Part shown: positions 1-64,000 of the stretch, one piece after another
How positions within the stretch are numbered: the stretch's first letter is position 1
Layout: every line of letters begins with the position of its first letter
The notes under the pieces: generated by a model
The model's input: only the letters and a program-made list of their open reading frames with translations
Told to the model about the DNA's origin: nothing
Databases searched by the model: none
Origin: Halobacillus kuroshimensis DSM 18393
GTDB taxonomy: Bacteria; Bacillota; Bacilli; Bacillales; Halobacillaceae
Assembly: GCF_000425705.1 (NCBI RefSeq)
Contig: NZ_AUDY01000008.1
Location: forward strand, 744,001 to 808,000
Reading direction: 5' to 3'
Length of the DNA: 64,000 bases
Program-made: the position numbers and the translations under genes

Positions 1-1775
1 TGAGTGTGGATCAGGACTGTTCATCTGAAATGGCCGCAATGCTTGGATCATCTATTTCCCTTGGGATTTCAGATATTCCATTTGAAGGACCAATTGCCGG
101 TGTCATCGTCGGCCGTGTTGATGGAGAATATGTAATCAACCCGACGGTGGAGCAGCAGGAGAAGAGTGATATCGACTTGACTGTTGCCGGTACGAAAGAT
201 GCCATCAACATGGTGGAAGCCGGAGCACAGGAAGTTTCCGAGGAGGACATGCTCGAAGCGATCATGTTCGGACATGAGGAAATCAAGCGTCTTGTAGCTT
301 TCCAGGAAGAGATTGTTGCAGCGGCCGGCCGTGAAAAGATGGAGGTCAAGCTGTTCGATCTTGATGCAGAATTGAAAGCGAAAGTAGAAGAACAGGCGAA
401 GGCTTCTCTTGTAGATGCTATTAAGACAGAAGAGAAAAAAGCCCGTGAAACTGCAATCGATCAAGTGAAAGCGGATATCACTGCGCTTTATGAAGAGCAG
501 GAAGCTGATGAGGAAACATTGAAGCAGGTCGGCTCCATTCTTGACGACATGGTGAAGACCGAAGTACGCCGCCTGATCACAAAAGATAAAATCCGTCCGG
601 ATGGCCGTGGTGTCGATGAAATTCGTTCATTGTCCTCCCGTGTCGGGCTGCTGCCACGTACACATGGATCTGGATTGTTCACACGTGGACAGACTCAGGC
701 ATTAAGCGTATGTACACTTGGAGCTCTGGGGGATGTTCAAATCCTTGATGGTCTTGACCTTGAAGAGTCCAAGCGCTTTATGCACCATTACAACTTCCCT
801 AAATTCTCTGTTGGTGAAACAGGACCCATCCGCGGACCGGGCCGTCGTGAAATTGGACATGGAGCTTTAGGTGAGCGTGCCCTTGAGGTTGTTATTCCAT
901 CAGAAAATGATTTCCCTTATACGATCCGTCTTGTGTCTGAAGTGCTCGAATCCAACGGCTCGACTTCTCAGGCAAGTATCTGTGCAAGTACTCTTGCGAT
1001 GATGGATGCGGGTGTGCCGATTAAAGCACCAGTAGCCGGTATTGCTATGGGACTTGTGAAATCCGGCGAGGATTACACGATTCTTACAGACATTCAGGGT
1101 ATGGAAGATGCTCTTGGTGATATGGACTTTAAAGTAGCTGGAACAGCTAAAGGTGTCACAGCTCTTCAAATGGACATTAAGATCGATGGTCTTTCAAGAG
1201 AAATCCTCGAAGAAGCTCTCGCGCAGGCGAAAAAAGGTCGTATGGAGATTCTTGAGTCTATGCTGGCTACGCTTCCGGAAACTCGTTCCGAGCTTTCTGA
1301 ACATGCACCAAAGATCATGACGATGAAAATTAACCCTGACAAAATCCGTGACGTTATTGGACCAAGCGGAAAGCAGATTAACCAGATCATCGATGATACT
1401 GGCGTTAAAATCGATATTGAACAGGATGGGACAGTCTTTATTTCATCCACGGATGCCGGCATGAACGCAGCCGCTCAAAAAATCATTGAAGACATCGTCC
1501 GCGAAGTTGAAGTCGGTGAAGTTTACAATGGTAAAGTGAAGCGTATCGAAAAATTCGGAGCTTTCGTTGAACTCTTCAAAGGCAAAGAAGGACTCGTTCA
1601 CATTTCTGAAATGGCTGAAGAACGCATCGGTAAAGTGGAGGATATCGTATCCATCGGAGACTTTATCAAAGTGAAAGTAAAAGAAATCGACAATCAAGGA
1701 CGTATCAATCTGTCCCGTAAAGCTGTTCTGATCGATGAGAAAAAAGAACAGGAATCCAACGTCGAACAATCCTAA
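1..1775 (+). CDS. pnp: Polyribonucleotide nucleotidyltransferase (PNPase), 5' end missing
   Basis: Phosphorolytic 3'-5' exoribonuclease of the RNA degradosome. The reading frame is open from base 3 (Ser-Val-Asp-Gln-Asp-Cys) with no stop upstream, so the gene enters from outside the window; about 115 N-terminal residues of a ~700-residue family are absent. Visible parts are the end of the first RNase PH domain, the helical linker (around residues 130-200 of the visible part), the second RNase PH domain with its GRGVDEIR start and SNGSTSQAS phosphate-binding stretch, a KH domain ([13 protein letters not shown]) and a C-terminal S1 domain ([20 protein letters not shown] as start). The GTG at base 6 is only an internal valine codon. 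A terminator follows at once. Identity is very secure. Confidence 0.97.
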
Positions 1776-1787
1776 ACATTAAAGAAA

Positions 1788-1819
1788 AGAAACTGGCTTG
1801 CCAGTCTCTTTTTTTTTGT
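1788..1819 (+). terminator. Rho-independent terminator of pnp
   Basis: AGAAACTGGC pairs with GCCAGTCTCT across a TT loop and is followed by a run of nine T. Confidence 0.85.
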
Positions 1820-1917
1820 CTTTTTTCCTATAAAAAAGAGTCAGAGGACCGTTCCTGTATTTTCTAAGGTCTAACATCCACCCTTCTTCCATACGATGAT
1901 AACAGGGGGGATTGTCC

Positions 1918-2838
1918 ATGAAGTTCCGAACCGTTGCGGCAGGTATTATCATTCTTTCTTTTTTAACAGGTGTGGGACTGGCTGTTCTTACAACAGATAA
2001 AAACGTCCCTGTCTATAAAGAAAGCTCCCTGTACCAAAAGATCCTGAATGAAAAAGACCGCTATGAACTAAAGGCGAAGGATGCTGTGATCGATTCGGTA
2101 TGGAAAAAAACACCGGGGATCTCCGGGCGTGAGGTGGATGTTGAAGCTTCTTATCGGAAAATGAAAAAAGAAGGATCCTATAAAAAGGATCACTTGGTAT
2201 ATAAGATGACCCGCCCGGATGTGTCCCTTGATGATCTCCCTCCTGCACCGATATACAGAGGACATCCTGATAAAAAAGCGGTCTCGCTTTTCATCAACGT
2301 ATCATGGGGAGAGGAGTACATTCCGGAAATGATTGACGTGTTGAATAAACACCAGGCTAAAGCCGCCTTTTTTATTGACGGGGCATTTGCCAATGAGTTT
2401 CCTCATTTAATACAGATGATTGAGGAAGAGGGGCATACCATTGGAAGTCATGGATACGGACATAAGGATATGGGGCGGATGTCAAGAGCCGAGGCTGCAG
2501 ATAATTTGAAGCAGGCGGATGATATTCTCTTTGCTTTAACAAAGCAGAAAATAGAATATTTTGCTCCTCCATCCGGCAGTTTTCATATGGAAACCGTGGA
2601 GGCGGCAGATGAACTCGGGATGGAGACGATGTTATGGACCGTGGATACGATTGACTGGCAGAAACCAAGCAAAGACGTTCTTGTCACCCGGGTGCTCAAT
2701 AAAGTACATAACGGAGCAACGATTCTGATGCATCCGACACAGGTGACGGTTGACAGTCTGCCTCAGCTTATGGAAGGCATCCGCAAAAAAGGGCTGCAGA
2801 TCTCGGACCTTCCGAAAATGTTAAGTGAAGAAAGATAG
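1918..2838 (+). CDS. ylxY: Polysaccharide deacetylase-like sporulation protein YlxY
   Basis: 306-residue NodB-fold protein with an N-terminal signal/anchor segment (about residues 5-24), so probably exported and membrane-held. Start at ATG 1918 because AGGGGGG lies 7 bases upstream; a TTG at 1912 is too close. The NodB domain spans roughly residues 120-295. The first motif (normally TFDDG) reads FINVSWG, so the catalytic and metal-binding aspartates are missing; the HxxxH metal motif (SHGYGH) and the terminal LMHP histidine remain; the usual RPPxG arginine is replaced (APPSG). Loss of the motif-1 aspartates is, to my knowledge, also seen in B. subtilis YlxY, so deacetylase activity is doubtful. 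Position downstream of pnp is as in B. subtilis. Confidence 0.9.
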   Translation: MKFRTVAAGIIILSFLTGVGLAVLTTDKNVPVYKESSLYQKILNEKDRYELKAKDAVIDSVWKKTPGISGREVDVEASYRKMKKEGSYKKDHLVYKMTRPDVSLDDLPPAPIYRGHPDKKAVSLFINVSWGEEYIPEMIDVLNKHQAKAAFFIDGAFANEFPHLIQMIEEEGHTIGSHGYGHKDMGRMSRAEAADNLKQADDILFALTKQKIEYFAPPSGSFHMETVEAADELGMETMLWTVDTIDWQKPSKDVLVTRVLNKVHNGATILMHPTQVTVDSLPQLMEGIRKKGLQISDLPKMLSEER

Positions 2839-2850
2839 GAGGGCGTAGGG

Positions 2851-3084
2851 ATGAGAATGAAGGCTATGGCAAAGAAAGAAGTCATTGATGTAGATAACGG
2901 GGAGAAACTCGGGGTTTTGGGACGTGCAGATTTGATTATTGATCCGGATACCGGCCGGATCATTTCGCTTGTCATTTTAAATCATGGGGTAATTGGAATT
3001 GGGTCTTCCAAGCGGGAAATGACGATTGATTGGGAACAGATACAAACAATCGGAGAGCATACGATTCTATTGAAAAGAAAGTGA
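2851..3084 (+). CDS. ymxH: YmxH/YlmC-family PRC-barrel sporulation protein
   Basis: 77-residue single PRC-barrel-like domain (LGVLGRADLIIDPDTGRIISLVI followed by a W-E-Q-I core). The family is conserved in spore formers; molecular role not established. GGAGGG precedes the ATG, 12 bases after ylxY stops, so it is probably cotranscribed with ylxY. In B. subtilis the M16 protease gene mlpA sits between ylxY and ymxH; it is absent here. Confidence 0.9.
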   Translation: MRMKAMAKKEVIDVDNGEKLGVLGRADLIIDPDTGRIISLVILNHGVIGIGSSKREMTIDWEQIQTIGEHTILLKRK

Positions 3085-3087
3085 TGG

Positions 3088-3114
3088 GCCGCAGCGTGTG
3101 CTGCGGCTTTTTTT
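3088..3114 (+). terminator. Terminator of ylxY-ymxH
   Basis: GCCGCAGC-GTGT-GCTGCGGC followed by seven T. Confidence 0.9.
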
Positions 3115-3130
3115 GTTGGTGGTTGAAATC

Positions 3131-3157
3131 ACTAACTCCGCATTCCGGCATAGGATA
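3131..3157 (+). promoter_or_regulatory. Candidate sigma-K promoter for dpaAB
   Basis: AC (3131-3132), 16 bases, then CATAGGATA (3149-3157), matching the sigma-K pattern AC-N16/17-CATANNNTA. The spoVF operon of B. subtilis is sigma-K dependent in the mother cell, so the match is in the expected place. Confidence 0.65.
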
Positions 3158-3194
3158 CAAGGAGATAAGACATTAGAAAAAGGAGACATCCGGG

Positions 3195-4091
3195 ATGCTA
3201 ACAGGATACCATATTGCAGTTATTGGTGGCGATGCCCGGCAGATTGAGCTGATAAGGAAGCTTAATGAATGGGGTGCTGCCGTTTATCTTGCAGGATTCG
3301 ACCAACTGAATGAAAGCTTCAGGGAAGCTGTCGATCTTGATCTTGATAGTAAGCAGGTAGAACAGCTCGATGCCATCATTCTTCCCGTACCTGGAACGGA
3401 TGGGAATGGAAATATAGAGGGGATTTTCTCCAATCAGTTGATTCAATTAAAGGAAGAGTGGTTAAAGAAAACACCTCCTCACTGTCAGATTTATACCGGA
3501 ATCGCCAACGAACACTTATACACACTGGCAGAACGTGCGGACAGGAAATTAATCCCTCTTATGGACCGGGACGATGTAGCGATCTACAACTCCATCCCTA
3601 CTGTAGAGGGGACATTGATGCTTGTTATCCAGCATACAGACTTCACTATTCACGGGTCGAAAGTAATCGTGCTTGGACTCGGGCGCGTCGGGATGAGTCT
3701 GGCCCGCACTTTTCATCACTTAGGCGCCGACGTCAGCGTCGGTGTAAGAACAACGAGCAGCGCAGCGCGGGTGTATGAAATGGGGCTGACACCGATTGAT
3801 ATGAAACGGCTGGAAGGCAGAGACATGTCTTGTGACATCCTGATCAATACAATTCCGTCACAAGTCGTTACACCGGGGATCATTAAACAGCTTCCTTCGC
3901 ATGCGTTGATCCTGGATCTCGCTTCCAAGCCCGGAGGAACGGATTTCCGATACGCCGATAAGCGCGGGATTAGAGCACTGCTGGCTCCGGGCCTCCCTGG
4001 TATTGTGGCACCGAAAACAGCAGGCCGGATCATTGCTGATGTCGTTTCCAGGCTGATCCAGGATCATTCCAGAAAGGAAAATGAAGCATGA
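3195..4091 (+). CDS. dpaA: Dipicolinate synthase subunit A
   Basis: 298-residue NAD(P)-binding subunit of dipicolinate synthase (SpoVFA), which makes dipicolinic acid from the DapA product in the mother cell during sporulation. An N-terminal dipicolinate-synthase domain (residues ~1-120) is followed by a Rossmann domain with GLGRVG at about residue 157. AAGGAG lies 10 bases before ATG 3195. The last four bases (ATGA) overlap dpaB, indicating translational coupling. Downstream asd-dapG-dapA supply the substrate. Length fits the family. Confidence 0.96.
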   Translation: MLTGYHIAVIGGDARQIELIRKLNEWGAAVYLAGFDQLNESFREAVDLDLDSKQVEQLDAIILPVPGTDGNGNIEGIFSNQLIQLKEEWLKKTPPHCQIYTGIANEHLYTLAERADRKLIPLMDRDDVAIYNSIPTVEGTLMLVIQHTDFTIHGSKVIVLGLGRVGMSLARTFHHLGADVSVGVRTTSSAARVYEMGLTPIDMKRLEGRDMSCDILINTIPSQVVTPGIIKQLPSHALILDLASKPGGTDFRYADKRGIRALLAPGLPGIVAPKTAGRIIADVVSRLIQDHSRKENEA

Positions 4092-4684
4092 TAAACTTAA
4101 AAGGCAGAGTCATTGGATTTGGATTAACCGGTTCCCATTGTACGTACCATGAAGTTTTCCCAGTAATGCAGGAACTGGTCGATATGGGGGCCACCGTTGT
4201 TCCGGTGTTATCCTATACGGTTCAAAAAACAGATACGCGTTTCGGGGAAGCCGCGGATCATCTGAAGAAGATTGAAGAAATTACAGGGGAAAAACCGATC
4301 ATGACCATTCCGGATGCGGAGCCACTCGGGCCTAAGCGGCCGCTTGACTGTATGGTCATTGCCCCATTAACCGGGAATTCCACAAGTAAACTAGCCAATG
4401 CTTTAACGGATTCTCCTGTGCTGATGGCAGCTAAAGCCACTCTCCGTAATGAAAGCCCCGTCGTGCTGGCCGTGTCGACAAATGATGCGCTCGGACTGAA
4501 CGGCATCAACGTGATGCGCCTGATGGCTACGAAGAATATTTATTTCGTTCCGCTCGGTCAGGATCATCCATATAAAAAGCCGAATTCCCTTGTAGCGGAT
4601 ATGACCTTGATTCCGGAAACCATTGAAGCAGCTCTGGAAGGGAAGCAACGGCAGCCTGTCCTGATAGAAAGATATCCAAATTAA
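4088..4684 (+). CDS. dpaB: Dipicolinate synthase subunit B (flavoprotein)
   Basis: 198-residue flavoprotein-fold subunit (SpoVFB) that partners DpaA. The N-terminal GFGLTGSHC segment and the central MVIAPLTGNSTSKLANALTD stretch are typical of the flavoprotein superfamily in this subunit. It begins inside the dpaA stop codon. No clear terminator follows before asd, so some readthrough into asd is possible. Confidence 0.95.
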   Translation: MINLKGRVIGFGLTGSHCTYHEVFPVMQELVDMGATVVPVLSYTVQKTDTRFGEAADHLKKIEEITGEKPIMTIPDAEPLGPKRPLDCMVIAPLTGNSTSKLANALTDSPVLMAAKATLRNESPVVLAVSTNDALGLNGINVMRLMATKNIYFVPLGQDHPYKKPNSLVADMTLIPETIEAALEGKQRQPVLIERYPN

Positions 4685-4788
4685 TTAAAAGTTTCTTTTC
4701 AGTGATTCTTCCATTTATGATAAAATAACAAAAATAGTGACATGTTTTACTATTCTTACAATAAATCAGCGAAGAAAGGGTGCCGAAG

Positions 4789-5835
4789 ATGAATGATACA
4801 AACCAATACAATGTAGCCGTCGTAGGAGCAACCGGAGCGGTAGGCTTGAAAATGCTCGAAACTCTGGAAGACAGGGATTTTCCTATTGGAGAACTTAAAC
4901 TCCTTTCTTCCAGCCGATCTGCCGGACAGAAATTAACGTTCAAAGGCAGAGAATATGTCGTGGAGGAAGCTGTACCTGAGAGTTTTGATGATGTGGATAT
5001 CGCATTGTTCTCTGCGGGGGGATCGGTTTCTAAAAAGTTCGCCCCTGAAGCTGTAGACAGAGGCGCAGTCGTCATTGATAATACCAGTGCATACCGGATG
5101 GCAGAAGGTGTACCGCTGGTCGTGCCGGAAGTGAATGAAGCGGATATTCAAAAACATAAAGGCATCATTGCCAATCCCAACTGTTCAACGATCCAAATGG
5201 TTGCTGCACTCGAGCCGGTAAGAAAGCAGCTCGGCCTCAGCCGGGTGATTGTTTCCACCTACCAGGCAGTATCCGGTGCGGGTAATGAAGCTGCTGATGA
5301 GCTGAGGGAACAGTCGATGGACTTTTTGAATGGCGAGGATTTAAAAGCAGAAATCCTTCCGGTAAAAGGAGACGAAAAGCATTTTCCAATCGCCTTCAAT
5401 GCGCTGCCGCAAATTGACGTTTTTCAGGAAAACGGGTATACCTTTGAAGAAATGAAAATGATCAATGAAACGAAGAAAATCATGCATGCCCCGGATTTAT
5501 CTGTCGCGGCAACGTGTGTGCGTCTTCCGTTCTTTACTTCCCATGCAGAAAGTGTCTATGTTGAGGTGGAACAGTCTGGAGTGAGCGTTCAGGATATTCA
5601 GAACCTGCTGAAACAGGCACCCGGTATCACACTTGAGGATGACCCTTCCACCCAGACATATCCGACACCGCTGACAGCTGCCGGTAAAAGAGATGTATTT
5701 GTAGGAAGAGTCCGGAAAGATCTTGACCACGAGAAAGGGTTCCATATGTGGGTTGTTTCTGACAATCTCCTGAAAGGTGCTGCATGGAATTCCGTTCAGA
5801 TTGCAGAGCGTCTCGTTGCTAATCAATGGCTGTAA
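4789..5835 (+). CDS. asd: Aspartate-semialdehyde dehydrogenase
   Basis: 348-residue enzyme that reduces aspartyl phosphate to aspartate semialdehyde, the branch compound for lysine/DAP/dipicolinate and threonine/methionine. NADP-binding GATGAVG at the N-terminus and the catalytic cysteine in NPNCSTIQ (about residue 129) are present. ATG 4789 is preferred over an in-frame GTG at 4780 because GAAAGGG lies 8 bases upstream of the ATG. It leads the asd-dapG-dapA cluster (25 bases to dapG). The preceding 100 bases are AT-rich but hold no promoter I can define with confidence. Confidence 0.96.
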
Positions 5836-5860
5836 ACTTCTTATGAGTTGAGGTGGCCGA

Positions 5861-7102
5861 ATGAAATTGATTGTACAAAAGTTCGGAGGAACATCAGTCC
5901 GGGATCTGGAAAGCAGATCCCGGGCTGTCCATCATGTGAAAAAAGCGTTGAATGAGGGAAGTAAAGTAGTTGTGACCGTGTCTGCTATGGGGCGCAAGGG
6001 GAGTCCTTATGCCACGGATACGCTGTTAAGCCTGATTCATTTTCCGGATATTGATGTCTCACCAAGGGAACAGGATTTGTTGATGTCCTGTGGGGAGATT
6101 ATCTCCTCGATTGTGTTTTGTCATGAATTGTGCAAAGAAGGGATCAAAGCGGTATCCTTGACTGGAGCTCAGGCTGGAATCGTTACCAATGATGATTTTA
6201 CAAAAGCAAAAATCACGCAAATGAACCCCGGGCGCATTTACAGAGAATTGAAACAGGTGGATGTCGTTGTCGTCGCAGGATTCCAAGGGCAGACGCTTCA
6301 GGGAGAGACAACGACGATCGGCCGAGGAGGCAGTGATACAACAGCTGCTGCACTGGGAGCCTCACTTCAGGCGGAGTACATCGATATATTCACAGATGTG
6401 GAAGGGATTATGACCGCAGACCCGAGGCTTGTCGAAGGTGCCCGGCCCCTCCCGAGTATTACGTACAATGAAATCTGCAACCTGGCTTATCAAGGAGCTA
6501 AAGTCATCCATCCCCGTGCAGTTGAAATTGCCATGCATGCGAAAGTCCCCATCCGGGTGAGATCGACCTATTCCGATGCCCCGGGTACATTGGTGACGGG
6601 TTTGAAAGACCATGCATCCGGCCGTGATCTAATAGAAAGAACGGTGACCGGGATTGCCCATATCAACGGGCTCACTCAAATCAAAGTTCAGTCCAAGGAA
6701 GACCCTTCCAAACTTCAATCCGATGTCTTCAAATCGATGGCATCCGCCAACATTTCTGTCGACTTCATTAATATCTCTCCAAGTGGCGTTCTCTACACCA
6801 TCAGCGACCTCTACACGAACAAAGCCCGCCGGATTCTGCAGGAAATCGGTTACGAACCGGAAATTCGGGAAGGGTGTGCGAAAGTATCCACAGTCGGGGC
6901 CGGCATTACCGGAATTCCCGGCGTCACAGCTGACATCGTTCAAGCACTGACAGACAAGGGAATTCAAATTCTTCAGTCCGCAGATTCCCATACCACCATC
7001 TGGGTTCTGATAAAAGAAGAACATCTGATCCAGGCTGTCAATGCCCTTCATGACGTCTTTCAGCTGAGTCATACAACAAGAAAGGGAGAAATGCAGCCAT
7101 GA
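5861..7102 (+). CDS. dapG: Aspartokinase I (DAP-sensitive type)
   Basis: 413-residue aspartate kinase starting with the KFGGTS phosphate-binding motif. Two ACT domains occupy the last ~150 residues (from about 265). Position between asd and dapA matches B. subtilis dapG, the diaminopimelate-inhibited isozyme active in cell-wall and spore metabolism; feedback specificity is inferred from context. GAGGTGG precedes ATG 5861. The end overlaps dapA by four bases (ATGA). Confidence 0.95.
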   Translation: MKLIVQKFGGTSVRDLESRSRAVHHVKKALNEGSKVVVTVSAMGRKGSPYATDTLLSLIHFPDIDVSPREQDLLMSCGEIISSIVFCHELCKEGIKAVSLTGAQAGIVTNDDFTKAKITQMNPGRIYRELKQVDVVVVAGFQGQTLQGETTTIGRGGSDTTAAALGASLQAEYIDIFTDVEGIMTADPRLVEGARPLPSITYNEICNLAYQGAKVIHPRAVEIAMHAKVPIRVRSTYSDAPGTLVTGLKDHASGRDLIERTVTGIAHINGLTQIKVQSKEDPSKLQSDVFKSMASANISVDFINISPSGVLYTISDLYTNKARRILQEIGYEPEIREGCAKVSTVGAGITGIPGVTADIVQALTDKGIQILQSADSHTTIWVLIKEEHLIQAVNALHDVFQLSHTTRKGEMQP

Positions 7103-7980
7103 GTTTTGGGAAAGTTTTAACGGCTATGGTCACTCCTTTTGATGAACAAAACCGGGTGGATTTTCATCAAACCTCCATCCTTATTGAACACCTCATAAGC
7201 AGCGGCTCCGACGGCCTTGTCGTAACGGGGACCACAGGAGAATCTCCGACGCTGACCCGAAGTGAAAAGATTTCCTTATGGAAGCATGTCGTCCAGGTCG
7301 TTCATAAGCGAATTCCAGTCATCGCAGGCACAGGCAGCAACAACACGATGGATACGATTGAAATGTCCCGTCAGGCAGAGGCGGCAGGCGTTGATGCAGT
7401 TATGCTCGTAGCTCCGTATTATAACAAACCGGATCAGGAAGGGCTGTATCGTCACTTCAAAGCTGCAGCCGAATCCGTCTCCCTCCCGGTTATGGTTTAC
7501 AATGTACCCGGGCGGTCTGTAACAAAAATAGATCCGGATACGGTCGTCAGGCTTTCGAAAATCAGCAACATAACGTCGGTGAAGGAGGCATCCGGTGACC
7601 TCAATGCCATTGCCTCCATCGTATCCCGCACAGCCCCCGGATTTGATGTGTACAGTGGTGATGATCATTTGACACTGCCGGCCTATGTGATTGGTGCTGC
7701 AGGCATCATTTCAGTAGCATCACACGTCATTGGAGATGAAATGCAGCGGATGCTTCGTTTGTTCGACCTTGGAAGAGGTCGGAAAGCAGGAGCCCTCCAT
7801 CGGGAACTGCTTCCTATTTTTGAAGGCATGTTCTCAGCGCCTTCCCCTGCACCCGTGAAAGCAGCCCTGCGCTGTATAGGTATTGAAACCGGCGGTGTGA
7901 GGCTTCCGCTCCGTGCGTTGACGGATGAGGAAGAGAAAGGTATCCAAACACTGCTGGATCATTCTTCTTTGCAGAGCTGA
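7099..7980 (+). CDS. dapA: 4-hydroxy-tetrahydrodipicolinate synthase
   Basis: 293-residue TIM-barrel aldolase that condenses pyruvate with aspartate semialdehyde. TTGESPTL (substrate-binding threonines), VYNVPGRS (catalytic tyrosine) and the Schiff-base lysine in SVKEASG are visible. It is the last gene of the cluster and is followed by a terminator that begins in its stop codon. In B. subtilis rnjB comes next; it is not here. Confidence 0.96.
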   Translation: MSFGKVLTAMVTPFDEQNRVDFHQTSILIEHLISSGSDGLVVTGTTGESPTLTRSEKISLWKHVVQVVHKRIPVIAGTGSNNTMDTIEMSRQAEAAGVDAVMLVAPYYNKPDQEGLYRHFKAAAESVSLPVMVYNVPGRSVTKIDPDTVVRLSKISNITSVKEASGDLNAIASIVSRTAPGFDVYSGDDHLTLPAYVIGAAGIISVASHVIGDEMQRMLRLFDLGRGRKAGALHRELLPIFEGMFSAPSPAPVKAALRCIGIETGGVRLPLRALTDEEEKGIQTLLDHSSLQS

Positions 7981-8003
7981 CCGGCTGACATGCCGGTCTT
8001 TTT
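7979..8003 (+). terminator. Terminator of asd-dapG-dapA
   Basis: GACCGGC-TGACAT-GCCGGTC then five T; the stem starts inside the dapA stop codon. Confidence 0.85.
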
Positions 8004-8105
8004 CGTTTCCTATTCGGATTCCGCTAACGCAGCATTGGAATCTCTGTATGTTTCTTTCCGTTTTCAGTCATACTACGGGAAAAGCATGTGAAAGGAGCGG
8101 AACAG

Positions 8106-8828
8106 ATGAAAGACGAACCTTCCAAAGAAAAAGATCCATCCAAATCCCAGTCATCCCTTGTTGACAAAATCCAGCAGCTTGGGCAGAGCAATGTCCCTCA
8201 GCCGGCAGATTCAAATATCCATGTCCTGCCGATCATCGGCCAGGTGGAGGGCCATGTCCAGCTGCCTTCACAAAACAAAACGACTAAATATGAGCACCTC
8301 ATCCCACAGCTGATCGCTATTGAGCAGAACCCGAAAATCGAGGGCCTTGTCGTCCTTTTGAATACAGTGGGCGGCGATGTAGAAGCCGGGCTGGCTATAT
8401 CAGAAATGATTTCTTCGCTTTCCAAGCCAACCGTATCGATCGTACTGGGAGGAGGACACTCCATCGGCGTCCCGATATCTGTATCAGCCGACTATTCATT
8501 TATTGTGGAAACAGCCACGATGACCATTCACCCGATTCGGATGACAGGTCTTGTTATCGGAGTACCGCAGACATTTGAATACATGGATAAGATGCAGGAG
8601 CGTGTCATCAGTTTCGTCACCAAGCATTCCAATATTCCTGAAGAAAAATTCAAGGAACTTATGTTTGATAAAGGGAACCTTACAAGGGATATCGGAACAA
8701 ATGTTGTCGGCCAGCAGGCGGTGGATCACGGCCTCATTGATGCGGTGGGCGGTGTGAAGGAAGCGATGGCTAAATTGAACGAATTGATTGAGAGCAATAA
8801 AGATGCGGACAGTCAGGTGGTCCAATGA
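8106..8828 (+). CDS. tepA: Translocation-enhancing protein TepA (ClpP/crotonase-fold protease)
   Basis: 240-residue cytosolic ClpP-like protein. In B. subtilis TepA is linked to protein translocation and spore-protein turnover. The fold is shown by [19 protein letters not shown] and [11 protein letters not shown], the latter carrying the putative nucleophilic serine in a GxSxG-like setting. ATG 8106 is chosen because AAAGGAG is 8-9 bases upstream; an in-frame GTG at 8088 lacks a ribosome site. The end overlaps ylzJ by four bases. Confidence 0.92.
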
Positions 8829-9031
8829 CGATTATCTATACACCTCTAAGTGAGTATGATGTGTTTCCTGACGAATCCACCATGGAGATGGTGTATCATG
8901 AACACGGAGACTGTCCCATGATGTGCAGAAAGGGACAGGACGGTAAAAAGCAGATAGTCCAGATTCTCTCTACGGACCCTTCTCATTTTCTGGATCCGTC
9001 TTTACAGCCGGGTCAATGGTTGGACTCGTAA
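8825..9031 (+). CDS. ylzJ: YlzJ-like small protein
   Basis: 68-residue protein of unknown role, always found between tepA and ftsK/spoIIIE in Bacillus. Starts within the tepA stop codon (ATGA). Recognisable by the [16 protein letters not shown]-like start and the central HEHGDCPMM segment. No transmembrane or catalytic motif visible. Confidence 0.88.
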
Positions 9032-9046
9032 CAAGAGGACAAGCTG

Positions 9047-9055
9047 TGGTATAAT
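9047..9055 (+). promoter_or_regulatory. Extended -10 promoter for ftsK
   Basis: TGGTATAAT is a perfect TGnTATAAT extended -10 box 16-24 bases after the ylzJ stop. No -35 box at proper spacing (TTGGAC at 9020 is 24 bases away). Confidence 0.55.
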
Positions 9056-9060
9056 ATAAG

Positions 9061-9136
9061 AACTGAATGGCGGGATGTCGGTCGTTTTTCTTCAGCAGTG
9101 GATGAAGGAAGCACCGGCATCCTTCTCTTTTCAGTT
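9061..9136 (+). other. Large leader stem-loop before ftsK
   Basis: AACTGAA (9061-9067) pairs with TTCAGTT (9130-9136); GGATGTCGGT (9073-9082) pairs with ACCGGCATCC (9113-9122) with one G-U. The structure would start a few bases after the predicted transcription start and end 5 bases before the AGGAGGTGG ribosome site. No T-run, so not a terminator. Confidence 0.45.
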
Positions 9137-9158
9137 TTAGTCAGGAGGTGGAATTATT

Positions 9159-11468
9159 ATGGCTGGAAAACGCAAAAAAAAGAAAAAGCAATCCAATCTG
9201 AAGAACCATGTAAAGTTTGAGCTCGTGGGGCTTTTGTTTCTTTTTCTTGCTGTGATTGGAAGCGGGGCATCTGCGATCAGCGATGGAGCCATCCCGGGTG
9301 GATTGGAAAGGTTCTGGCAGTTCCTTTTCGGTGTCTGGTATTTTATCGCTTCGCTGTTCTTTCTCATTGTAGGGATCTTCTTAATGGTGAAGAGAAGGTG
9401 GCCTTCGTTTTTACATAAACGCTTATTTGGTATTTATCTGATTCTTATATCCCTCATTTTGTTTACGCATCTGGAGACGCTATCTGCTGATTTAGGAACA
9501 GGGAATGGCTCCATATTAACGATGACATGGGAACGGATTACAGAAATGATGCGCGGAGAGCGCTCCTTCTACAGTGCTGGAGGTGGGTTGACAGGAGCTG
9601 TTCTATTGTCTATCACCTATTATTTGTTCGCCCAGGCCGGGGCGGCCATCGTCGCCTTTTTCCTGTTTATCACAGGAATATTGTTTGTGAGTGAATGGTC
9701 GCTGGGAGAGTTGTTTGCGATTCTTGGAAAGAATATAAAAAAACTGGGCCGTGAGCAGGTGGCCAGAATGAAAAATCAAAAACAAGACCGGAAAGTGAAG
9801 AAAGAAGAAAAAACAAAGGAACAGGAAGAGGAAGCTGTGGTCTATGACATCAGTGATTCGCCATCCGTTGTGGAAGAAGAATCGAAGAATGAACCGATCA
9901 TTCAGGATTTCACAGAAACCGCCTATGCGGCTCAGGAAAAAGAACAGCCTTCTCCTGCCAAGGCTTCAGCCGGTAAACCGGACCCTGAGGGGGAGGATAC
10001 GGCGTTGGAAAAATCCATGCCGACAGCTGAGCTGGAAAACCATGATTATCATCTGCCTGGAATCGAACTGCTGGATGAACCCACGTCATCCCCACAGAGT
10101 CAGGGTCGTTCCCATATCCAGGCTACGGTAAGAAAACTGGAGAAAACGTTCCAGAGCTTCGGCGTGAAAGCAAAGGTAACCAAAGTTCACGTCGGGCCTT
10201 CGGTCACAAAATATGAGGTTTATCCGGATGTAGGGGTTAAGGTTAGTAAAATCGTAAACCTTAACGATGACCTTGCTCTTGCTCTTGCGGCGAAGGATAT
10301 CCGAATTGAAGCACCAATCCCGGGGAAGTCTGCCGTCGGAATTGAAGTGCCCAATCAGGAAGTGTCGATGGTTTCTCTAAGGGAAGTACTGGAAACAGGC
10401 AGGTCAAATCCTGATTCCAAGCTCAGCTTTGCTCTTGGGCGGGACATATCCGGTGAAGCCGTGATGTCCGAATTGAATAAAATGCCGCACATGCTTGTCG
10501 CCGGTGCAACAGGAAGTGGTAAGAGTGTCTGCATCAATGGCATTATTACGAGTATTCTTATGAGAGCAAAGCCCCACGAAGTGAAAATGATGATGATAGA
10601 CCCGAAAAAAGTGGAACTGAATGTGTATAATGGTATTCCTCACCTCCTTGCGCCCGTTGTGACGGATCCTAAAAAAGCCTCCCGTGCCTTGAAAAAAGTG
10701 GTATCGGAAATGGAGCGGAGGTACGACCTGTTTTCTGATACAGGAACGAGGAACATCGAGAGCTATAATGAGTACATTAAAAAACACAACCAGGAACAGG
10801 AAGATGAGCAGCCGCAGCTGCCTTACATCGTTGTCCTGGTGGATGAGCTTGCCGACTTAATGATGGTAGCTTCCAACGAAGTAGAAGATGCCATTACACG
10901 TCTGGCCCAGATGGCCCGTGCCGCGGGGATCCATTTGATTATTGCCACCCAGCGTCCTTCCGTGGATGTCATTACCGGTGTCATTAAAGCCAATATTCCA
11001 TCCCGTATTGCGTTCAGCGTTTCCTCGCAGACCGATTCAAGGACCATCCTCGATTCCGGAGGAGCCGAAAAACTGCTCGGCAGGGGGGACATGCTGTTCA
11101 CGCCGGTCGGTTCCAACAAGCCGACACGGGTACAGGGGGCCTTCTTGTCTGATGAGGAGGTCGAACGCGTCGTCCAGTTCTGTGTCGACCAGCAGAAAGC
11201 CCAGTACCAGGAGGAAATGATTCCTGAAGAGGAAAGTGAAGTAAAACAGGAAGTCGATGATGATCTCTATCCTGAAGCAGTACAGATGGTCATAGAAATG
11301 CAGAGTGCGAGTGTTTCCATGCTCCAGCGCCGTTTCCGTGTCGGATATACACGGGCTGCGCGCCTGATCGATGCTATGGAGGATAACGGAATCGTCGGTC
11401 CTTATGAAGGAAGCAAGCCGCGTTCTGTCCTGGTATCTCAGCAGAGTGAGGAACAGCATACATCTTGA
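9159..11468 (+). CDS. spoIIIE: DNA translocase FtsK/SpoIIIE
   Basis: 769-residue septal ATPase that pumps chromosomal DNA into the forespore and clears DNA from division septa. Four hydrophobic segments lie within residues ~20-180, then an acidic, low-complexity linker (~190-320), the alpha/beta motor with Walker A GATGSGKS at about residue 448 and Walker [11 protein letters not shown], and a C-terminal winged-helix gamma domain (~700-760) that reads SRS/KOPS-type sequences. AGGAGGTGG is 8 bases from ATG 9159. Size and position match SpoIIIE rather than SftA. Confidence 0.96.
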
Positions 11469-11470
11469 GT

Positions 11471-11502
11471 AAAGACAGCCTGGATAACCAGGCTGTCTTT
11501 TT
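11471..11502 (+). terminator. Terminator of ftsK/spoIIIE
   Basis: AAAGACAGCCTGG-ATAA-CCAGGCTGTCTTT followed by TT; a 13-bp perfect stem. Confidence 0.9.
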
Positions 11503-11718
11503 CTATAGAGAAAAAACTCGGGGATATGTTCAAAAATATGATCATTCTTAAAGTTTCACATTCTGTCAAAAATGAAGCAAAATTCATAAAAATGACCTAA
11601 TTCTATTTATTTATCTGTTGAATAGTGTTATATTATTGTCAAAATATGATGTGTCGAACGTCAGAGGTCAGATCACTGCTGTGACACTGGCTGATCCATA
11701 GATTCCGGGGTGAAACAT

Positions 11719-12444
11719 ATGTCAATCAAACAGGATACACGTCACCTTTATTTACAGGTGATTGAACAAGTGAAAAGAGATATTGAAAACGGTATCTTTA
11801 AAGAAAAGCAGAAACTGCCTTCCGAGTTCCAGCTTTCCAAATCTCTCGGTGTTTCCCGAGCTACTTTAAGGGAGGCGCTGCGGATTCTGGAAGAAGAGGG
11901 AGTAGTCACAAGACGTCACGGGGTGGGGACGTTTGTGAACCCAAAACCATTGTTTACATCAGGCATTGAAGAACTCGACAGTGTGACAGGGATGATAACG
12001 AAGTCGGGGATGACTCCAGGGACCCAGTATCTATCTGCTGATTTAGTAGAAGCGACCGAAGAGGATAAAAAACGGTTTTCACCTTTGGATGTCCAGCACC
12101 TGGCCAAAGTGGAGCGTGTGCGGACAGCGGACGAGCATCCTGTCGTATACTGCACAGACAAGATTCCGGAAGGGCTGCTTCCCATTGATCAGATCCGAGA
12201 AGCGGACTCTCTGTTCAATGTACTGGAGAAATACACTGGAAAGACGATCGGCTATGCCGTCACGCACATTGAACCGATCGGCTTCCATGACCGGATTTCA
12301 CCGATTCTGAACTGTGAGCCGGATCAGTCGCTGCTCCTGCTTAAACAGATGCATTATTCCCAGGATGATATCCCGATGCTTTTGTCCTCCAACTACTTCA
12401 GGGCTGATAAATTCAGCTTTCACGTTTTGAGAAAAAGAGTGTAA
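11719..12444 (+). CDS. ymfC: GntR/HutC-family transcriptional regulator (YmfC-like)
   Basis: 241-residue regulator with an N-terminal GntR winged helix ([20 protein letters not shown]) and a C-terminal UTRA effector domain (~100-240). ATG 11719 has GGGGTG 6 bases upstream; GTG 11710 is the alternative. Placed between spoIIIE and a nucleoside-type ABC importer, it is the likely local regulator of that importer; the ligand is unknown. The 250-base upstream region is AT-rich, with a short dyad CAC-TGCT-GTG near 11672 that could be part of an operator. Confidence 0.88.
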
Positions 12445-12453
12445 GCGTTTACA
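12440..12453 (+). promoter_or_regulatory. CcpA cre site
   Basis: TGTAAGCGTTTACA matches the cre consensus TGWAANCGNTNWCA at every fixed position and is close to a perfect palindrome. It overlaps the stop codon of the GntR gene, about 95 bases before the lipoprotein start, pointing to catabolite control of the importer. Confidence 0.75.
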
Positions 12454-12546
12454 ATTTGATAACTTCAGGGAGGTGAGGCCTCTACAAACTGCCGTAAGTT
12501 TCTCTTGCTTCAACTTATACTTAAACCAATAGGGGGGGTAAACGTT

Positions 12547-13671
12547 TTGTTGAAAAGTCGTTTTCTTATGGTATTTGTTTTGTTAGTAACGTTTGGAATG
12601 GTCCTTGCTGCCTGTGGTTCATCAGATAGTGAAGAAAGTACTGGAGGAGATTCCGGTGAGAGCTCTGGCAATGAAGAGTCAGGCGGTGACGGCGGAAGTG
12701 GAGACTTCTCTGTGGCAATGGTTACCGACGTCGGCGGCGTTGATGATAAATCCTTCAACCAGTCAGCATGGGAAGGTCTGCAGGCGTTCGGGGAAGAGAA
12801 TGGGTTGAGCAAAGGTGAAGGGATTGATTACGCTCAGTCTGAAAGTGATGCTGATTATGCAACAAACCTGAATCGTCTTGTTCGTCAGGATTATAACCTG
12901 ATTTTCGGAATTGGTTACCTTCTGCAGCCGGCTATTAAAGAAGTCGCCGGGCAGTACCCTGATACAAGCTTTGCGCTTGTTGACTCCGTTCAGGAAGGGG
13001 ACAACATTGCAAGTATCGTATTTAAGGAACATCAAGGTTCCTTCCTTGCTGGAGTTGCTGCTGCAAAGAAAACACAATCCAACCAAATTGGCTTCATCGG
13101 CGGGGTTGACGGAAACCTGATCAACAAATTCGAAGCCGGTTTTGTGGCGGGCGTTAAATCCGTGAATGCGGATATTGATGTAGAAATTGAATATGCTGAG
13201 AATTTCAACGATCCGGAAAAAGGACGTGCTTTAGCCTCCAATATGTATTCCAAAGGCGTTGACGTGATTTATCATGCTTCCGGCGGGACAGGGAACGGAG
13301 TCTTCGCAGAAGCGAAGGACTTAAAAAATGCCAGTCCTGATGAAGACGTATGGGTGATCGGTGTTGACCGTGACCAGTATGAGGAAGGTCAGATCGGTGA
13401 TGCCAACGTTACACTCACTTCCATGGTGAAGCGGGTGGATATCGCTGTTCAGGATGTATCCGAGCAGGCGATGAACGGGGAGTTTCCGGGTGGCGAAGTC
13501 ATTGAGTATGGTCTTGAGGACGATGCTATCAGCATCGCTGAAACAAATGAAGAAGCGATGACGGAGGAAATCACTTCTTCCGTTAATGAATGGAAGGAAA
13601 AAATCATTAACGGCGATGTGGAAGTTCCGAGCACTCGTGAAGAACTGGAATCCTTTGTAGACGCACTGTAG
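12547..13671 (+). CDS. nupN: BMP-family substrate-binding lipoprotein (nucleoside ABC importer)
   Basis: About 374 residues. The start is TTG 12547 (or the adjacent TTG 12550), 8 bases after an AGGGGGGG ribosome site. A lipoprotein signal peptide ends in LAAC-G, then an acidic Ser/Gly/Glu linker (~25-50) and a BMP/Med (PnrA-like) periplasmic-binding fold (VAMVTDVGGVDDKSFNQSAW, DPEKGRALASNMYSKGVDVIYHA). This family binds purine nucleosides in several bacteria. Its own terminator follows, then the ATPase and two permeases. Substrate assignment as nucleosides rests on the family. Confidence 0.92.
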   Translation: MLKSRFLMVFVLLVTFGMVLAACGSSDSEESTGGDSGESSGNEESGGDGGSGDFSVAMVTDVGGVDDKSFNQSAWEGLQAFGEENGLSKGEGIDYAQSESDADYATNLNRLVRQDYNLIFGIGYLLQPAIKEVAGQYPDTSFALVDSVQEGDNIASIVFKEHQGSFLAGVAAAKKTQSNQIGFIGGVDGNLINKFEAGFVAGVKSVNADIDVEIEYAENFNDPEKGRALASNMYSKGVDVIYHASGGTGNGVFAEAKDLKNASPDEDVWVIGVDRDQYEEGQIGDANVTLTSMVKRVDIAVQDVSEQAMNGEFPGGEVIEYGLEDDAISIAETNEEAMTEEITSSVNEWKEKIINGDVEVPSTREELESFVDAL

Positions 13672-13675
13672 GGAG

Positions 13676-13703
13676 AAAAGGCTGGTGAAAGCCGGCCTTT
13701 TCT
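13676..13703 (+). terminator. Hairpin between lipoprotein and ABC ATPase genes
   Basis: AAAAGGCTGG pairs with CCGGCCTTTT (one G-U) followed by TC and TT. A partial terminator or RNA-stabilising stem here would give more binding protein than transporter. Confidence 0.7.
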
Positions 13704-13789
13704 TATGTCAATGAAAATCATCAAATGAAAAGCTGTTCCGGCCCTTTTCCTTTGGTGATTTTTAAAGGTCAAACGGGGGAGGAAGAGAG

Positions 13790-15316
13790 ATGGAATATGT
13801 TATTGAAATGCTGAAAATCAGAAAAGAATTTCCAGGCATTGTCGCCAATGACGATATTACGCTCCGTGTTCAAAAAGGGGAGATTCATGCGCTGCTAGGC
13901 GAGAATGGAGCGGGGAAATCCACCTTGATGAATGTTTTATTCGGCCTTTATCAGCCGGAACAAGGCGAAATAAAAGTCCGTGGTGAACAAGTGAAGATTA
14001 CGGATCCGAACACAGCCAACGCCCATGGTATAGGGATGGTGCACCAGCACTTTATGCTTGTCGATACATTTACGGTCACTGAAAATATCATTCTTGGCAG
14101 CGAGCCTAAAAAAGGCGGAACGGTCGACATAAAAAAAGCGGAAAAGCAGGTCGCAGAGTTATCGGAACAGTACGGGCTGAATGTAGACCCGAGTGCAAAA
14201 ATCCGTGATATATCTGTCGGTATGCAGCAGCGTGTAGAAATTTTGAAAACGCTTTATAGAGGGGCGGATATCTTAATTTTTGACGAGCCCACGGCCGTTC
14301 TGACTCCTCAGGAAATCAAAGAACTGATAGAGATCATGAACAACCTGGTGAAGGAAGGAAAATCCATTATCCTGATCACTCATAAGCTGAAGGAAATTAT
14401 GGAAGTGTGTGACAGGTGTACAGTCATAAGAAAAGGTCGTGGAATCGGAACGGTGGATGTGAGCGAAACGACCCCTGATCAACTGGCAGCGCTTATGGTC
14501 GGCCGTGATGTCAGCTTTTCAACGGAGAAAACAGCCGCTCAACCGAATGAAGTCTATCTGTCTATTAAGGATCTTCATGTCAAGGACGGGCGTGGAGTTG
14601 ATATGGTTAAAGGACTGAATCTGGACGTCCGGTCCGGTGAAATCGTCGGTATTGCTGGTGTTGACGGTAATGGACAGTCGGAGTTGATCGAAGCTGTTAC
14701 AGGCTTGAGAAAAAGTGAATCAGGGACGATTCACCTGCACGAAAAAGTCATCTCCAATCTTACACCGCGGAAGGTAACCCAGTCCGGCGTCTCCCACATC
14801 CCGCAGGACCGCCATAAGTTTGGTCTTGTCCTTGATTTTCCGATTGGGGAAAACATGGTTCTTCAGACCTATTATGATGAGCCGTTTTCTAAAAAAGGTG
14901 TGATGAACTTTAAGAACATCTATGAAAAAGCGTCAGATTTGATCCAGGAATATGACGTCCGGACCCCTGATGCCTATACAAAAGCAAGAGCTCTATCAGG
15001 CGGGAACCAGCAGAAAGCGATCATCGGCAGGGAAGTGGACAGATCACCAGATTTGATTATAGCCGCGCAGCCTACAAGAGGTCTGGACGTAGGAGCGATT
15101 GAGTTCATTCATAAAAAACTGATCGAAGAACGGGATAAAGGGCGTGCCATTCTGCTTCTTTCCTTTGAACTGGATGAAATTATGAATGTCAGTGACCGGA
15201 TTGCGGTTATGTTTGATGGTTCCATTATTCGAGAAGTTGCTCCGGAGGGTACGAATGAGCAGGAGCTCGGTCTGCTTATGGCTGGAAATACTGGTCAGAA
15301 AGCGGGGGGCGTCTAA
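13790..15316 (+). CDS. nupO: Nucleoside ABC importer, duplicated ATP-binding subunit
   Basis: 508 residues with two ABC domains. The first has Walker A GENGAGKST (~residue 38) and signature ISVGMQQR; the second has a degenerate Walker A (GVDGNGQSE, lysine missing) but an intact LSGGNQQK signature, as is usual in simple-sugar/nucleoside importers. GGGGGAGG precedes ATG 13790. The stop overlaps the next ATG by one base (TAATG). Confidence 0.93.
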   Translation: MEYVIEMLKIRKEFPGIVANDDITLRVQKGEIHALLGENGAGKSTLMNVLFGLYQPEQGEIKVRGEQVKITDPNTANAHGIGMVHQHFMLVDTFTVTENIILGSEPKKGGTVDIKKAEKQVAELSEQYGLNVDPSAKIRDISVGMQQRVEILKTLYRGADILIFDEPTAVLTPQEIKELIEIMNNLVKEGKSIILITHKLKEIMEVCDRCTVIRKGRGIGTVDVSETTPDQLAALMVGRDVSFSTEKTAAQPNEVYLSIKDLHVKDGRGVDMVKGLNLDVRSGEIVGIAGVDGNGQSELIEAVTGLRKSESGTIHLHEKVISNLTPRKVTQSGVSHIPQDRHKFGLVLDFPIGENMVLQTYYDEPFSKKGVMNFKNIYEKASDLIQEYDVRTPDAYTKARALSGGNQQKAIIGREVDRSPDLIIAAQPTRGLDVGAIEFIHKKLIEERDKGRAILLLSFELDEIMNVSDRIAVMFDGSIIREVAPEGTNEQELGLLMAGNTGQKAGGV

Positions 15317-16362
15317 TGTTCTCCAACCGGATGATTAATATATTGATCCCTGTGCTTTCTGTTATCCTCGGTCTTGTTGCTGGTGCTGTGATTATGCTTG
15401 TATTCGGATACAACCCGTTAGATGGGTTCGCCGCTCTATGGAAGGGGGCTTTTGGGGATTCCTACTTCTTTGGTGAGACGATCCGGCAGGTGACTCCCTA
15501 CATCCTATCGGGGCTGGCCGTTGCTTTTGCCCTCCGTTCTGGCCTGCTTAATATCGGCGTAGAGGGGCAGGTGTTTGTAGGCTGGCTGGCGTCTGTCTGG
15601 ATCGGTATATCTTTTGAGCTTCCGATGGTGGTCCATCTCCCTCTGGCGATTACTGCAGCGGCCTTTGCTGGAGCAGCGTGGGGCTTCATACCCGGACTTC
15701 TGAAAGCGAAATTAGGTGTCCATGAAGTGATCGTCACGATCATGATGAACTACATTGCTCTTTATGTCTCTAACGCCGTAATACGAAGTTTGTTGACCGA
15801 TGGCGCTGACCGGACGGAAAATATCGCTGCTACTGCGTCATTGAAATCAGAATGGCTGGCTGAGATGACGTTTTATTCACGGATCCACTATGGATTTATT
15901 ATCGCCATCGCTATGGCGGTGGTCATGTGGTTTATATTGAACCGGACAACGAAAGGATTCGAACTGCGGGCCGTCGGGTTTAACCAGCATGCATCCAACT
16001 ATGCAGGCATGAATGTGGGCCGGAACATTATTACCGCTATGGTCATATCCGGAGCATTTGCCGGCCTTGCGGGTGCCATGGAAGGTCTCGGTACGTTTGG
16101 ATTCATGTCGATTAAGTCAGGTTTCACAAATATCGGTTTTGACGGCATCGCCGTCGCCCTTCTGGGAGCAAATACAGCTGTAGGGGTGGTTCTTGCCGCC
16201 TTCTTATTCGGTATCCTGAAGATAGGTGCCCTCAATATGCCGACAGAAGCCGGTGTGCCAACCGAACTCGTAGAAATCATCATCGCTCTTATTATTTTCT
16301 TTGTAGCATCCAGCTATATGATTCGCTGGGTCCTTCTACGGTTCAAGAAGGAGGGGAAATAA
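15316..16362 (+). CDS. nupP: Nucleoside ABC importer permease 1
   Basis: 348-residue integral membrane protein of the BPD_transp_2 (ribose/nucleoside) permease family, with about 8-9 hydrophobic segments and the conserved GLLNIGVEGQ motif near residue 75. Coupled to nupO by stop/start overlap; one base separates it from nupQ. Confidence 0.92.
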   Translation: MFSNRMINILIPVLSVILGLVAGAVIMLVFGYNPLDGFAALWKGAFGDSYFFGETIRQVTPYILSGLAVAFALRSGLLNIGVEGQVFVGWLASVWIGISFELPMVVHLPLAITAAAFAGAAWGFIPGLLKAKLGVHEVIVTIMMNYIALYVSNAVIRSLLTDGADRTENIAATASLKSEWLAEMTFYSRIHYGFIIAIAMAVVMWFILNRTTKGFELRAVGFNQHASNYAGMNVGRNIITAMVISGAFAGLAGAMEGLGTFGFMSIKSGFTNIGFDGIAVALLGANTAVGVVLAAFLFGILKIGALNMPTEAGVPTELVEIIIALIIFFVASSYMIRWVLLRFKKEGK

Positions 16363-16363
16363 A

Positions 16364-17323
16364 ATGGAATTTTTAGAGGTGTTCAGCCGTATCCTCGGAT
16401 CCGCTGTCATTTTTGCAACCCCGTTGATTTTCACAGCGCTTGGCGGAGTATTCAGTGAGCGTTCCGGTGTTATTAATATCGGACTGGAAGGTTTGATGAT
16501 CATGGGGGCTTTTGTAGGTATTGTCTTTAACCTGACTTTCCACACGGTTTTTGGTGCTGCAACTCCCTGGATATCCATGCTGGCGGCGGTGATCGTATCC
16601 GCTCTGTTTTCCCTCGTCCACGCGGCAGCATCGATTACCTTCCGCGCCGATCAGGTTGTCAGCGGTGTGGCCATTAACTTTCTCGCTCTCGGAATCGGGC
16701 TGTTTCTTACAAAACAGTGGTACGACAAAGGGCAGACAGACTTCATTAAACAGCCTTTTTACTCTTCGGATGTTCCTGTTCTTAACAATATTCCTATTGT
16801 TGGGGAGATGTTGTTCAGTGGCTGGTACTGGACGTCTTACCTTGCCATTGCCATGGCGTTTGCTGCCTGGTTCGTGCTGTACAAAACCCCGTTCGGCCTT
16901 CGGTTGAGGTCGGTGGGCGAACATCCGATGGCGGCGGATACGAACGGCATTCATGTATACCGGATGCGTTATATCGGAGTTATGATTTCAGGTGCCCTCG
17001 GGGGGCTGGGGGGTTCCGTTTATGCCATGACTGTAGCGTTGAATTTTTCTCATGGCACCATTTTAGGACAGGGGTTCATCTCGCTCGCCGCCGTTATTTT
17101 TGGTAAGTGGCATCCCCTTGGTGCCCTAGGAGCAGCCATCTTTTTCGGCTTCGCTCAAAGTCTGAGCATTGTTTCCTCCGATATTGCCTTTTTAGAAGAT
17201 GTCCCTTCCGTTTTTATGCTGATCGCTCCATATGTCCTGACGATTCTCGCACTCGCTGGATTTATTGGACGGGCGGAAGCACCTAAATCACTCGGAGAAG
17301 CATATATTAAAGGAAACCGATAA
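16364..17323 (+). CDS. nupQ: Nucleoside ABC importer permease 2
   Basis: 319-residue second permease of the same family (SGVINIGLEGLMIMGAF near residue 35). Together with NupP it forms the membrane channel. GAAGGAGGGG precedes ATG 16364 from within nupP. Last gene of the operon. Confidence 0.92.
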   Translation: MEFLEVFSRILGSAVIFATPLIFTALGGVFSERSGVINIGLEGLMIMGAFVGIVFNLTFHTVFGAATPWISMLAAVIVSALFSLVHAAASITFRADQVVSGVAINFLALGIGLFLTKQWYDKGQTDFIKQPFYSSDVPVLNNIPIVGEMLFSGWYWTSYLAIAMAFAAWFVLYKTPFGLRLRSVGEHPMAADTNGIHVYRMRYIGVMISGALGGLGGSVYAMTVALNFSHGTILGQGFISLAAVIFGKWHPLGALGAAIFFGFAQSLSIVSSDIAFLEDVPSVFMLIAPYVLTILALAGFIGRAEAPKSLGEAYIKGNR

Positions 17324-17331
17324 ATATCTGT

Positions 17332-17361
17332 CCGGTGCTTTGGTGCCGGGCTGATTTTTTT
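17332..17361 (+). terminator. Terminator of nup operon
   Basis: CCGGTGC-TTTG-GTGCCGG (with G-U pairs), then TGATTTTTTT. Confidence 0.65.
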
Positions 17362-17457
17362 ACTTTTGTCCATATTTCCCTTACTATAAAACATAGTTAT
17401 AATGGATGAATATGGACATCTGCGTCTATACTACTAAAAAGTACAAGGAGGATGGAA

Positions 17458-18744
17458 ATGAAAATTACAAAAGAAACGATACTCGAAAAAGATGGGTACC
17501 GTCTACATATTTTACCAAGTAAGAAATATAAAACGATGAATATAGTAGCCAAATTCAAAGCTCCCTTAAAACGTGATGGGATTACGGAGAGGGCGCTTCT
17601 TCCGCATGTGCTTCAAAAAGCTACAAACCAGCACCCATCTGTAAGGTCTTTTCAGGCAGCATTTGAAAATCTTTATGGAACAGCTTTATCCAGTGATGGT
17701 TCGAAAAAAGGCGAAAACCATGTCATTAGTTTCCGGATGGAAGTGGTGAATGAATCTTATCTGAATGACAACGAACCGATTCTGGAGGAAGCATTTCAGT
17801 TGTTCCACAATGTCCTGTTTGATCCGAAAACTGTGGAGAACGGTTTTGACCCTGATATCGTTGAGCGTGAAAAACAGACACTTGAACAGAAAATCACTTC
17901 CATCAAGGATGATAAGATGAGCTATGCCAACCTTCGTCTCATGGACCACATGTGTAAAGGGGAGCCTTACGCCCTTCACGTCCATGGATATCAGGAGGAC
18001 ATGTCATCCATTACTCCGGAATCGCTTTACACTTATTATCAGCAGATGATCAAACAGGATATGCTGGATGTGTACGTGATCGGAGACATGGATGAAAAAG
18101 ATGTGGAAACATTAACAGACCGGTATTTCCATCGCAGTGGCAGCACGAATGAGGATAACGATCAGGTTTCTGTGTCCAAAGATGTCCAGGACTCTTCAGA
18201 GATCATTGAACGAGAAGAGGTCAATCAGGGAAAACTTCATCTCGGCTATCGTACATACACGAAGTTCGGAGATGATGACTATTATGCGCTGCAGGTGTTT
18301 AATGGTATTTTCGGTGGATTTCCGAGCTCGAAGCTGTTCATGAATGTCAGGGAAAAGCACAGCCTTGCGTACTATGCGGCATCAAGATTTGAGAGTCACA
18401 AAGGTCTTCTGCTTGTCTTCAGCGGGGTGGATCCAAAGGACTATGATCAAGCGAAATCCATTATTCTGGATCAGATGGAAGCGATGAAAAATGGAGACTT
18501 TACAGAAGAGCAGGTAGAGGAGACGAAAGAACAAGTCATTAACCAGCTGAAAGAGACGATGGATAATGCCAATGGATTGATCGAAGTGCTTTACCATCAA
18601 ATGCTTTCCGGAATCGACATGCCGGCGGACCAGCTTATCGAAAATATCCGTGGAGTAACCAAAGAGCAGGTCGTTCAAATGGCGGAAAAGATTAAACTGG
18701 ACACTATTTATTTCTTAACAAGTCACGAGGGAGGGGAAGAGTGA
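17458..18744 (+). CDS. ymfF: M16-family peptidase-like protein YmfF (no zinc motif)
   Basis: 428-residue M16B-type protein. The HxxEH zinc motif expected near the N-terminus is absent, so this is probably the non-catalytic partner of YmfH, which follows and has the motif. Start at ATG 17458, 7 bases after AAGGAGG; ATG 17452 lies on the ribosome site. The gene overlaps ymfH by one base (TGATG), consistent with a heterodimeric chamber as in other bacterial M16B pairs. Confidence 0.92.
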   Translation: MKITKETILEKDGYRLHILPSKKYKTMNIVAKFKAPLKRDGITERALLPHVLQKATNQHPSVRSFQAAFENLYGTALSSDGSKKGENHVISFRMEVVNESYLNDNEPILEEAFQLFHNVLFDPKTVENGFDPDIVEREKQTLEQKITSIKDDKMSYANLRLMDHMCKGEPYALHVHGYQEDMSSITPESLYTYYQQMIKQDMLDVYVIGDMDEKDVETLTDRYFHRSGSTNEDNDQVSVSKDVQDSSEIIEREEVNQGKLHLGYRTYTKFGDDDYYALQVFNGIFGGFPSSKLFMNVREKHSLAYYAASRFESHKGLLLVFSGVDPKDYDQAKSIILDQMEAMKNGDFTEEQVEETKEQVINQLKETMDNANGLIEVLYHQMLSGIDMPADQLIENIRGVTKEQVVQMAEKIKLDTIYFLTSHEGGEE

Positions 18745-20039
18745 TGGAAGAGTTAGTCTATCAACAATTGAATGAAACGGTGTATCAGGAAACACTTGAC
18801 AACGGCTTGAAAGTATTCCTTCTATCAAAGCCTGAAATGGCAAAAACTTTCGGGATTTTTACAACCAATTACGGTTCTATAGATCAAACATTCACACCGA
18901 TCGGTCAAGATGAAAAAGTTACAGTTCCAGAAGGGATTGCTCACTTCCTGGAGCACAAGCTGTTTGAAAAAGAAGACCGGGACGTTTTTCAGGATTTCAC
19001 ACGCCTCGGGGCTTCTGCAAACGCCTTTACTTCCTTTACGAAAACAGCCTATTTATTTACAGCGACCAGTCAGGTGGAGAAAAATGTTCAAACCCTGTTG
19101 GATTTTGTTCAGGATCCTTATTTTTCGGAGGAATCGGTAGAAAAAGAAAAAGGGATTATAGCACAGGAGATCCGCATGTATGACGATCAGCCGGACTGGA
19201 GATCCTTTTTCGGAACCATCCAGAGCCTCTACCATAATCACCCGGTAAAAGTCGATATAGCCGGAACGGTGGAAAGCATTCAGGAAATAACGAAAGACGA
19301 CTTATATACGTGTTATGAAACGTTTTATCATCCGTCCAACATGGTTTTATTCGTGGCTGGTAACATTGAACCTGAATCCATGATGACATTGATCCGTGAA
19401 AACCAGGGGCAGAAGGAATTTCCTCCAGCACCTGAAATCAATCGTTCCTATCCGGATGAACCTACTCATGCAGCCCGCAAGGAACATTCCATTACGATGC
19501 CGGTAACAACGGCAAAAGCCATGGTTGGTGTTAAGGAAGATGTCAGCGGCCTGAAAGGAGAAGAACTGCTGCGGCGGGAACTTCTTTCCGGCATGATTCT
19601 TGATTATTATTTCTCCAAGAGCGGAGCCTTCTATGAAGAATTGTACAAAGCTGATCTTATTGATGACAGTTTCCAGTTCGAAACAGAACTCGACCGTCAC
19701 TTCGGCTTTACTATTCTTGGCGGCGATTCAAGAAAACCGGATGAAATGGCTGCCCGTGTGAAGGAAATGCTGCATGAATTAAAAGATATGCGGATCGCTG
19801 ATGAAGACTTTACTCGTATGAAGCGTAAAAAAATCGGTCAATTCATGCGTGCGCTCAATTCACTTGAGTTTATAGCGAACCAGTTCACTCATTACCATAC
19901 GCTTGGTGTTGATCTATTCGAAGTGCTTCCGGTGATTGAATCATTGACAGCTGATGATGCTGAAGAATACCTCAAAGACTGGCTTAATGAAGAAGCCATT
20001 GCTGTTTTCCAGGTAAAACCACAGTCCAATGAGTCGTAA
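18744..20039 (+). CDS. ymfH: Zinc peptidase YmfH (M16 family)
   Basis: 431-residue M16B protease. HFLEH (about residue 68) is the inverted zinc-binding HxxEH motif, and the distal glutamate region (EKEKGIIAQEIRMY) is present. GAGGGGAAG lies before ATG 18744. Substrate unknown; by analogy with related M16 pairs, peptide processing. Its 3' end overlaps ymfI by 11 bases. Confidence 0.93.
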   Translation: MEELVYQQLNETVYQETLDNGLKVFLLSKPEMAKTFGIFTTNYGSIDQTFTPIGQDEKVTVPEGIAHFLEHKLFEKEDRDVFQDFTRLGASANAFTSFTKTAYLFTATSQVEKNVQTLLDFVQDPYFSEESVEKEKGIIAQEIRMYDDQPDWRSFFGTIQSLYHNHPVKVDIAGTVESIQEITKDDLYTCYETFYHPSNMVLFVAGNIEPESMMTLIRENQGQKEFPPAPEINRSYPDEPTHAARKEHSITMPVTTAKAMVGVKEDVSGLKGEELLRRELLSGMILDYYFSKSGAFYEELYKADLIDDSFQFETELDRHFGFTILGGDSRKPDEMAARVKEMLHELKDMRIADEDFTRMKRKKIGQFMRALNSLEFIANQFTHYHTLGVDLFEVLPVIESLTADDAEEYLKDWLNEEAIAVFQVKPQSNES

Positions 20040-20751
20040 ACGCTGCCTCATTCTTGGAGCGAGCGGTGGGATTGGTGAAGCTATTGTCCACCGGGTCGTC
20101 GAAGATGGCTGGGCTGCAGGGGTTCAGTATTATACCAATGAAGAGAAAATCCGTTCGATGCAGCAGGATGTACCAAAAGATCAATGGGCGGGGGCTTTTC
20201 AGGGGGACCTTTCGACAGAGGATGGCCTGAATGCCTTTCTCAACCTGCTTCCCGCTGAGTGGGATGCGGTTATCTTTGCCGGCGGCCATATGTACAGCGG
20301 AATGTTTCAGGATATGGATGCAGAGGATATGGACGCGTTGTATTATGTTCATGTGAAAGCCCTGTGGATGACAACCCGGCATGTACTGCCGTATATGATT
20401 CAGCAGAAACATGGGAATATCATCGTAATCTCCTCCATCTTCGGTACAGAAGGAGCAAGCATGGAAGTTGCCTACAGTTCGGTCAAGGGAGCGCAGAACA
20501 CGTTTGTGAAAGGTCTGGGCCGGGAGCTTGCTCCCAGTCATATCCGGGTAAATGCAGTGGCTCCTGGTTTGATCCAGACGAAGATGAACGGGCACCTCAC
20601 TTTGGAGGACCTTCAGGCTCTCGAAAATGATATACCTATGGGTCGTGCCGGAACTCCTGATGAGGTGGCTGATGCTGCCGGATTTTTACTCGGCGGAGCT
20701 TCCCGCTATGTAACAGGACAGATTCTCCATGTCAATGGCGGCTGGTCTTAA
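20029..20751 (+). CDS. ymfI: EF-P 5-aminopentanone reductase YmfI (SDR family)
   Basis: 240-residue short-chain dehydrogenase: GASGGIGE cofactor loop, NAG-type segment FAGGH, catalytic serine in VISSIFG and YSSVK (YxxxK). B. subtilis YmfI, in the same gene neighbourhood, reduces the 5-aminopentanone group on elongation factor P to 5-aminopentanol; assignment here rests on synteny and family. It starts inside ymfH. Generic 3-oxoacyl-ACP reductase annotation would be the alternative. Confidence 0.88.
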   Translation: MSRKRCLILGASGGIGEAIVHRVVEDGWAAGVQYYTNEEKIRSMQQDVPKDQWAGAFQGDLSTEDGLNAFLNLLPAEWDAVIFAGGHMYSGMFQDMDAEDMDALYYVHVKALWMTTRHVLPYMIQQKHGNIIVISSIFGTEGASMEVAYSSVKGAQNTFVKGLGRELAPSHIRVNAVAPGLIQTKMNGHLTLEDLQALENDIPMGRAGTPDEVADAAGFLLGGASRYVTGQILHVNGGWS

Positions 20752-20818
20752 TTTCATGAATAAGACCAGCTGTTCCTCCTCATACTAAGCTTGAAAAAAT
20801 TCAGAGGAGGGAACAGAC

Positions 20819-21079
20819 ATGTCTGTGCTCGATAATTGGGATTCTTGGAAAGACTTTCTTGGTGATCGTCTCCATCAGGCTGAAGGACAGGGGATTAATG
20901 ACAGAGCCGTTTCAGAATTAGCGTATGAAATCGGAGGATACCTGGCCAATTCTGTTGACGCTAAAAACAATGAGGAAGCCGTTCTTCGTGATTTGTGGAA
21001 CGTCGCAGATGAAAAAGAACAGCATGCAATCGCTAATATGATGGTGAAGCTTGTTCAAAATAACGGTTCCCAGCAGTAA
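20819..21079 (+). CDS. ymfJ: DUF3243 protein YmfJ
   Basis: 86-residue soluble helical protein of unknown function (VLDNWDSWKDFLGDRL start), conserved between ymfI and ymfK. GGAGGG is 9 bases before the ATG. A terminator follows. Confidence 0.9.
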   Translation: MSVLDNWDSWKDFLGDRLHQAEGQGINDRAVSELAYEIGGYLANSVDAKNNEEAVLRDLWNVADEKEQHAIANMMVKLVQNNGSQQ

Positions 21080-21083
21080 TTGA

Positions 21084-21117
21084 AAAAAATCCGTACAAAT
21101 TGTACGGATTTTTTATT
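21084..21117 (+). terminator. Terminator of ymfF-ymfJ
   Basis: AATCCGTACA-AAT-TGTACGGATT then TTTT; flanked by A-run and T-run. Confidence 0.88.
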
Positions 21118-21263
21118 TATGCATTCCTGCTATTTTTTTGCAGAGATCATAGTTCCCGCCTTTCCTATTTAAAGAAAATCCTTTATGATAGATAAAAGAG
21201 TAGATCAATCCAAATATCACTCGTCTTTGACAAATACCGACATTTTTTTAGAGGGGTTGGAAC

Positions 21264-22055
21264 ATGGATAAAACAGAATGGTATCTGGAATATGAAATTC
21301 AATACAACCGTCCGGGACTTCTGGGGGACATCTCCTCATTGTTGGGTATGATGGCCATTAATATCGTGACGATCAATGGAGTTGAAAATTCGCACAGGGG
21401 CATGCTTCTTCTCTGCAAGGATGACGAGCAGATCACCCGCTTAAAATCGATTTTAAATACAATGGATACGATTAAAGTAACGAAACTCCGGCGCCCGAAA
21501 TTAAGAGATCGTTTAGCGGTCCGTCATGGAAGGTACATACACAGTGATATCGATGACCGTAAAACATTCCGTTTCAACCGGGAAGATCTTGGACTCCTGG
21601 TTGATTTTATGGCGGAGTTGTTTATGAAGGAAGGCCATAAGCTTGTCGGCATCCGGGGCATGCCGCGTGTCGGTAAGACTGAATCGGTAGTCGCAGCAAG
21701 CGTTTGCGCCAACAAAAGGTGGCTGTTTGTCTCCAGTACATTGTTGAAGCAGACGGTAAGGAATCAGCTGATCGATGAGGAATACAGCGAAGATAACCTG
21801 TATATCATTGATGGAATCGTTTCTGCAAAACGGGCCAATGAGAAACACTGGCAGCTCGTCAGGGAGATTATGCGTCTTCCTGCGACCAAAGTCATTGAGC
21901 ATCCGGATATTTTTGTTCAGGAAACCGAATACAAGATGGATGACTTTGATTACATCATTGAACTTCGAAACAATGAAGATGAGGAAATTACTTATGAACC
22001 TGTGGAAAAACCGGAAATGAAGATGAATGAGGGATTTTCCATGTTTGATTTTTAA
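21264..22055 (+). CDS. ymfK: DUF3388 protein YmfK (ACT-like plus P-loop)
   Basis: 263 residues. The first ~85 residues look like an ACT fold (YEIQYNRPGLLGDISSLLG), a ligand-sensing domain. A Walker A-like GMPRVGKTES lies at about residue 132, followed by a possible hydrophobic strand, so nucleotide binding is plausible. The YmfK/DUF3388 family has no assigned biochemical role that I know of. GAGGGG precedes ATG 21264. It sits directly upstream of rodZ (18 bases). Confidence 0.85.
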   Translation: MDKTEWYLEYEIQYNRPGLLGDISSLLGMMAINIVTINGVENSHRGMLLLCKDDEQITRLKSILNTMDTIKVTKLRRPKLRDRLAVRHGRYIHSDIDDRKTFRFNREDLGLLVDFMAELFMKEGHKLVGIRGMPRVGKTESVVAASVCANKRWLFVSSTLLKQTVRNQLIDEEYSEDNLYIIDGIVSAKRANEKHWQLVREIMRLPATKVIEHPDIFVQETEYKMDDFDYIIELRNNEDEEITYEPVEKPEMKMNEGFSMFDF

Positions 22056-22073
22056 AATTGGATGGTGTTACAC

Positions 22074-22997
22074 ATGGAGATTGGAGCTAGATTAAAGGAA
22101 GCAAGGGAGACGAAGGGACTTTCGCTTGAGGACCTTCAAGAAACAACGAAAATACAGAAACGTTATCTTCAAGCTATAGAAAGTAATGATTTTCAAGTTC
22201 TTCCGGGGAAATTTTATACCCGCGCATTCATTCGTGAATATGCTTCTGCTGTCGGTCTGGATCCGGAACAGGTAATGGAAGAGCATAAAAATGAACTGCC
22301 CACTTACGAAGAGGAAAATACGGTCCAGTTCAGCCGGGTGCAGAAATCAAAGCAGGAAGCCGCTCAGAAAAGCGGAGGCACTTCCCGTTTCCTTCCTACT
22401 TTCCTTACCGTAGGGCTTGTCGTCGGTGTGATCTTAGTCGTTTGGATTTTCATGCAGAGCGGCAGTGAGGACAGCGGAGCACCTGCTGACAGTTCTTCAT
22501 CAGATGAAATCAGTGTTCCGGCCGGTTCTGAAGAAGACACGACTGAAGAGACGTCCGGTGATGAAGAAGAAGCGCAGGCTGGTGAGCAGGAGCAGAACGA
22601 AGACAGCGGTGCTGAGGAAGAAAAGGCTGAAGAGAAAGAAGAGGATAGTGAGCCTGAAGAAAAACAACCGGGCGTGGAGCTTTCGGAAGAGGGGACAGGT
22701 TCATTCCCGATGCACACTTATGAAGTGGTGCCGGCCGGAGATTCCAAAGTAACTGTTGAATTTTCCGGAAATGTCTATATGGAGATTCAATCCCCGCAGG
22801 GGGGAGAGAATCTTGTGACTCCCCGTGAATATACATCTGCTGACTCTCCTGTCACGATTGATATAGGAGATAAGCAGGAAGTATACATCAAAACCGGAAA
22901 TGCTCCCGGTATGACGGTGAACGTGGATGACCAACCAGTAACTTTCCCTGATCCGGAACTGACGACGCAGAAGTTATTGTTGCAAATGAAGGAATAA
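22074..22997 (+). CDS. rodZ: RodZ-family cell-shape protein (YmfM)
   Basis: 307 residues. An N-terminal HTH domain (~1-70; the part that binds MreB in RodZ), one transmembrane helix at ~107-128, a very acidic Glu/Asp/Ser linker (~130-205), and a C-terminal extracytoplasmic DUF4115 domain. ATG 22074 gives the usual MEIGARLKEARE start; an in-frame ATG at 22062 would add four residues. Acts with MreB in lateral wall growth. The acidity of the exposed linker fits a halophile. Confidence 0.9.
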   Translation: MEIGARLKEARETKGLSLEDLQETTKIQKRYLQAIESNDFQVLPGKFYTRAFIREYASAVGLDPEQVMEEHKNELPTYEEENTVQFSRVQKSKQEAAQKSGGTSRFLPTFLTVGLVVGVILVVWIFMQSGSEDSGAPADSSSSDEISVPAGSEEDTTEETSGDEEEAQAGEQEQNEDSGAEEEKAEEKEEDSEPEEKQPGVELSEEGTGSFPMHTYEVVPAGDSKVTVEFSGNVYMEIQSPQGGENLVTPREYTSADSPVTIDIGDKQEVYIKTGNAPGMTVNVDDQPVTFPDPELTTQKLLLQMKE

Positions 22998-23017
22998 AAT
23001 CTATATAATCATGAACG

Positions 23018-23080
23018 GGCTGCCCTTTCAATATCGACAGAGTGACAAAGCCTCTCGATTGACCGGGCAGTCTTTTATTT
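23018..23080 (+). terminator. Long terminator-like hairpin between rodZ and pgsA
   Basis: GGCTGCCC (23018-23025) pairs with GGGCAGTC (23065-23072), extended inward by TCAAT-TCGA-AGAG against CTCTCGATTGA, followed by TTTTATTT. It may end the rodZ transcript. Confidence 0.65.
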
Positions 23081-23104
23081 ACTGTTTTGTAGGAGTGTGG
23101 AGAA

Positions 23105-23683
23105 ATGAATTTACCAAACAAGATTACGTTATCCAGAATTTTTCTTATTCCCATTTTTATTATTCTCATGAGTGTGCCTTTTGGATGGGGCACGCTGGAA
23201 ATGGGAGAAAGAGAACTTCCAGTGGCTCACCTTGCCGGTGCAGTTCTCTTTATTATTGCTTCCACTACGGATTGGATTGACGGGTATATTGCCCGTAAAT
23301 ATTCACTCGTGACCAACCTCGGAAAGTTTCTCGATCCTCTGGCCGATAAACTGCTTGTAAGTGCGGCCCTCATCCTGCTCGTAGAGATTGGACTTGCTCC
23401 GGCATGGATTGTCATTCTCATAATCAGCCGCGAGTTTGCTGTTACAGGTCTGAGGCTTGTCGCAGCAGGTGAGGGAAGTGTACTGGCTGCCAGTCAGATG
23501 GGTAAACTGAAAACGTGGATTCAGATCATTGCCATATCAGCACTGCTTCTGCATAACTGGCCATTCGCTTTTATCGGTTTTCCTTTTGGGATGATTACGC
23601 TGTATCTTGCCTTAATCATTACGGTGTATTCCGGTTATGATTACTTCAAGAAAAACTGGCATGTTATGAGAGATTCTAAATGA
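23105..23683 (+). CDS. pgsA: CDP-diacylglycerol-glycerol-3-phosphate 3-phosphatidyltransferase
   Basis: 192-residue membrane enzyme making phosphatidylglycerol phosphate, first step to PG and cardiolipin. The CDP-alcohol phosphotransferase motif D-G-x2-A-R-x8-G-x3-D-x3-D appears as DGYIARKYSLVTNLGKFLDP. Several hydrophobic helices. GTGTGGAG precedes ATG 23105. The end overlaps cinA by four bases. Confidence 0.95.
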   Translation: MNLPNKITLSRIFLIPIFIILMSVPFGWGTLEMGERELPVAHLAGAVLFIIASTTDWIDGYIARKYSLVTNLGKFLDPLADKLLVSAALILLVEIGLAPAWIVILIISREFAVTGLRLVAAGEGSVLAASQMGKLKTWIQIIAISALLLHNWPFAFIGFPFGMITLYLALIITVYSGYDYFKKNWHVMRDSK

Positions 23684-24918
23684 GAACAGAAGTTATAGCC
23701 GTAGGAACAGAACTGCTTTTAGGTCAGATTGCAAATACAAATGCCCAGTGGATATCACAGAGAATGGCAGAACTCGGACTTCCTGTATACAGTCATGCTG
23801 TGGTTGGGGATAACCTCGACCGTGTCGCGGGTTCTTTCAGGGAAGCGGCCAGACGTTCGGATATTATTATTGTTACAGGCGGCCTCGGGCCGACAGAGGA
23901 TGACTTGACAAGGGATGCCGGGAGTATGATCCTCGGGAAGCCTGTCCATGAACATGCTCCGTCTATGGAAAGAATCGAAGCATATTATAAAAAAAACAAT
24001 AAAACAATGAGTTTGAATAATAGAAAGCAGTCCCACGTTTTTGACGGGGCATTCGTACTGGACAACAAGGAAGGAATGGCCCCCGGCCAGATCATTCAAC
24101 AGGGAGAAGTCACCTGGGTTTTCCTTCCCGGTGTGCCCCGTGAAATGAAGGCGTTAATGGAAAGCGGAGTGATTCCTTTTCTCCAGAGGTCCTTTTCTCT
24201 TCAATCAGAGATTGTTTCAGAGATGCTCCATTTTATAGGCATAGGGGAATCGGATCTTGAAACCCAGCTGCAGGCGCTCATTTCCCACCAGACTAATCCG
24301 ACCCTTGCCCCACTGGCTAGTGAAGGGGAAGTGGGTTTACGGTTGACCGCAACAGGGGAAACGACAGATGAAGCAAAAGCGAAAATTGCTGAGATGAAGA
24401 GGGTTGTTCTTGATAAGGTTGGAGATTTTTATTATGGAAGTGACGATGAAACGATCGAAAGCACCGTCCAGCGGCTTCTTTCCCGGCATGGATATCGTCT
24501 GGGCGCCGCAGAGAGCTTCACAGGAGGGAAGTTCATAGAACGTATGATTTCCCTTCCCGGCGCTTCAGCGGTCTGTCAGGGCGGTCTGACGACTTATACG
24601 GCCGAAATGAAGGAGCAGGTCCTTGATATCCCTAAATACCTGATCAGAGAATACGGAACGATCAGTCATGAGTGTGCCGAGATGATGGCACTGAATACCC
24701 AGTCCCTGCTTCATGTGGATGCTGCTGTCAGTTTTACAGGAGTAGCCGGACCGGATTCAAGTGAAGGGAAGGAGCCTGGAACCGTATTTATCGGCCTGCA
24801 GATCAGGGACAAGAGTCCTGAGGTCCACCGATTCCAATTCCAGGGTGGTCGTGATCAAGTAAGGGAACGTGCGGTGAAGAAAGGGTTTGAGCTTTTATTT
24901 CACCACTTGAAAGATTAA
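23680..24918 (+). CDS. cinA: CinA-family protein (competence/damage-inducible)
   Basis: 412 residues: an N-terminal MoCF/molybdopterin-binding-like domain (TGGLGPTEDD at ~residue 67) and a C-terminal CinA domain with AESFTGG (~276), associated in the family with nicotinamide-nucleotide amidohydrolase activity and NMN/ADP-ribose recycling. Coupled to pgsA by ATGA overlap; recA lies downstream after a large hairpin. Confidence 0.94.
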   Translation: MRTEVIAVGTELLLGQIANTNAQWISQRMAELGLPVYSHAVVGDNLDRVAGSFREAARRSDIIIVTGGLGPTEDDLTRDAGSMILGKPVHEHAPSMERIEAYYKKNNKTMSLNNRKQSHVFDGAFVLDNKEGMAPGQIIQQGEVTWVFLPGVPREMKALMESGVIPFLQRSFSLQSEIVSEMLHFIGIGESDLETQLQALISHQTNPTLAPLASEGEVGLRLTATGETTDEAKAKIAEMKRVVLDKVGDFYYGSDDETIESTVQRLLSRHGYRLGAAESFTGGKFIERMISLPGASAVCQGGLTTYTAEMKEQVLDIPKYLIREYGTISHECAEMMALNTQSLLHVDAAVSFTGVAGPDSSEGKEPGTVFIGLQIRDKSPEVHRFQFQGGRDQVRERAVKKGFELLFHHLKD

Positions 24919-24930
24919 ATTTTCAATAAT

Positions 24931-24987
24931 GGAACGCAAAAGGTTTTTGATATTCTCCCTGGGAGAGCATCAAAAACCTTTCGTTCC
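24931..24987. repeat. 57-base inverted repeat between cinA and recA
   Basis: GGAACG and AAAGGTTTTTGAT (24931-24951, with CA between) pair with ATCAAAAACCTTTCGTTCC (24969-24987); an inner CTCCC/GGGAG stem closes the loop. No T-run follows on either strand, so it is not a standard terminator. Confidence 0.7.
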
Positions 24988-25004
24988 CAGCAGGTAAATA
25001 AACG

Positions 25005-25018
25005 GGAACAAATATTCG
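25005..25018 (-). promoter_or_regulatory. LexA (SOS) box of recA
   Basis: On the minus strand CGAATATTTGTTCC, against the Bacillus consensus CGAACRNRYGTTYC (two departures). It ends 8 bases before the recA -35 box. Confidence 0.75.
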
Positions 25019-25026
25019 CTTTTCGG

Positions 25027-25055
25027 TTGGCAAATCCTTTAAAACAAGTTATGAT
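25027..25055 (+). promoter_or_regulatory. recA sigma-A promoter
   Basis: TTGGCA (25027-25032), 17 bases, TATGAT (25050-25055). Confidence 0.75.
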
Positions 25056-25085
25056 AGGTATAGAAATTTTGAAAGGCGGTATACA

Positions 25086-26129
25086 ATGAGCGATCGTAAA
25101 CAAGCATTAGATATGGCATTGCGTCAAATAGAGAAACAATTCGGAAAAGGTTCGATCATGAAGATGGGTGAAGGTGCGGAGCAGAGGGTTAATACTGTTC
25201 CCAGTGGGTCTCTAGCTCTTGATGTGGCCCTTGGAGTCGGCGGCTATCCACGCGGTCGGATTGTGGAAATATACGGACCGGAATCTTCAGGTAAAACTAC
25301 GGTTGCCCTTCACGCGATTGCGGAAGCGCAGAGAAAAGGCGGCCAGGCGGCATTCATCGATGCGGAGCACGCCCTGGACCCGGTCTATGCAAGAGCTCTG
25401 GGTGTCGACATTGAAGAACTTCTGCTTTCCCAGCCGGATACAGGGGAACAGGCTTTGGAAATCGCTGAAGCTCTCGTACGAAGCGGGGCTGTAGATATGG
25501 TGGTCATTGACTCTGTGGCTGCCCTTGTTCCAAAAGCAGAGATTGAAGGGGAAATGGGTGATTCCCACGTGGGGCTGCAGGCGCGCTTAATGTCCCAGGC
25601 TCTTCGTAAGCTTTCCGGTGCGATTAATAAATCGAAGACAACGGCTATTTTCATCAACCAGATTCGTGAGAAGGTCGGCGTGATGTTTGGTAACCCGGAA
25701 ACGACTCCGGGCGGCCGCGCCCTGAAATTCTACTCTTCTGTACGTCTTGAAGTTCGCCGTGCAGAAACATTGAAACAGGGGAACGAAATGGTGGGGAATA
25801 AAACCCGCTTGAAAGTGGTTAAGAACAAAGTGGCACCGCCATTCAGACAGGCCGAAGTAGATATTATGTACGGGGAAGGAATCTCCAGAGAGGGAGAACT
25901 TGTGGATATTGGAACAGACCTGGATCTCATTCAGAAGAGTGGATCATGGTATTCTTATAATGATGAACGTCTCGGTCAGGGGCGTGAGAATGCCAAACAG
26001 TACCTGAAAGAGAACGTTGAAGTTTATGAGGAAGTGAAACGACTGATCCGCGACCATTATGGTATGGAAGCGGACGAGGAAAAGGCTGAAACTTCCAGTA
26101 AGGACAGCCAGGAAACACTGGACGTATAA
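25086..26129 (+). CDS. recA: Recombinase RecA
   Basis: 347-residue strand-exchange ATPase and LexA coprotease. Walker [10 protein letters not shown] at ~residue 60, the loop-2 DNA-binding region ([23 protein letters not shown]) and an acidic C-terminal tail are visible. GAAAGGCGG precedes ATG 25086. The upstream LexA box indicates SOS induction. Confidence 0.98.
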
Positions 26130-26165
26130 ATCGTTCCTGCGGTGAAATGTTGGGTGAGAATGAAG

Positions 26166-26196
26166 AAAGCAGCGCTGAAAAAAGCGCTGCTTTTCC
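26166..26196 (+). terminator. Terminator of recA
   Basis: AAAGCAGCGCT-GAAAAA-AGCGCTGCTTT, then TCC; strong 11-bp stem with a short T-run. Confidence 0.8.
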
Positions 26197-26270
26197 AATA
26201 TATTCAGAGGTAGGAATAAACTGATATTTTTAAATTTTTGCATATGTCAGCAGATACATAGCGGGATTCC

Positions 26271-26299
26271 TTGACATTCCGCATAGTCAGGCATAAAAT
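26271..26299 (+). promoter_or_regulatory. Sigma-A promoter for rny
   Basis: TTGACA (26271-26276), 17 bases, TAAAAT (26294-26299), giving a leader of about 105 bases before rny. Confidence 0.65.
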
Positions 26300-26411
26300 G
26301 AATGTGTATCATTTTCATCTTTATACCCTTAATTTAACAAATGAAACTGAAAATGAATCGTTTGTATTTACCGACAAACGGACCAAGTTCATAGCAAGAG
26401 GAGGTGAAATT

Positions 26412-27974
26412 ATGGATTTGATATCCTCGCTCATCTTCATTTTGCTTGCCCTTATCATCGGTTCTGTTGTTGGTTATCTTATTCGGAAGTCGATAGCGGA
26501 AGCGAAAATTTCCAGTGCTGAGGAATTAGCCAGACAAATTGTGGAGGAAGGACACCGCAATGCTGAATCGGCTAAAAAAGAGGCTCTTCTTGAAGCGAAA
26601 GAAGAGAATCAGAAATTCCGCCAGGAAGCTGAAAGCGAAGTTCGCGAACGCCGCTTGGAACTGCAGAAAACCGAAAACCGTTTGAATCAGAAAGAAGAGA
26701 ATCTTGATCGTAAGAGTGGAACGCTGGATCAGCGTGATCTTTCACTCGAGAAGAAAGAAGGAACTCTTGCCGAGAGACAACAACAAATTGAAGAAATGGA
26801 AAGCAAAGTGAAAGCTATGCTTCAAGAACAGCAGACAGAGCTTGAAAGAATATCAAGCTTAACATCTGATCAGGCCAAACAGGTTATTTTGGAACGTGTT
26901 GAACAGGAAGTCTCTCATGAATCGGCGCTTATGATTAAAGAAGCGGAGAACCGGGCGAAAGAGGAAGCCGATAAAAAAGCGAAAAATATTTTATCCCTTG
27001 CTCTCCAGCGTTGTGCCGCTGATCACGTAGCCGAAACCACCGTATCTGTTGTCAATCTGCCTAATGACGAAATGAAAGGTAGAATTATCGGTCGGGAAGG
27101 ACGAAATATCCGTACGCTGGAAACTTTAACTGGTATTGATCTTATCATTGATGATACACCTGAAGCGGTTATTTTATCCGGTTTTGACCCAATCCGAAGA
27201 GAAACAGCACGTATGGCTCTTGAGAAACTTGTTCAAGATGGACGTATACACCCTGCGAGAATTGAAGAAATGGTTGATAAGTCCCGCCGCGAAGTGGATG
27301 ATTACATCCGCGAGGTCGGGGAGCAGACAACCTTCGAAGTCGGGGTTCACGGTCTTCATCCAGACCTTATCAAGATTCTCGGCCGCCTTAAATATCGTAC
27401 GAGTTATGGTCAGAATGTCCTTAAGCACTCCACGGAAGTTGCCTACTTATCCGGCCTTCTGGCCGCAGAACTAGGTGAAGATGAAATGCTTGCCCGCCGT
27501 GCCGGACTTCTGCATGACATCGGAAAAGCGATAGACCATGAGGTAGAAGGAAGCCACGTTGAAATTGGTAAGGAACTTGCCATTAAGTATAAGGAAAACG
27601 ACACTGTCGTGAACGCAATCGCTTCCCACCACGGAGATGAAGAGCCTACGTCAATTATTTCTGTACTCGTTGCGGCTGCCGATGCCCTATCTGCAGCACG
27701 ACCGGGGGCAAGAAGTGAAACGCTCGAAAATTACATCAAGCGTCTTGAAAAACTTGAGGAAATTTCTGAGTCTTACGAAGGTGTAGAGAAATCATTTGCG
27801 ATTCAGGCAGGTCGTGAAGTACGTATTATGGTCCGCCCTGATGAAATTGATGATCTTGAAGCAACAAGACTGGCGCGCGATATCCGGAACAGAATCGAGG
27901 GAGAACTTGATTATCCGGGACATATTAAAGTAACGGTCATTCGTGAAACGCGCTCTGTCGAGTATGCGAAATAA
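26412..27974 (+). CDS. rny: Ribonuclease Y
   Basis: 520-residue membrane-anchored endoribonuclease that starts mRNA decay. N-terminal transmembrane helix (~5-25), long coiled coil (~30-190), KH domain ([15 protein letters not shown], ~residue 220) and HD domain with [10 protein letters not shown] (~365). Start ATG 26412 has AGGAGGTG 7 bases upstream; the open frame extends further 5' but that part has no ribosome site and crosses the promoter. Length equals the usual 520. Confidence 0.97.
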
Positions 27975-27976
27975 AT

Positions 27977-28009
27977 AAAGCGGCCTTAGCGGCCGCTTTA
28001 TTTATTTTT
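27977..28009 (+). terminator. Terminator of rny
   Basis: AAAGCGGCC-TTAGC-GGCCGCTTT followed by ATTTATTTTT. Confidence 0.85.
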
Positions 28010-28056
28010 CAGAGGAAAAACAGGAAACATTACACAACTAAAGGAATGAATGATCT

Positions 28057-28854
28057 ATGAGAATTTTATTTATTGGAGACGTTGTTGGTTCTCCAGGCAG
28101 AGATATGGTAGAGACGTATCTTCCAAAATTGAAAAAAAAGTTTCAGCCGGCCGTCACGATTATCAATGGCGAAAATGCAGCCTCCGGCAAAGGGATTACG
28201 GAAAAGATTTACCGCCGGTTTCTGGAACTGGGTGCGCAGGCAGTGACACTCGGAAACCATGCGTGGGATAAGAAGGAGATTTTTGAGTTTATTGATAAGG
28301 CGGATTATCTTGTCCGCCCGGCCAATTTCCCGGAAGGTACGCCGGGGCGGGGCCTTACGTACGTAAAGACACCAAAAGGAGAAATTGCTGTGATTAACCT
28401 TCAAGGGCGGACGTTTATGGCACCGAACGATGATCCGTTCCGAAAAGCAGATGAGTTAATAGAGCAGGCATCTAAGCGAACTTCTTTGATTTTCCTGGAT
28501 TTCCATGCCGAGACGACCAGTGAAAAACAAGCCATGGGATGGTATGTGGATGGGCGTGTTAGTGTTCAGGTCGGTACACATACCCATGTTCAAACGGCAG
28601 ATGAACGGATTCTTCCCGAAGGCACAGGATATATTTCAGATGTAGGAATGACGGGTCCATACGACGGAATCCTCGGAATGGATAGAGAAGCGGTCTTAAA
28701 ACGCTTCAAAACGAATCTTCCTGTACGTTTTGAAGTGCCTAAAACGGGAAGAGCACAACTAAGTGCCTTCTTGGTGGATGTGGATGATAAAACAGGGAAA
28801 ACGGTAAAAGTAAAGCGGATCTTAATCAACGACGACCATCCTTTTTTTGAGTGA
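28057..28854 (+). CDS. ymdB: Metallophosphoesterase YmdB (2',3'-cyclic-nucleotide phosphodiesterase)
   Basis: 265-residue dimetal phosphoesterase: FIGDVVGSPGRD, NGENAA, GNHAWD and GTHTHVQTAD motifs supply the metal ligands. In B. subtilis YmdB affects biofilm/motility decisions and nanotube formation and hydrolyses cyclic nucleotides. Always downstream of rny. Start ATG 28057 follows a weak ribosome site; an alternative start is not apparent. No terminator is seen before spoVS. Confidence 0.95.
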   Translation: MRILFIGDVVGSPGRDMVETYLPKLKKKFQPAVTIINGENAASGKGITEKIYRRFLELGAQAVTLGNHAWDKKEIFEFIDKADYLVRPANFPEGTPGRGLTYVKTPKGEIAVINLQGRTFMAPNDDPFRKADELIEQASKRTSLIFLDFHAETTSEKQAMGWYVDGRVSVQVGTHTHVQTADERILPEGTGYISDVGMTGPYDGILGMDREAVLKRFKTNLPVRFEVPKTGRAQLSAFLVDVDDKTGKTVKVKRILINDDHPFFE

Positions 28855-28891
28855 TTATTTGAATTTTGCGACAAATTCATTCATAATGAAA

Positions 28892-28917
28892 AGGTAATAT
28901 CCTACATCTCCAAGAAT
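28892..28917 (+). promoter_or_regulatory. Candidate sigma-H promoter for spoVS
   Basis: AGGTAAT (28892-28898), 12 bases, CAAGAAT (28911-28917), close to the sigma-H pattern RNAGGAWWW-N11/12-RNNGAAT. The B. subtilis spoVS gene is sigma-H dependent. Confidence 0.5.
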
Positions 28918-28962
28918 ATAGTAGTTATGGAACAACTATAGTGATTGAAGGAGGAACTAGTA

Positions 28963-29223
28963 ATGGAAGTCTTAAAAGTATCAGCTAAATCCGTACCTAA
29001 TTCTGTAGCAGGAGCTTTAGCGAATGTCATAAGAGAAAGAGGAACAGCTGAAATTCAAGCCATTGGTGCAGGGGCTCTAAACCAGGCTGTAAAAGCTGTA
29101 GCCATTGCTCGAGGATTTGTCGCCCCCAGCGGAATGGATTTAATATGCATTCCAGCTTTTACGGATATTCTAATTGACCAAGAAGAACGAACAGCGATTA
29201 AACTGATTGTCGAACCCAGATAA
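28963..29223 (+). CDS. spoVS: Stage V sporulation protein S
   Basis: 86-residue Alba-like protein needed for spore coat/septation transition. EVLKVSAKSVPNSVAGALAN and QAVKAVAIARGFVAPSG are near-invariant family segments. GGAGGA is 9 bases before ATG 28963, which gives the standard 86-residue length. Confidence 0.97.
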   Translation: MEVLKVSAKSVPNSVAGALANVIRERGTAEIQAIGAGALNQAVKAVAIARGFVAPSGMDLICIPAFTDILIDQEERTAIKLIVEPR

Positions 29224-29278
29224 CTGATCCTTCAGGGAGATCCATTACTTTACATTACCTGTTTCATTTTAACGGATA

Positions 29279-29305
29279 AACCGCACTTAATCAGTGCGGT
29301 TTTTT
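29279..29305 (+). terminator. Terminator of spoVS
   Basis: AACCGCAC-TTAATCA-GTGCGGTT followed by TTTT. Confidence 0.88.
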
Positions 29306-29335
29306 ATATGGATTCCCCGCAGCACCCGTCTCTAT

Positions 29336-29349
29336 CGAAAGCGGTGTCA
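29336..29349 (+). promoter_or_regulatory. Candidate cre site upstream of tdh
   Basis: CGAAAGCGGTGTCA differs from the cre consensus TGWAANCGNTNWCA only at the first base. It lies 40 bases upstream of the tdh -35 box, a distance compatible with distal CcpA control; direction not predictable. Confidence 0.4.
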
Positions 29350-29388
29350 TTTTATGATCATTTGTATTTTTACAGTGGACATGAAAAT

Positions 29389-29416
29389 TTGATTATTTTT
29401 TCATTCGTGTTAGAAT
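29389..29416 (+). promoter_or_regulatory. Sigma-A promoter for tdh-kbl
   Basis: TTGATT (29389-29394), 16 bases, TAGAAT (29411-29416). Confidence 0.6.
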
Positions 29417-29465
29417 GGCTTTATAAAGGGATAAAGATGAAATATAATCAGGGGAGATGTTCACT

Positions 29466-30506
29466 GTGAATGGAAAGATGAAAGCAATCATAAAACATCA
29501 CCGCGGACCCGGAGCGAAGCTTGAGAAAGTGGATATTCCTCAGGTTAAGGATGATGAAGTACTCATCCGTGTCAAAGCTACCTCCATCTGCGGAACGGAT
29601 GTACATATTTATAACTGGGATGAATGGTCAGAAAGTCGTGTCCAGCCGCCATATGTGTTCGGGCATGAATTTTCCGGAGAAATTGTGGAAACTGGAACAA
29701 ATGTGGAGCATTTTCAAAAAGGGGATTACGTCAGTGCGGAAACACATCTTGTCTGCGGCCACTGTCCACAGTGTTTGACAGGAAAGTATCATATCTGTGC
29801 CCATACAAAAATCATTGGTGTCGACACACAAGGGTGTTTTGCTGAATATGTGGCTCTTCCAGCGGAAAATCTATGGAAGAATCCGGAAGATCTTCCTTCC
29901 GATATCGCCTCCATCCAAGAGCCGATGGGAAATGCCGTTCATACCGTCTTGAACGGGGAAGTAACAGGAAAAACCGTTGCGGTTATCGGCTGTGGTCCTA
30001 TAGGCCTGATGGCTGTCGGCGTAGCTGTTGCTGCAGGCGCCTCCCAGGTGCTGGCTTTTGATTTGAATGCATACCGTCTGGGACTGGCAGAGAAGATGGG
30101 GGCAACAGCTGTTATTCAGTCATCTGAAGAAGATCCCGTGGAAAAAGCATTGGCGCTGACGAATCATCATGGAGTTGATGTGGTCTGTGAAATGAGCGGG
30201 CACCCTGTAGCGATGGATCAAGGTTTTAAGATGGTGACTAATGGAGGACGTGTTTCCATTTTGAGTCTGCCGACCAAACGGGTCAGCCTGGATGTCACGA
30301 ACGACATCGTATTCAAAGGAGTGGAAGTTCAGGGGATCACTGGCAGGAAGATGTACGAAACGTGGCAGCAGGTCTCCCGTCTTCTGCAATCCGGTCAGGT
30401 GAATGTGAAACCGATCATCACCCACCATTTGAAACTGGAGGAATTTGAAAAAGGTTTTGAATTAATGAATGAAGGTCTATGCGGAAAAGTAATTCTTCAC
30501 CCATAA
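29466..30506 (+). CDS. tdh: L-threonine 3-dehydrogenase
   Basis: 346-residue zinc-dependent medium-chain dehydrogenase oxidising threonine to 2-amino-3-ketobutyrate. ATSICGTDVHIY holds the catalytic zinc cysteine; CGHCPQCLTGKYHIC carries the four structural-zinc cysteines; the Rossmann motif is GCGPIGL. GTG 29466 is preferred (GGGGAG 9 bases upstream); ATG 29457 overlaps the ribosome site and ATG 29478 is possible. kbl follows after 17 bases. Confidence 0.94.
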   Translation: MNGKMKAIIKHHRGPGAKLEKVDIPQVKDDEVLIRVKATSICGTDVHIYNWDEWSESRVQPPYVFGHEFSGEIVETGTNVEHFQKGDYVSAETHLVCGHCPQCLTGKYHICAHTKIIGVDTQGCFAEYVALPAENLWKNPEDLPSDIASIQEPMGNAVHTVLNGEVTGKTVAVIGCGPIGLMAVGVAVAAGASQVLAFDLNAYRLGLAEKMGATAVIQSSEEDPVEKALALTNHHGVDVVCEMSGHPVAMDQGFKMVTNGGRVSILSLPTKRVSLDVTNDIVFKGVEVQGITGRKMYETWQQVSRLLQSGQVNVKPIITHHLKLEEFEKGFELMNEGLCGKVILHP

Positions 30507-30523
30507 TTAAAGGAGGATGAACG

Positions 30524-31699
30524 ATGAAAGGTTTTGAGTATTTACAAAAAGAACTGGATGAAATGCAGGAACAGGGAACATTCCGCCGCTTGATTCCATT
30601 GGAGTCCGCTCAAGGGTCCAAAGTGACAATCAAAGGAAAGGAAGTTATCCAGCTTTCTTCCAACAACTACCTGGGGCTGACTTCCCATCCAAGATTAAAA
30701 AAAGCGGCAGAAGAAGCGAATGCGGAATATGGCGTTGGAACAGGTTCAGTGAGGACCATTGCAGGTACATTGAAGATGCATGAAGATTTTGAAGAAAAAC
30801 TGGCTGAATTCAAGCATACAGAAGCTGCCCTTGTCTTCCAATCCGGGTTTACTACCAACCAGGGGGTATTATCCTCGATTCTTGGTAAAGACGATGTTGT
30901 CATCTCTGATGAATTGAATCATGCTTCGATTATAGACGGAATCCGCCTGACTAAAGCCGACCGGAAAATTTACAAGCATGTGAACATGGAATCTTTGGAA
31001 GAGGCATTGAAGGAGAGCGGGGACTACCGCACACGTCTCGTAGTGACAGATGGCGTTTTCTCTATGGATGGCAACATAGCACCGCTTCCAGAAATTGTTG
31101 CATTGGCCGAGAAGTATGATGCGCTGATTATGGTGGATGATGCACACGCGAGCGGTGTGCTTGGTGATAACGGTCGAGGTACAGTGAATCATTTTAATTT
31201 AGACGGTCGTGTTCACATCCAGGTGGGTACCTTGAGTAAAGCTATCGGTGTTCTCGGCGGTTATGTAGCCAGTACAAAAACGCTGAGAGAGTACTTGATA
31301 CATAAAGGGCGTCCATTCCTGTTCAGTACATCTCATCCACCTGCTGTGACTGCTGCCAATGAGGCTGCGATTGATGTCCTTCTTGAAGAGCCGGAATTAA
31401 TTGAACGCCTCTGGGATAATACCTCATTCTTTAAGGATGGCTTGACGAAGCTTGGATTTGATACGGGTATCAGTGAAACTCCGGTCACCCCGGTCATGAT
31501 TGGCGATGACGCTCTGACCCACACCTTCTCGGATGAATTATTTGAAGAAGGAGTTTTTGCCCAGGGTATTGTCTTCCCGACTGTGCAGAGGGGGAAAGGA
31601 CGTATACGGACGATTGTAACGGCGGAACATTCCACTGAAGAGCTTCAGCAGGCTTTGGACGCTTTTGAAAAAGTGGGCAGGAAGCTGGATATTATCTAA
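30524..31699 (+). CDS. kbl: Glycine C-acetyltransferase (2-amino-3-ketobutyrate CoA ligase)
   Basis: 391-residue PLP enzyme of the alpha-oxoamine synthase family. It cleaves the Tdh product with CoA to glycine and acetyl-CoA. The PLP lysine lies in GTLSKAIG (~residue 241) and the DDAHASG aspartate pairs with the cofactor. AAAGGAGG precedes ATG 30524. Pairing with tdh distinguishes it from BioF. Confidence 0.95.
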
Positions 31700-31763
31700 A
31701 CCAAGGGGGCTTATGTAAGTCTCTGTGCTAATGTAAAGAAATACAGAATAAATGGAAAAGTCT

Positions 31764-31807
31764 AAAAGGATCGTTGGGTTTGGTCACTGCCGGAACGATC
31801 CTTTTTG
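31764..31807 (+). terminator. Terminator of tdh-kbl
   Basis: AAAAGGATCGTT pairs with AACGATCCTTTTT around an 18-base loop. Confidence 0.85.
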
Positions 31808-31848
31808 TTCTGTATTTTTCCATTTGACTTAATTTATCATAGAAAACT

Positions 31849-31857
31849 TGATATAAT
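31849..31857 (+). promoter_or_regulatory. Extended -10 promoter for miaB
   Basis: TGATATAAT matches TGnTATAAT; TTGACT at 31824 is 22 bases upstream, too far for a standard -35. Confidence 0.55.
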
Positions 31858-31894
31858 GATACAGTTAGAAGGATCGGCTTGAAAGGAGATTATA

Positions 31895-33460
31895 ATGAAC
31901 GAACAGCAGAGAAAAGAAATGTCTCAGATCCGTCAGACTGATGTTTCCGCTGCAGATCTGGACAATTTGAACCGTTTGAAGCAGCAGTCAAGCGAAGATT
32001 ACGTCAAATATTTCCAAACAACCTATCAGCCTCCAAATATGAGGGACGCCCAGCGCCGCAAGCGCAAGGAAACGGATATCCATTATGATTTTGAAATTCC
32101 GGAAGACATGGATCAGGCCGGCCGTGGGAAAAAATATATGATCCGTACATATGGATGCCAGATGAATGAACATGACACCGAAGTTATGGCCGGTATTTTT
32201 GAAGAAATGGGCTATGTTTCCACGAATGACACGAAAGAAGCAGATATTATCCTGTTGAACACGTGTGCCATCCGCGAAAATGCTGAAAACAAAGTTTTCG
32301 GAGAAATCGGACACCTTAAACCGTTGAAAATGGAGAACCCGAATCTGATTATTGGGATCTGCGGCTGTATGTCACAGGAGGAATCCGTAGTCAATCGTAT
32401 TTTGAAGAAGCACCCATTCATCGACCTGATCTTTGGTACCCATAACATCCATCGTCTCCCACAGCTTGTAAAAGAAGCGATGTTCGGGAAGGAAATGGTC
32501 ATTGACGTATGGTCCAAGGAAGGCGATATCATTGAGAACCTTCCCCGCTCACGAAAAGGTAAGATTAAGGCATGGGTGAACATAATGTATGGATGCGATA
32601 AATTCTGTACATACTGCATCGTTCCGTATACCCGTGGGAAAGAGCGGAGCCGTCTCCCTGGAGACATCATCCAGGAAGTCCGTCATCTCGCAGCGCAGGG
32701 CTATAAGGAAGTGACGCTTCTCGGCCAGAATGTGAACGCTTACGGAAAAGATCTGGATATGGAATATGGACTCGGGGACTTGATGGATGAACTTCGAAGC
32801 ATTGATCTTCCACGTGTCCGTTTTACCACCTCCCATCCAAGGGATTTCGATGACCGGCTGATTGAAGTGCTCGCTAAAGGCGGCAACATGCTGGATCATA
32901 TCCATCTTCCTGTCCAGTCCGGGAATACAGATGTTCTGAAAATTATGGGGCGTAAATATTCCCGGGAGGAGTATCTGGAGCTTGTCCGTCGTATACGCAC
33001 AGCTATGCCGGGAGCTACACTTACCACAGACATTATCGTCGGTTTTCCCAATGAAACAGAGGAACAGTTTCAGGACACCCTTTCCCTTGTAGAAGAGGTT
33101 GGATTTGAAGCGGCTTATACGTTCATCTATTCCCCAAGGGATAATACACCTGCAGCGAAGATGAAGGATAATGTATCGATGGAGGAGAAGAAAGACCGTC
33201 TCCAGCGTCTGAATAAAATGGTGAATCAGCAGTCAGCAGAAGCGATGAGTCAATATGAGGGCGAAGTGGTGGATGTTCTTGTCGAAGGTGAAAGTAAAAA
33301 TAATCCAGACGTCCTGGCCGGATATACGAAACGAAACAAGCTTGTGAATTTCCGGGGGCCCCGTTCCATTATCGGAAAGATCGTACCTGTAAAAGTAATC
33401 AAGGCAAAAACTTGGTCTCTGGATGGAGAACTGGTAGAATCTAGCGTAGAGGTGAAATAA
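31895..33460 (+). CDS. miaB: tRNA-2-methylthio-N6-dimethylallyladenosine synthase
   Basis: 521-residue radical-SAM methylthiotransferase acting at A37 of tRNA after MiaA. UPF0004 domain with cysteines in [19 protein letters not shown] and GCMSQ; radical-SAM CDKFCTYC (C-x3-C-x2-C, ~residue 231); C-terminal TRAM domain. The N-terminal ~65-residue extension is normal in Bacillus. AAAGGAG precedes ATG 31895. miaA is also in this window. Confidence 0.96.
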
Positions 33461-33889
33461 ATGGCACAATACACACGTCAAGAAGTAGTCGATGAAGCAA
33501 AAAAACTGGCAAAAATGATGGCTGATATAGAAGAGATTGACCGCTTCAAGCAGCTGGAATCCAAGTTGAATGAAAACCAGAAGGTGCAGTCACACATTAA
33601 GAAAATTAAAGCGCTCCAAAAACAGGCCGTGAACTTCCAGGCTTATGGAAAAACGGAGGCGCTGAACCGAATTGAAAAAGAAATTGATCGTCTTCAGGAT
33701 GAGCTGGACGAAATTCCAGTTGTGGCTGAGTTTAAAGAAACACAGACGGTCATCAATGATATTTTACAGATGGTTTCGAGCACGATTTCCCGTGAAGTTA
33801 CCAATGAGGTGATCCGTTCCACAGGAGGAGATCTCCTTCAGGGGGAAACGGGTTCTTCCAACAATCAAAGTCATGGCTGCAGCCGTTGA
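33461..33889 (+). CDS. ricA: RicA (YmcA), subunit of the RNase Y-associated RicAFT complex
   Basis: 142-residue helical protein of the YlbF/YmcA family; with YlbF and YaaT it forms a complex that stimulates RNase Y maturation of operon mRNAs and supports sporulation, competence and biofilms. Starts at the base after the miaB stop, so is cotranscribed. A single cysteine lies in the C-terminal SHGCSR tail, which could take part in the complex's iron-sulfur clusters (inference). Confidence 0.93.
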   Translation: MAQYTRQEVVDEAKKLAKMMADIEEIDRFKQLESKLNENQKVQSHIKKIKALQKQAVNFQAYGKTEALNRIEKEIDRLQDELDEIPVVAEFKETQTVINDILQMVSSTISREVTNEVIRSTGGDLLQGETGSSNNQSHGCSR

Positions 33890-33897
33890 TGCATACA

Positions 33898-33936
33898 CTT
33901 CCGTCAGAGGGGTTTCCCTCCGGCGGATTTTTTTTC
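33898..33936 (+). terminator. Terminator of miaB-ricA
   Basis: TCCGTC-A-GAGGG pairs with CCCTC-C-GGCGGA, then eight T. Confidence 0.8.
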
Positions 33937-33937
33937 G

Positions 33938-33965
33938 TACAATTTTATAGGCTCGTGCATACAAT
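33938..33965 (+). promoter_or_regulatory. Candidate sigma-E promoter for cotE
   Basis: CATACAAT (33958-33965) is a perfect sigma-E -10; TACAATT 13 bases upstream fits the -35 (kmATATT) at 5 of 7 positions. cotE is transcribed early in the mother cell in B. subtilis. Confidence 0.4.
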
Positions 33966-34058
33966 GAAGTAAACACGTCCTTAGGCTTTTCTCATGGAAT
34001 CACCATTCGCCCAGACCATGCATAGGATGGGTGGTAGAATAAGGAGGAATGAGAGCTC

Positions 34059-34637
34059 ATGTCTTTTTTTGAACGGGATTACAGAGAAATTATTACCAAA
34101 GCTGTAATCGGTAAAGGTAAAAAGTTTACAGAATCCACGCACACCATCAGCCCTTCCCACCGTCCAACAAGTATTCTGGGATGCTGGGTTATCAACCACA
34201 TCTACAATGCGAAGAAGAAAGGGGATCACGTAGAGGTATCCGGGAGTTATGATATCAACGTCTGGTATTCCTACAACGACAATACCAAGACAGAGGTCGT
34301 AACAGAACGGGTGACCTATTGCGACTACGTTAAGTTGAGTGTGAAAGACGACAACTGCATTCACGATGATTTTGAAGTCATTGCGAAAGTCGTCCAACAG
34401 CCGAACTGCCTGGAAGCTACGATTTCCGGAAACGGCCAGAAGATTGTAGTAGAAGTAGAAAGAGAGTTTGTGGTTGATGTCATTGGTGAAACCAAGCTTT
34501 GCGTAAAAGTGGACCCGCATGGCTGCGGACACGATGACGACTATGAGCAGGATTTGTCATCGGATGATTATTCAGCGATTGAAACGGACTTCCTTCCATC
34601 TTCTTCAAGCAGTGATGACCATGACGATAAGCATTAA
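34059..34637 (+). CDS. cotE: Outer spore coat morphogenetic protein CotE
   Basis: 192-residue protein that nucleates the outer spore coat. The [10 protein letters not shown] and [14 protein letters not shown] segments are family hallmarks; the last 35 residues are Asp/Ser-rich and acidic, as usual. AGGAGG lies upstream of ATG 34059. Position between ricA and mutS matches B. subtilis. Confidence 0.96.
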
Positions 34638-34671
34638 CTCCCTGATCTTTCAGCAGGGGGTTCTTTTTTTT
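34636..34671 (+). terminator. Terminator of cotE
   Basis: AACTCCCTG pairs with CAGGGGGTT; then C and eight T. Confidence 0.8.
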
Positions 34672-34776
34672 GGAAAGGCCCTGAAAAACAGGGTTCTGCG
34701 TCAATGCACTGCGTTTGGCTGGGAGATTCCTTCCGGTTTACTTATGAGCGATTTGTTCAAGCGGGTTGTTTCTATG

Positions 34777-34785
34777 TGCTATAAT
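34777..34785 (+). promoter_or_regulatory. Extended -10 promoter for mutSL
   Basis: TGCTATAAT is a perfect TGnTATAAT box 40 bases before mutS. Confidence 0.5.
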
Positions 34786-34824
34786 GGATGAAGAATTCTA
34801 CGTACGTTTTGGAGGATTGACCGA

Positions 34825-37410
34825 ATGGCACAATATACACCAATGATGCAGCAATATTTAAAGATTAAAGCCGATCAGAAGGACGCGTTTTTATTCTTCA
34901 GGCTCGGTGATTTTTATGAGCTGTTTTTTGAAGATGCCTTGAAAGCATCGCAGGAACTTGAAATAACGTTAACAAGCAGAGATGGCGGGGGAAGTGAACG
35001 CATTCCGATGTGCGGTGTCCCGTATCACTCGGCAGAAAACTACATAAGGCAGCTGATTGAAAAAGGCTACAAGGTGGCGATTTGTGAACAGGTGGAAGAC
35101 CCGAAGGAAGCCAAAGGCGTTGTGAAAAGGGAAGTCGTCCAACTGATTACGCCGGGTACCGTAATGGAAGGCAGCATGCTGGATGAGAAGGAAAACAACT
35201 ATCTGGCTTCATTAAGCGCTTTTGAAGATGGATCGTATACCGTGAGCTATAACGATCTAACTACCGGAGAAAACAGCACAGCCTTAATTCCCGGCGGTTT
35301 TGACGCAGCCTTGAGTGAACTTTACAGCCGACCTGTTCGTGAAGTTGTCGTTGCCTCCGATTTTGATGAAGAGCAGCAGTTGATGCTGAAGGAGCGCCTC
35401 GGGTACACACTCTCCCACCAGGATGAGACGACCATTAATGCAGACCTCACGTCATTGACGGCAGGAATCCAGCAGGACAAACTGTTAACGGGGTTTGGCC
35501 GGTTGCTGAACTACATCCAGCATACGCAGAAGCGCTCGCTCGATCATTTGCAGCCGGTAAAAGTCATTGAGCTGAAACAGTATATGACGCTCGATATGTA
35601 CTCGAAAAGGAACCTTGAGCTGTTGGAAACCATCCGGAAGCAGGGGAAAACAGGCAGCCTGCTTTCAGTTGTAGATAAAACGAAGACATCCATGGGCGCA
35701 CGCATGCTGAAAAAATGGATGGAGCGTCCGCTTCTTTCTAAACAGGCTATCGAAACACGGCATGAGCAGGTGGAAGGTTTCCTTGATCAATTTTTTGAAA
35801 GGGAAACGCTGCGGGAACAGCTCACCAACGTTTATGATCTGGAACGTCTGGCAGGACGGGTGGCTTTTGGAAATGTCAATGCCAGGGATCTTCTCCAGTT
35901 GAAAAATTCCCTTGCGCGTATTCCTGAAATACTTGCTACGCTTCAGCAGTTTGACAACACTTCAGTGAAAGAACTGTATCAGACGATTGATCCTCTTGGG
36001 GAGCTTAAGGATTTGTTGGAGCATAGTATTGCCGAAGATCCTCCTATCAGTGTGAAAGAAGGTGGGTTGATTAGTGACGGATACGACCAACGGCTGGATG
36101 ACTATCGCTCAGCTTCGAAAAATGGTAAGCAGTGGATTGCCGAGCTTGAGAAGAAAGAGCGGGAAAAAACCGGCATTAAATCCCTGAAAGTCGGCTACAA
36201 TCGTGTCTTTGGCTATTATATCGAAGTGACCAAAGCTAATCTCCGCTACCTGCCCGAAGGCATGTATGAGCGGAAGCAGACATTGACGAACGCAGAACGC
36301 TTTATTACACCGGAATTGAAGGAAAAGGAAACGTTGATCCTTGAGGCGCAGGAAAAGAGTGTGGAACTTGAATACCAGTTGTTCCTCAACGTCAGGGAGA
36401 ACGTCAAGTCCTTTGTACAAAGGCTCCAGCACCTGGCTGAACAGATCAGCCGCATTGATGTGCTGCAGGGTTTTGCCCAGGTGGCGGAATCGTATCAATA
36501 TGTCCGTCCATCTTATAATGACCGTCGCATGATCGATATCCAGCAGGGCCGGCATCCGGTGATCGAACGGGTCATGCAGGATGGAACATTTGTCCCGAAT
36601 GACATCTATATGGATGATGAAACGGATGTCCTTCTGATTACCGGTCCGAACATGTCCGGTAAGAGTACGTATATGAGACAGCTTGCCTTAACAGCCGTGC
36701 TTGGTCAGATGGGAAGTTTCGTTCCGTGCGGTTCTGCATCTCTTCCAATATTCGATCAGATTTTCACACGAATTGGAGCGGCCGATGATATTGTGTCTGG
36801 TCACAGTACGTTCATGGTGGAAATGCTTGAAGCCAACCATGCCCTTACACATGCAACAGAAAACAGTATGATCCTGCTCGATGAAATCGGCAGAGGAACG
36901 AGTACCTATGACGGAATGGCTCTCGCCCAGTCCATCGTGGAGTACATTCATGGAAAAATTAAGGCTAAAACCTTATTTTCCACCCACTATCATGAATTAA
37001 CATCATTGGAAAATGAACTGGATCGTTTGAAAAACGTCCACGTAAGGGCGGAAGAATACGAAGGAAATGTCGTCTTTCTGCACCAGATCAAAGATGGTCC
37101 AGCCGATGAAAGTTACGGCATCCATGTTGCAAAACTGGCCGATCTTCCGGATCCGCTGATTAAACGGGCGACAGAGCTGCTGGAGCATCTGGAAGGAGCA
37201 TCAGGGCCCAAAGAATCGGCTGCAGTGGATGAGGAAGAGCAGCTCAGTTTATTTGTGGAAGAACCAAAAGAAAAACGGAAGCAGGAAAAGCAAAGCACCA
37301 GCCAGATTTCAAATCTTGAGAAGCGGCTCTCGTCTCTTGATTTGATGGAGATGACACCGATGGACGCTATGAACGAATTATATCAGCTTCAAAAAAGCTT
37401 GAAGAAATAA
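34825..37410 (+). CDS. mutS: DNA mismatch repair protein MutS
   Basis: 861-residue mismatch sensor. N-terminal mismatch-binding Phe-x-Glu in LGDFYELF (~residue 29), lever/clamp regions, and the ABC ATPase with Walker [11 protein letters not shown] (~611) and [13 protein letters not shown]. The C-terminal ~60 residues are the beta-clamp/tetramerisation tail. GGAGG precedes ATG 34825. mutL follows after 13 bases. Confidence 0.98.
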
Positions 37411-37423
37411 AGGAGGTTCACGA

Positions 37424-39307
37424 ATGGCACGCATTCGACTGATGCCTGATCACCTGGCCAACAAAATCGCAGCCGGAGAAGTGGTCGAGCGGCCTGCCTC
37501 TGTGGTGAAGGAACTGGTGGAAAACAGTATTGACGCAGGTGCATCCTGGGTGAAGATCGACTTGATGGAAGCCGGTCTTCAACGCATTCGTATCATCGAT
37601 AACGGAGCAGGGATGGAGGAAGAAGACTGTGAGCGGGCTTTCCACCGTCATGCAACGAGTAAAATCCTGGATGAAAATGATCTATTCCACGTACGGACCC
37701 TTGGTTTCCGGGGAGAAGCCCTGGCAAGTATTGCTGCCGTCAGCCGGCTCAGCATTCAGACGTCTACAGGTGAAGAAGCAGGGACGAAACTGGACCTTGA
37801 AGGCGGTCACCTTATGCAGAAGGGAAGGGGAGACGCCAGGAAAGGTACGGATATCACGGTGGAGGAGTTGTTTTTCAATACCCCGGCACGGTTGAAGTAT
37901 ATGAAGACGATCCATACAGAACTCGGTCATATTACGGATGTGTTGAACCGGATATCCCTGGCCCATCCCGAAGTGCAGTTCGTTTGTACGCATAATGAAA
38001 AGCAGATTTTCAAAACCAACGGCCGCGGGGATCTGCTTCAGGTGATTGCAAGTATCTACGGCATGAATGTAGCGAGGAAAATGGTTCCTGTGGAAATGGA
38101 AACATCGGACTTTAAAGTGAAGGGATATATAGCCAAGCCGGAAGTGTACCGGGCTTCCCGTCAGTATATGTCTACGATCATTAACGGACGCTATATAAAA
38201 AGTGTGCCCTTGAATAAGGCCGTCCAACAGGGGTTCCATACGCTTCTGCCAATTGGAAAAAATCCAATTGTTGTCCTGAGTATTGATATGGATCCGATTC
38301 TTGTTGACGTCAACGTCCATCCATCTAAATTAGAAGTACGATTTAGTAAGGAAAAAGAGCTGTATGCTCTTCTTGAAGAAACGATCCGCAATACATTTCG
38401 TAAGGAAACCCTCATTCCTGATGTTCAGGAAACGAAAGCGAAACCGAAAAAGGAGTATTCCGAACAGAAAACGTTCGAGTTTCATGAAACAAGAAAAGAA
38501 GAAGCTCATAATCAAAGAGAGTCTGCTGCAGCTCATCTTCTGAAAGAAGAGCCGCCGGCTGCACCGGAGATGAAAGAAGAGACGTCCCCTGTCTTTGCAG
38601 GAGAGCAGGAAGCAATGCTGAAGGAAATGATGGCTGACTTCAAACCGGAAACCATCGATGAAGAAGCAGCTGGACAGCCGGATGAGCAGGAAAATGAAGC
38701 GCCGTCTAAAAAGGAAGAGGGCCGCCGCGTTCCCGTCATGTACCCGATCGGGCAGCTTCACGGGACTTATATTCTCGCTCAGAATGAAGAAGGCATGTAT
38801 ATCGTCGATCAGCACGCCGCCCAGGAGCGTATCAAATATGAATTTTTCCGGGATAAACTGGCTCAGGTTGATCATGAGGTCCAGGAGCTTTTAATTCCAT
38901 TAACCTTTGATTTTTCTAAACAGGAAGCATTGAAAATTGAAGAATATAAAGAGGAACTTGAACAGGTTGGCTTGTTTTTTGAACCCTTCGGTGACAACAC
39001 GTATATCATCCGCAGTCACCCGACATGGTTTCCGGCAGGTTTTGAGCAGGAAGTCATTGATGATATGATCCAGCAGCTCGTTCAGGATGAGCGGATAAAC
39101 ATTCTGAAATTGAGGGAGGAAGCGGCCATCCTCATGTCCTGCAAGCGATCCATCAAAGCCAACCATTACTTGAATCAATCCGATATGTTTCAGCTTCTTG
39201 AAGAGCTGAGGACGTCGACGGATCCATTTACCTGTCCACACGGACGCCCGATCATCGTTTTCTTCTCTGAATATGAAATGGAAAAGATGTTCAAACGTGT
39301 TATGTAA
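37424..39307 (+). CDS. mutL: DNA mismatch repair endonuclease MutL
   Basis: 627 residues. GHKL ATPase domain ([23 protein letters not shown]) in the first ~330; a variable acidic linker (~345-440); C-terminal dimer domain with the endonuclease motif [12 protein letters not shown] (DQHA-x2-E-x4-E), showing that strand nicking is intrinsic, as in Firmicutes without MutH. AAGGAGG precedes ATG 37424. Confidence 0.98.
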
Positions 39308-39309
39308 AT

Positions 39310-39347
39310 AAAAAAAGACAGCCGGTTTAAACCGGCTGTCTTTTTTT
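39310..39347. terminator. Bidirectional terminator between mutL and the XRE gene
   Basis: AAAAAAGACAGCCGGT-TTAA-ACCGGCTGTCTTTTTTT; long perfect stem usable on both strands. Confidence 0.92.
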
Positions 39348-39430
39348 ATGGGCAATATATAAACAGGTGCAGATAGTTTACATAATATTATTTCAGTATT
39401 TCTGCTCTGCTTCTCAAGAATAGGGGAGGG

Positions 39431-39790
39431 TCAGGAGATGTTTTTCTGCTGGAGCAGAAAACGAAAGTAATTATCGATCTGCTTGATATCTTCCGGCTGT
39501 ATTCCGAACCAGGCTTTTTTATCAAAAAACACAGGTTTTGAATATCCCTTCGTTTCCAGAAGGTGCCTGATTTCCCTCATTTCATCTTCCAATTCGTCGC
39601 TCAATCCAAGGAGATAATCCGCAGTGGTATGAAGAGCATGAGCAATCTTCGACAAGTCTTCTAGATCAGGGGATGTATAGCTGCGCTCCCAGTTGGATAC
39701 CACTTGGGGAGAAACACCGACTTTTTCAGCCAGCATAGCCTGAGTCAAACGTCTTTCTTTGCGAAGTGTGCGAATCCTTTCATGAACCAC
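39431..39790 (-). CDS. XRE-family transcriptional repressor
   Basis: 119-residue phage-repressor-type regulator. HTH_3 domain at residues ~5-60 (LAEKVGVSPQVVSNWER as the recognition region); the C-terminal ~55 residues form a short helical tail with no known sensor motif. Start GTG at 39790-39788 with AGGAGG upstream. It is divergent from miaA and convergent with mutL. Four 22-bp-spaced ACTAACG repeats directly upstream suggest autoregulation. I do not recognise a B. subtilis counterpart at this locus, so it may be an accessory insertion between mutL and miaA. Confidence 0.85.
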   Translation of the reverse strand: MVHERIRTLRKERRLTQAMLAEKVGVSPQVVSNWERSYTSPDLEDLSKIAHALHTTADYLLGLSDELEDEMREIRHLLETKGYSKPVFFDKKAWFGIQPEDIKQIDNYFRFLLQQKNIS

Positions 39791-39812
39791 GGTAGACGCC
39801 TCCTTTTTCTAT

Positions 39813-39818
39813 ACTATA
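39813..39818 (-). promoter_or_regulatory. Putative -10 box of the XRE gene
   Basis: TATAGT on the minus strand, 23 bases before the GTG. The nearest operator repeat starts 7 bases upstream of it, so a bound repressor would cover the -35 region. Confidence 0.35.
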
Positions 39819-39824
39819 ACACAA

Positions 39825-39906
39825 ACTAACGATATGCGATAGTGAGACTAACGAATATTTTGAATTTAACTAACGGATTTCGTTACTATAACTAACGGAT
39901 TCCGTT
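39825..39906. promoter_or_regulatory. Four-site operator array with 22-bp period
   Basis: ACTAACG occurs at 39825, 39847, 39869 and 39891, exactly 22 bases apart. Sites 3 and 4 complete AACG-N5-CGTT dyads (AACGGATTTCGTT, AACGGATTCCGTT, the latter a perfect palindrome); site 1 is AACG-N5-CGAT; site 2 lacks a right half. Two helical turns per site would place bound dimers on one face of the helix. Confidence 0.7.
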
Positions 39907-39976
39907 GATTAAGACGTTGAGGTATGATTGTAGAGCCATTCATGTATAATAGAGATGGAATAAAGGAGGTGGAAGT

Positions 39977-40921
39977 TTGAAACCAATGGTAGCTGCTGTT
40001 GTGGGACCGACCGCGGTCGGTAAAACAAAGCTGGGTGTCCAGATTGCCCGAAAGTTTAATGGAGAAGTCATCAGTGGCGATTCCATGCAGATCTACAGGA
40101 CTATGGATATTGGAACAGCCAAAGTGACCCGGGAGGAAATGCAGGGGATCCCTCATCATATGATTGATATCAAGGATCCTGACGAGTCATTTTCTGCAGC
40201 TGAGTTCCAAAGGAAGGTCCAGTCATTAATTCATGAGATTCAAAAGCGGGGGAAGCTCCCTGTTTTAGTAGGGGGAACCGGCCTTTACATACAAGCAACC
40301 TTGTTTGATTTTGAGTTTACAGAGGAAAAGAAGGACGAAACAGTAATGAAACGGCTTGAAGAAGAGGCAGCCGTTCAAGGTCCCGTGCATATGTACGAAA
40401 AGCTTCAAAGCCTGGATCCTGACCAGGCAGCCAAAATACATCCGAATAACAGCCGCCGGGTGCTGCGTGCTCTCGAAATTTATGAAACGACTGGGAAAAA
40501 GATGAGTGAGCAGGAGGCAGCGAAAGTCTGGGACTCTCCATTCACCCCTCTTTTGATCGGGCTCGAGATGGATCGGGAGCGCCTCTATGAGCGTATTAAC
40601 AACCGGGTGGATCAAATGGTGGAGGAAGGTCTTGTGGAGGAAGTCCGCCGTTTATATCAGGCGGGACTTAAAGATGCCCAGTCCATGAAGGCCATCGGCT
40701 ATAAGGAATTGATTCCATTCCTGGAAGGAAAGATGGATCTTCAGGAAGCGGTTGACCTTCTTAAACGGAACTCCAGGCGCTATGCCAAGCGGCAGTACAC
40801 GTACTTCAAAAATAAACTGGATGTCCACTGGTATGAGGTAACGCCTGAGAAATATGAGGATAAATTTCAAACGATTTTCGCAGATTTAGCAGGAATGATC
40901 GACAAAAGCGGCGAATCGTAA
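39977..40921 (+). CDS. miaA: tRNA dimethylallyltransferase
   Basis: 314-residue enzyme that adds a dimethylallyl group to A37 of UNN-reading tRNAs, substrate for MiaB. P-loop GPTAVGKT at residue ~10, SGDSMQIYRTMDIGTAK, and the C-terminal RRYAKRQYTYFKN motif. The start codon is TTG (39977) 8 bases after AAGGAGG; next in-frame ATG is 39986. A TATAAT at 39945 is the likely -10. hfq follows after 30 bases. Confidence 0.95.
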   Translation: MKPMVAAVVGPTAVGKTKLGVQIARKFNGEVISGDSMQIYRTMDIGTAKVTREEMQGIPHHMIDIKDPDESFSAAEFQRKVQSLIHEIQKRGKLPVLVGGTGLYIQATLFDFEFTEEKKDETVMKRLEEEAAVQGPVHMYEKLQSLDPDQAAKIHPNNSRRVLRALEIYETTGKKMSEQEAAKVWDSPFTPLLIGLEMDRERLYERINNRVDQMVEEGLVEEVRRLYQAGLKDAQSMKAIGYKELIPFLEGKMDLQEAVDLLKRNSRRYAKRQYTYFKNKLDVHWYEVTPEKYEDKFQTIFADLAGMIDKSGES

Positions 40922-40951
40922 TATTACAGATAGAAAAGAGGAGGAAGATCC

Positions 40952-41176
40952 ATGGCTCAATCCGTAAACATTCAAGATAACTATTTAAATCAACTACGCA
41001 AGGAACGTATGCAGGTGACTGTCTTTCTGACCAACGGCTTCCAACTGCGTGGAGTAGTGAAGGCTTTTGACAATTTCACTATTTTATTGGAAACCGAAGG
41101 GAAACAGCAGTTGATATTCAAGCATGCCATCTCTACATTCGCACCAATCAAAAATGTATCGCTGGATAAGGAATAA
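40952..41176 (+). CDS. hfq: RNA chaperone Hfq
   Basis: 74-residue Sm-like protein. Sm1 ([26 protein letters not shown]) and Sm2 (IFKHAISTF) are intact; no long C-terminal tail, as in Gram-positives. GAGGAGG precedes ATG 40952. Downstream of miaA as in most bacteria. Confidence 0.97.
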
Positions 41177-41203
41177 GGCTTACATAAGTCTTGAGTGAAT
41201 GGG

Positions 41204-41236
41204 AAAAGCGGGTGCTCTTGAAGCATCCGCTTTTTT
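41204..41236 (+). terminator. Terminator of miaA-hfq
   Basis: AAAGCGGGTGCT-CTTGA-AGCATCCGCTTT (one G-U), then TTT. Confidence 0.85.
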
Positions 41237-41325
41237 GTGTTTCTATCGGGCTGTTTTCGCTGTGGGCGTTTGTCACAGGTTCTTTCCCTGATGCGTATGA
41301 TGAAGCAGAATAAGGAGGGATCCAC

Positions 41326-42267
41326 GTGTATCCGCAAGCTAAAACAGCAAGGCCTGGTACGATTAACATTGTGCTTCAAGATGCAAAGGCAGGGCCTGCA
41401 CCAGAAAGCAGGGTCCTCACCAAGGAAATGTCCCCCGCACCCTTCCAGGTGATTGATGATTTCTTTTCTTCCATTGTAGGTCTTGAAGGTTTGAAAAGGC
41501 AGATGAAAGAGATTTATGCGCAGGTGGTCATTGCTGGAAAAAGGGCTGATGCCGGGTTGAAAAAGAACCAGCAGGTGCTTCACATGGTGTTTAAAGGGAA
41601 TCCAGGAACAGGGAAAACGACATTGGCCCGTATGGTCGCCCGCCTCTTTCATGAAGCGGGAGTGCTTGAGAAGGGTCATTTTATTGAGGCGGACAGAAGT
41701 GACCTGGTTGGAGAATACATCGGGCATACCGCTCAAAAAACAAAGGATTTAATCCATAAAGCCCTTGGAGGGGTTCTTTTTATTGATGAGGCGTATTCAC
41801 TGGCGCGTGGAGGTGAAAAGGACTTTGGTAAGGAAGCGATTGATACCATTGTGAAATGCATGGAGGATCACCATGATGAACTCGTCATCATCCTTGCCGG
41901 GTATCCGGAAGAAATGGAAGATTTCCTAACCATTAACCCCGGCCTATCCTCCCGGTTTCCATTAAAGCTTTCCTTCAAGGATTATTCGTGGCGTGAGTTG
42001 TCTTCTATAGCTGGAGGGATGCTTAAAGACAGGGAATACCAGCTGGCCCCTGCAGCTGAGGTAAAACTTCAGGAACACCTGCGTTCCGTCTGCTCCCGTT
42101 CCCGTTTGAATTTTTCCAATGCCAGATATGTGAGGAATATGATCGAGGAAGCAGTCCGGAGGCACGCGTTTCGTATCATGACAGAAGAGTCCCCGGCAAA
42201 ATCGGTATTGATGACGCTTGAGGCTGAAGATTTTTCATTTCCAAAAGACGAAGGGCGTGTCCATTAA
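41326..42267 (+). CDS. spoVK: Stage V sporulation protein K (CbbX-type AAA+ ATPase)
   Basis: 313-residue mother-cell AAA+ protein required for spore maturation. Walker A GNPGTGKT at ~residue 92, Walker B VLFIDEAYSL, arginine finger region GLSSRFPLKL and a C-terminal helical lid. GTG start 41326 has AAGGAGGG 9 bases upstream. The 40-residue N-terminal tail is variable. The 751-residue protein at 59867 carries two copies of this AAA+ type. Locus order spoVK-hflX-ynbB-glnRA is as in B. subtilis. Confidence 0.94.
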   Translation: MYPQAKTARPGTINIVLQDAKAGPAPESRVLTKEMSPAPFQVIDDFFSSIVGLEGLKRQMKEIYAQVVIAGKRADAGLKKNQQVLHMVFKGNPGTGKTTLARMVARLFHEAGVLEKGHFIEADRSDLVGEYIGHTAQKTKDLIHKALGGVLFIDEAYSLARGGEKDFGKEAIDTIVKCMEDHHDELVIILAGYPEEMEDFLTINPGLSSRFPLKLSFKDYSWRELSSIAGGMLKDREYQLAPAAEVKLQEHLRSVCSRSRLNFSNARYVRNMIEEAVRRHAFRIMTEESPAKSVLMTLEAEDFSFPKDEGRVH

Positions 42268-42297
42268 AGGGGATGATACTCATAGATCCCCTTTTTC
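42266..42297 (+). terminator. Terminator of spoVK
   Basis: AAAGGGGAT pairs with ATCCCCTTT, followed by TT and C; begins in the stop codon. Confidence 0.75.
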
Positions 42298-42345
42298 TGT
42301 TATGATGAAGGTGGATGATACAGGTGTAGAAAAGAAGGTGTTTAG

Positions 42346-43581
42346 ATGAGCGCAAATGAACGCGTCATTTTAGTAGCAAGAAAAGATCCGGCGGAGCTGG
42401 AAGAGCGCTTCCAATCTTCGTTGGAAGAACTGCAATCCCTGACAGAAACTGCTGAGGGAGAAGTATGCAGAATCATTACGCAGAAGCGTGACCGAGTTCA
42501 TCCGGCCACGTATCTTGGTGAAGGCAAGCTGCAGGAAATTAAGGAAGCAGCTGAAGAGAATGAAGCGGAACTGATTATATTCAATGATGAGCTTTCTCCA
42601 GGACAGCTTCGTAATATTCAGGATATCACTGAGGTCAGGGTCATTGACCGCAGCCAATTGATTCTGGATATTTTTGCTGGCCGGGCACGGACGAAAGAAG
42701 GGAAGCTTCAGGTAGAGCTCGCACAGCTGCAGTACCTCCTTCCGCGTCTTTCCGGGCAGGGGACGTCACTGTCCCGACTTGGCGGTGGAATTGGAACCCG
42801 AGGTCCTGGTGAAACAAAACTCGAGACAGACAGAAGGCACATCCAACGCCGGATTGATGATATCAAACGACGGCTGGATGCTGTTGTGAAGCAGAGGGAG
42901 CAGTATAGAAAGAGGAGAAAAGAAAACCGGGCGTTTCAGGTGGCTATTGTAGGATACACCAACGCTGGAAAATCGACCTTCTTTAATAGAGTCACAGACA
43001 GCCGGTCGTTCGAGGAGGACCTTTTGTTTGCGACGCTGGATCCTTTGACACGACAGATGAGCCTGCCTTCGGGTTTCCAGGCGCTCGTATCGGATACGGT
43101 CGGTTTCATTCAGGATCTTCCAACAACGCTGATTGCCGCCTTCCGTTCCACGTTGGAAGAAGTAACGGAAGCGGATTTCATCATTCACATGGTGGATGCG
43201 TCCCATCCGGATCACATCCAACAGGAGAAAATCGTGCTGCAGCTGCTCGGGGACCTGGGTGCCTCGCAGCTTCCCATGCTTACGGTCTATAATAAGATGG
43301 ACCTTCTGAACGAAGATTTCATTCCGGATTCTTTTCCTTCCATAACTGTGAGTGTCCATGATTCCATCGATTTGAAGCGGATCCTTCATAAACTCGAGGA
43401 GGTTCTTAAAGAAGAATGGGACGAGTATGACGTCTTCATCCCTGCTTCTCAAGGAAAACGTCTGCAGCAGTTCAAAACATACAGTATGATAACGTCGCTT
43501 ACGTTCCATGAGGATGAGGAAGGGTATGCCCTTCACGGATATATCCATCCCGACCATCCATTGAAACATCAGATTTATTAA
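42346..43581 (+). CDS. hflX: GTPase HflX
   Basis: 411-residue ribosome-associated GTPase (B. subtilis YnbA) that splits stalled 70S or 100S particles. N-terminal HflX domain with the Gly-rich SRLGGGIGTRGPGE linker; G1 GYTNAGKST (~residue 204), G3 DTVGF and G4 YNKMD. GAAGGTG precedes ATG 42346; ynbB follows after 17 bases. Confidence 0.95.
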   Translation: MSANERVILVARKDPAELEERFQSSLEELQSLTETAEGEVCRIITQKRDRVHPATYLGEGKLQEIKEAAEENEAELIIFNDELSPGQLRNIQDITEVRVIDRSQLILDIFAGRARTKEGKLQVELAQLQYLLPRLSGQGTSLSRLGGGIGTRGPGETKLETDRRHIQRRIDDIKRRLDAVVKQREQYRKRRKENRAFQVAIVGYTNAGKSTFFNRVTDSRSFEEDLLFATLDPLTRQMSLPSGFQALVSDTVGFIQDLPTTLIAAFRSTLEEVTEADFIIHMVDASHPDHIQQEKIVLQLLGDLGASQLPMLTVYNKMDLLNEDFIPDSFPSITVSVHDSIDLKRILHKLEEVLKEEWDEYDVFIPASQGKRLQQFKTYSMITSLTFHEDEEGYALHGYIHPDHPLKHQIY

Positions 43582-43598
43582 TAGAAAGAGAGTGCAGC

Positions 43599-44861
43599 AT
43601 GAATATTCAAGCTTTGAAAGAACAAGTAGAAACACAAATTACAGATCAACACAGACACATTGCCCGGATCGTTGAGGAAAATCAATCCAAGGTTCTTGAT
43701 GCCTTTCAAAAACTACGGGTCAGTGATTCCCATTTCAATCCAACAACAGGATATGGGTACGATGATTTCGGCAGAGATACCCTGGAAGCCTTGTATGCCG
43801 AGATTTTCCAGGCGGAGGATGCCCTTGTCCGTCCTCAGCTTATTTCAGGCACCCACGCGATTACGACTGCACTGTTCGGCGTGCTGCGCCCGGGAGATGA
43901 GCTTCTCTACATATCCGGGCATCCTTATGACACCCTGACAGAAGTGATCGGTGCAGAGGATGGAGAGGATAAAGGCTCCCTTAAAGATTTTGGTGTAACG
44001 TATCGGTCCATTCCTCTGGATGATGCGGGTGGTTTTTCCAAAGTGGAAATTAAGGAAGCTGTATCGGAGAAGACAAAGGTTGTCGCAATTCAGCGCTCTA
44101 AAGGCTATGACAACAGACCTTCCTTCCCCATTAAGAAGATAGAGGAAATCATTTCGTTTGTTCGCAGCTTGAAAGAGGATGTCATCATTTTTGTGGATAA
44201 CTGTTATGGCGAATTTGTGGAAACAAAAGAACCGCTCGAGGCAGGAGCGGACCTTATCGCGGGATCGCTGATTAAAAATCCCGGAGGAGGGATCGCCCGC
44301 ATCGGCGGATATATAGCCGGGAAGAAAGATCTCATTGAATTGTGCAGCTACAGGCTGACAGCTCCGGGGCTCGGTAAGGAAACCGGGGCCAGTTTGAACA
44401 GCCTGCAGGAAATGTACCAGGGGATTTTCCTCGCTCCTCACGTCGTAGGAGAAGCACTGAAAGGAGCCGTCTTCACATCCAGATTTTTAAGTGAATTAGG
44501 CTTTGATACGAATCCGTCCTTCGATGCTCCGAGAACGGACTTGATCCAATCGGTCAATTTTGAAAATGCAGATCAGATGATCCGCTTCTGCCAGGCCATT
44601 CAGCAGGCATCGCCGGTGAACTCCCATGTAACACCACAGCCGAGTGCCATGCCTGGTTACGAGGATGAGGTCATCATGGCTGCGGGGACCTTTATACAGG
44701 GCGCGAGCCTGGAGCTCACGGCCGATGGTCCTGTACGCCCTCCGTACACCGCCTATGTACAGGGGGGACTTACGTATGCTCATGTGAAAACAGCTGTGAT
44801 GAAAGCGGTGCAGGGTCTTGCCGATGAAGGAATGGTAAAGGTGGATTCCAGAGCCTACTAA
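43599..44861 (+). CDS. ynbB: PLP-dependent methionine gamma-lyase/YnbB-family protein
   Basis: 420-residue PLP enzyme formerly called aluminium-resistance protein. IISGTHAITTALFG, FVDNCYGEFVE and the PLP lysine in GSLIKNPGGGIA (~residue 226) are present. Physiological substrate not settled; cystathionine/methionine-lyase-type chemistry is inferred from the fold. Cotranscribed with hflX. Confidence 0.92.
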   Translation: MNIQALKEQVETQITDQHRHIARIVEENQSKVLDAFQKLRVSDSHFNPTTGYGYDDFGRDTLEALYAEIFQAEDALVRPQLISGTHAITTALFGVLRPGDELLYISGHPYDTLTEVIGAEDGEDKGSLKDFGVTYRSIPLDDAGGFSKVEIKEAVSEKTKVVAIQRSKGYDNRPSFPIKKIEEIISFVRSLKEDVIIFVDNCYGEFVETKEPLEAGADLIAGSLIKNPGGGIARIGGYIAGKKDLIELCSYRLTAPGLGKETGASLNSLQEMYQGIFLAPHVVGEALKGAVFTSRFLSELGFDTNPSFDAPRTDLIQSVNFENADQMIRFCQAIQQASPVNSHVTPQPSAMPGYEDEVIMAAGTFIQGASLELTADGPVRPPYTAYVQGGLTYAHVKTAVMKAVQGLADEGMVKVDSRAY

Positions 44862-44889
44862 AGCCCTTACAAAAATAGCGCGGATATAG

Positions 44890-44906
44890 TGTGAACATTC
44901 CTCACA
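44890..44906 (+). promoter_or_regulatory. GlnR/TnrA operator
   Basis: TGTGAACATTCCTCACA matches TGTNA-N7-TNACA exactly and lies 5 bases before the -35 box. Confidence 0.8.
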
Positions 44907-44910
44907 TATG

Positions 44911-44938
44911 TTGACATCTTCCCTCTGTCACGTATAAT
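44911..44938 (+). promoter_or_regulatory. glnRA sigma-A promoter
   Basis: TTGACA (44911-44916), 16 bases, TATAAT (44933-44938); both boxes perfect. Confidence 0.85.
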
Positions 44939-44971
44939 AAAAGTATCATCTTTACGGGAGGAGGCACATCG

Positions 44972-45376
44972 ATGAGTGATGAGATTCGTCGTTCTATGCC
45001 GTTGTTCCCGATGGGGATTGTTCAATCGTTAACAGACCTTACAGCCAGGCAGATCCGTTATTATGAACAGCACGAGCTGATTCACCCTGCCAGGTCTGAA
45101 GGGAACCGCCGGATTTTTTCCTTCAATGATGTCGATCGACTGCTTGAAATCAAGGACCTCATTGACCAGGGAGTGAATATGGCGGGAATCAAAAAAGTTC
45201 TTAAGCTTGACGAACAGCAGGAGAACGAGGCATATGATGGAGACCGTGTGAAGGAAGTTCACAATGAATTGACCGATAAACAACTCCGCCGTATGCTGCA
45301 GCAGGAACTATTCACCGCGGGAAGACAAGGAAAACTAGCCATCAGGCAGGGAGAAATGTCAAGATTCTTCCATTAA
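44972..45376 (+). CDS. glnR: Nitrogen repressor GlnR
   Basis: 134-residue MerR-family regulator: HTH at residues ~10-75 ([22 protein letters not shown]) and a C-terminal tail that responds to feedback-inhibited glutamine synthetase. Represses its own operon through the site at 44890. GGAGG precedes ATG 44972; glnA follows after 28 bases. Confidence 0.96.
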
Positions 45377-45404
45377 TGAATTTTTGTTGGAGAGGGGTAT
45401 TTCT

Positions 45405-46736
45405 ATGGGTTTAACAAGAGAAGAAATATTTAAGAAAATCGATGAGGAAAATGTCAAGTTCATCCGTCTGCAGTTCACGGATATGCTCGGCACGATCAAA
45501 AATGTGGAGATTCCACTAAGCCAGCTCGACAAAGCACTGGACGGAAAAATGATGTTTGACGGATCCTCCATTGAAGGATTCGTTCGTATCGAGGAGTCGG
45601 ATATGTATCTGATACCTGACCTGGATACGTTTGTCGTTTTCCCATGGACATCAGAAAAAGGGAAAGTGGCCCGATTCATCTGTGATATTTACAACCCGGA
45701 CGAAACTCCTTTCGAAGGATGCCCGCGCTACAACTTGAAGCGCAACATTAAGAAAATGGAGAAACTCGGATTCTCTGCCTTTAATATCGGTACAGAACCT
45801 GAATTCTTCTTGTTTAAATTAGATGAAAAAGGCGACCCATCCATGGAGCTGAATGACCGTGGCGGTTATTTTGACCTCGCTCCTACCGATCTTGGGGAAA
45901 ACTGCCGTCGTGATATCGTGCTGGAACTTGAGGAGATGGGCTTTGAAATTGAAGCCTCCCACCACGAAGTTGCCCCGGGGCAGCATGAAATTGACTTTAA
46001 GTATGCAGATGCTGTGAAGCACTGTGATGATATCCAGACGTTCAAGCTTGTTGTCAAAACGATCGCGCGTCAGCACGGTCTGCATGCAACCTTCATGCCG
46101 AAGCCTCTGTTTGGTGTGAACGGATCTGGTATGCATGCCAACATGTCCCTCTTTAAGAATGGGAACAATGCGTTCTTTGACGAAAGTGGAAAGGAACAGC
46201 TTTCCGATGTGGCTTATCAGTTCACCGCCGGTATCATAAAGCACGCAACGAACTTTACAGCGGTTACCAACCCGACTGTAAACTCCTATAAGCGTCTTGT
46301 GCCGGGATATGAAGCGCCATGCTACGTAGCCTGGTCCGGCCAGAACCGCAGTCCGCTTGTTCGTGTACCGACGTCCCGTGGTATCAGTACACGTATTGAA
46401 GTGAGAAGTGTGGATCCGGCTGCCAACCCTTACATGGCAATGGCTGTTCTGCTTGCTGCGGGTCTTGATGGTGTGGAAAATGGGCTTCAGGCTCCAGCAC
46501 CAGTAGACCGCAACATCTACGTTATGGATAAGAAGGAACGTGAGGCTCACGGTGTCAAAGACCTTCCTGCAACATTATATGATGCATTAGAAGAGCTTCA
46601 GGAAGACCCGATCATGGTGGAAGCTCTCGGAGAGCACCTGTTCGAGCATTTCATTGAAGCGAAGGAAATCGAATGGGATATGTTCCGTACCCAGGTTCAC
46701 CCATGGGAGCGCGAGCAATATCTGCAGACCTATTAA
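45405..46736 (+). CDS. glnA: Glutamine synthetase, type I-alpha
   Basis: 443-residue ammonia-assimilating enzyme. [10 protein letters not shown], the catalytic EPEFFLF and [10 protein letters not shown] segments are present; there is no adenylylation insert, as expected for the feedback-inhibited Gram-positive form that controls GlnR/TnrA. ATG 45405 is chosen for GGAGAGGGG 8 bases upstream. Confidence 0.98.
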
Positions 46737-46748
46737 ATAAAAAAGATG

Positions 46749-46782
46749 GAAGGCCCTGACTTACCTAAGTCGGGGCTTTTTA
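46749..46782 (+). terminator. Terminator of glnRA
   Basis: AGGCCCTGACTT-ACCT-AAGTCGGGGCTT followed by TTT. Confidence 0.85.
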
Positions 46783-46868
46783 TGTTTTCCTCAGTATCTG
46801 CCATTGGAATTACCACGAAGCCCGGGAGAAAATCTAACATGATTCATCATTTTATAGGAAAGGCCGGC

Positions 46869-46895
46869 ACCAACGTTCTTATCCAAGCATACATT
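46869..46895 (+). promoter_or_regulatory. Candidate mother-cell (sigma-E/K) promoter for the amidase
   Basis: AC (46869-46870), 17 bases, CATACATT (46888-46895). CATACATT fits the sigma-E -10 fully and sigma-K partly. Confidence 0.35.
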
Positions 46896-46967
46896 TGGAA
46901 TAGGATGATAGAAGAATGTCCTAGTAAACCCCTTTTCCGGGAAGGAAGAGTGGAGAGAGGGATGTAT

Positions 46968-48068
46968 ATGGCAAGATTAATCAATCCACCAGGAAAATGG
47001 AATGGACGTACAGTAGCTTTGGATGATGGACATGGAATGGAAACTCCGGGAAAAAGAACGCCATACATTCAGGAAATAGGCAGACAAATTAAGGAGAACG
47101 AATTCAATCGTAAAGTTGTGCAGTATTTATCGAACATTCTTCTGGATCATGGATTCCGCGTGCTTCTCGTAGCACCTACAGATGAAGACACACCATTATC
47201 CTACAGGACGAGAGCTGCCAATCAGAACAATGCGGATATTTATGTATCCGTCCACTACAATGCTTTTGATGGGTCCTTTGGAGGGGCAGATCCAAATGGA
47301 ATCGAACTTTACGTCTACCCCGGATATTTGAACCGGCCCGCCGGACGACTTGCCTCATCACTTGCGAAATACTTACGCCAGGGCACCGATCAAAACTTCA
47401 GAGGGATTAAAGAAGCAAACTTCCACGTTTTACGTGAAACGGATATGCCGGCGGTATTAACAGAGAATGGCTATATGGATAACAAGCGGGAAGCTTTATT
47501 GATGATTGACGAACGCTTTCAAAAAGAAGTCGCAGAGGAGCACGCCCGGGGCATCTTAGAATACTTTGGAGTTCCGTTTAAGGGCGGAATCGATTATCTT
47601 TCTCTTGGAGATACCGGCGCAGAAGTGAAGGAGATGCAGGAGAACTTATTGAAGCTTGGTTATACGATGAATGGTTACGGAGCCGACGGCAGTTTCGGAC
47701 CTGCCACAGAAGCTGCTGTTAAAGCCTTTCAAAAAGATAATAATTTGGAAGTGGACGGTTTTTATGGGCCGAAAACGAAAGCGGCAGTGCAGATAGCTTT
47801 AGATAACCTGAACAAAGGAGAAGAGGAAATGGAGAAATTGGCAGTTGTTATAAACTCTTTTGCAGACTTCCCGGCCGTTGAGGCACTGGTCATCCGGAAA
47901 AATGCTTTAATCGCGCTCAGAGCTGTGGCGGAAAAACGTCAGGTAGCAGAACAGATCATTGTAGCTGGCGGTGGCACAGACGGGCTCAAAGGGAGTAACT
48001 TTATTGATTTGACAGGAAAAACACGTTATGAGACTTCCCAAAACATTAAAAATTATTTAGCTAAGTAA
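46968..48068 (+). CDS. N-acetylmuramoyl-L-alanine amidase, CwlC-like
   Basis: 366 residues, no signal peptide. Amidase_3 zinc domain (~12-200): zinc ligands in DDGHG, ENEFN and VSVHYNA, catalytic glutamate in TENGYMDN. Then a PG_binding_1 repeat (~215-280; LSLGDTGAEVKEMQENLLKLGY) and a C-terminal segment resembling part of a cell-wall-binding repeat 2 (DLTGKTRYETS). ATG 46968 has GAGAGAGG 7 bases upstream. B. subtilis cwlC, a leaderless mother-cell-lysis amidase, lies beside spoVK in the same neighbourhood, so this is probably its functional counterpart; a prophage-type lysin is the alternative, but no phage genes are nearby. Confidence 0.85.
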   Translation: MARLINPPGKWNGRTVALDDGHGMETPGKRTPYIQEIGRQIKENEFNRKVVQYLSNILLDHGFRVLLVAPTDEDTPLSYRTRAANQNNADIYVSVHYNAFDGSFGGADPNGIELYVYPGYLNRPAGRLASSLAKYLRQGTDQNFRGIKEANFHVLRETDMPAVLTENGYMDNKREALLMIDERFQKEVAEEHARGILEYFGVPFKGGIDYLSLGDTGAEVKEMQENLLKLGYTMNGYGADGSFGPATEAAVKAFQKDNNLEVDGFYGPKTKAAVQIALDNLNKGEEEMEKLAVVINSFADFPAVEALVIRKNALIALRAVAEKRQVAEQIIVAGGGTDGLKGSNFIDLTGKTRYETSQNIKNYLAK

Positions 48069-48157
48069 AGCGACTGTAAAACATTCCAGTGTACTTTCCA
48101 TCCATTCCTGCTTATAATAAAGGAAATAGAACAAATGTTCGCAGGAGGGATTACCCA

Positions 48158-48388
48158 TTGGAAACGGTTTTTAAGCAGTCCGTTAAAAACAAGCAGGTCA
48201 TTGATATCATCTATTTGTCCGAAGGCAGGCATTGGTCGCAGCGTTCTGTTAGAGTGATTCAAAATCAACCTGATGCCATCCTTGCGTACTGCCTGCAAAA
48301 GAGGGATGTCCGCACGTTTTTGAAGAAAAATATTTATTCAGCTGATTTTCAACGGCGGGGTAATGGAGAACGTGCGGGAGCTTCATAA
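48158..48388 (+). CDS. Mini WYL-domain-like protein
   Basis: 76 residues from TTG 48158, which follows AGGAGGG by 8 bases. The sequence IDIIYLSEGRHWSQRSVRV...AYCLQKRDVRTFLKKNI resembles the core of WYL ligand-sensing domains, but there is no HTH or other domain. Single gene between the amidase and convergent lexA. Function unknown; the WYL resemblance is by eye. Confidence 0.7.
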   Translation: METVFKQSVKNKQVIDIIYLSEGRHWSQRSVRVIQNQPDAILAYCLQKRDVRTFLKKNIYSADFQRRGNGERAGAS

Positions 48389-48410
48389 TTATAAGATAAT
48401 TATTTTCAAC

Positions 48411-48458
48411 ACACGTAAAAACCGGCGGGGACCCTCCCGCCGGTTTTTACGTGTGTTT
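48411..48458. terminator. Bidirectional terminator between the WYL gene and lexA
   Basis: CACACGTAAAAACCGGCGGG pairs with CTCCCGCCGGTTTTTACG and following TGTG; serves the two convergent genes. Confidence 0.9.
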
Positions 48459-49081
48459 TAATGAACGGTCCGATATAAGCCGACAACCCGGCCGAGAATG
48501 GATACGTCATTTAAAATGATCGGTTCCATTGTGGCATTTTCAGGCTGGAGTCGGATATGATTTTTCTCCTTGAAGAATCGTTTGACAGTAGCCTCTTCCT
48601 CTTCGGTCATAGCTACAACTATATCTCCGTTCTGGGCGGTCTGCTGCTGTCTGACAATGACCATGTCCCCGTCAAGAATGCCGGCCTCAATCATACTTTC
48701 CCCCTGAACGATAAGGACGAACGTATTATCTTCCGATCCTGCAAGCGTATCCGGGAGGGGAACATATTCTTCAATGTTCTCTACTGCCGTAATCGGTGAA
48801 CCGGCCGTAACTTTACCGATGACAGGGGCATATGTGGCTTCCCCGCGAGGGATACTGTGGTCTTCTTCCAGCTCAATCACTTCAATAGCCCTTGGTTTCG
48901 TCGGATCCCTGCGGATATATCCCTTTTTCTCAAGACGGGATAAATGACCGTGGACGGTGGAACTGGAGGCCAGCCCCACAGACTGACCGATCTCCCTTAC
49001 AGATGGGGGATACCCTTTTAGTAGAACCTGTTCTTTTATGAAATCTAGTATTTCCTGCTGCCGCTTTGAAAGTTTGCTCAT
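48458..49081 (-). CDS. lexA: SOS repressor LexA
   Basis: 207-residue repressor. N-terminal winged HTH ([22 protein letters not shown]), Ala-Gly cleavage site region (GKVTAGSPI; the scissile bond here lies in TAGS), catalytic serine in [11 protein letters not shown] and lysine in ATVKRFF. Divergent from the microprotein-yneB operon across a region with four LexA boxes. Confidence 0.98.
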
Positions 49082-49143
49082 AGATTAGCACCTCGTACAT
49101 AGGATTATAGTAACCACATTGTACCATGCCATCCTCAAAAATA

Positions 49144-49157
49144 CAAACAAGCGTTCG
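49144..49157 (+). promoter_or_regulatory. LexA box 1
   Basis: CAAACAAGCGTTCG; 12 of 14 against GRAACRYNYGTTCG. Nearest to lexA. Confidence 0.6.
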
Positions 49158-49167
49158 AAAAAAGTCG

Positions 49168-49195
49168 TTGACAAGAACATACATTCGTCTATAAT
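49168..49195 (+). promoter_or_regulatory. Strong promoter of the SOS microprotein-yneB operon
   Basis: TTGACA (49168-49173), 16 bases, TATAAT (49190-49195); the spacer is filled by LexA box 2. Confidence 0.8.
49174..49187 (+). promoter_or_regulatory. LexA box 2
   Basis: AGAACATACATTCG, 12 of 14 against GRAACRYNYGTTCG, lying between the -35 and -10 boxes. Confidence 0.7.
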
Positions 49196-49210
49196 GAGAA
49201 TTAGAAAACG

Positions 49211-49224
49211 CGAACAGAGGTTCT
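49211..49224 (+). promoter_or_regulatory. LexA box 3 (weaker)
   Basis: CGAACAGAGGTTCT, 12 of 14 against CGAACRNRYGTTYC, just after the transcription start. Confidence 0.5.
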
Positions 49225-49226
49225 TA

Positions 49227-49240
49227 GGAACGTTCGTTCT
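49227..49240 (+). promoter_or_regulatory. LexA box 4
   Basis: GGAACGTTCGTTCT, 13 of 14 against GRAACRYNYGTTCG, 18 bases before the microprotein start. Confidence 0.7.
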
Positions 49241-49257
49241 TAAATGGAGGGTTAATT

Positions 49258-49353
49258 ATGTTTAATAAACTATCAAAACTGGACTACACTTATATCGTTT
49301 TGTTTATTGTTAGTTTTGCTATTCTCTATTATTCTATGGTTACAAGCGGATAA
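49258..49353 (+). CDS. SOS-controlled 31-residue membrane microprotein in yneA position
   Basis: ATG 49258 is preceded by TGGAGGG (8 bases). The 31 codons give a short N-terminal stretch with two lysines (MFNKLSKLDY) and one hydrophobic helix (TYIVLFIVSFAILYYSMV) ending TSG. It is the first gene of the lexA-divergent operon, under a consensus promoter covered by LexA boxes, with yneB starting 34 bases later. In B. subtilis this position holds YneA, an SOS division inhibitor with one transmembrane segment plus a LysM domain; no LysM sequence exists here in any frame. Alternatives are a minimal YneA-like inhibitor or a TisB-like SOS peptide. No B. subtilis homologue recognised by sequence. Confidence 0.65.
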   Translation: MFNKLSKLDYTYIVLFIVSFAILYYSMVTSG

Positions 49354-49360
49354 ACCTTGA

Positions 49361-50038
<678 letters not shown>

Positions 50039-50063
50039 GCAGGTTACTATAGGAACATAAGGG

Positions 50064-50095
50064 AGACAAGAGTCTTAGGGCTGCTTGTCTTTTTC
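50064..50095 (+). terminator. Terminator after yneB
   Basis: AGACAAG pairs with CTTGTCT around a 13-base loop, followed by TTTT. Confidence 0.65.
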
Positions 50096-50139
50096 ATGTT
50101 CTAAAGCTGATCCAGACTATAAAAAAAGGAGAAGGATCT

Positions 50140-50373
50140 ATGTTATCTCAAGAAAAATTGGACCGTATAAACGAATTAGCCAATAAATCCAAGCAGCAGG
50201 AATTAACGAAAGAAGAGAAAAGCGAACAGAAGAACCTGCGTCAGGAATATTTGCAGAGTGCCCGTAAATCATTTAAAAACCAGTTGAAAGGTGTTACGGT
50301 CATCGATCCTGCCGGGAATGATGTGACTCCTGCGAAACTGCGTCAAATGCAGGAGAACGAAAAGAAAAACTAA
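50140..50373 (+). CDS. ynzC: DUF896 protein YnzC
   Basis: 77-residue helical-hairpin protein (EKLDRINELANKSKQQELTKEEKSEQ), SOS-operon member in B. subtilis with unknown role. AAGGAGAAGG precedes ATG 50140. A hairpin upstream may reduce readthrough from yneB. Confidence 0.93.
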   Translation: MLSQEKLDRINELANKSKQQELTKEEKSEQKNLRQEYLQSARKSFKNQLKGVTVIDPAGNDVTPAKLRQMQENEKKN

Positions 50374-50387
50374 ATGACTGAACAGAT

Positions 50388-50418
50388 CCGCATCTTCTTT
50401 AAAAGGTGCGGTTTTTTT
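50388..50418 (+). terminator. Terminator of ynzC
   Basis: CCGCATCTT-CTTTA-AAAGGTGCGG, then seven T. Confidence 0.85.
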
Positions 50419-50543
50419 CGTTTAATTCAGCGGAATCACGGGGAAATTAAGGAAGGGCGGAGGACAAAAGTTTGCACAACGCCTTGTTTCATTATAGGAT
50501 AATACATGGTACATATACCTGTACAGAAAGGGGATTATTGGAA

Positions 50544-52547
50544 ATGGTAAAAAGTCTTGAACAAACTTCAATTGATACAATTCGAACACTAACGATCGAC
50601 GCAGTAGAAAAAGCAAGTTCCGGTCACCCGGGTATGCCTATGGGGGCTGCTCCAATGGCTTATAAACTCTGGACGGAATTTATGGATCATAATCCTAAAA
50701 ATTCAAACTGGTTCGACCGCGACCGTTTCGTCCTCTCCGCAGGACACGGATCTATGCTTCTATACAGCCTTCTGCACCTTTCCGGCTATAACGTGACAAT
50801 GGGTGATCTAAAATCATTCCGCCAGTGGGATTCTAAAACTCCCGGACACCCGGAATATGGACATACAGACGGTGTCGAAGCAACAACCGGTCCTCTGGGA
50901 CAGGGACTTGCTATGGCAACCGGAATGGCGATGGCGGAAGCCCACCTTGCCGGAAAATACAACCGCGAAGGCTACAACGTCGTGGACCACTATACATTCT
51001 CCATCTGCGGTGACGGTGATTTGATGGAAGGGGTTTCCCAGGAATCTGCTTCGCTTGCCGGCCACCTTGGTCTTGGAAAGCTGGTTGTCCTTTATGACTC
51101 CAACGATATTTCTCTTGATGGAGATCTTGACCGTTCCTTCAGTGAAAGTGTTGAAAAACGCTATGAAGCGTATGGATGGGAAGTTATCCGTGTTGAGGAT
51201 GGTACCGACGTGGAAACGATCGGACAAGCGATCCAGCAGGCAAAAGCCAACACATCCCAGCCGACTATGATTGAAGTGAAGACCGTGATCGGCTATGGTT
51301 CTCCTAACAAATCCGGTAAATCTGATTCACACGGTGCTCCACTGGGTGAAGAAGAAGGAACAGCTGCCAAACAGTTTTACGGATGGGAACACGAACCATT
51401 CCATGTACCTGATGAAGTATACCAGGACTTCCAGGATAAAGTTCAGAAAAATGGTGAAGACAAAGAGCAGTCCTGGAACGAGTTGATGGCATCCTATAAA
51501 GAAGCTTATCCAGAGCTTGCTGAAGAACTGGAAGCCGCTATCCGTGGAGAGCTGCCTGAAGGATGGGATAAGGAACTTCCATCTTACAAAGTCGGCGAAG
51601 ACAGCCCTGCTACCCGCGCAGCATCCGGTGACGCCATCAATGCATTGTCCAAAGCCGTTCCATATTTCTTTGGTGGAAGTGCGGACCTTGCAGGATCCAA
51701 CAAAACGGCTGTAAAAGGCGAAGAAGATTTCTCCCGTGAGAATTACGCCGGCCGGAACATCTGGTTTGGTGTACGTGAATTCGCCATGGCTGCAGCGTTG
51801 AATGGTATGGGTCTTCACGGCGGATTGAAGGTTTACGCTGGTACATTCTTCGTATTCAGTGATTATCTTCGTCCAGCAGTTCGACTTTCTGCTCTAATGA
51901 ATCTTCCGGTCAATTACGTGTTCACTCACGATTCTGTTGCTGTTGGTGAAGACGGCCCGACACACGAACCTGTGGAACAGCTCGCTTCTCTAAGAGCTAT
52001 GCCGAACCTTTCCGTGCTTCGTCCGGCGGATGGGAACGAAACCAACGCAGCTTGGAGACTGGCTCTTGAGTCCGAAGATAAGCCGTCAGCCCTTGTGTTG
52101 ACTCGTCAGGGACTTCCTACACTGGAAGGAACAGAAGAGCATGCATACGAAGGTATGAAGCGTGGTGCTTACATTCTGAGTGATTCAGATAAAGATGAGC
52201 CGGATGCCATTCTTCTTGCTTCTGGTTCAGAGGTTCAGTTGATCGTTAAAGCACAGGAAGAACTTAAGACAAAAGGCTATGATGTCCGCGTCGTGAGTGT
52301 ACCTTCCTTCGACCGCTTTAATGAGCAGTCCGCTGACTATAAAGAAAAGGTCCTTCCAAACAGCGTGCGCAAGCGCCTGGCTGTTGAAATGGGAGCATCC
52401 TTCGGCTGGGAGCGCTATGTAGGCCTTGACGGATCTGTCATCGGTATCGATACATTTGGTGCCTCAGCTCCAGGTAATACAGTCATTGAAAACTACGGCT
52501 TTACGGTTGAAAATGTTGTCAAACATGCTGAAAACCTTATGAAGTAA
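50544..52547 (+). CDS. tkt: Transketolase
   Basis: 667-residue thiamine-diphosphate enzyme of the pentose phosphate pathway. [11 protein letters not shown], the ThDP motif GDGDLMEG...SNDISLDG and [15 protein letters not shown] are intact. ATG 50544 (AAAGGGGA 9 bases upstream) gives the usual length; the frame is open 72 bases further 5' but without support. Confidence 0.97.
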
Positions 52548-52550
52548 GTG

Positions 52551-52585
52551 GAGAAGGCTGTTCCTTTAGGGACAGCCTTCCTTAT
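52551..52585 (+). terminator. Terminator of tkt
   Basis: GAAGGCTGT pairs with ACAGCCTTC; weak T-run (CCTTAT). Confidence 0.65.
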
Positions 52586-52889
52586 ACATATGTGAATCTC
52601 ATGTGATAAACTTTCATGATAGAAGCATCCAGCCGTTTTATAAGGAACAAGTCTGGAACCTTTTCGAAAATGGCTTGACCTATGGTATAATAAGAGTATG
52701 AATGAATGTTGTTTCTTCCAGAGGACGGAAATGGGGTACTATACTCATGTAAGGGGTATCTTCACCGATGGAGTCGTTTATGCAGGCTGCAGAGGTGGAG
52801 AGCAGGCCGCGTTTGAAATGGCTATTGTATTCTGATAATCGTTTTACTATACTGTTATGGGAGACAACACGAAGGAGGAAGACGAAGAC
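52586..52889 (+). other. tkt-yneF intergenic region; sirA absent
   Basis: About 300 bases where B. subtilis has sirA (yneE). No SirA-like frame is present. It holds an extended -10 promoter (TGGTATAAT, 52683-52691), a 45-codon frame from ATG 52698 to a stop at 52835 (an internal ATG at 52731 has AGAGGA 5-6 bases upstream), and a second promoter TTGTAT-N16-TATACT (52826-52853) suited to yneF. Whether the first transcript is coding or an RNA is unclear. Confidence 0.4.
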
Positions 52890-53114
52890 ATGACATTGGG
52901 GATCGTTTGGGTTATCATCATTGCTCTATTGACTCTTGTCGGTGGTGTTGCACTAGGCTTCTTCATCGCCAGAAGATATATGATGAACTATTTGAAAAAG
53001 AACCCGCCAATCAATGAACAAATGTTACGTACACTGATGATGCAGATGGGGCAGAAGCCTTCTCAGAAGAAGATCAATCAGATGATGCGTTCCATGAACA
53101 ACCAAATGAAATAA
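52890..53114 (+). CDS. yneF: UPF0154 membrane protein YneF
   Basis: 74 residues, one N-terminal transmembrane helix (~4-24) then the invariant [21 protein letters not shown] segment. ATG 52890 with AAGGAGGA 10 bases upstream. Function unknown. Followed by its own terminator. Confidence 0.93.
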
Positions 53115-53120
53115 TCAATC

Positions 53121-53149
53121 AAGCCTTCTTTCCCGGGAAAGAAGGCTTT
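53121..53149 (+). terminator. Terminator of yneF
   Basis: AAGCCTTCTTTCC-GGGAAAGAAGGCTT followed by TCTC. Confidence 0.8.
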
Positions 53150-53257
53150 CTCTATGGGGGCGTTCAACAGATGTTCACATCGCCATGCCCTTTTAGAAGA
53201 TTCATCTGCTAAAATAGACAGCGGATCATATCATGTAACAGGAAGGGGAGGTCAATT

Positions 53258-53959
53258 ATGGATGTTAATCTATTCCTTGCCTTTGGAGCAGGCTTTTTAT
53301 CGTTTATTTCCCCATGTGTCTTTCCTTTATATCCCGCCTTTCTTTCTTACATAACAGGAATGAGTGTGCAGGAGTTAAAAGAGGACAATGGCATGTTGAA
53401 GCGGACCAGTTTTATACATACGCTGCTTTTTCTGCTGGGCTTCACAACAATTTTCCTGATCTTAGGTTTTTCGGGGTCGTTCTTTTCCCAGTTTCTTATC
53501 CAAAATGAAACGATTATCCGGAGACTGGGAGCCATTCTCATTATTTTCTTCGGGTTTGTCATTATTGGTGTATTCAATTTCGACTTCTTAATGAAAGACC
53601 GGAAAATAACGTTTAAAAACAGACCATCCGGGTATTTAGGGACGTTCTTAATCGGCCTTACGTTTTCCCTCGGGTGGACTCCGTGTACCGGACCGATTCT
53701 TGCTGCTGTCCTTTCCCTGGCTGCTGATTCACCTGATTTATTTCTCGTGATGATGATCGCCTATTCCCTGGGTTTTTCCATTCCATTTTTTGCGCTTTCC
53801 TTTTTCATCGGACGTCTGGGATGGATCAGAAGGCACAGCGCGGGTATTGTAAAAGCAGGTGGGTACATTATGATTGCCGTAGGGATTGCCCTGTATTTCA
53901 ACTGGATGTACATGCTTACGTCCTATTTAGCAGGTCTGTTTGATTTTCAAGGGTTTTAA
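53258..53959 (+). CDS. ccdA: Cytochrome c biogenesis protein CcdA
   Basis: 233-residue six-helix membrane thiol transporter of the DsbD/CcdA family that passes electrons outward for cytochrome c and spore cortex thioredoxins. The redox cysteines sit in SPCVFPLYPAF (~residue 20) and WTPCTGPIL (~140). GGGGAGG precedes ATG 53258. Confidence 0.95.
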   Translation: MDVNLFLAFGAGFLSFISPCVFPLYPAFLSYITGMSVQELKEDNGMLKRTSFIHTLLFLLGFTTIFLILGFSGSFFSQFLIQNETIIRRLGAILIIFFGFVIIGVFNFDFLMKDRKITFKNRPSGYLGTFLIGLTFSLGWTPCTGPILAAVLSLAADSPDLFLVMMIAYSLGFSIPFFALSFFIGRLGWIRRHSAGIVKAGGYIMIAVGIALYFNWMYMLTSYLAGLFDFQGF

Positions 53960-54028
53960 TGCGTGGATTTTACCTGTTTTTTGTATTATCATGAAAGTAG
54001 AAAACCACATCACTAAAGGAGAAATCGT

Positions 54029-54472
54029 ATGACCCGGACCAATGACATCATTTTACGAACCACTACAACACTGATTGCCTTCATTCTGCTTGGTTTTTCA
54101 GCCTACTTGTTTTTCGCCGGCCACAATGCGCCGGGAGGAGGCTTTATTGGGGGCCTCATGACATCAGCGGCCATCGTGCTTATGTACATGGCCTATGGCA
54201 TCAAATCGATGGAGAAGATTCTTCCGATCAATTTCAGGCATATTATTCCTGTAGGGCTGTTGATTGCAGCATTGACGGGTATCGGTGGTCTTTTATTTGA
54301 CCAGCCGTTTCTAACCCAGACCTTTGCCTATTTCCAGCTTCCTGTCCTGGGTAAAACCGAGCTTGCTACGGCACTGCTGTTTGATCTTGGAGTGTATCTC
54401 GCTGTCGTCGGCGTTACGATGACCATTATTCTCACCATTGCGAACGACCGTGGGGAAGAGGAAGGTGTGTAA
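54029..54472 (+). CDS. mrpB: Stand-alone MrpB/MnhB-type Na+/H+ antiporter subunit
   Basis: 147-residue, four-helix protein matching the MnhB domain: LFFAGHNAPGGGFIGGLMTSAAI is the hallmark, with a GxLLFDQPF loop and TALLFDLGVYLAVVG. MrpB normally belongs to the seven-gene mrpABCDEFG complex and has no known activity alone. Here it lies between ccdA and ccdC with no other mrp gene. AAAGGAG precedes ATG 54029. It may serve an Mrp complex encoded elsewhere or be a paralogue with a new role. Confidence 0.88.
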   Translation: MTRTNDIILRTTTTLIAFILLGFSAYLFFAGHNAPGGGFIGGLMTSAAIVLMYMAYGIKSMEKILPINFRHIIPVGLLIAALTGIGGLLFDQPFLTQTFAYFQLPVLGKTELATALLFDLGVYLAVVGVTMTIILTIANDRGEEEGV

Positions 54473-54547
54473 GCACCTGCGAAATCACGGACGCTTTCGC
54501 TGAAGGTGATGTGACCGTGATGATCATCAATCCTTGATCCGGACCGG

Positions 54548-55054
54548 ATGGAACAGAAAGAGTGGATTTATATGTTTTGGTTGATTGCAAGTACGTTGGC
54601 AGCAGCTTTCATGGCTACGGCGATGATCTTTGTGCGTCTGAGAGCAGCCAGAAAGCCTGCCAGTGTGAAAAAAATTATTCTACCGCCATTCTTTATGAGT
54701 ACGGGCGCCTTGATGTTTGTTTTTCCGGTTTTTCGTGTCGAGTGGACTCAAGTTCTCGAGGCTGTATCCATCGGAGCGCTTTTTTCAATCTTCCTTATCC
54801 GGACCTCGAAGTTTGAAGTCCGGGATGGCGATATTTACTTAAAACCTTCAAAGTCATTCATCATGATTTTGTTCGGCCTTCTTGCTGTAAGGATCATTTT
54901 TAAATTGATTGTCGGCCAGCATGTCTCTCTGGGAGAGACGAGCGGCATGTTTTTCCTGCTCGCTTTTGGCATGATTATTACCTGGCGTCTTGCCATGCTG
55001 AAACAGTACTTAAGCCTGGAAAAGAAGATGCAGACAGGAAAGGACCCCGCCTGA
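54548..55054 (+). CDS. ccdC: CcdC-family membrane protein (YneJ)
   Basis: 168-residue protein with about four hydrophobic helices (MFWLIASTLAAAFMATAMIF, IILPPFFMSTGALMFVFPVF). ccdC lies near ccdA in B. subtilis but is not essential for cytochrome c assembly. ATG 54572 has a better ribosome-site-like AAGAGTGGA and may be the real start. Confidence 0.88.
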   Translation: MEQKEWIYMFWLIASTLAAAFMATAMIFVRLRAARKPASVKKIILPPFFMSTGALMFVFPVFRVEWTQVLEAVSIGALFSIFLIRTSKFEVRDGDIYLKPSKSFIMILFGLLAVRIIFKLIVGQHVSLGETSGMFFLLAFGMIITWRLAMLKQYLSLEKKMQTGKDPA

Positions 55055-55074
55055 GCAGCGGGGTCCTTTTTTTA
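55038..55074. terminator. Bidirectional terminator between ccdC and yneK
   Basis: AAGGACCCCGC-CTGAGCA-GCGGGGTCCTT followed by TTTTT. Confidence 0.88.
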
Positions 55075-55500
55075 ATTCTCCAGAAGCGTCTGGTAAGGGG
55101 TCATATCGATTTCTTTTTCATTCAGCTTCCTGACCAGAAACTTATGGTCCCTTTTCGGTGTGGCAAGAATGTAGCCTTCAATGAGAATTTCTTCTGTAAT
55201 TTTTTTCTTGCGGCTGCTCAGGGCAAGTTCACCAATGCGGCCGGCGATTTTCTGGCGTGCTACATCCCTGAACAGTTCTGGAACCGGAGATATCAATTCC
55301 TCCAAAAGCTCCTTCTGATCCTTCGACCACATATGCCGGGTCTTGTCCACATAGTATTCTTCCCAGTCTATGGTCGATTTTCCATCCTCTTTTGGGAGTC
55401 GTTTTAAAAATTTCCGAAACATAAAAAATCCGCCGATGGCCATCAGGCTGACCATAATGATTATCCAGCCGACAATAAAGAGTGCAAAACCACCTGACAT
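55072..55500 (-). CDS. yneK: DUF2621 membrane protein YneK
   Basis: 142 residues: an N-terminal transmembrane helix (~6-28) and a cytosolic helical domain (WSKDQKELLEELISPVPELFRDVARQKIAGRI) resembling the proto-chlorophyllide reductase helical domain seen in this family. Function unknown. Convergent with ccdC. Confidence 0.88.
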   Translation of the reverse strand: MSGGFALFIVGWIIIMVSLMAIGGFFMFRKFLKRLPKEDGKSTIDWEEYYVDKTRHMWSKDQKELLEELISPVPELFRDVARQKIAGRIGELALSSRKKKITEEILIEGYILATPKRDHKFLVRKLNEKEIDMTPYQTLLEN

Positions 55501-55778
55501 ATGATCACCCGTTTCATATTCAAATCTTTGTTAATTTTATTATAATTCGAAGTGTAAGCAAACTCAAGTAGAGATGGAATGTTGATTTTTGTATAAAAAA
55601 CTCCCAATTCAGAAAAATTTGCTGTCATTCATTTTACTTATAAATCGTTTTCATTTACAATTAATAGTGCGGATTTGATACCTGGGTAATACATAAGGGT
55701 TCAAATGTACAAATTTGGGGAACAATGACGCCTCTGTAAAGGCCATTGTTTGAATATTGATGAGGGGGTAAAAGGAAA
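55501..55778 (+). promoter_or_regulatory. Regulatory region of acnA
   Basis: 278 AT-rich bases between divergent yneK and acnA. In B. subtilis citB is controlled by CcpC and CodY. I see a weak cre-like TGTAAGCAAACTCA (55554-55567, two misses) and a partial CodY-like TTCAGAAAA near 55610, but nothing decisive, and no promoter I can place. Confidence 0.25.
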
Positions 55779-58484
55779 ATGGCTAGCAATGCATTTCAAG
55801 CTCGCAAACAATTTGACCTAAACGGCCAAACCTATAACTATTACGACCTGAAAGCCTTAGAAGATGCGGGACACGGTAAGATTTCCCGTCTGCCTTTCTC
55901 CATCCGTATCCTACTGGAGTCTCTGCTTCGTCAGCACGACGGACGTGTCATCAAAGATGAGCACGTGGAGAGTCTAGCAAACTGGGGAACTGAAAAATCA
56001 AAAGGGGAAGATGTACCATTCAAACCTTCCCGTGTTATTCTGCAGGACTTCACCGGCGTACCGGCTGTTGTTGATCTTGCTTCCTTGAGAAAAGCGATGG
56101 TGGACATGGGCGGAAGTCCAGACAAAATCAACCCGGAAGTACCGGTGGATCTTGTCATCGACCACTCTGTACAGGTGGATAAATACGGAACACCTGATGC
56201 GCTGAATGTGAATATGGAGCTGGAGTTCGAACGAAACAAAGAACGTTATGAATTCCTTCACTGGGCCCAGAAAGCTTTTGACAACTACCGTGCTGTTCCA
56301 CCGGCAACAGGTATTGTCCACCAGGTAAACCTTGAATATATTGCAAACGTCGTTCACGCGCTGGAAGCAGAAGACGGCACGTACGAGGCTTACCCGGATA
56401 CACTTGTAGGTACAGACTCCCATACGACGATGATCAACGGCCTTGGTGTTCTAGGCTGGGGTGTTGGTGGAATTGAGGCTGAAGCTGGAATGCTCGGTCA
56501 GCCGTCCTATTTCCCTGCACCGGAAGTCATCGGTGTTAAGCTGAATGGCAGCTTCCCACAGGGAACAACAGCTACGGACCTTGCGTTGAAAGTGACTCAG
56601 GTGCTTCGGGAGCAGAACGTTGTCGGGAAGTTTGTGGAGTTCTTTGGACCAGGACTACAGGAAATGCCATTGGCTGATCGTGCCACGATTTCCAACATGG
56701 CACCGGAATATGGAGCTACATGCGGCTTCTTCCCTGTGGATGGAGAGTCTTTGGAGTATCTCCGTCTGACTGGACGAAGCGAAGAGCAGATCAACCTTGT
56801 CGAAGAATATTCCAAGCGTAACAACCTCTGGTATGATCCATCTTTCGAAGATCCTGACTTTACGTCATTGGTTGAAATCGATCTCGGGGAGCTGGAGCCG
56901 AACTTGTCCGGTCCTAAGCGTCCACAGGATTTGATCCCATTATCCAAGATGAAGGATTCCTTCGAAAAAGCAATCACCGGACCTGCCGGCAACCACGGAT
57001 TCGGACTTGATAAGTCTGAATTTAAGAAACAGGCGGAAGTCCAGTTCGAAAACGGCGACAAAACGGTCATGAAAACAGGTGCTCTTGCAATCGCAGCGAT
57101 TACGTCCTGTACAAACACCTCCAACCCGCACGTCATGCTTGGAGCCGGACTTGTTGCGAAAAAAGCGGTGGAAGCCGGACTGCAGGTTCCTGACTACGTC
57201 AAAACTTCTCTGGCGCCCGGATCCAAGGTTGTAACCCGCTATCTTGAAGATTCAGGATTAATGGATTACTTGAACCAGCTTGGCTTCAACCTTGTCGGGT
57301 ACGGCTGTACGACATGTATCGGGAACTCCGGTCCGCTTCTTCCTGAGATTGAAAAAGCGATTGCTGACAGTGACCTAACCGTGTCCTCCGTTCTTTCCGG
57401 TAACCGGAACTTTGAAGGGCGTATCCACCCGCTTGTGAAAGCCAACTACCTGGCTTCTCCACCACTTGTTGTTGCGTATGCACTGGCTGGTACGGTTGAT
57501 GTCGACCTGAAAAATGAGCCGATCGGTAAAACAGCGGATGGAAAAGATATCTACTTTGACGATATCTGGCCTTCCCAGGAAGAAATTAAAGCGGAAATCG
57601 CCCGTGTAGTTACTCCGGAAATTTTCCGTAAAGAATATGAAAGTGTCTTCAATTCCAATGAAAAATGGAATGAAATCCAGACGACAGATGAGCCATTATA
57701 TGATTGGAACGATGATTCCACATATATCCAGAACCCGCCGTTCTTTGAAGGGCTTTCCAAAGATCCTGAAACAGTAAAACCGCTGAATGGTATGCGCGTT
57801 GTTGGTAAGTTCGGTGACTCTGTTACGACGGACCACATTTCACCGGCAGGAGCGATTCCGAAAGATATGCCGGCAGGGGAGTATCTGCAGGATAAAGGAG
57901 TCAGCCCGCGTAACTTCAACTCCTATGGTTCCCGCCGTGGTAACCATGAAGTGATGATGCGCGGAACGTTCGCCAACATCCGAATCCGTAACGAGCTTGC
58001 GCCGGGTACGGAAGGTGGCTTTACAACTTACTGGCCTACAGAAGAAGTCATGCCGATTTACACGGCAGCTATGAAGTATCAGGAAGATCAAACGCCTCTG
58101 ATGGTCATTGCCGGTAATGATTATGGTATGGGAAGCTCCCGTGACTGGGCGGCCAAAGGGACCGACCTTCTCGGCATTAAGACGGTAATCGCTGAGAGCT
58201 TTGAGCGTATCCACCGTTCCAACCTTGTCATGATGGGAGTTCTTCCACTGCAGTTCAAACCGGAAGATTCTGTAGAATCCCTTGGTCTTACAGGCCGGGA
58301 GACGTTCGACGTTGAAGTCGGTGAAGATGTGAAGCCGCGTGACCTTGTTAAAGTGACCGCTGTGGACGAAGAAGGCAATAAGAAAGAATTTGATGTCATT
58401 GCCCGTTTTGACAGTGAAGTGGAAGTGGATTACTACCGCCATGGTGGAATCCTTCAAATGGTTCTGCGTAATAAGCTTAAATAA
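55779..58484 (+). CDS. acnA: Aconitate hydratase
   Basis: 901-residue TCA-cycle aconitase (CitB/AcnA type), which also acts as an iron-dependent RNA-binding regulator in Bacillus. The [4Fe-4S] cysteines lie in [11 protein letters not shown] and [12 protein letters not shown]; the swivel domain carries [17 protein letters not shown] precedes ATG 55779. Confidence 0.98.
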
Positions 58485-58493
58485 TGGGAAAGA

Positions 58494-58523
58494 GAGACCG
58501 CTCTTTTAGAGCGGTCTTTTTCT
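58494..58523 (+). terminator. Terminator of acnA
   Basis: AGACCGCTC-TTTTA-GAGCGGTCT followed by TTTT. Confidence 0.88.
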
Positions 58524-58602
58524 TTATTCCAGGCTTTACGGACATAATCTTTTTTTATATTCTTATACATAGAATAAGGACAACTAGAAGCGGGGGAAAT
58601 CT

Positions 58603-59190
58603 ATGCAGAAATGGATCGCTGGTCTTTTTTTAGCCGGACTTCTCATTTTCGGCATCTTTTCTGTGACACAGGAAAAAAGCGCGGAGCAGCAGACATCAGA
58701 TGAGCCTGGAATCAGCGGCAGTCAGGACGGTACAGGGATGACGGCCCCGAATGCTCCTGAAGGGCTGCAGGTGGGAGATACTGCCCCTGATTTTACGTTG
58801 GAAACTCTTGAGGGGGAAAAGGTCAGCCTCTCTGATTTCAAAGGGAAAAAAGTGTTTCTAAATTACTGGGCGACATGGTGTCCGCCGTGCAGGGAAGAAA
58901 TGCCTGAAATGCAGCGTTTTCAGGAAGCACACGGAGAGGAAGTCGTTATCCTTGCTGTGAATGGGACAGGTTCTGAAAAAAGTGTCGAGAATGTTGCCGC
59001 GTTCGTAGAGGACGGAGGCTATACTTTCCCTGTACTGCTGGACAAGGAATTATCCTTGAATCAGGACTATCAGATCATTTCGATACCGACCACCTATTTC
59101 ATCGGGACAGACGGCACTATCCAGGAGCCCAGAATCGTAGGGCCCATGACTTATGAGGATATGGAAAAAATGAAAAATGCGCTAAAATAG
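58603..59190 (+). CDS. yneN: Membrane-anchored thiol-disulfide oxidoreductase (YneN/ResA-like)
   Basis: 195 residues: N-terminal signal anchor (~4-22), a Ser/Gly-rich spacer, and a thioredoxin fold facing outward with CPPC at ~residue 94 (ATWCPPCREEMP) and the cis-proline in SIPTTYF. Probably receives electrons from CcdA, also in this window. Gene order acnA-yneN is as in B. subtilis. Target proteins unknown. Confidence 0.9.
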   Translation: MQKWIAGLFLAGLLIFGIFSVTQEKSAEQQTSDEPGISGSQDGTGMTAPNAPEGLQVGDTAPDFTLETLEGEKVSLSDFKGKKVFLNYWATWCPPCREEMPEMQRFQEAHGEEVVILAVNGTGSEKSVENVAAFVEDGGYTFPVLLDKELSLNQDYQIISIPTTYFIGTDGTIQEPRIVGPMTYEDMEKMKNALK

Positions 59191-59240
59191 GAATATTTTT
59201 TGTCCAAAGTGGAAATCATACCAGTAAAGGAGAGATTTCC

Positions 59241-59384
59241 ATGAGAAAACATAAACCTGTTTCTTTTGAAGAGCGTGTAAAAGAAAACATAAGGACGATT
59301 GAATCTGATCAAAAGCTGATGGATCAGATTGATGATCGTATAGAAAAAAGACATAAGGACCGTTTAAAGCAGATTCCGTCATAA
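59241..59384 (+). CDS. FbpB-like small basic protein
   Basis: 47 residues from ATG 59241, with AAAGGAGAG 8 bases upstream. Lys/Arg-rich (MRKHKPVSFEERVKENIRT start) and helical, resembling the FbpB family of small iron-sparing-response proteins that may aid FsrA sRNA. No Fur box noticed, so iron control is not shown. Its terminator stem starts within the last codons. Confidence 0.65.
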   Translation: MRKHKPVSFEERVKENIRTIESDQKLMDQIDDRIEKRHKDRLKQIPS

Positions 59385-59407
59385 ACCGGAATCTGCTTTT
59401 CTTTTTT
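59368..59407 (+). terminator. Terminator of the FbpB-like gene
   Basis: AGCAGATTCCG pairs with CGGAATCTGCT; then TTTC and seven T. Confidence 0.85.
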
Positions 59408-59495
59408 TCCATGTTCATAATTCAGTCCTTTATGGGAAAAGTAAGAGATGACTCCATGAGGATGGGGCGATAGAACGCAGACAGGAGGGTTTTGT

Positions 59496-59750
59496 ATGTC
59501 TCATAAACAACAGCATATGGCCAATCAGAAACCAAATCCAGATAACCGTGCCGATAACGTAGACCGTTTGCAGGAGAAAGTACAGAACACGATTGAAAAT
59601 ATCGAAGCTTCTCATGATGCTCTTGCGTATGCTACAGAAGAGGAACAGCATAACATTGAAGACAAGAACAAACGGAGAAACGAGTCTCTCCGTGCGATGA
59701 GGCAGGAAATCAAAGAAGAGTCCGCTCATTCCAGACATCAACAATATTAA
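59496..59750 (+). CDS. tlp: Small acid-soluble spore protein Tlp
   Basis: 84-residue thioredoxin-like-named SASP of the forespore. NQKPNPDNRADNVDRLQEKVQNTI and the EEEQ-x-IEDKNKRRNESL region are family hallmarks. The N-terminal MSHKQQH may be extra; ATG 59520 is an alternative. AGGAGGG precedes ATG 59496. Confidence 0.93.
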   Translation: MSHKQQHMANQKPNPDNRADNVDRLQEKVQNTIENIEASHDALAYATEEEQHNIEDKNKRRNESLRAMRQEIKEESAHSRHQQY

Positions 59751-59757
59751 AAGCTGG

Positions 59758-59787
59758 CCGCTTCTCCTTAAAGAGAAGCGGTTTTTC
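59758..59787 (+). terminator. Terminator of tlp
   Basis: CCGCTTCTC-CTTAAA-GAGAAGCGG, then five T. Confidence 0.88.
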
Positions 59788-59866
59788 ATATCCTGTGCAT
59801 CTTCATCTACATGTTCCGGTGACTATGATAAAATGTAAACCGGTGATAGAAAAGGAAGTGATGTAG

Positions 59867-62122
59867 ATGCTGAATACGTTGAGACAATGGCAAAGTATAG
59901 ATCAGGCCCCTCCTATTACAGAGGTGGAGGCCCTTCGATATGTGAATGAGGGGACGGAGGATAAGGAACTGAAAGCGGTCCTTTATACAGCCCTTGCTTA
60001 TCACAGGATGAAAAGACATCCCGGGGAAGACCCACTGGCCGATCAGTTTATTGATGAAGCCCGCCGGCTGGAAGGGTCCCACTCCCTGGTTACCGACCTT
60101 TATGAGTCAAAACAGCTGATGAAGGCGTACGCCATACTGAAGGAGACACCTTTGGAGCAGTGGATCCTGCACGAGACGGACCATGACTCTGCAAAAGCTA
60201 AAAAAGTAAAATCGATACATGAAGATGTGAAAGAAGTCATCAATCAATGGAATCATGACTTGGCAGAAAAGCCCCTGCTTGATGTTTCCAGTCGTCTTAA
60301 GATTTACCAGGATATTTATAACGAGCTGGTCGAGCTGAAGGAGATGCTTGAAGAAGCCATCCATTCCATTGAGAATCGGAGAATCCGTGTACCGGTCAAG
60401 GAAGTGAATGAGCGGACGAGGCAGCTTTCTGATAAACAGGATGACATCCACCGGCGGCTGCCGGAGTTTTTAACGGAAACAGCAAGCCGTAATCCGTTGG
60501 AAGCCCTGGATCAAATGGTCGGTCTGCAGGATGTGAAAGACTACATCCACCGCTACTACCGCTTCCTGCAGTATCAGCAGGAACGGAAAAATTTCGGCTT
60601 TACCATGGTGGATGAACCAGGGTTACATATGATCATTACAGGTAACCCGGGGACAGGGAAAACGACGATGGCCCGACTGCTGGCTAATATTTACCATGAG
60701 CTTGGTATTCTTGATACGAAAGAGGTTGTTGAAGTCAACCGTTCGCATCTGGTCGGTTCATATGTCGGTCAAAGTGAAGAGAACACGATGAACTACGTGA
60801 AACAAGCCATCGGTGGTGTATTGTTCATTGACGAAGCCTACAGCCTGCGCAGGGAGGGTCAGACAGGCAATGATTACGGACAAGCCGTCATAGACACCCT
60901 GGTGTCTGCCATGACAAGCAAGGAATACGGCGGGAAGTTCGCGGTCATCATGGCTGGATATCCAGAGGAAATGCGTCAGTTCTTATGGTCCAACCCAGGG
61001 CTAAGGAGCCGGTTCCCCGAGCAGAATCACATTGAACTCCCGGACTATCAGATGGATGAACTCATGAATATAGCCGAACAGACGGCGCTTGAAAATGATT
61101 TCTTTTTTACAGAACAGGCAAGAAAGCAGTTTGACTCCCTGATCGATAAAGAACGGGTCGATGATTCATTCGGGAATGCCAGAACAGTAAAAAACCTTGT
61201 GTTAAAAACGGTGTTTCACAAAGGAGCGCAGGAAGCAGAGCGTGATAAACAGCACTGGCTTGATCATATGCGGATTACGACGGAAGACTTATCGTGGGAT
61301 AAGGACGATAAGCTGGAAGAGCGTTCCCCTATGCAGAGGCTTGATGAATTGATCGGTCTTTCAAGTGTTAAAACCGAAGTCCGGAAGTTGTCATCATTCG
61401 TGCAGGCCCAGCAGAAGCGGAAAGAAAAAGGATACCCGGTTGTACCCATTCAGCTTCATTCCGTTTTCTCAGGAAACCCGGGAACAGGGAAGACAACCGT
61501 CGCCTCCATCTATGCCGATGTATTGAAAGAATGCGGTCTTCTGAAGAGGGGGCACATGGTTGTCGCCTCCCGATCTGATCTTGTAGCCGGCTATGTGGGC
61601 CAGACCGCCATCAAAACAAAACGAAAAATCAGGGAAGCGCTCGGCGGCGTTCTTTTTATCGATGAAGCGTATGCTCTTTACAATGGGGGACGTGATGATT
61701 TCGGAAAAGAAGCCATTGAAACACTTGTGGATGAAATGACAAAGCATAATGAAAACCTCGTTGTCATTTTAGCGGGGTATAAGCAGGAGATGGAGCAGCT
61801 GGTTGAAAGTAATCCAGGGCTGTCGTCCCGATTCAAGAAATACTTTCAGTTTCCTGATTATACAGAACAGGAGCTGTTGGATATGACCCATTACCATGCA
61901 CAGAATTACGGCTACTTTTTCAATGAATGGGCCGAGTCGTACCTGCTCGAAAAATATGCCGGGCACTATATTCGCGGAAACGGACGTTTTGTTAATAATC
62001 TAGTAAATGAAGCCGTCCAATACCAGGCCATCCGTATGCTTGAAGATGAGCCTGAGGATATGAATGAGCTTGAACTGCCAGACTTGGAAAAAGCCTGGAG
62101 TGCAGTGAGAAGGGAGTCTTAG
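59867..62122 (+). CDS. Tandem CbbX/SpoVK-type AAA+ ATPase
   Basis: 751 residues. The N-terminal ~205 residues are helical, possibly TPR- or coiled-coil-like. Two AAA+ modules of the CbbX/SpoVK class follow: module 1 Walker A GNPGTGKTT at ~260 and Walker B LFIDEAYSL at ~322; module 2 Walker A GNPGTGKTT at ~536 and Walker B LFIDEAYAL at ~598. Both keep the SRF arginine-finger region and pore-loop GxYVGQ segments (GSYVGQ, AGYVGQ), so both look active. No B. subtilis gene occupies this site between tlp and yneP. GGAAGTG precedes ATG 59867. The architecture recalls ESX-type EccA (TPR plus CbbX). Function unknown; a sporulation or protein-remodelling role is inferred from neighbours only. Confidence 0.88.
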   Translation: MLNTLRQWQSIDQAPPITEVEALRYVNEGTEDKELKAVLYTALAYHRMKRHPGEDPLADQFIDEARRLEGSHSLVTDLYESKQLMKAYAILKETPLEQWILHETDHDSAKAKKVKSIHEDVKEVINQWNHDLAEKPLLDVSSRLKIYQDIYNELVELKEMLEEAIHSIENRRIRVPVKEVNERTRQLSDKQDDIHRRLPEFLTETASRNPLEALDQMVGLQDVKDYIHRYYRFLQYQQERKNFGFTMVDEPGLHMIITGNPGTGKTTMARLLANIYHELGILDTKEVVEVNRSHLVGSYVGQSEENTMNYVKQAIGGVLFIDEAYSLRREGQTGNDYGQAVIDTLVSAMTSKEYGGKFAVIMAGYPEEMRQFLWSNPGLRSRFPEQNHIELPDYQMDELMNIAEQTALENDFFFTEQARKQFDSLIDKERVDDSFGNARTVKNLVLKTVFHKGAQEAERDKQHWLDHMRITTEDLSWDKDDKLEERSPMQRLDELIGLSSVKTEVRKLSSFVQAQQKRKEKGYPVVPIQLHSVFSGNPGTGKTTVASIYADVLKECGLLKRGHMVVASRSDLVAGYVGQTAIKTKRKIREALGGVLFIDEAYALYNGGRDDFGKEAIETLVDEMTKHNENLVVILAGYKQEMEQLVESNPGLSSRFKKYFQFPDYTEQELLDMTHYHAQNYGYFFNEWAESYLLEKYAGHYIRGNGRFVNNLVNEAVQYQAIRMLEDEPEDMNELELPDLEKAWSAVRRES

Positions 62123-62124
62123 TG

Positions 62125-62550
62125 ATGAAAATCGTTGAAACACCAATCCAGGTCAGGTATCAGGAAACCGATATGATGGGGGTCGTCTATCATGCCAATT
62201 ATTTGATTTGGTTTGAAATCGGCCGGACCGCTTTTATCGACGGCCTGGGGTTCAGCTATGCGGAAATTGAAAAAGAAGGAGTCGTTTCACCGGTTATTGA
62301 CGCACAGGTCAGTTTTAAAAAACCTGTCCGCTACGGAGATGATGTCTGCGTGCGCACATGGGTGGAGTCCTATGACGGTCTCCGGGTATCCTACGGGTAT
62401 GAAGTGGTGCACGCGGACGGGTCTACAGCCGTGACCGGGGTCACCAAGCACGTAGTTGTAAAAAGCGGCAGTTTCCGCCCGGTGTCTATCCGAAAAAGCT
62501 TTCCTGACTGGCATGAAGCCTATCTTTCAGCAATGGAGACGACAGGCTGA
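62125..62550 (+). CDS. yneP: Acyl-CoA thioesterase YneP (hot-dog fold)
   Basis: 141-residue 4-hydroxybenzoyl-CoA/YbgC-type thioesterase. The catalytic segment YQETDMMGVVYHANYLIWFE carries the nucleophilic aspartate-equivalent. Starts 2 bases after the AAA+ gene stop (AAGGGAG upstream), so cotranscribed with it; one-base overlap with yneQ. Confidence 0.9.
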   Translation: MKIVETPIQVRYQETDMMGVVYHANYLIWFEIGRTAFIDGLGFSYAEIEKEGVVSPVIDAQVSFKKPVRYGDDVCVRTWVESYDGLRVSYGYEVVHADGSTAVTGVTKHVVVKSGSFRPVSIRKSFPDWHEAYLSAMETTG

Positions 62551-62861
62551 TGGCGTTCGGTGTAAAAAGGGAAGAGCTGCAGGCTTGGAAACGTCAGGTC
62601 CAGAATGGGGAAGTCGCTTTTCTTACACATTTCTGGATCGATGATCGTTTTCCAGGCTGTGATACCGTGACAAAAGCCGGATGCAGTAATCTGGATGTTT
62701 TAAAGGAATGGGGAAGCTGCTACGACCTTCACCCAGGATGGATCCATCTCGACCCTTATCCTCATTTTGATTTGTTCGGAGATAAACAGTATGAGATTTT
62801 AAAAGCGGAAGGCAGATGGGATCATATTGAGCGTTTCGCGCTCAGGAGAAAAGAGACATAA
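62550..62861 (+). CDS. yneQ: YneQ family protein
   Basis: 103-residue soluble protein of unknown function, rich in aromatic residues and His/Asp/Cys (HFWIDDRFPGCDTVTKAGCSN, GSCYDLHPGWIHLDPYPHFDL), which could bind metal (inference). Overlaps yneP by one base (TGATGG). Confidence 0.88.
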   Translation: MAFGVKREELQAWKRQVQNGEVAFLTHFWIDDRFPGCDTVTKAGCSNLDVLKEWGSCYDLHPGWIHLDPYPHFDLFGDKQYEILKAEGRWDHIERFALRRKET

Positions 62862-62862
62862 A

Positions 62863-62894
62863 TAAAGACGCCCCCAAGGGCGTCTTTATTTTTT
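62863..62894. terminator. Bidirectional terminator between yneQ and yneR
   Basis: AAAGACGCCC-CCAA-GGGCGTCTTT then ATTTTTT; convergent genes share it. Confidence 0.85.
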
Positions 62895-63176
62895 ATATTC
62901 GAAGGAAGGTTCTTCCCATTTTGTATCATATTGAACTTCCAGGGAATGGTCATCAAAATACCAGGCATCATCTGATTCTATAAAGAAGTGAATCCGTCCA
63001 GTTTTTGTTTCGGCGACCGGTTCAGTAGGTTCCTCCAATTTAATTGCGAGGGAAAATCCAGGCTGAAGGCCCCCGGTCCCACCGTACCTGACGTAAAAAC
63101 GGAGATGGGCCTGTTCATCAATATCGAGTTCATTTACGTACCATTCGGCAGCTTCTTCGGTTACAGTTAAATTCAT
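62886..63176 (-). CDS. yneR: HesB-like protein YneR, no cysteines
   Basis: 96 residues of the HesB/IscA fold (LTVTEEAAEWYVNEL, LRFYVRYGGTGG, GFSLAI). All three cluster cysteines of true A-type carriers are missing, so iron-sulfur transfer is unlikely. Role unknown. Confidence 0.9.
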   Translation of the reverse strand: MNLTVTEEAAEWYVNELDIDEQAHLRFYVRYGGTGGLQPGFSLAIKLEEPTEPVAETKTGRIHFFIESDDAWYFDDHSLEVQYDTKWEEPSFEYKK

Positions 63177-63228
63177 ATCTCAGCTCAACTCCTGTCATTA
63201 AAAATCATCTATATCCTGCTATATCCGT

Positions 63229-63263
63229 AAAGCGGAGAGGATAAACGTTCCGTCTCCGCTTTA
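63229..63263 (-). terminator. Stem-loop after yidD
   Basis: GTAAAGCGGAGA pairs with TCTCCGCTTTAC around 13 bases, touching the yidD stop. No T-run, so termination is uncertain. Confidence 0.45.
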
Positions 63264-63494
63264 CTTGTCTGCGTGGTTTTTTTTCAGCGGTACAGGGTCG
63301 AATCCACCTGGATGGAAAGGGTGGCATTTTAAAATCCGCCGGACTGTCAGCCATGTTCCTTTAAAAAAGCCAAACCGGCTGTAAGCCTCAAGTCCGTATG
63401 AGGAGCAGGTAGGCTGAAAACGGCAGCTCGGTGGAAAAAAGGGGCTGATTCCCTTTTGATAAAAACGGATAATGCCGATCATGACCTGTTTCAT
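63261..63494 (-). CDS. yidD: Membrane protein insertion efficiency factor YidD
   Basis: 77 residues: amphipathic N-terminus ([22 protein letters not shown]) and conserved cysteines in [15 protein letters not shown] and KCHPFHPGG. Assists YidC/Sec insertion. Its start overlaps folE2 by four bases, so the two are coupled. Confidence 0.95.
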
Positions 63495-64000
63495 CGTTCT
63501 TCCTGTGTACGCTCCAGCTTCTTGTCGTAGCTCAAGGAAGCCACTGCGTCGTGAAGGTGAATCGATTCCTCATTCCGGCACTGAACTTCAAAGGATTCCA
63601 CAAACGGATATTCATACAGATCGGCGGCTACAAGTCGGACGATATCTTCGACAAATCGAGGATTCTCATAGGCCTGCTCTGTGACCATTTTCTCATCCGG
63701 ACGTTTAAGCACCGGGTGGATTCTGGCACTCGCATTGCTTTCAGCGGCTTCCAGAAGGGCGGCTTTCCAATCGATCTCCTGTTCATTGAAGTCGTCTGTC
63801 AGTTTGACCGTCATCGTCACATTCCCGCGCTGATTGTGCGCACTGTACTCACTGATTTCCTTCGAACATGGGCACAGCGTCGTAATTTTCCCAGTCAGGG
63901 ATACAGTAACATCATGACCGGTTTCCTGATCGTACTCCACCCGGATAGTGGCATCGGCATGATTCATTCCTGTCAGGTCGGAATAAGGACCTTTTCTCTC
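63491..64000 (-). CDS. folE2: GTP cyclohydrolase IB (FolE2), partial
   Basis: Metal-flexible first enzyme of folate/7-deazapurine synthesis. About 170 C-terminal residues of ~300 lie in the window; the frame is open to base 64000 and the rest is outside. The catalytic [17 protein letters not shown] segment, with its cysteine, is present. FolE2 is often made under zinc limitation; its promoter is not in view. Confidence 0.95.

Follow-up and report, generated by a model that had tools for sequence, protein, structure and literature searches.

YneA of Bacillus (model NF010723) is encoded in the slot between lexA and yneB, behind LexA boxes, and has a single N-terminal helix and an extracellular LysM domain. 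A 2026 study (PMC13396833) reported that the helix of B. subtilis YneA touches FtsW at TM7 and in this way reaches midcell, that the division block requires LysM to bind peptidoglycan, and that YneA without LysM localizes faintly and does not block division; the same study calls the mode of FtsW inhibition by YneA an unresolved question. SosA of Staphylococcus aureus (77 aa) is also a lexA neighbour that is SOS-induced and has one helix and no LysM, and it is reported to require its extracellular C-terminal part (PMC6851548). SidA of Caulobacter crescentus, a single-helix peptide of 29 aa, is described in PMC4211646 as SOS-induced and FtsW-interacting, lacking a wall-binding domain, and able to stop division.

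Here we describe a 31-aa single-helix peptide encoded in the yneA slot of Halobacillus and its relatives. It shares with Bacillus YneA the position between lexA and yneB, the LexA boxes, the single N-terminal helix and a weak N-terminal similarity but, unlike YneA, has no LysM domain. SidA is nearest to it in size and plan, a SOS peptide of about 29 aa with one helix set beside 31 aa preceded by conserved LexA-box-like sites. The two differ in phylum and in locus, and the contact with FtsW is for the present peptide a prediction. SosA resembles it in the features listed above, SOS induction being for the present peptide likewise a prediction, except that essentially nothing of the peptide corresponds to the extracellular part that SosA is described as requiring (PMC6851548).

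The 31-codon gene and its promoter region

The window, that is, the whole stretch of DNA analysed, comprises 64,000 nucleotides of the Halobacillus kuroshimensis DSM 18393 genome. The peptide (MFNKLSKLDYTYIVLFIVSFAILYYSMVTSG, 31 aa) is encoded on the plus strand at 49258-49353, with ATG as the start and TAA as the stop codon. Its divergent neighbour, a 207-aa frame at 48458-49081 on the minus strand, we take to be lexA by what is known of LexA and by gene order, and we used it as the query for locating the flanks in relatives. Downstream on the plus strand are a resolvase-like gene at 49388-50038, presumably yneB by its position and family, a gene at 50140-50373 that we assume from the gene order to be ynzC, and a terminator-like hairpin at 50388-50411. 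A promoter with 12 of 12 matches to consensus (TTGACA-16-TATAAT, 49168-49195, plus strand) and a ribosome-binding site, GGAGGG (49246-49251, plus strand), six bases before the ATG and similar in most relatives, precede the frame. The original prediction, made from this stretch, had pointed to a consensus promoter overlapped by LexA boxes, a good ribosome site, a 31-codon frame with one hydrophobic helix and a yneA-yneB-ynzC layout with neither a LysM domain nor room for one; all of these held on inspection, one box lying within the promoter spacer and yneB beginning 34 nt after the peptide stop.

Two ways in which a longer product could have been overlooked were considered and rejected. No ATG, GTG or TTG lies in frame 5' of the ATG in the 31-aa frame, which rules out a longer start, and the 34-nt gap is too small for a LysM domain hidden by a frameshift. 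The peptide of the window had no match in NCBIfam, Pfam or PHROG (limit for PHROG, 0.01), and the YneA model NF010723 does not detect it.

The LexA box of B. subtilis has the consensus CGAAC-N4-GTTYG. Scored against this consensus, four LexA-box-like sites lie between lexA and the peptide: at 49144-49157 (no mismatches), at 49174-49187 inside the promoter spacer (two mismatches), at 49211-49224 just 3' of the promoter (one mismatch) and at 49227-49240 (two mismatches), all four being recorded without strand. Over the whole window such sites occur at chance level (97 matches against 97.09 expected) and a single one therefore carries little weight; the weight of the four comes from their position and conservation. 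Among 133 loci with lexA and yneB, 114 matched the pattern used to find the peptide, and removal of identical regions and of one false pattern match (L045) left 70 distinct lexA-peptide intergenic regions; three loci whose 34-35-aa peptides carry a short insert (L090, L091 and L098) were missed by the pattern and are outside this count. All 70 regions contain 3-7 LexA-box-like sites, all 70 contain a site without mismatches, and all 70 have at least one site within 75 nt of the peptide start; in mononucleotide shuffles the number of sites is 0.10 per region. The clustering of LexA-box-like sites before the peptide is thus beyond chance. In the H. kuroshimensis genome only three sites without mismatches were found, one of them at the peptide locus, against 13 for the backward control pattern. 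Since the region is shared with the divergent lexA, some of the sites may serve lexA. From these boxes we infer that the peptide is under SOS control by LexA.

Another LexA-box-like site with one mismatch (AGAACAAATGTTCG, 48128-48141) is located just 5' of a frame at 48158-48388, which has a weak, below-cut-off match to a WYL domain (PF13280, E 0.018). This frame is possibly another SOS gene; its association with the box may also be due to chance.

As a check on the frame, it had been proposed to look for it in the same slot of related bacteria. In the family to which the window belongs, 36 of 37 genomes contain yneB, and all 36 have the peptide before it. A profile built from close relatives found 28 named loci, all in Halobacillus or Thalassobacillus and 27 of them between lexA and yneB; being derived from close relatives, this list covers less than the full range. 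The closest locus, L115 in Halobacillus litoralis 22508_20_Filter, encodes an identical peptide next to a yneB with 96% identity. The 57 distinct peptides collected include 41 of 31 aa and 14 of 30 aa, which were aligned (55 sequences), and one each of 27 and 35 aa, which were excluded. Variability at codon positions 1, 2 and 3 was 0.22, 0.12 and 0.42, respectively, and the median dN/dS was 0.14 in the frame, against 0.73 and 1.89 when the two alternative frames were read (41 distinct sequences; medians from 190 unsaturated pairs). The frame is therefore kept in Halobacillus, in Thalassobacillus and further afield, as a conserved coding gene whose amino-acid sequence is under purifying selection.

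Distribution and probable kinship with YneA

Across the order, the peptide profile matched 59 of 397 genomes, in 50 of which the match lies at the lexA-yneB position. The 50 carriers belong to five families (17 in f1, 8 in f2, 15 in f13, 9 in f36 and 1 in f32). The other nine genomes (G078, G079, G170, G208, G236, G268, G289, G329 and G404) gave weak matches and were set aside, as was a second weak match in G029 (L113): eight of the nine have full-length YneA, and in the ninth, G236, the match is inside a 144-aa frame. The stretch from G079 (L114), the only one of the nine that was fetched, has neither lexA nor yneB.

Full-length YneA (NF010723 over cut-off, E up to 1e-12) was found in 246 of the 397 genomes, and in none of those belonging to f1, f2, f13, f32 and f36. 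One f2 genome, G037, which is not among the 246, exceeds the YneA cut-off at a looser limit, but only through the summing of LysM repeats within a single 308-aa frame away from lexA. In the H. kuroshimensis genome all matches to NF010723 are below cut-off and in larger frames, and YneA and LysM searches gave no candidate for a second yneA. The 17 LysM matches in this genome are in frames of 198-444 aa, and no LexA-box-like site with at most one mismatch was found in about 3.1 kb around each of them. A full-length yneA elsewhere in the genome with a LexA box of its own, the finding that had been named as contrary to the original prediction, was thus absent from these searches; the other contrary finding that sequence can address, a frame without conservation, did not occur either.

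In a tree of lexA and yneB with 68 rows, including L054, the 51 carriers form one clade (SH-aLRT 99). A tree of 57 rows, from which L054 was omitted, likewise places the 35 carriers in one clade (bootstrap/SH-aLRT 100/100), which includes G230. This genome (f13, L170) has kept lexA and yneB and has no peptide, and its nested position corresponds to one loss. Absence of the peptide within its families was followed in nine genomes, G230 and eight of f2 (G120, G149, G200, G293, G313, G333, G352 and G390); in the latter eight, neither the peptide nor yneB was found at the limit applied in the search. The module can therefore be lost.

The sister group of the carriers in the 57-row tree (8 rows, support 99/92) consists of seven proteins that combine a helix with a brief tail other than LysM (about 61-82 aa in f35, about 91-94 aa in f3 and 60 aa in f6) and one LysM form (f25). 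As branches inside this group are weak, both stepwise loss, of LysM and then of the tail, and parallel loss are possible. Looking at the slot itself in other families, we noted a helix with a short tail and no LysM, about 59-94 aa in all, in L171-L175 (f35), L053 (f3), L055 (f6) and L043 (f21); YneA-like proteins of this kind, lacking LysM, are more common than the clade of 31-mers. In L040 (f10) the gap between lexA and yneB is just 136 nt, with no frame of at least 20 codons, and so there is no yneA counterpart there. Loss of a DdcP-type protease gave no signal as a correlate, as NF041438 was over cut-off in 59 of 61 relatives, H. kuroshimensis included.

Comparison of the peptide and YneA profiles with hhalign gave an E of 2.3e-4 over 21 columns, at a probability of 44%. 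When the N-termini of LysM-type YneA were scored against the peptide profile, 4 of 12 (L039, L044, L047 and L049) exceeded 295 or more of about 300 shuffles, and the remaining eight, together with the LysM-less L043, were within the range of the shuffles. All six of the LysM-less forms L053, L055 and L171-L174 scored above at least 295 of about 300 split-shuffled controls. The motif common to the peptide and the YneA forms, roughly S-K-x-D-x-(S/T)-(Y/F), precedes the helix. By sequence the peptide is probably homologous to YneA, and its position and boxes argue that it is.

Relatives in prophage-like regions and viral contigs

Away from lexA and yneB, relatives of the peptide occur in seven prophage-like regions and two IMG/VR viral contigs. 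Four are in L107 (at 5852, minus strand) and L108 (5559, minus), both from G015, in L109 from G007 (5709, minus) and in L110 from G336 (3225, plus); those of L111 from G181 (5917, minus) and L112 from G176 (5202, plus) are shorter and weakly related. The seventh region, L142 of Thalassobacillus cyri (1498, plus), is a 3-kb stretch judged by gene order. On the viral contigs L143 and L144 (both 5998, plus) the genes are arranged similarly and include RecT. For six of the seven regions the PHROGs annotation gives phage-type proteins, among them anti-repressor, RecT-like, SbcC-like, DnaB-like and Sak4-like proteins and an integrase. The phage relatives are 26-31 aa long, and each of the nine has a start codon that overlaps the 3' end of the preceding frame, itself at least 90 codons long.

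The L107 peptide matches phrog_12200, a PHROG without an assigned function (E 1e-4). A search for phrog_12200 in 150 relatives gave no match, and was uninformative as the controls were likewise unmatched. Neither the L107 peptide nor its upstream neighbour had a match in the phage collection searched with tblastn, for which a 31-aa helix is a poor query. Transfer may have taken place from host to phage or from phage to host. The presence of relatives in phage early operons fits a target in host growth or division. An analogue, likened by description and not by kinship, is Gp11 of phage PhiNM1, which PMC11237401 describes as a 53-aa membrane microprotein from an early gene, able to block division of the host; it differs in having two helices and in targeting MurG and DivIC.

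A bare helix as a candidate division inhibitor

Three residues, D9, F16 and Y24, are invariant in the 55 aligned peptides, and none of the 55 has D, E, K or R after position 9. Conservation leans mildly to one face of the helix (130-226 of 5000 permutations were equally strong). The peptide stops at the helix end or no more than a few residues from it, with 55 of the 57 distinct peptides being 30-31 aa long. FtsW-family genes were located in the H. kuroshimensis genome.

We consider it rather probable that the peptide is an ortholog of YneA stripped down to a short N-terminus and the membrane helix, and that it serves as an SOS division inhibitor acting in the membrane, probably on FtsW. DNA damage would lift LexA off the promoter, as the conserved boxes suggest, and the peptide would be produced. 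From the charge pattern, it would insert with its N-terminus inside and next to nothing outside. There it would bind, inside the bilayer, a membrane protein of the divisome, by analogy with YneA and SidA most likely FtsW, and so block septal wall synthesis; unlike in B. subtilis YneA, the block would be achieved without a wall-binding domain. One helix may thus suffice to arrest division when DNA has been damaged.

This reading draws on the slot, the boxes, purifying selection, the single clade, the lack of overlap with full-length YneA, the weak sequence link to YneA, and the precedents of the YneA contact with FtsW TM7 and of SidA. Against it stand the inactivity of LysM-less YneA in B. subtilis as reported (PMC13396833), a homology to YneA that is not firm, the weak face-like conservation, and G230, which lives without the peptide. 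Because YneA without LysM is inactive in B. subtilis, a helix-only ortholog either inhibits differently or acts elsewhere. We favour different inhibition since the yneA slot and the boxes have been kept, D9, F16 and Y24 are invariant, and SidA provides a precedent.

Of the two mechanisms originally put forward, then, the division inhibitor is the one we retain, while the other, a depolarizing peptide like TisB of Escherichia coli, appears quite unlikely. Such a peptide, controlled by LexA, would assemble in the membrane and collapse the proton motive force, leading to dormancy. The peptide is in the size class of TisB, which is reported to be 29 aa and SOS-induced (PMC8145889 and PMC11449926), and its predicted control is of the same LexA type. 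TisB, however, bears charged residues along an amphipathic helix with a polar face, and requires K12, Q19 and the C-terminal lysine, as reported in PMC11449926; the uniform lack of D, E, K and R after position 9 in our alignment disfavours such a function. The best segment also has a lower hydrophobic moment, 0.18 compared with 0.39 for TisB. No Rfam family was found at 48000-50800, in a search that a novel antitoxin RNA could escape.

Numerous microproteins of comparable size in bacteria act by modulating partners in the membrane, and the helix might bind some other membrane protein, such as a protease, a transporter or a wall enzyme, and aid recovery from damage without stopping division. 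This is unlikely, though it would accommodate the inactivity of helix-only YneA in B. subtilis (PMC13396833), given that the peptide occupies the yneA slot and that full-length YneA was found in none of the searched genomes of its families. It is very unlikely, in our estimate, that the peptide works as YneA does, as a recruiting helix, with a separate LysM or other wall-binding protein acting in trans: the YneA helix suffices for recruitment to midcell and the block itself depends on LysM (PMC13396833), and the genome offers 17 LysM matches in larger frames, but none of these has a LexA-box-like site with at most one mismatch in the roughly 3.1 kb around it, and the peptide has almost no outside segment through which to contact a partner. 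Its location 34 nt 5' of yneB could suggest a leader peptide solely setting yneB translation. That reading we reject as hardly credible in view of the selection on the amino-acid sequence, the invariant helix residues, a distance to yneB that ranges from 1 to 58 nt, and the relatives in phages without yneB.

Judged by titles and abstract openings, with subscription papers outside the scope, no published description of the 31-aa peptide was found. Returning to the division-inhibitor reading, we hypothesize from the sequence comparisons that an ordinary place and regulation are here combined with an unusual product, a SOS membrane division inhibitor cut to a bare helix. Since the YneA helix binds but does not inhibit, and LysM is essential, as reported (PMC13396833), a large clade in which only the helix is present amounts to a natural experiment on how YneA inhibits FtsW. 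Should the bare helix prove inhibitory, about 30 residues would be sufficient to arrest an essential wall synthase, with a bearing on the understanding and drugging of FtsW, and the phage relatives would represent viral use of a host checkpoint.
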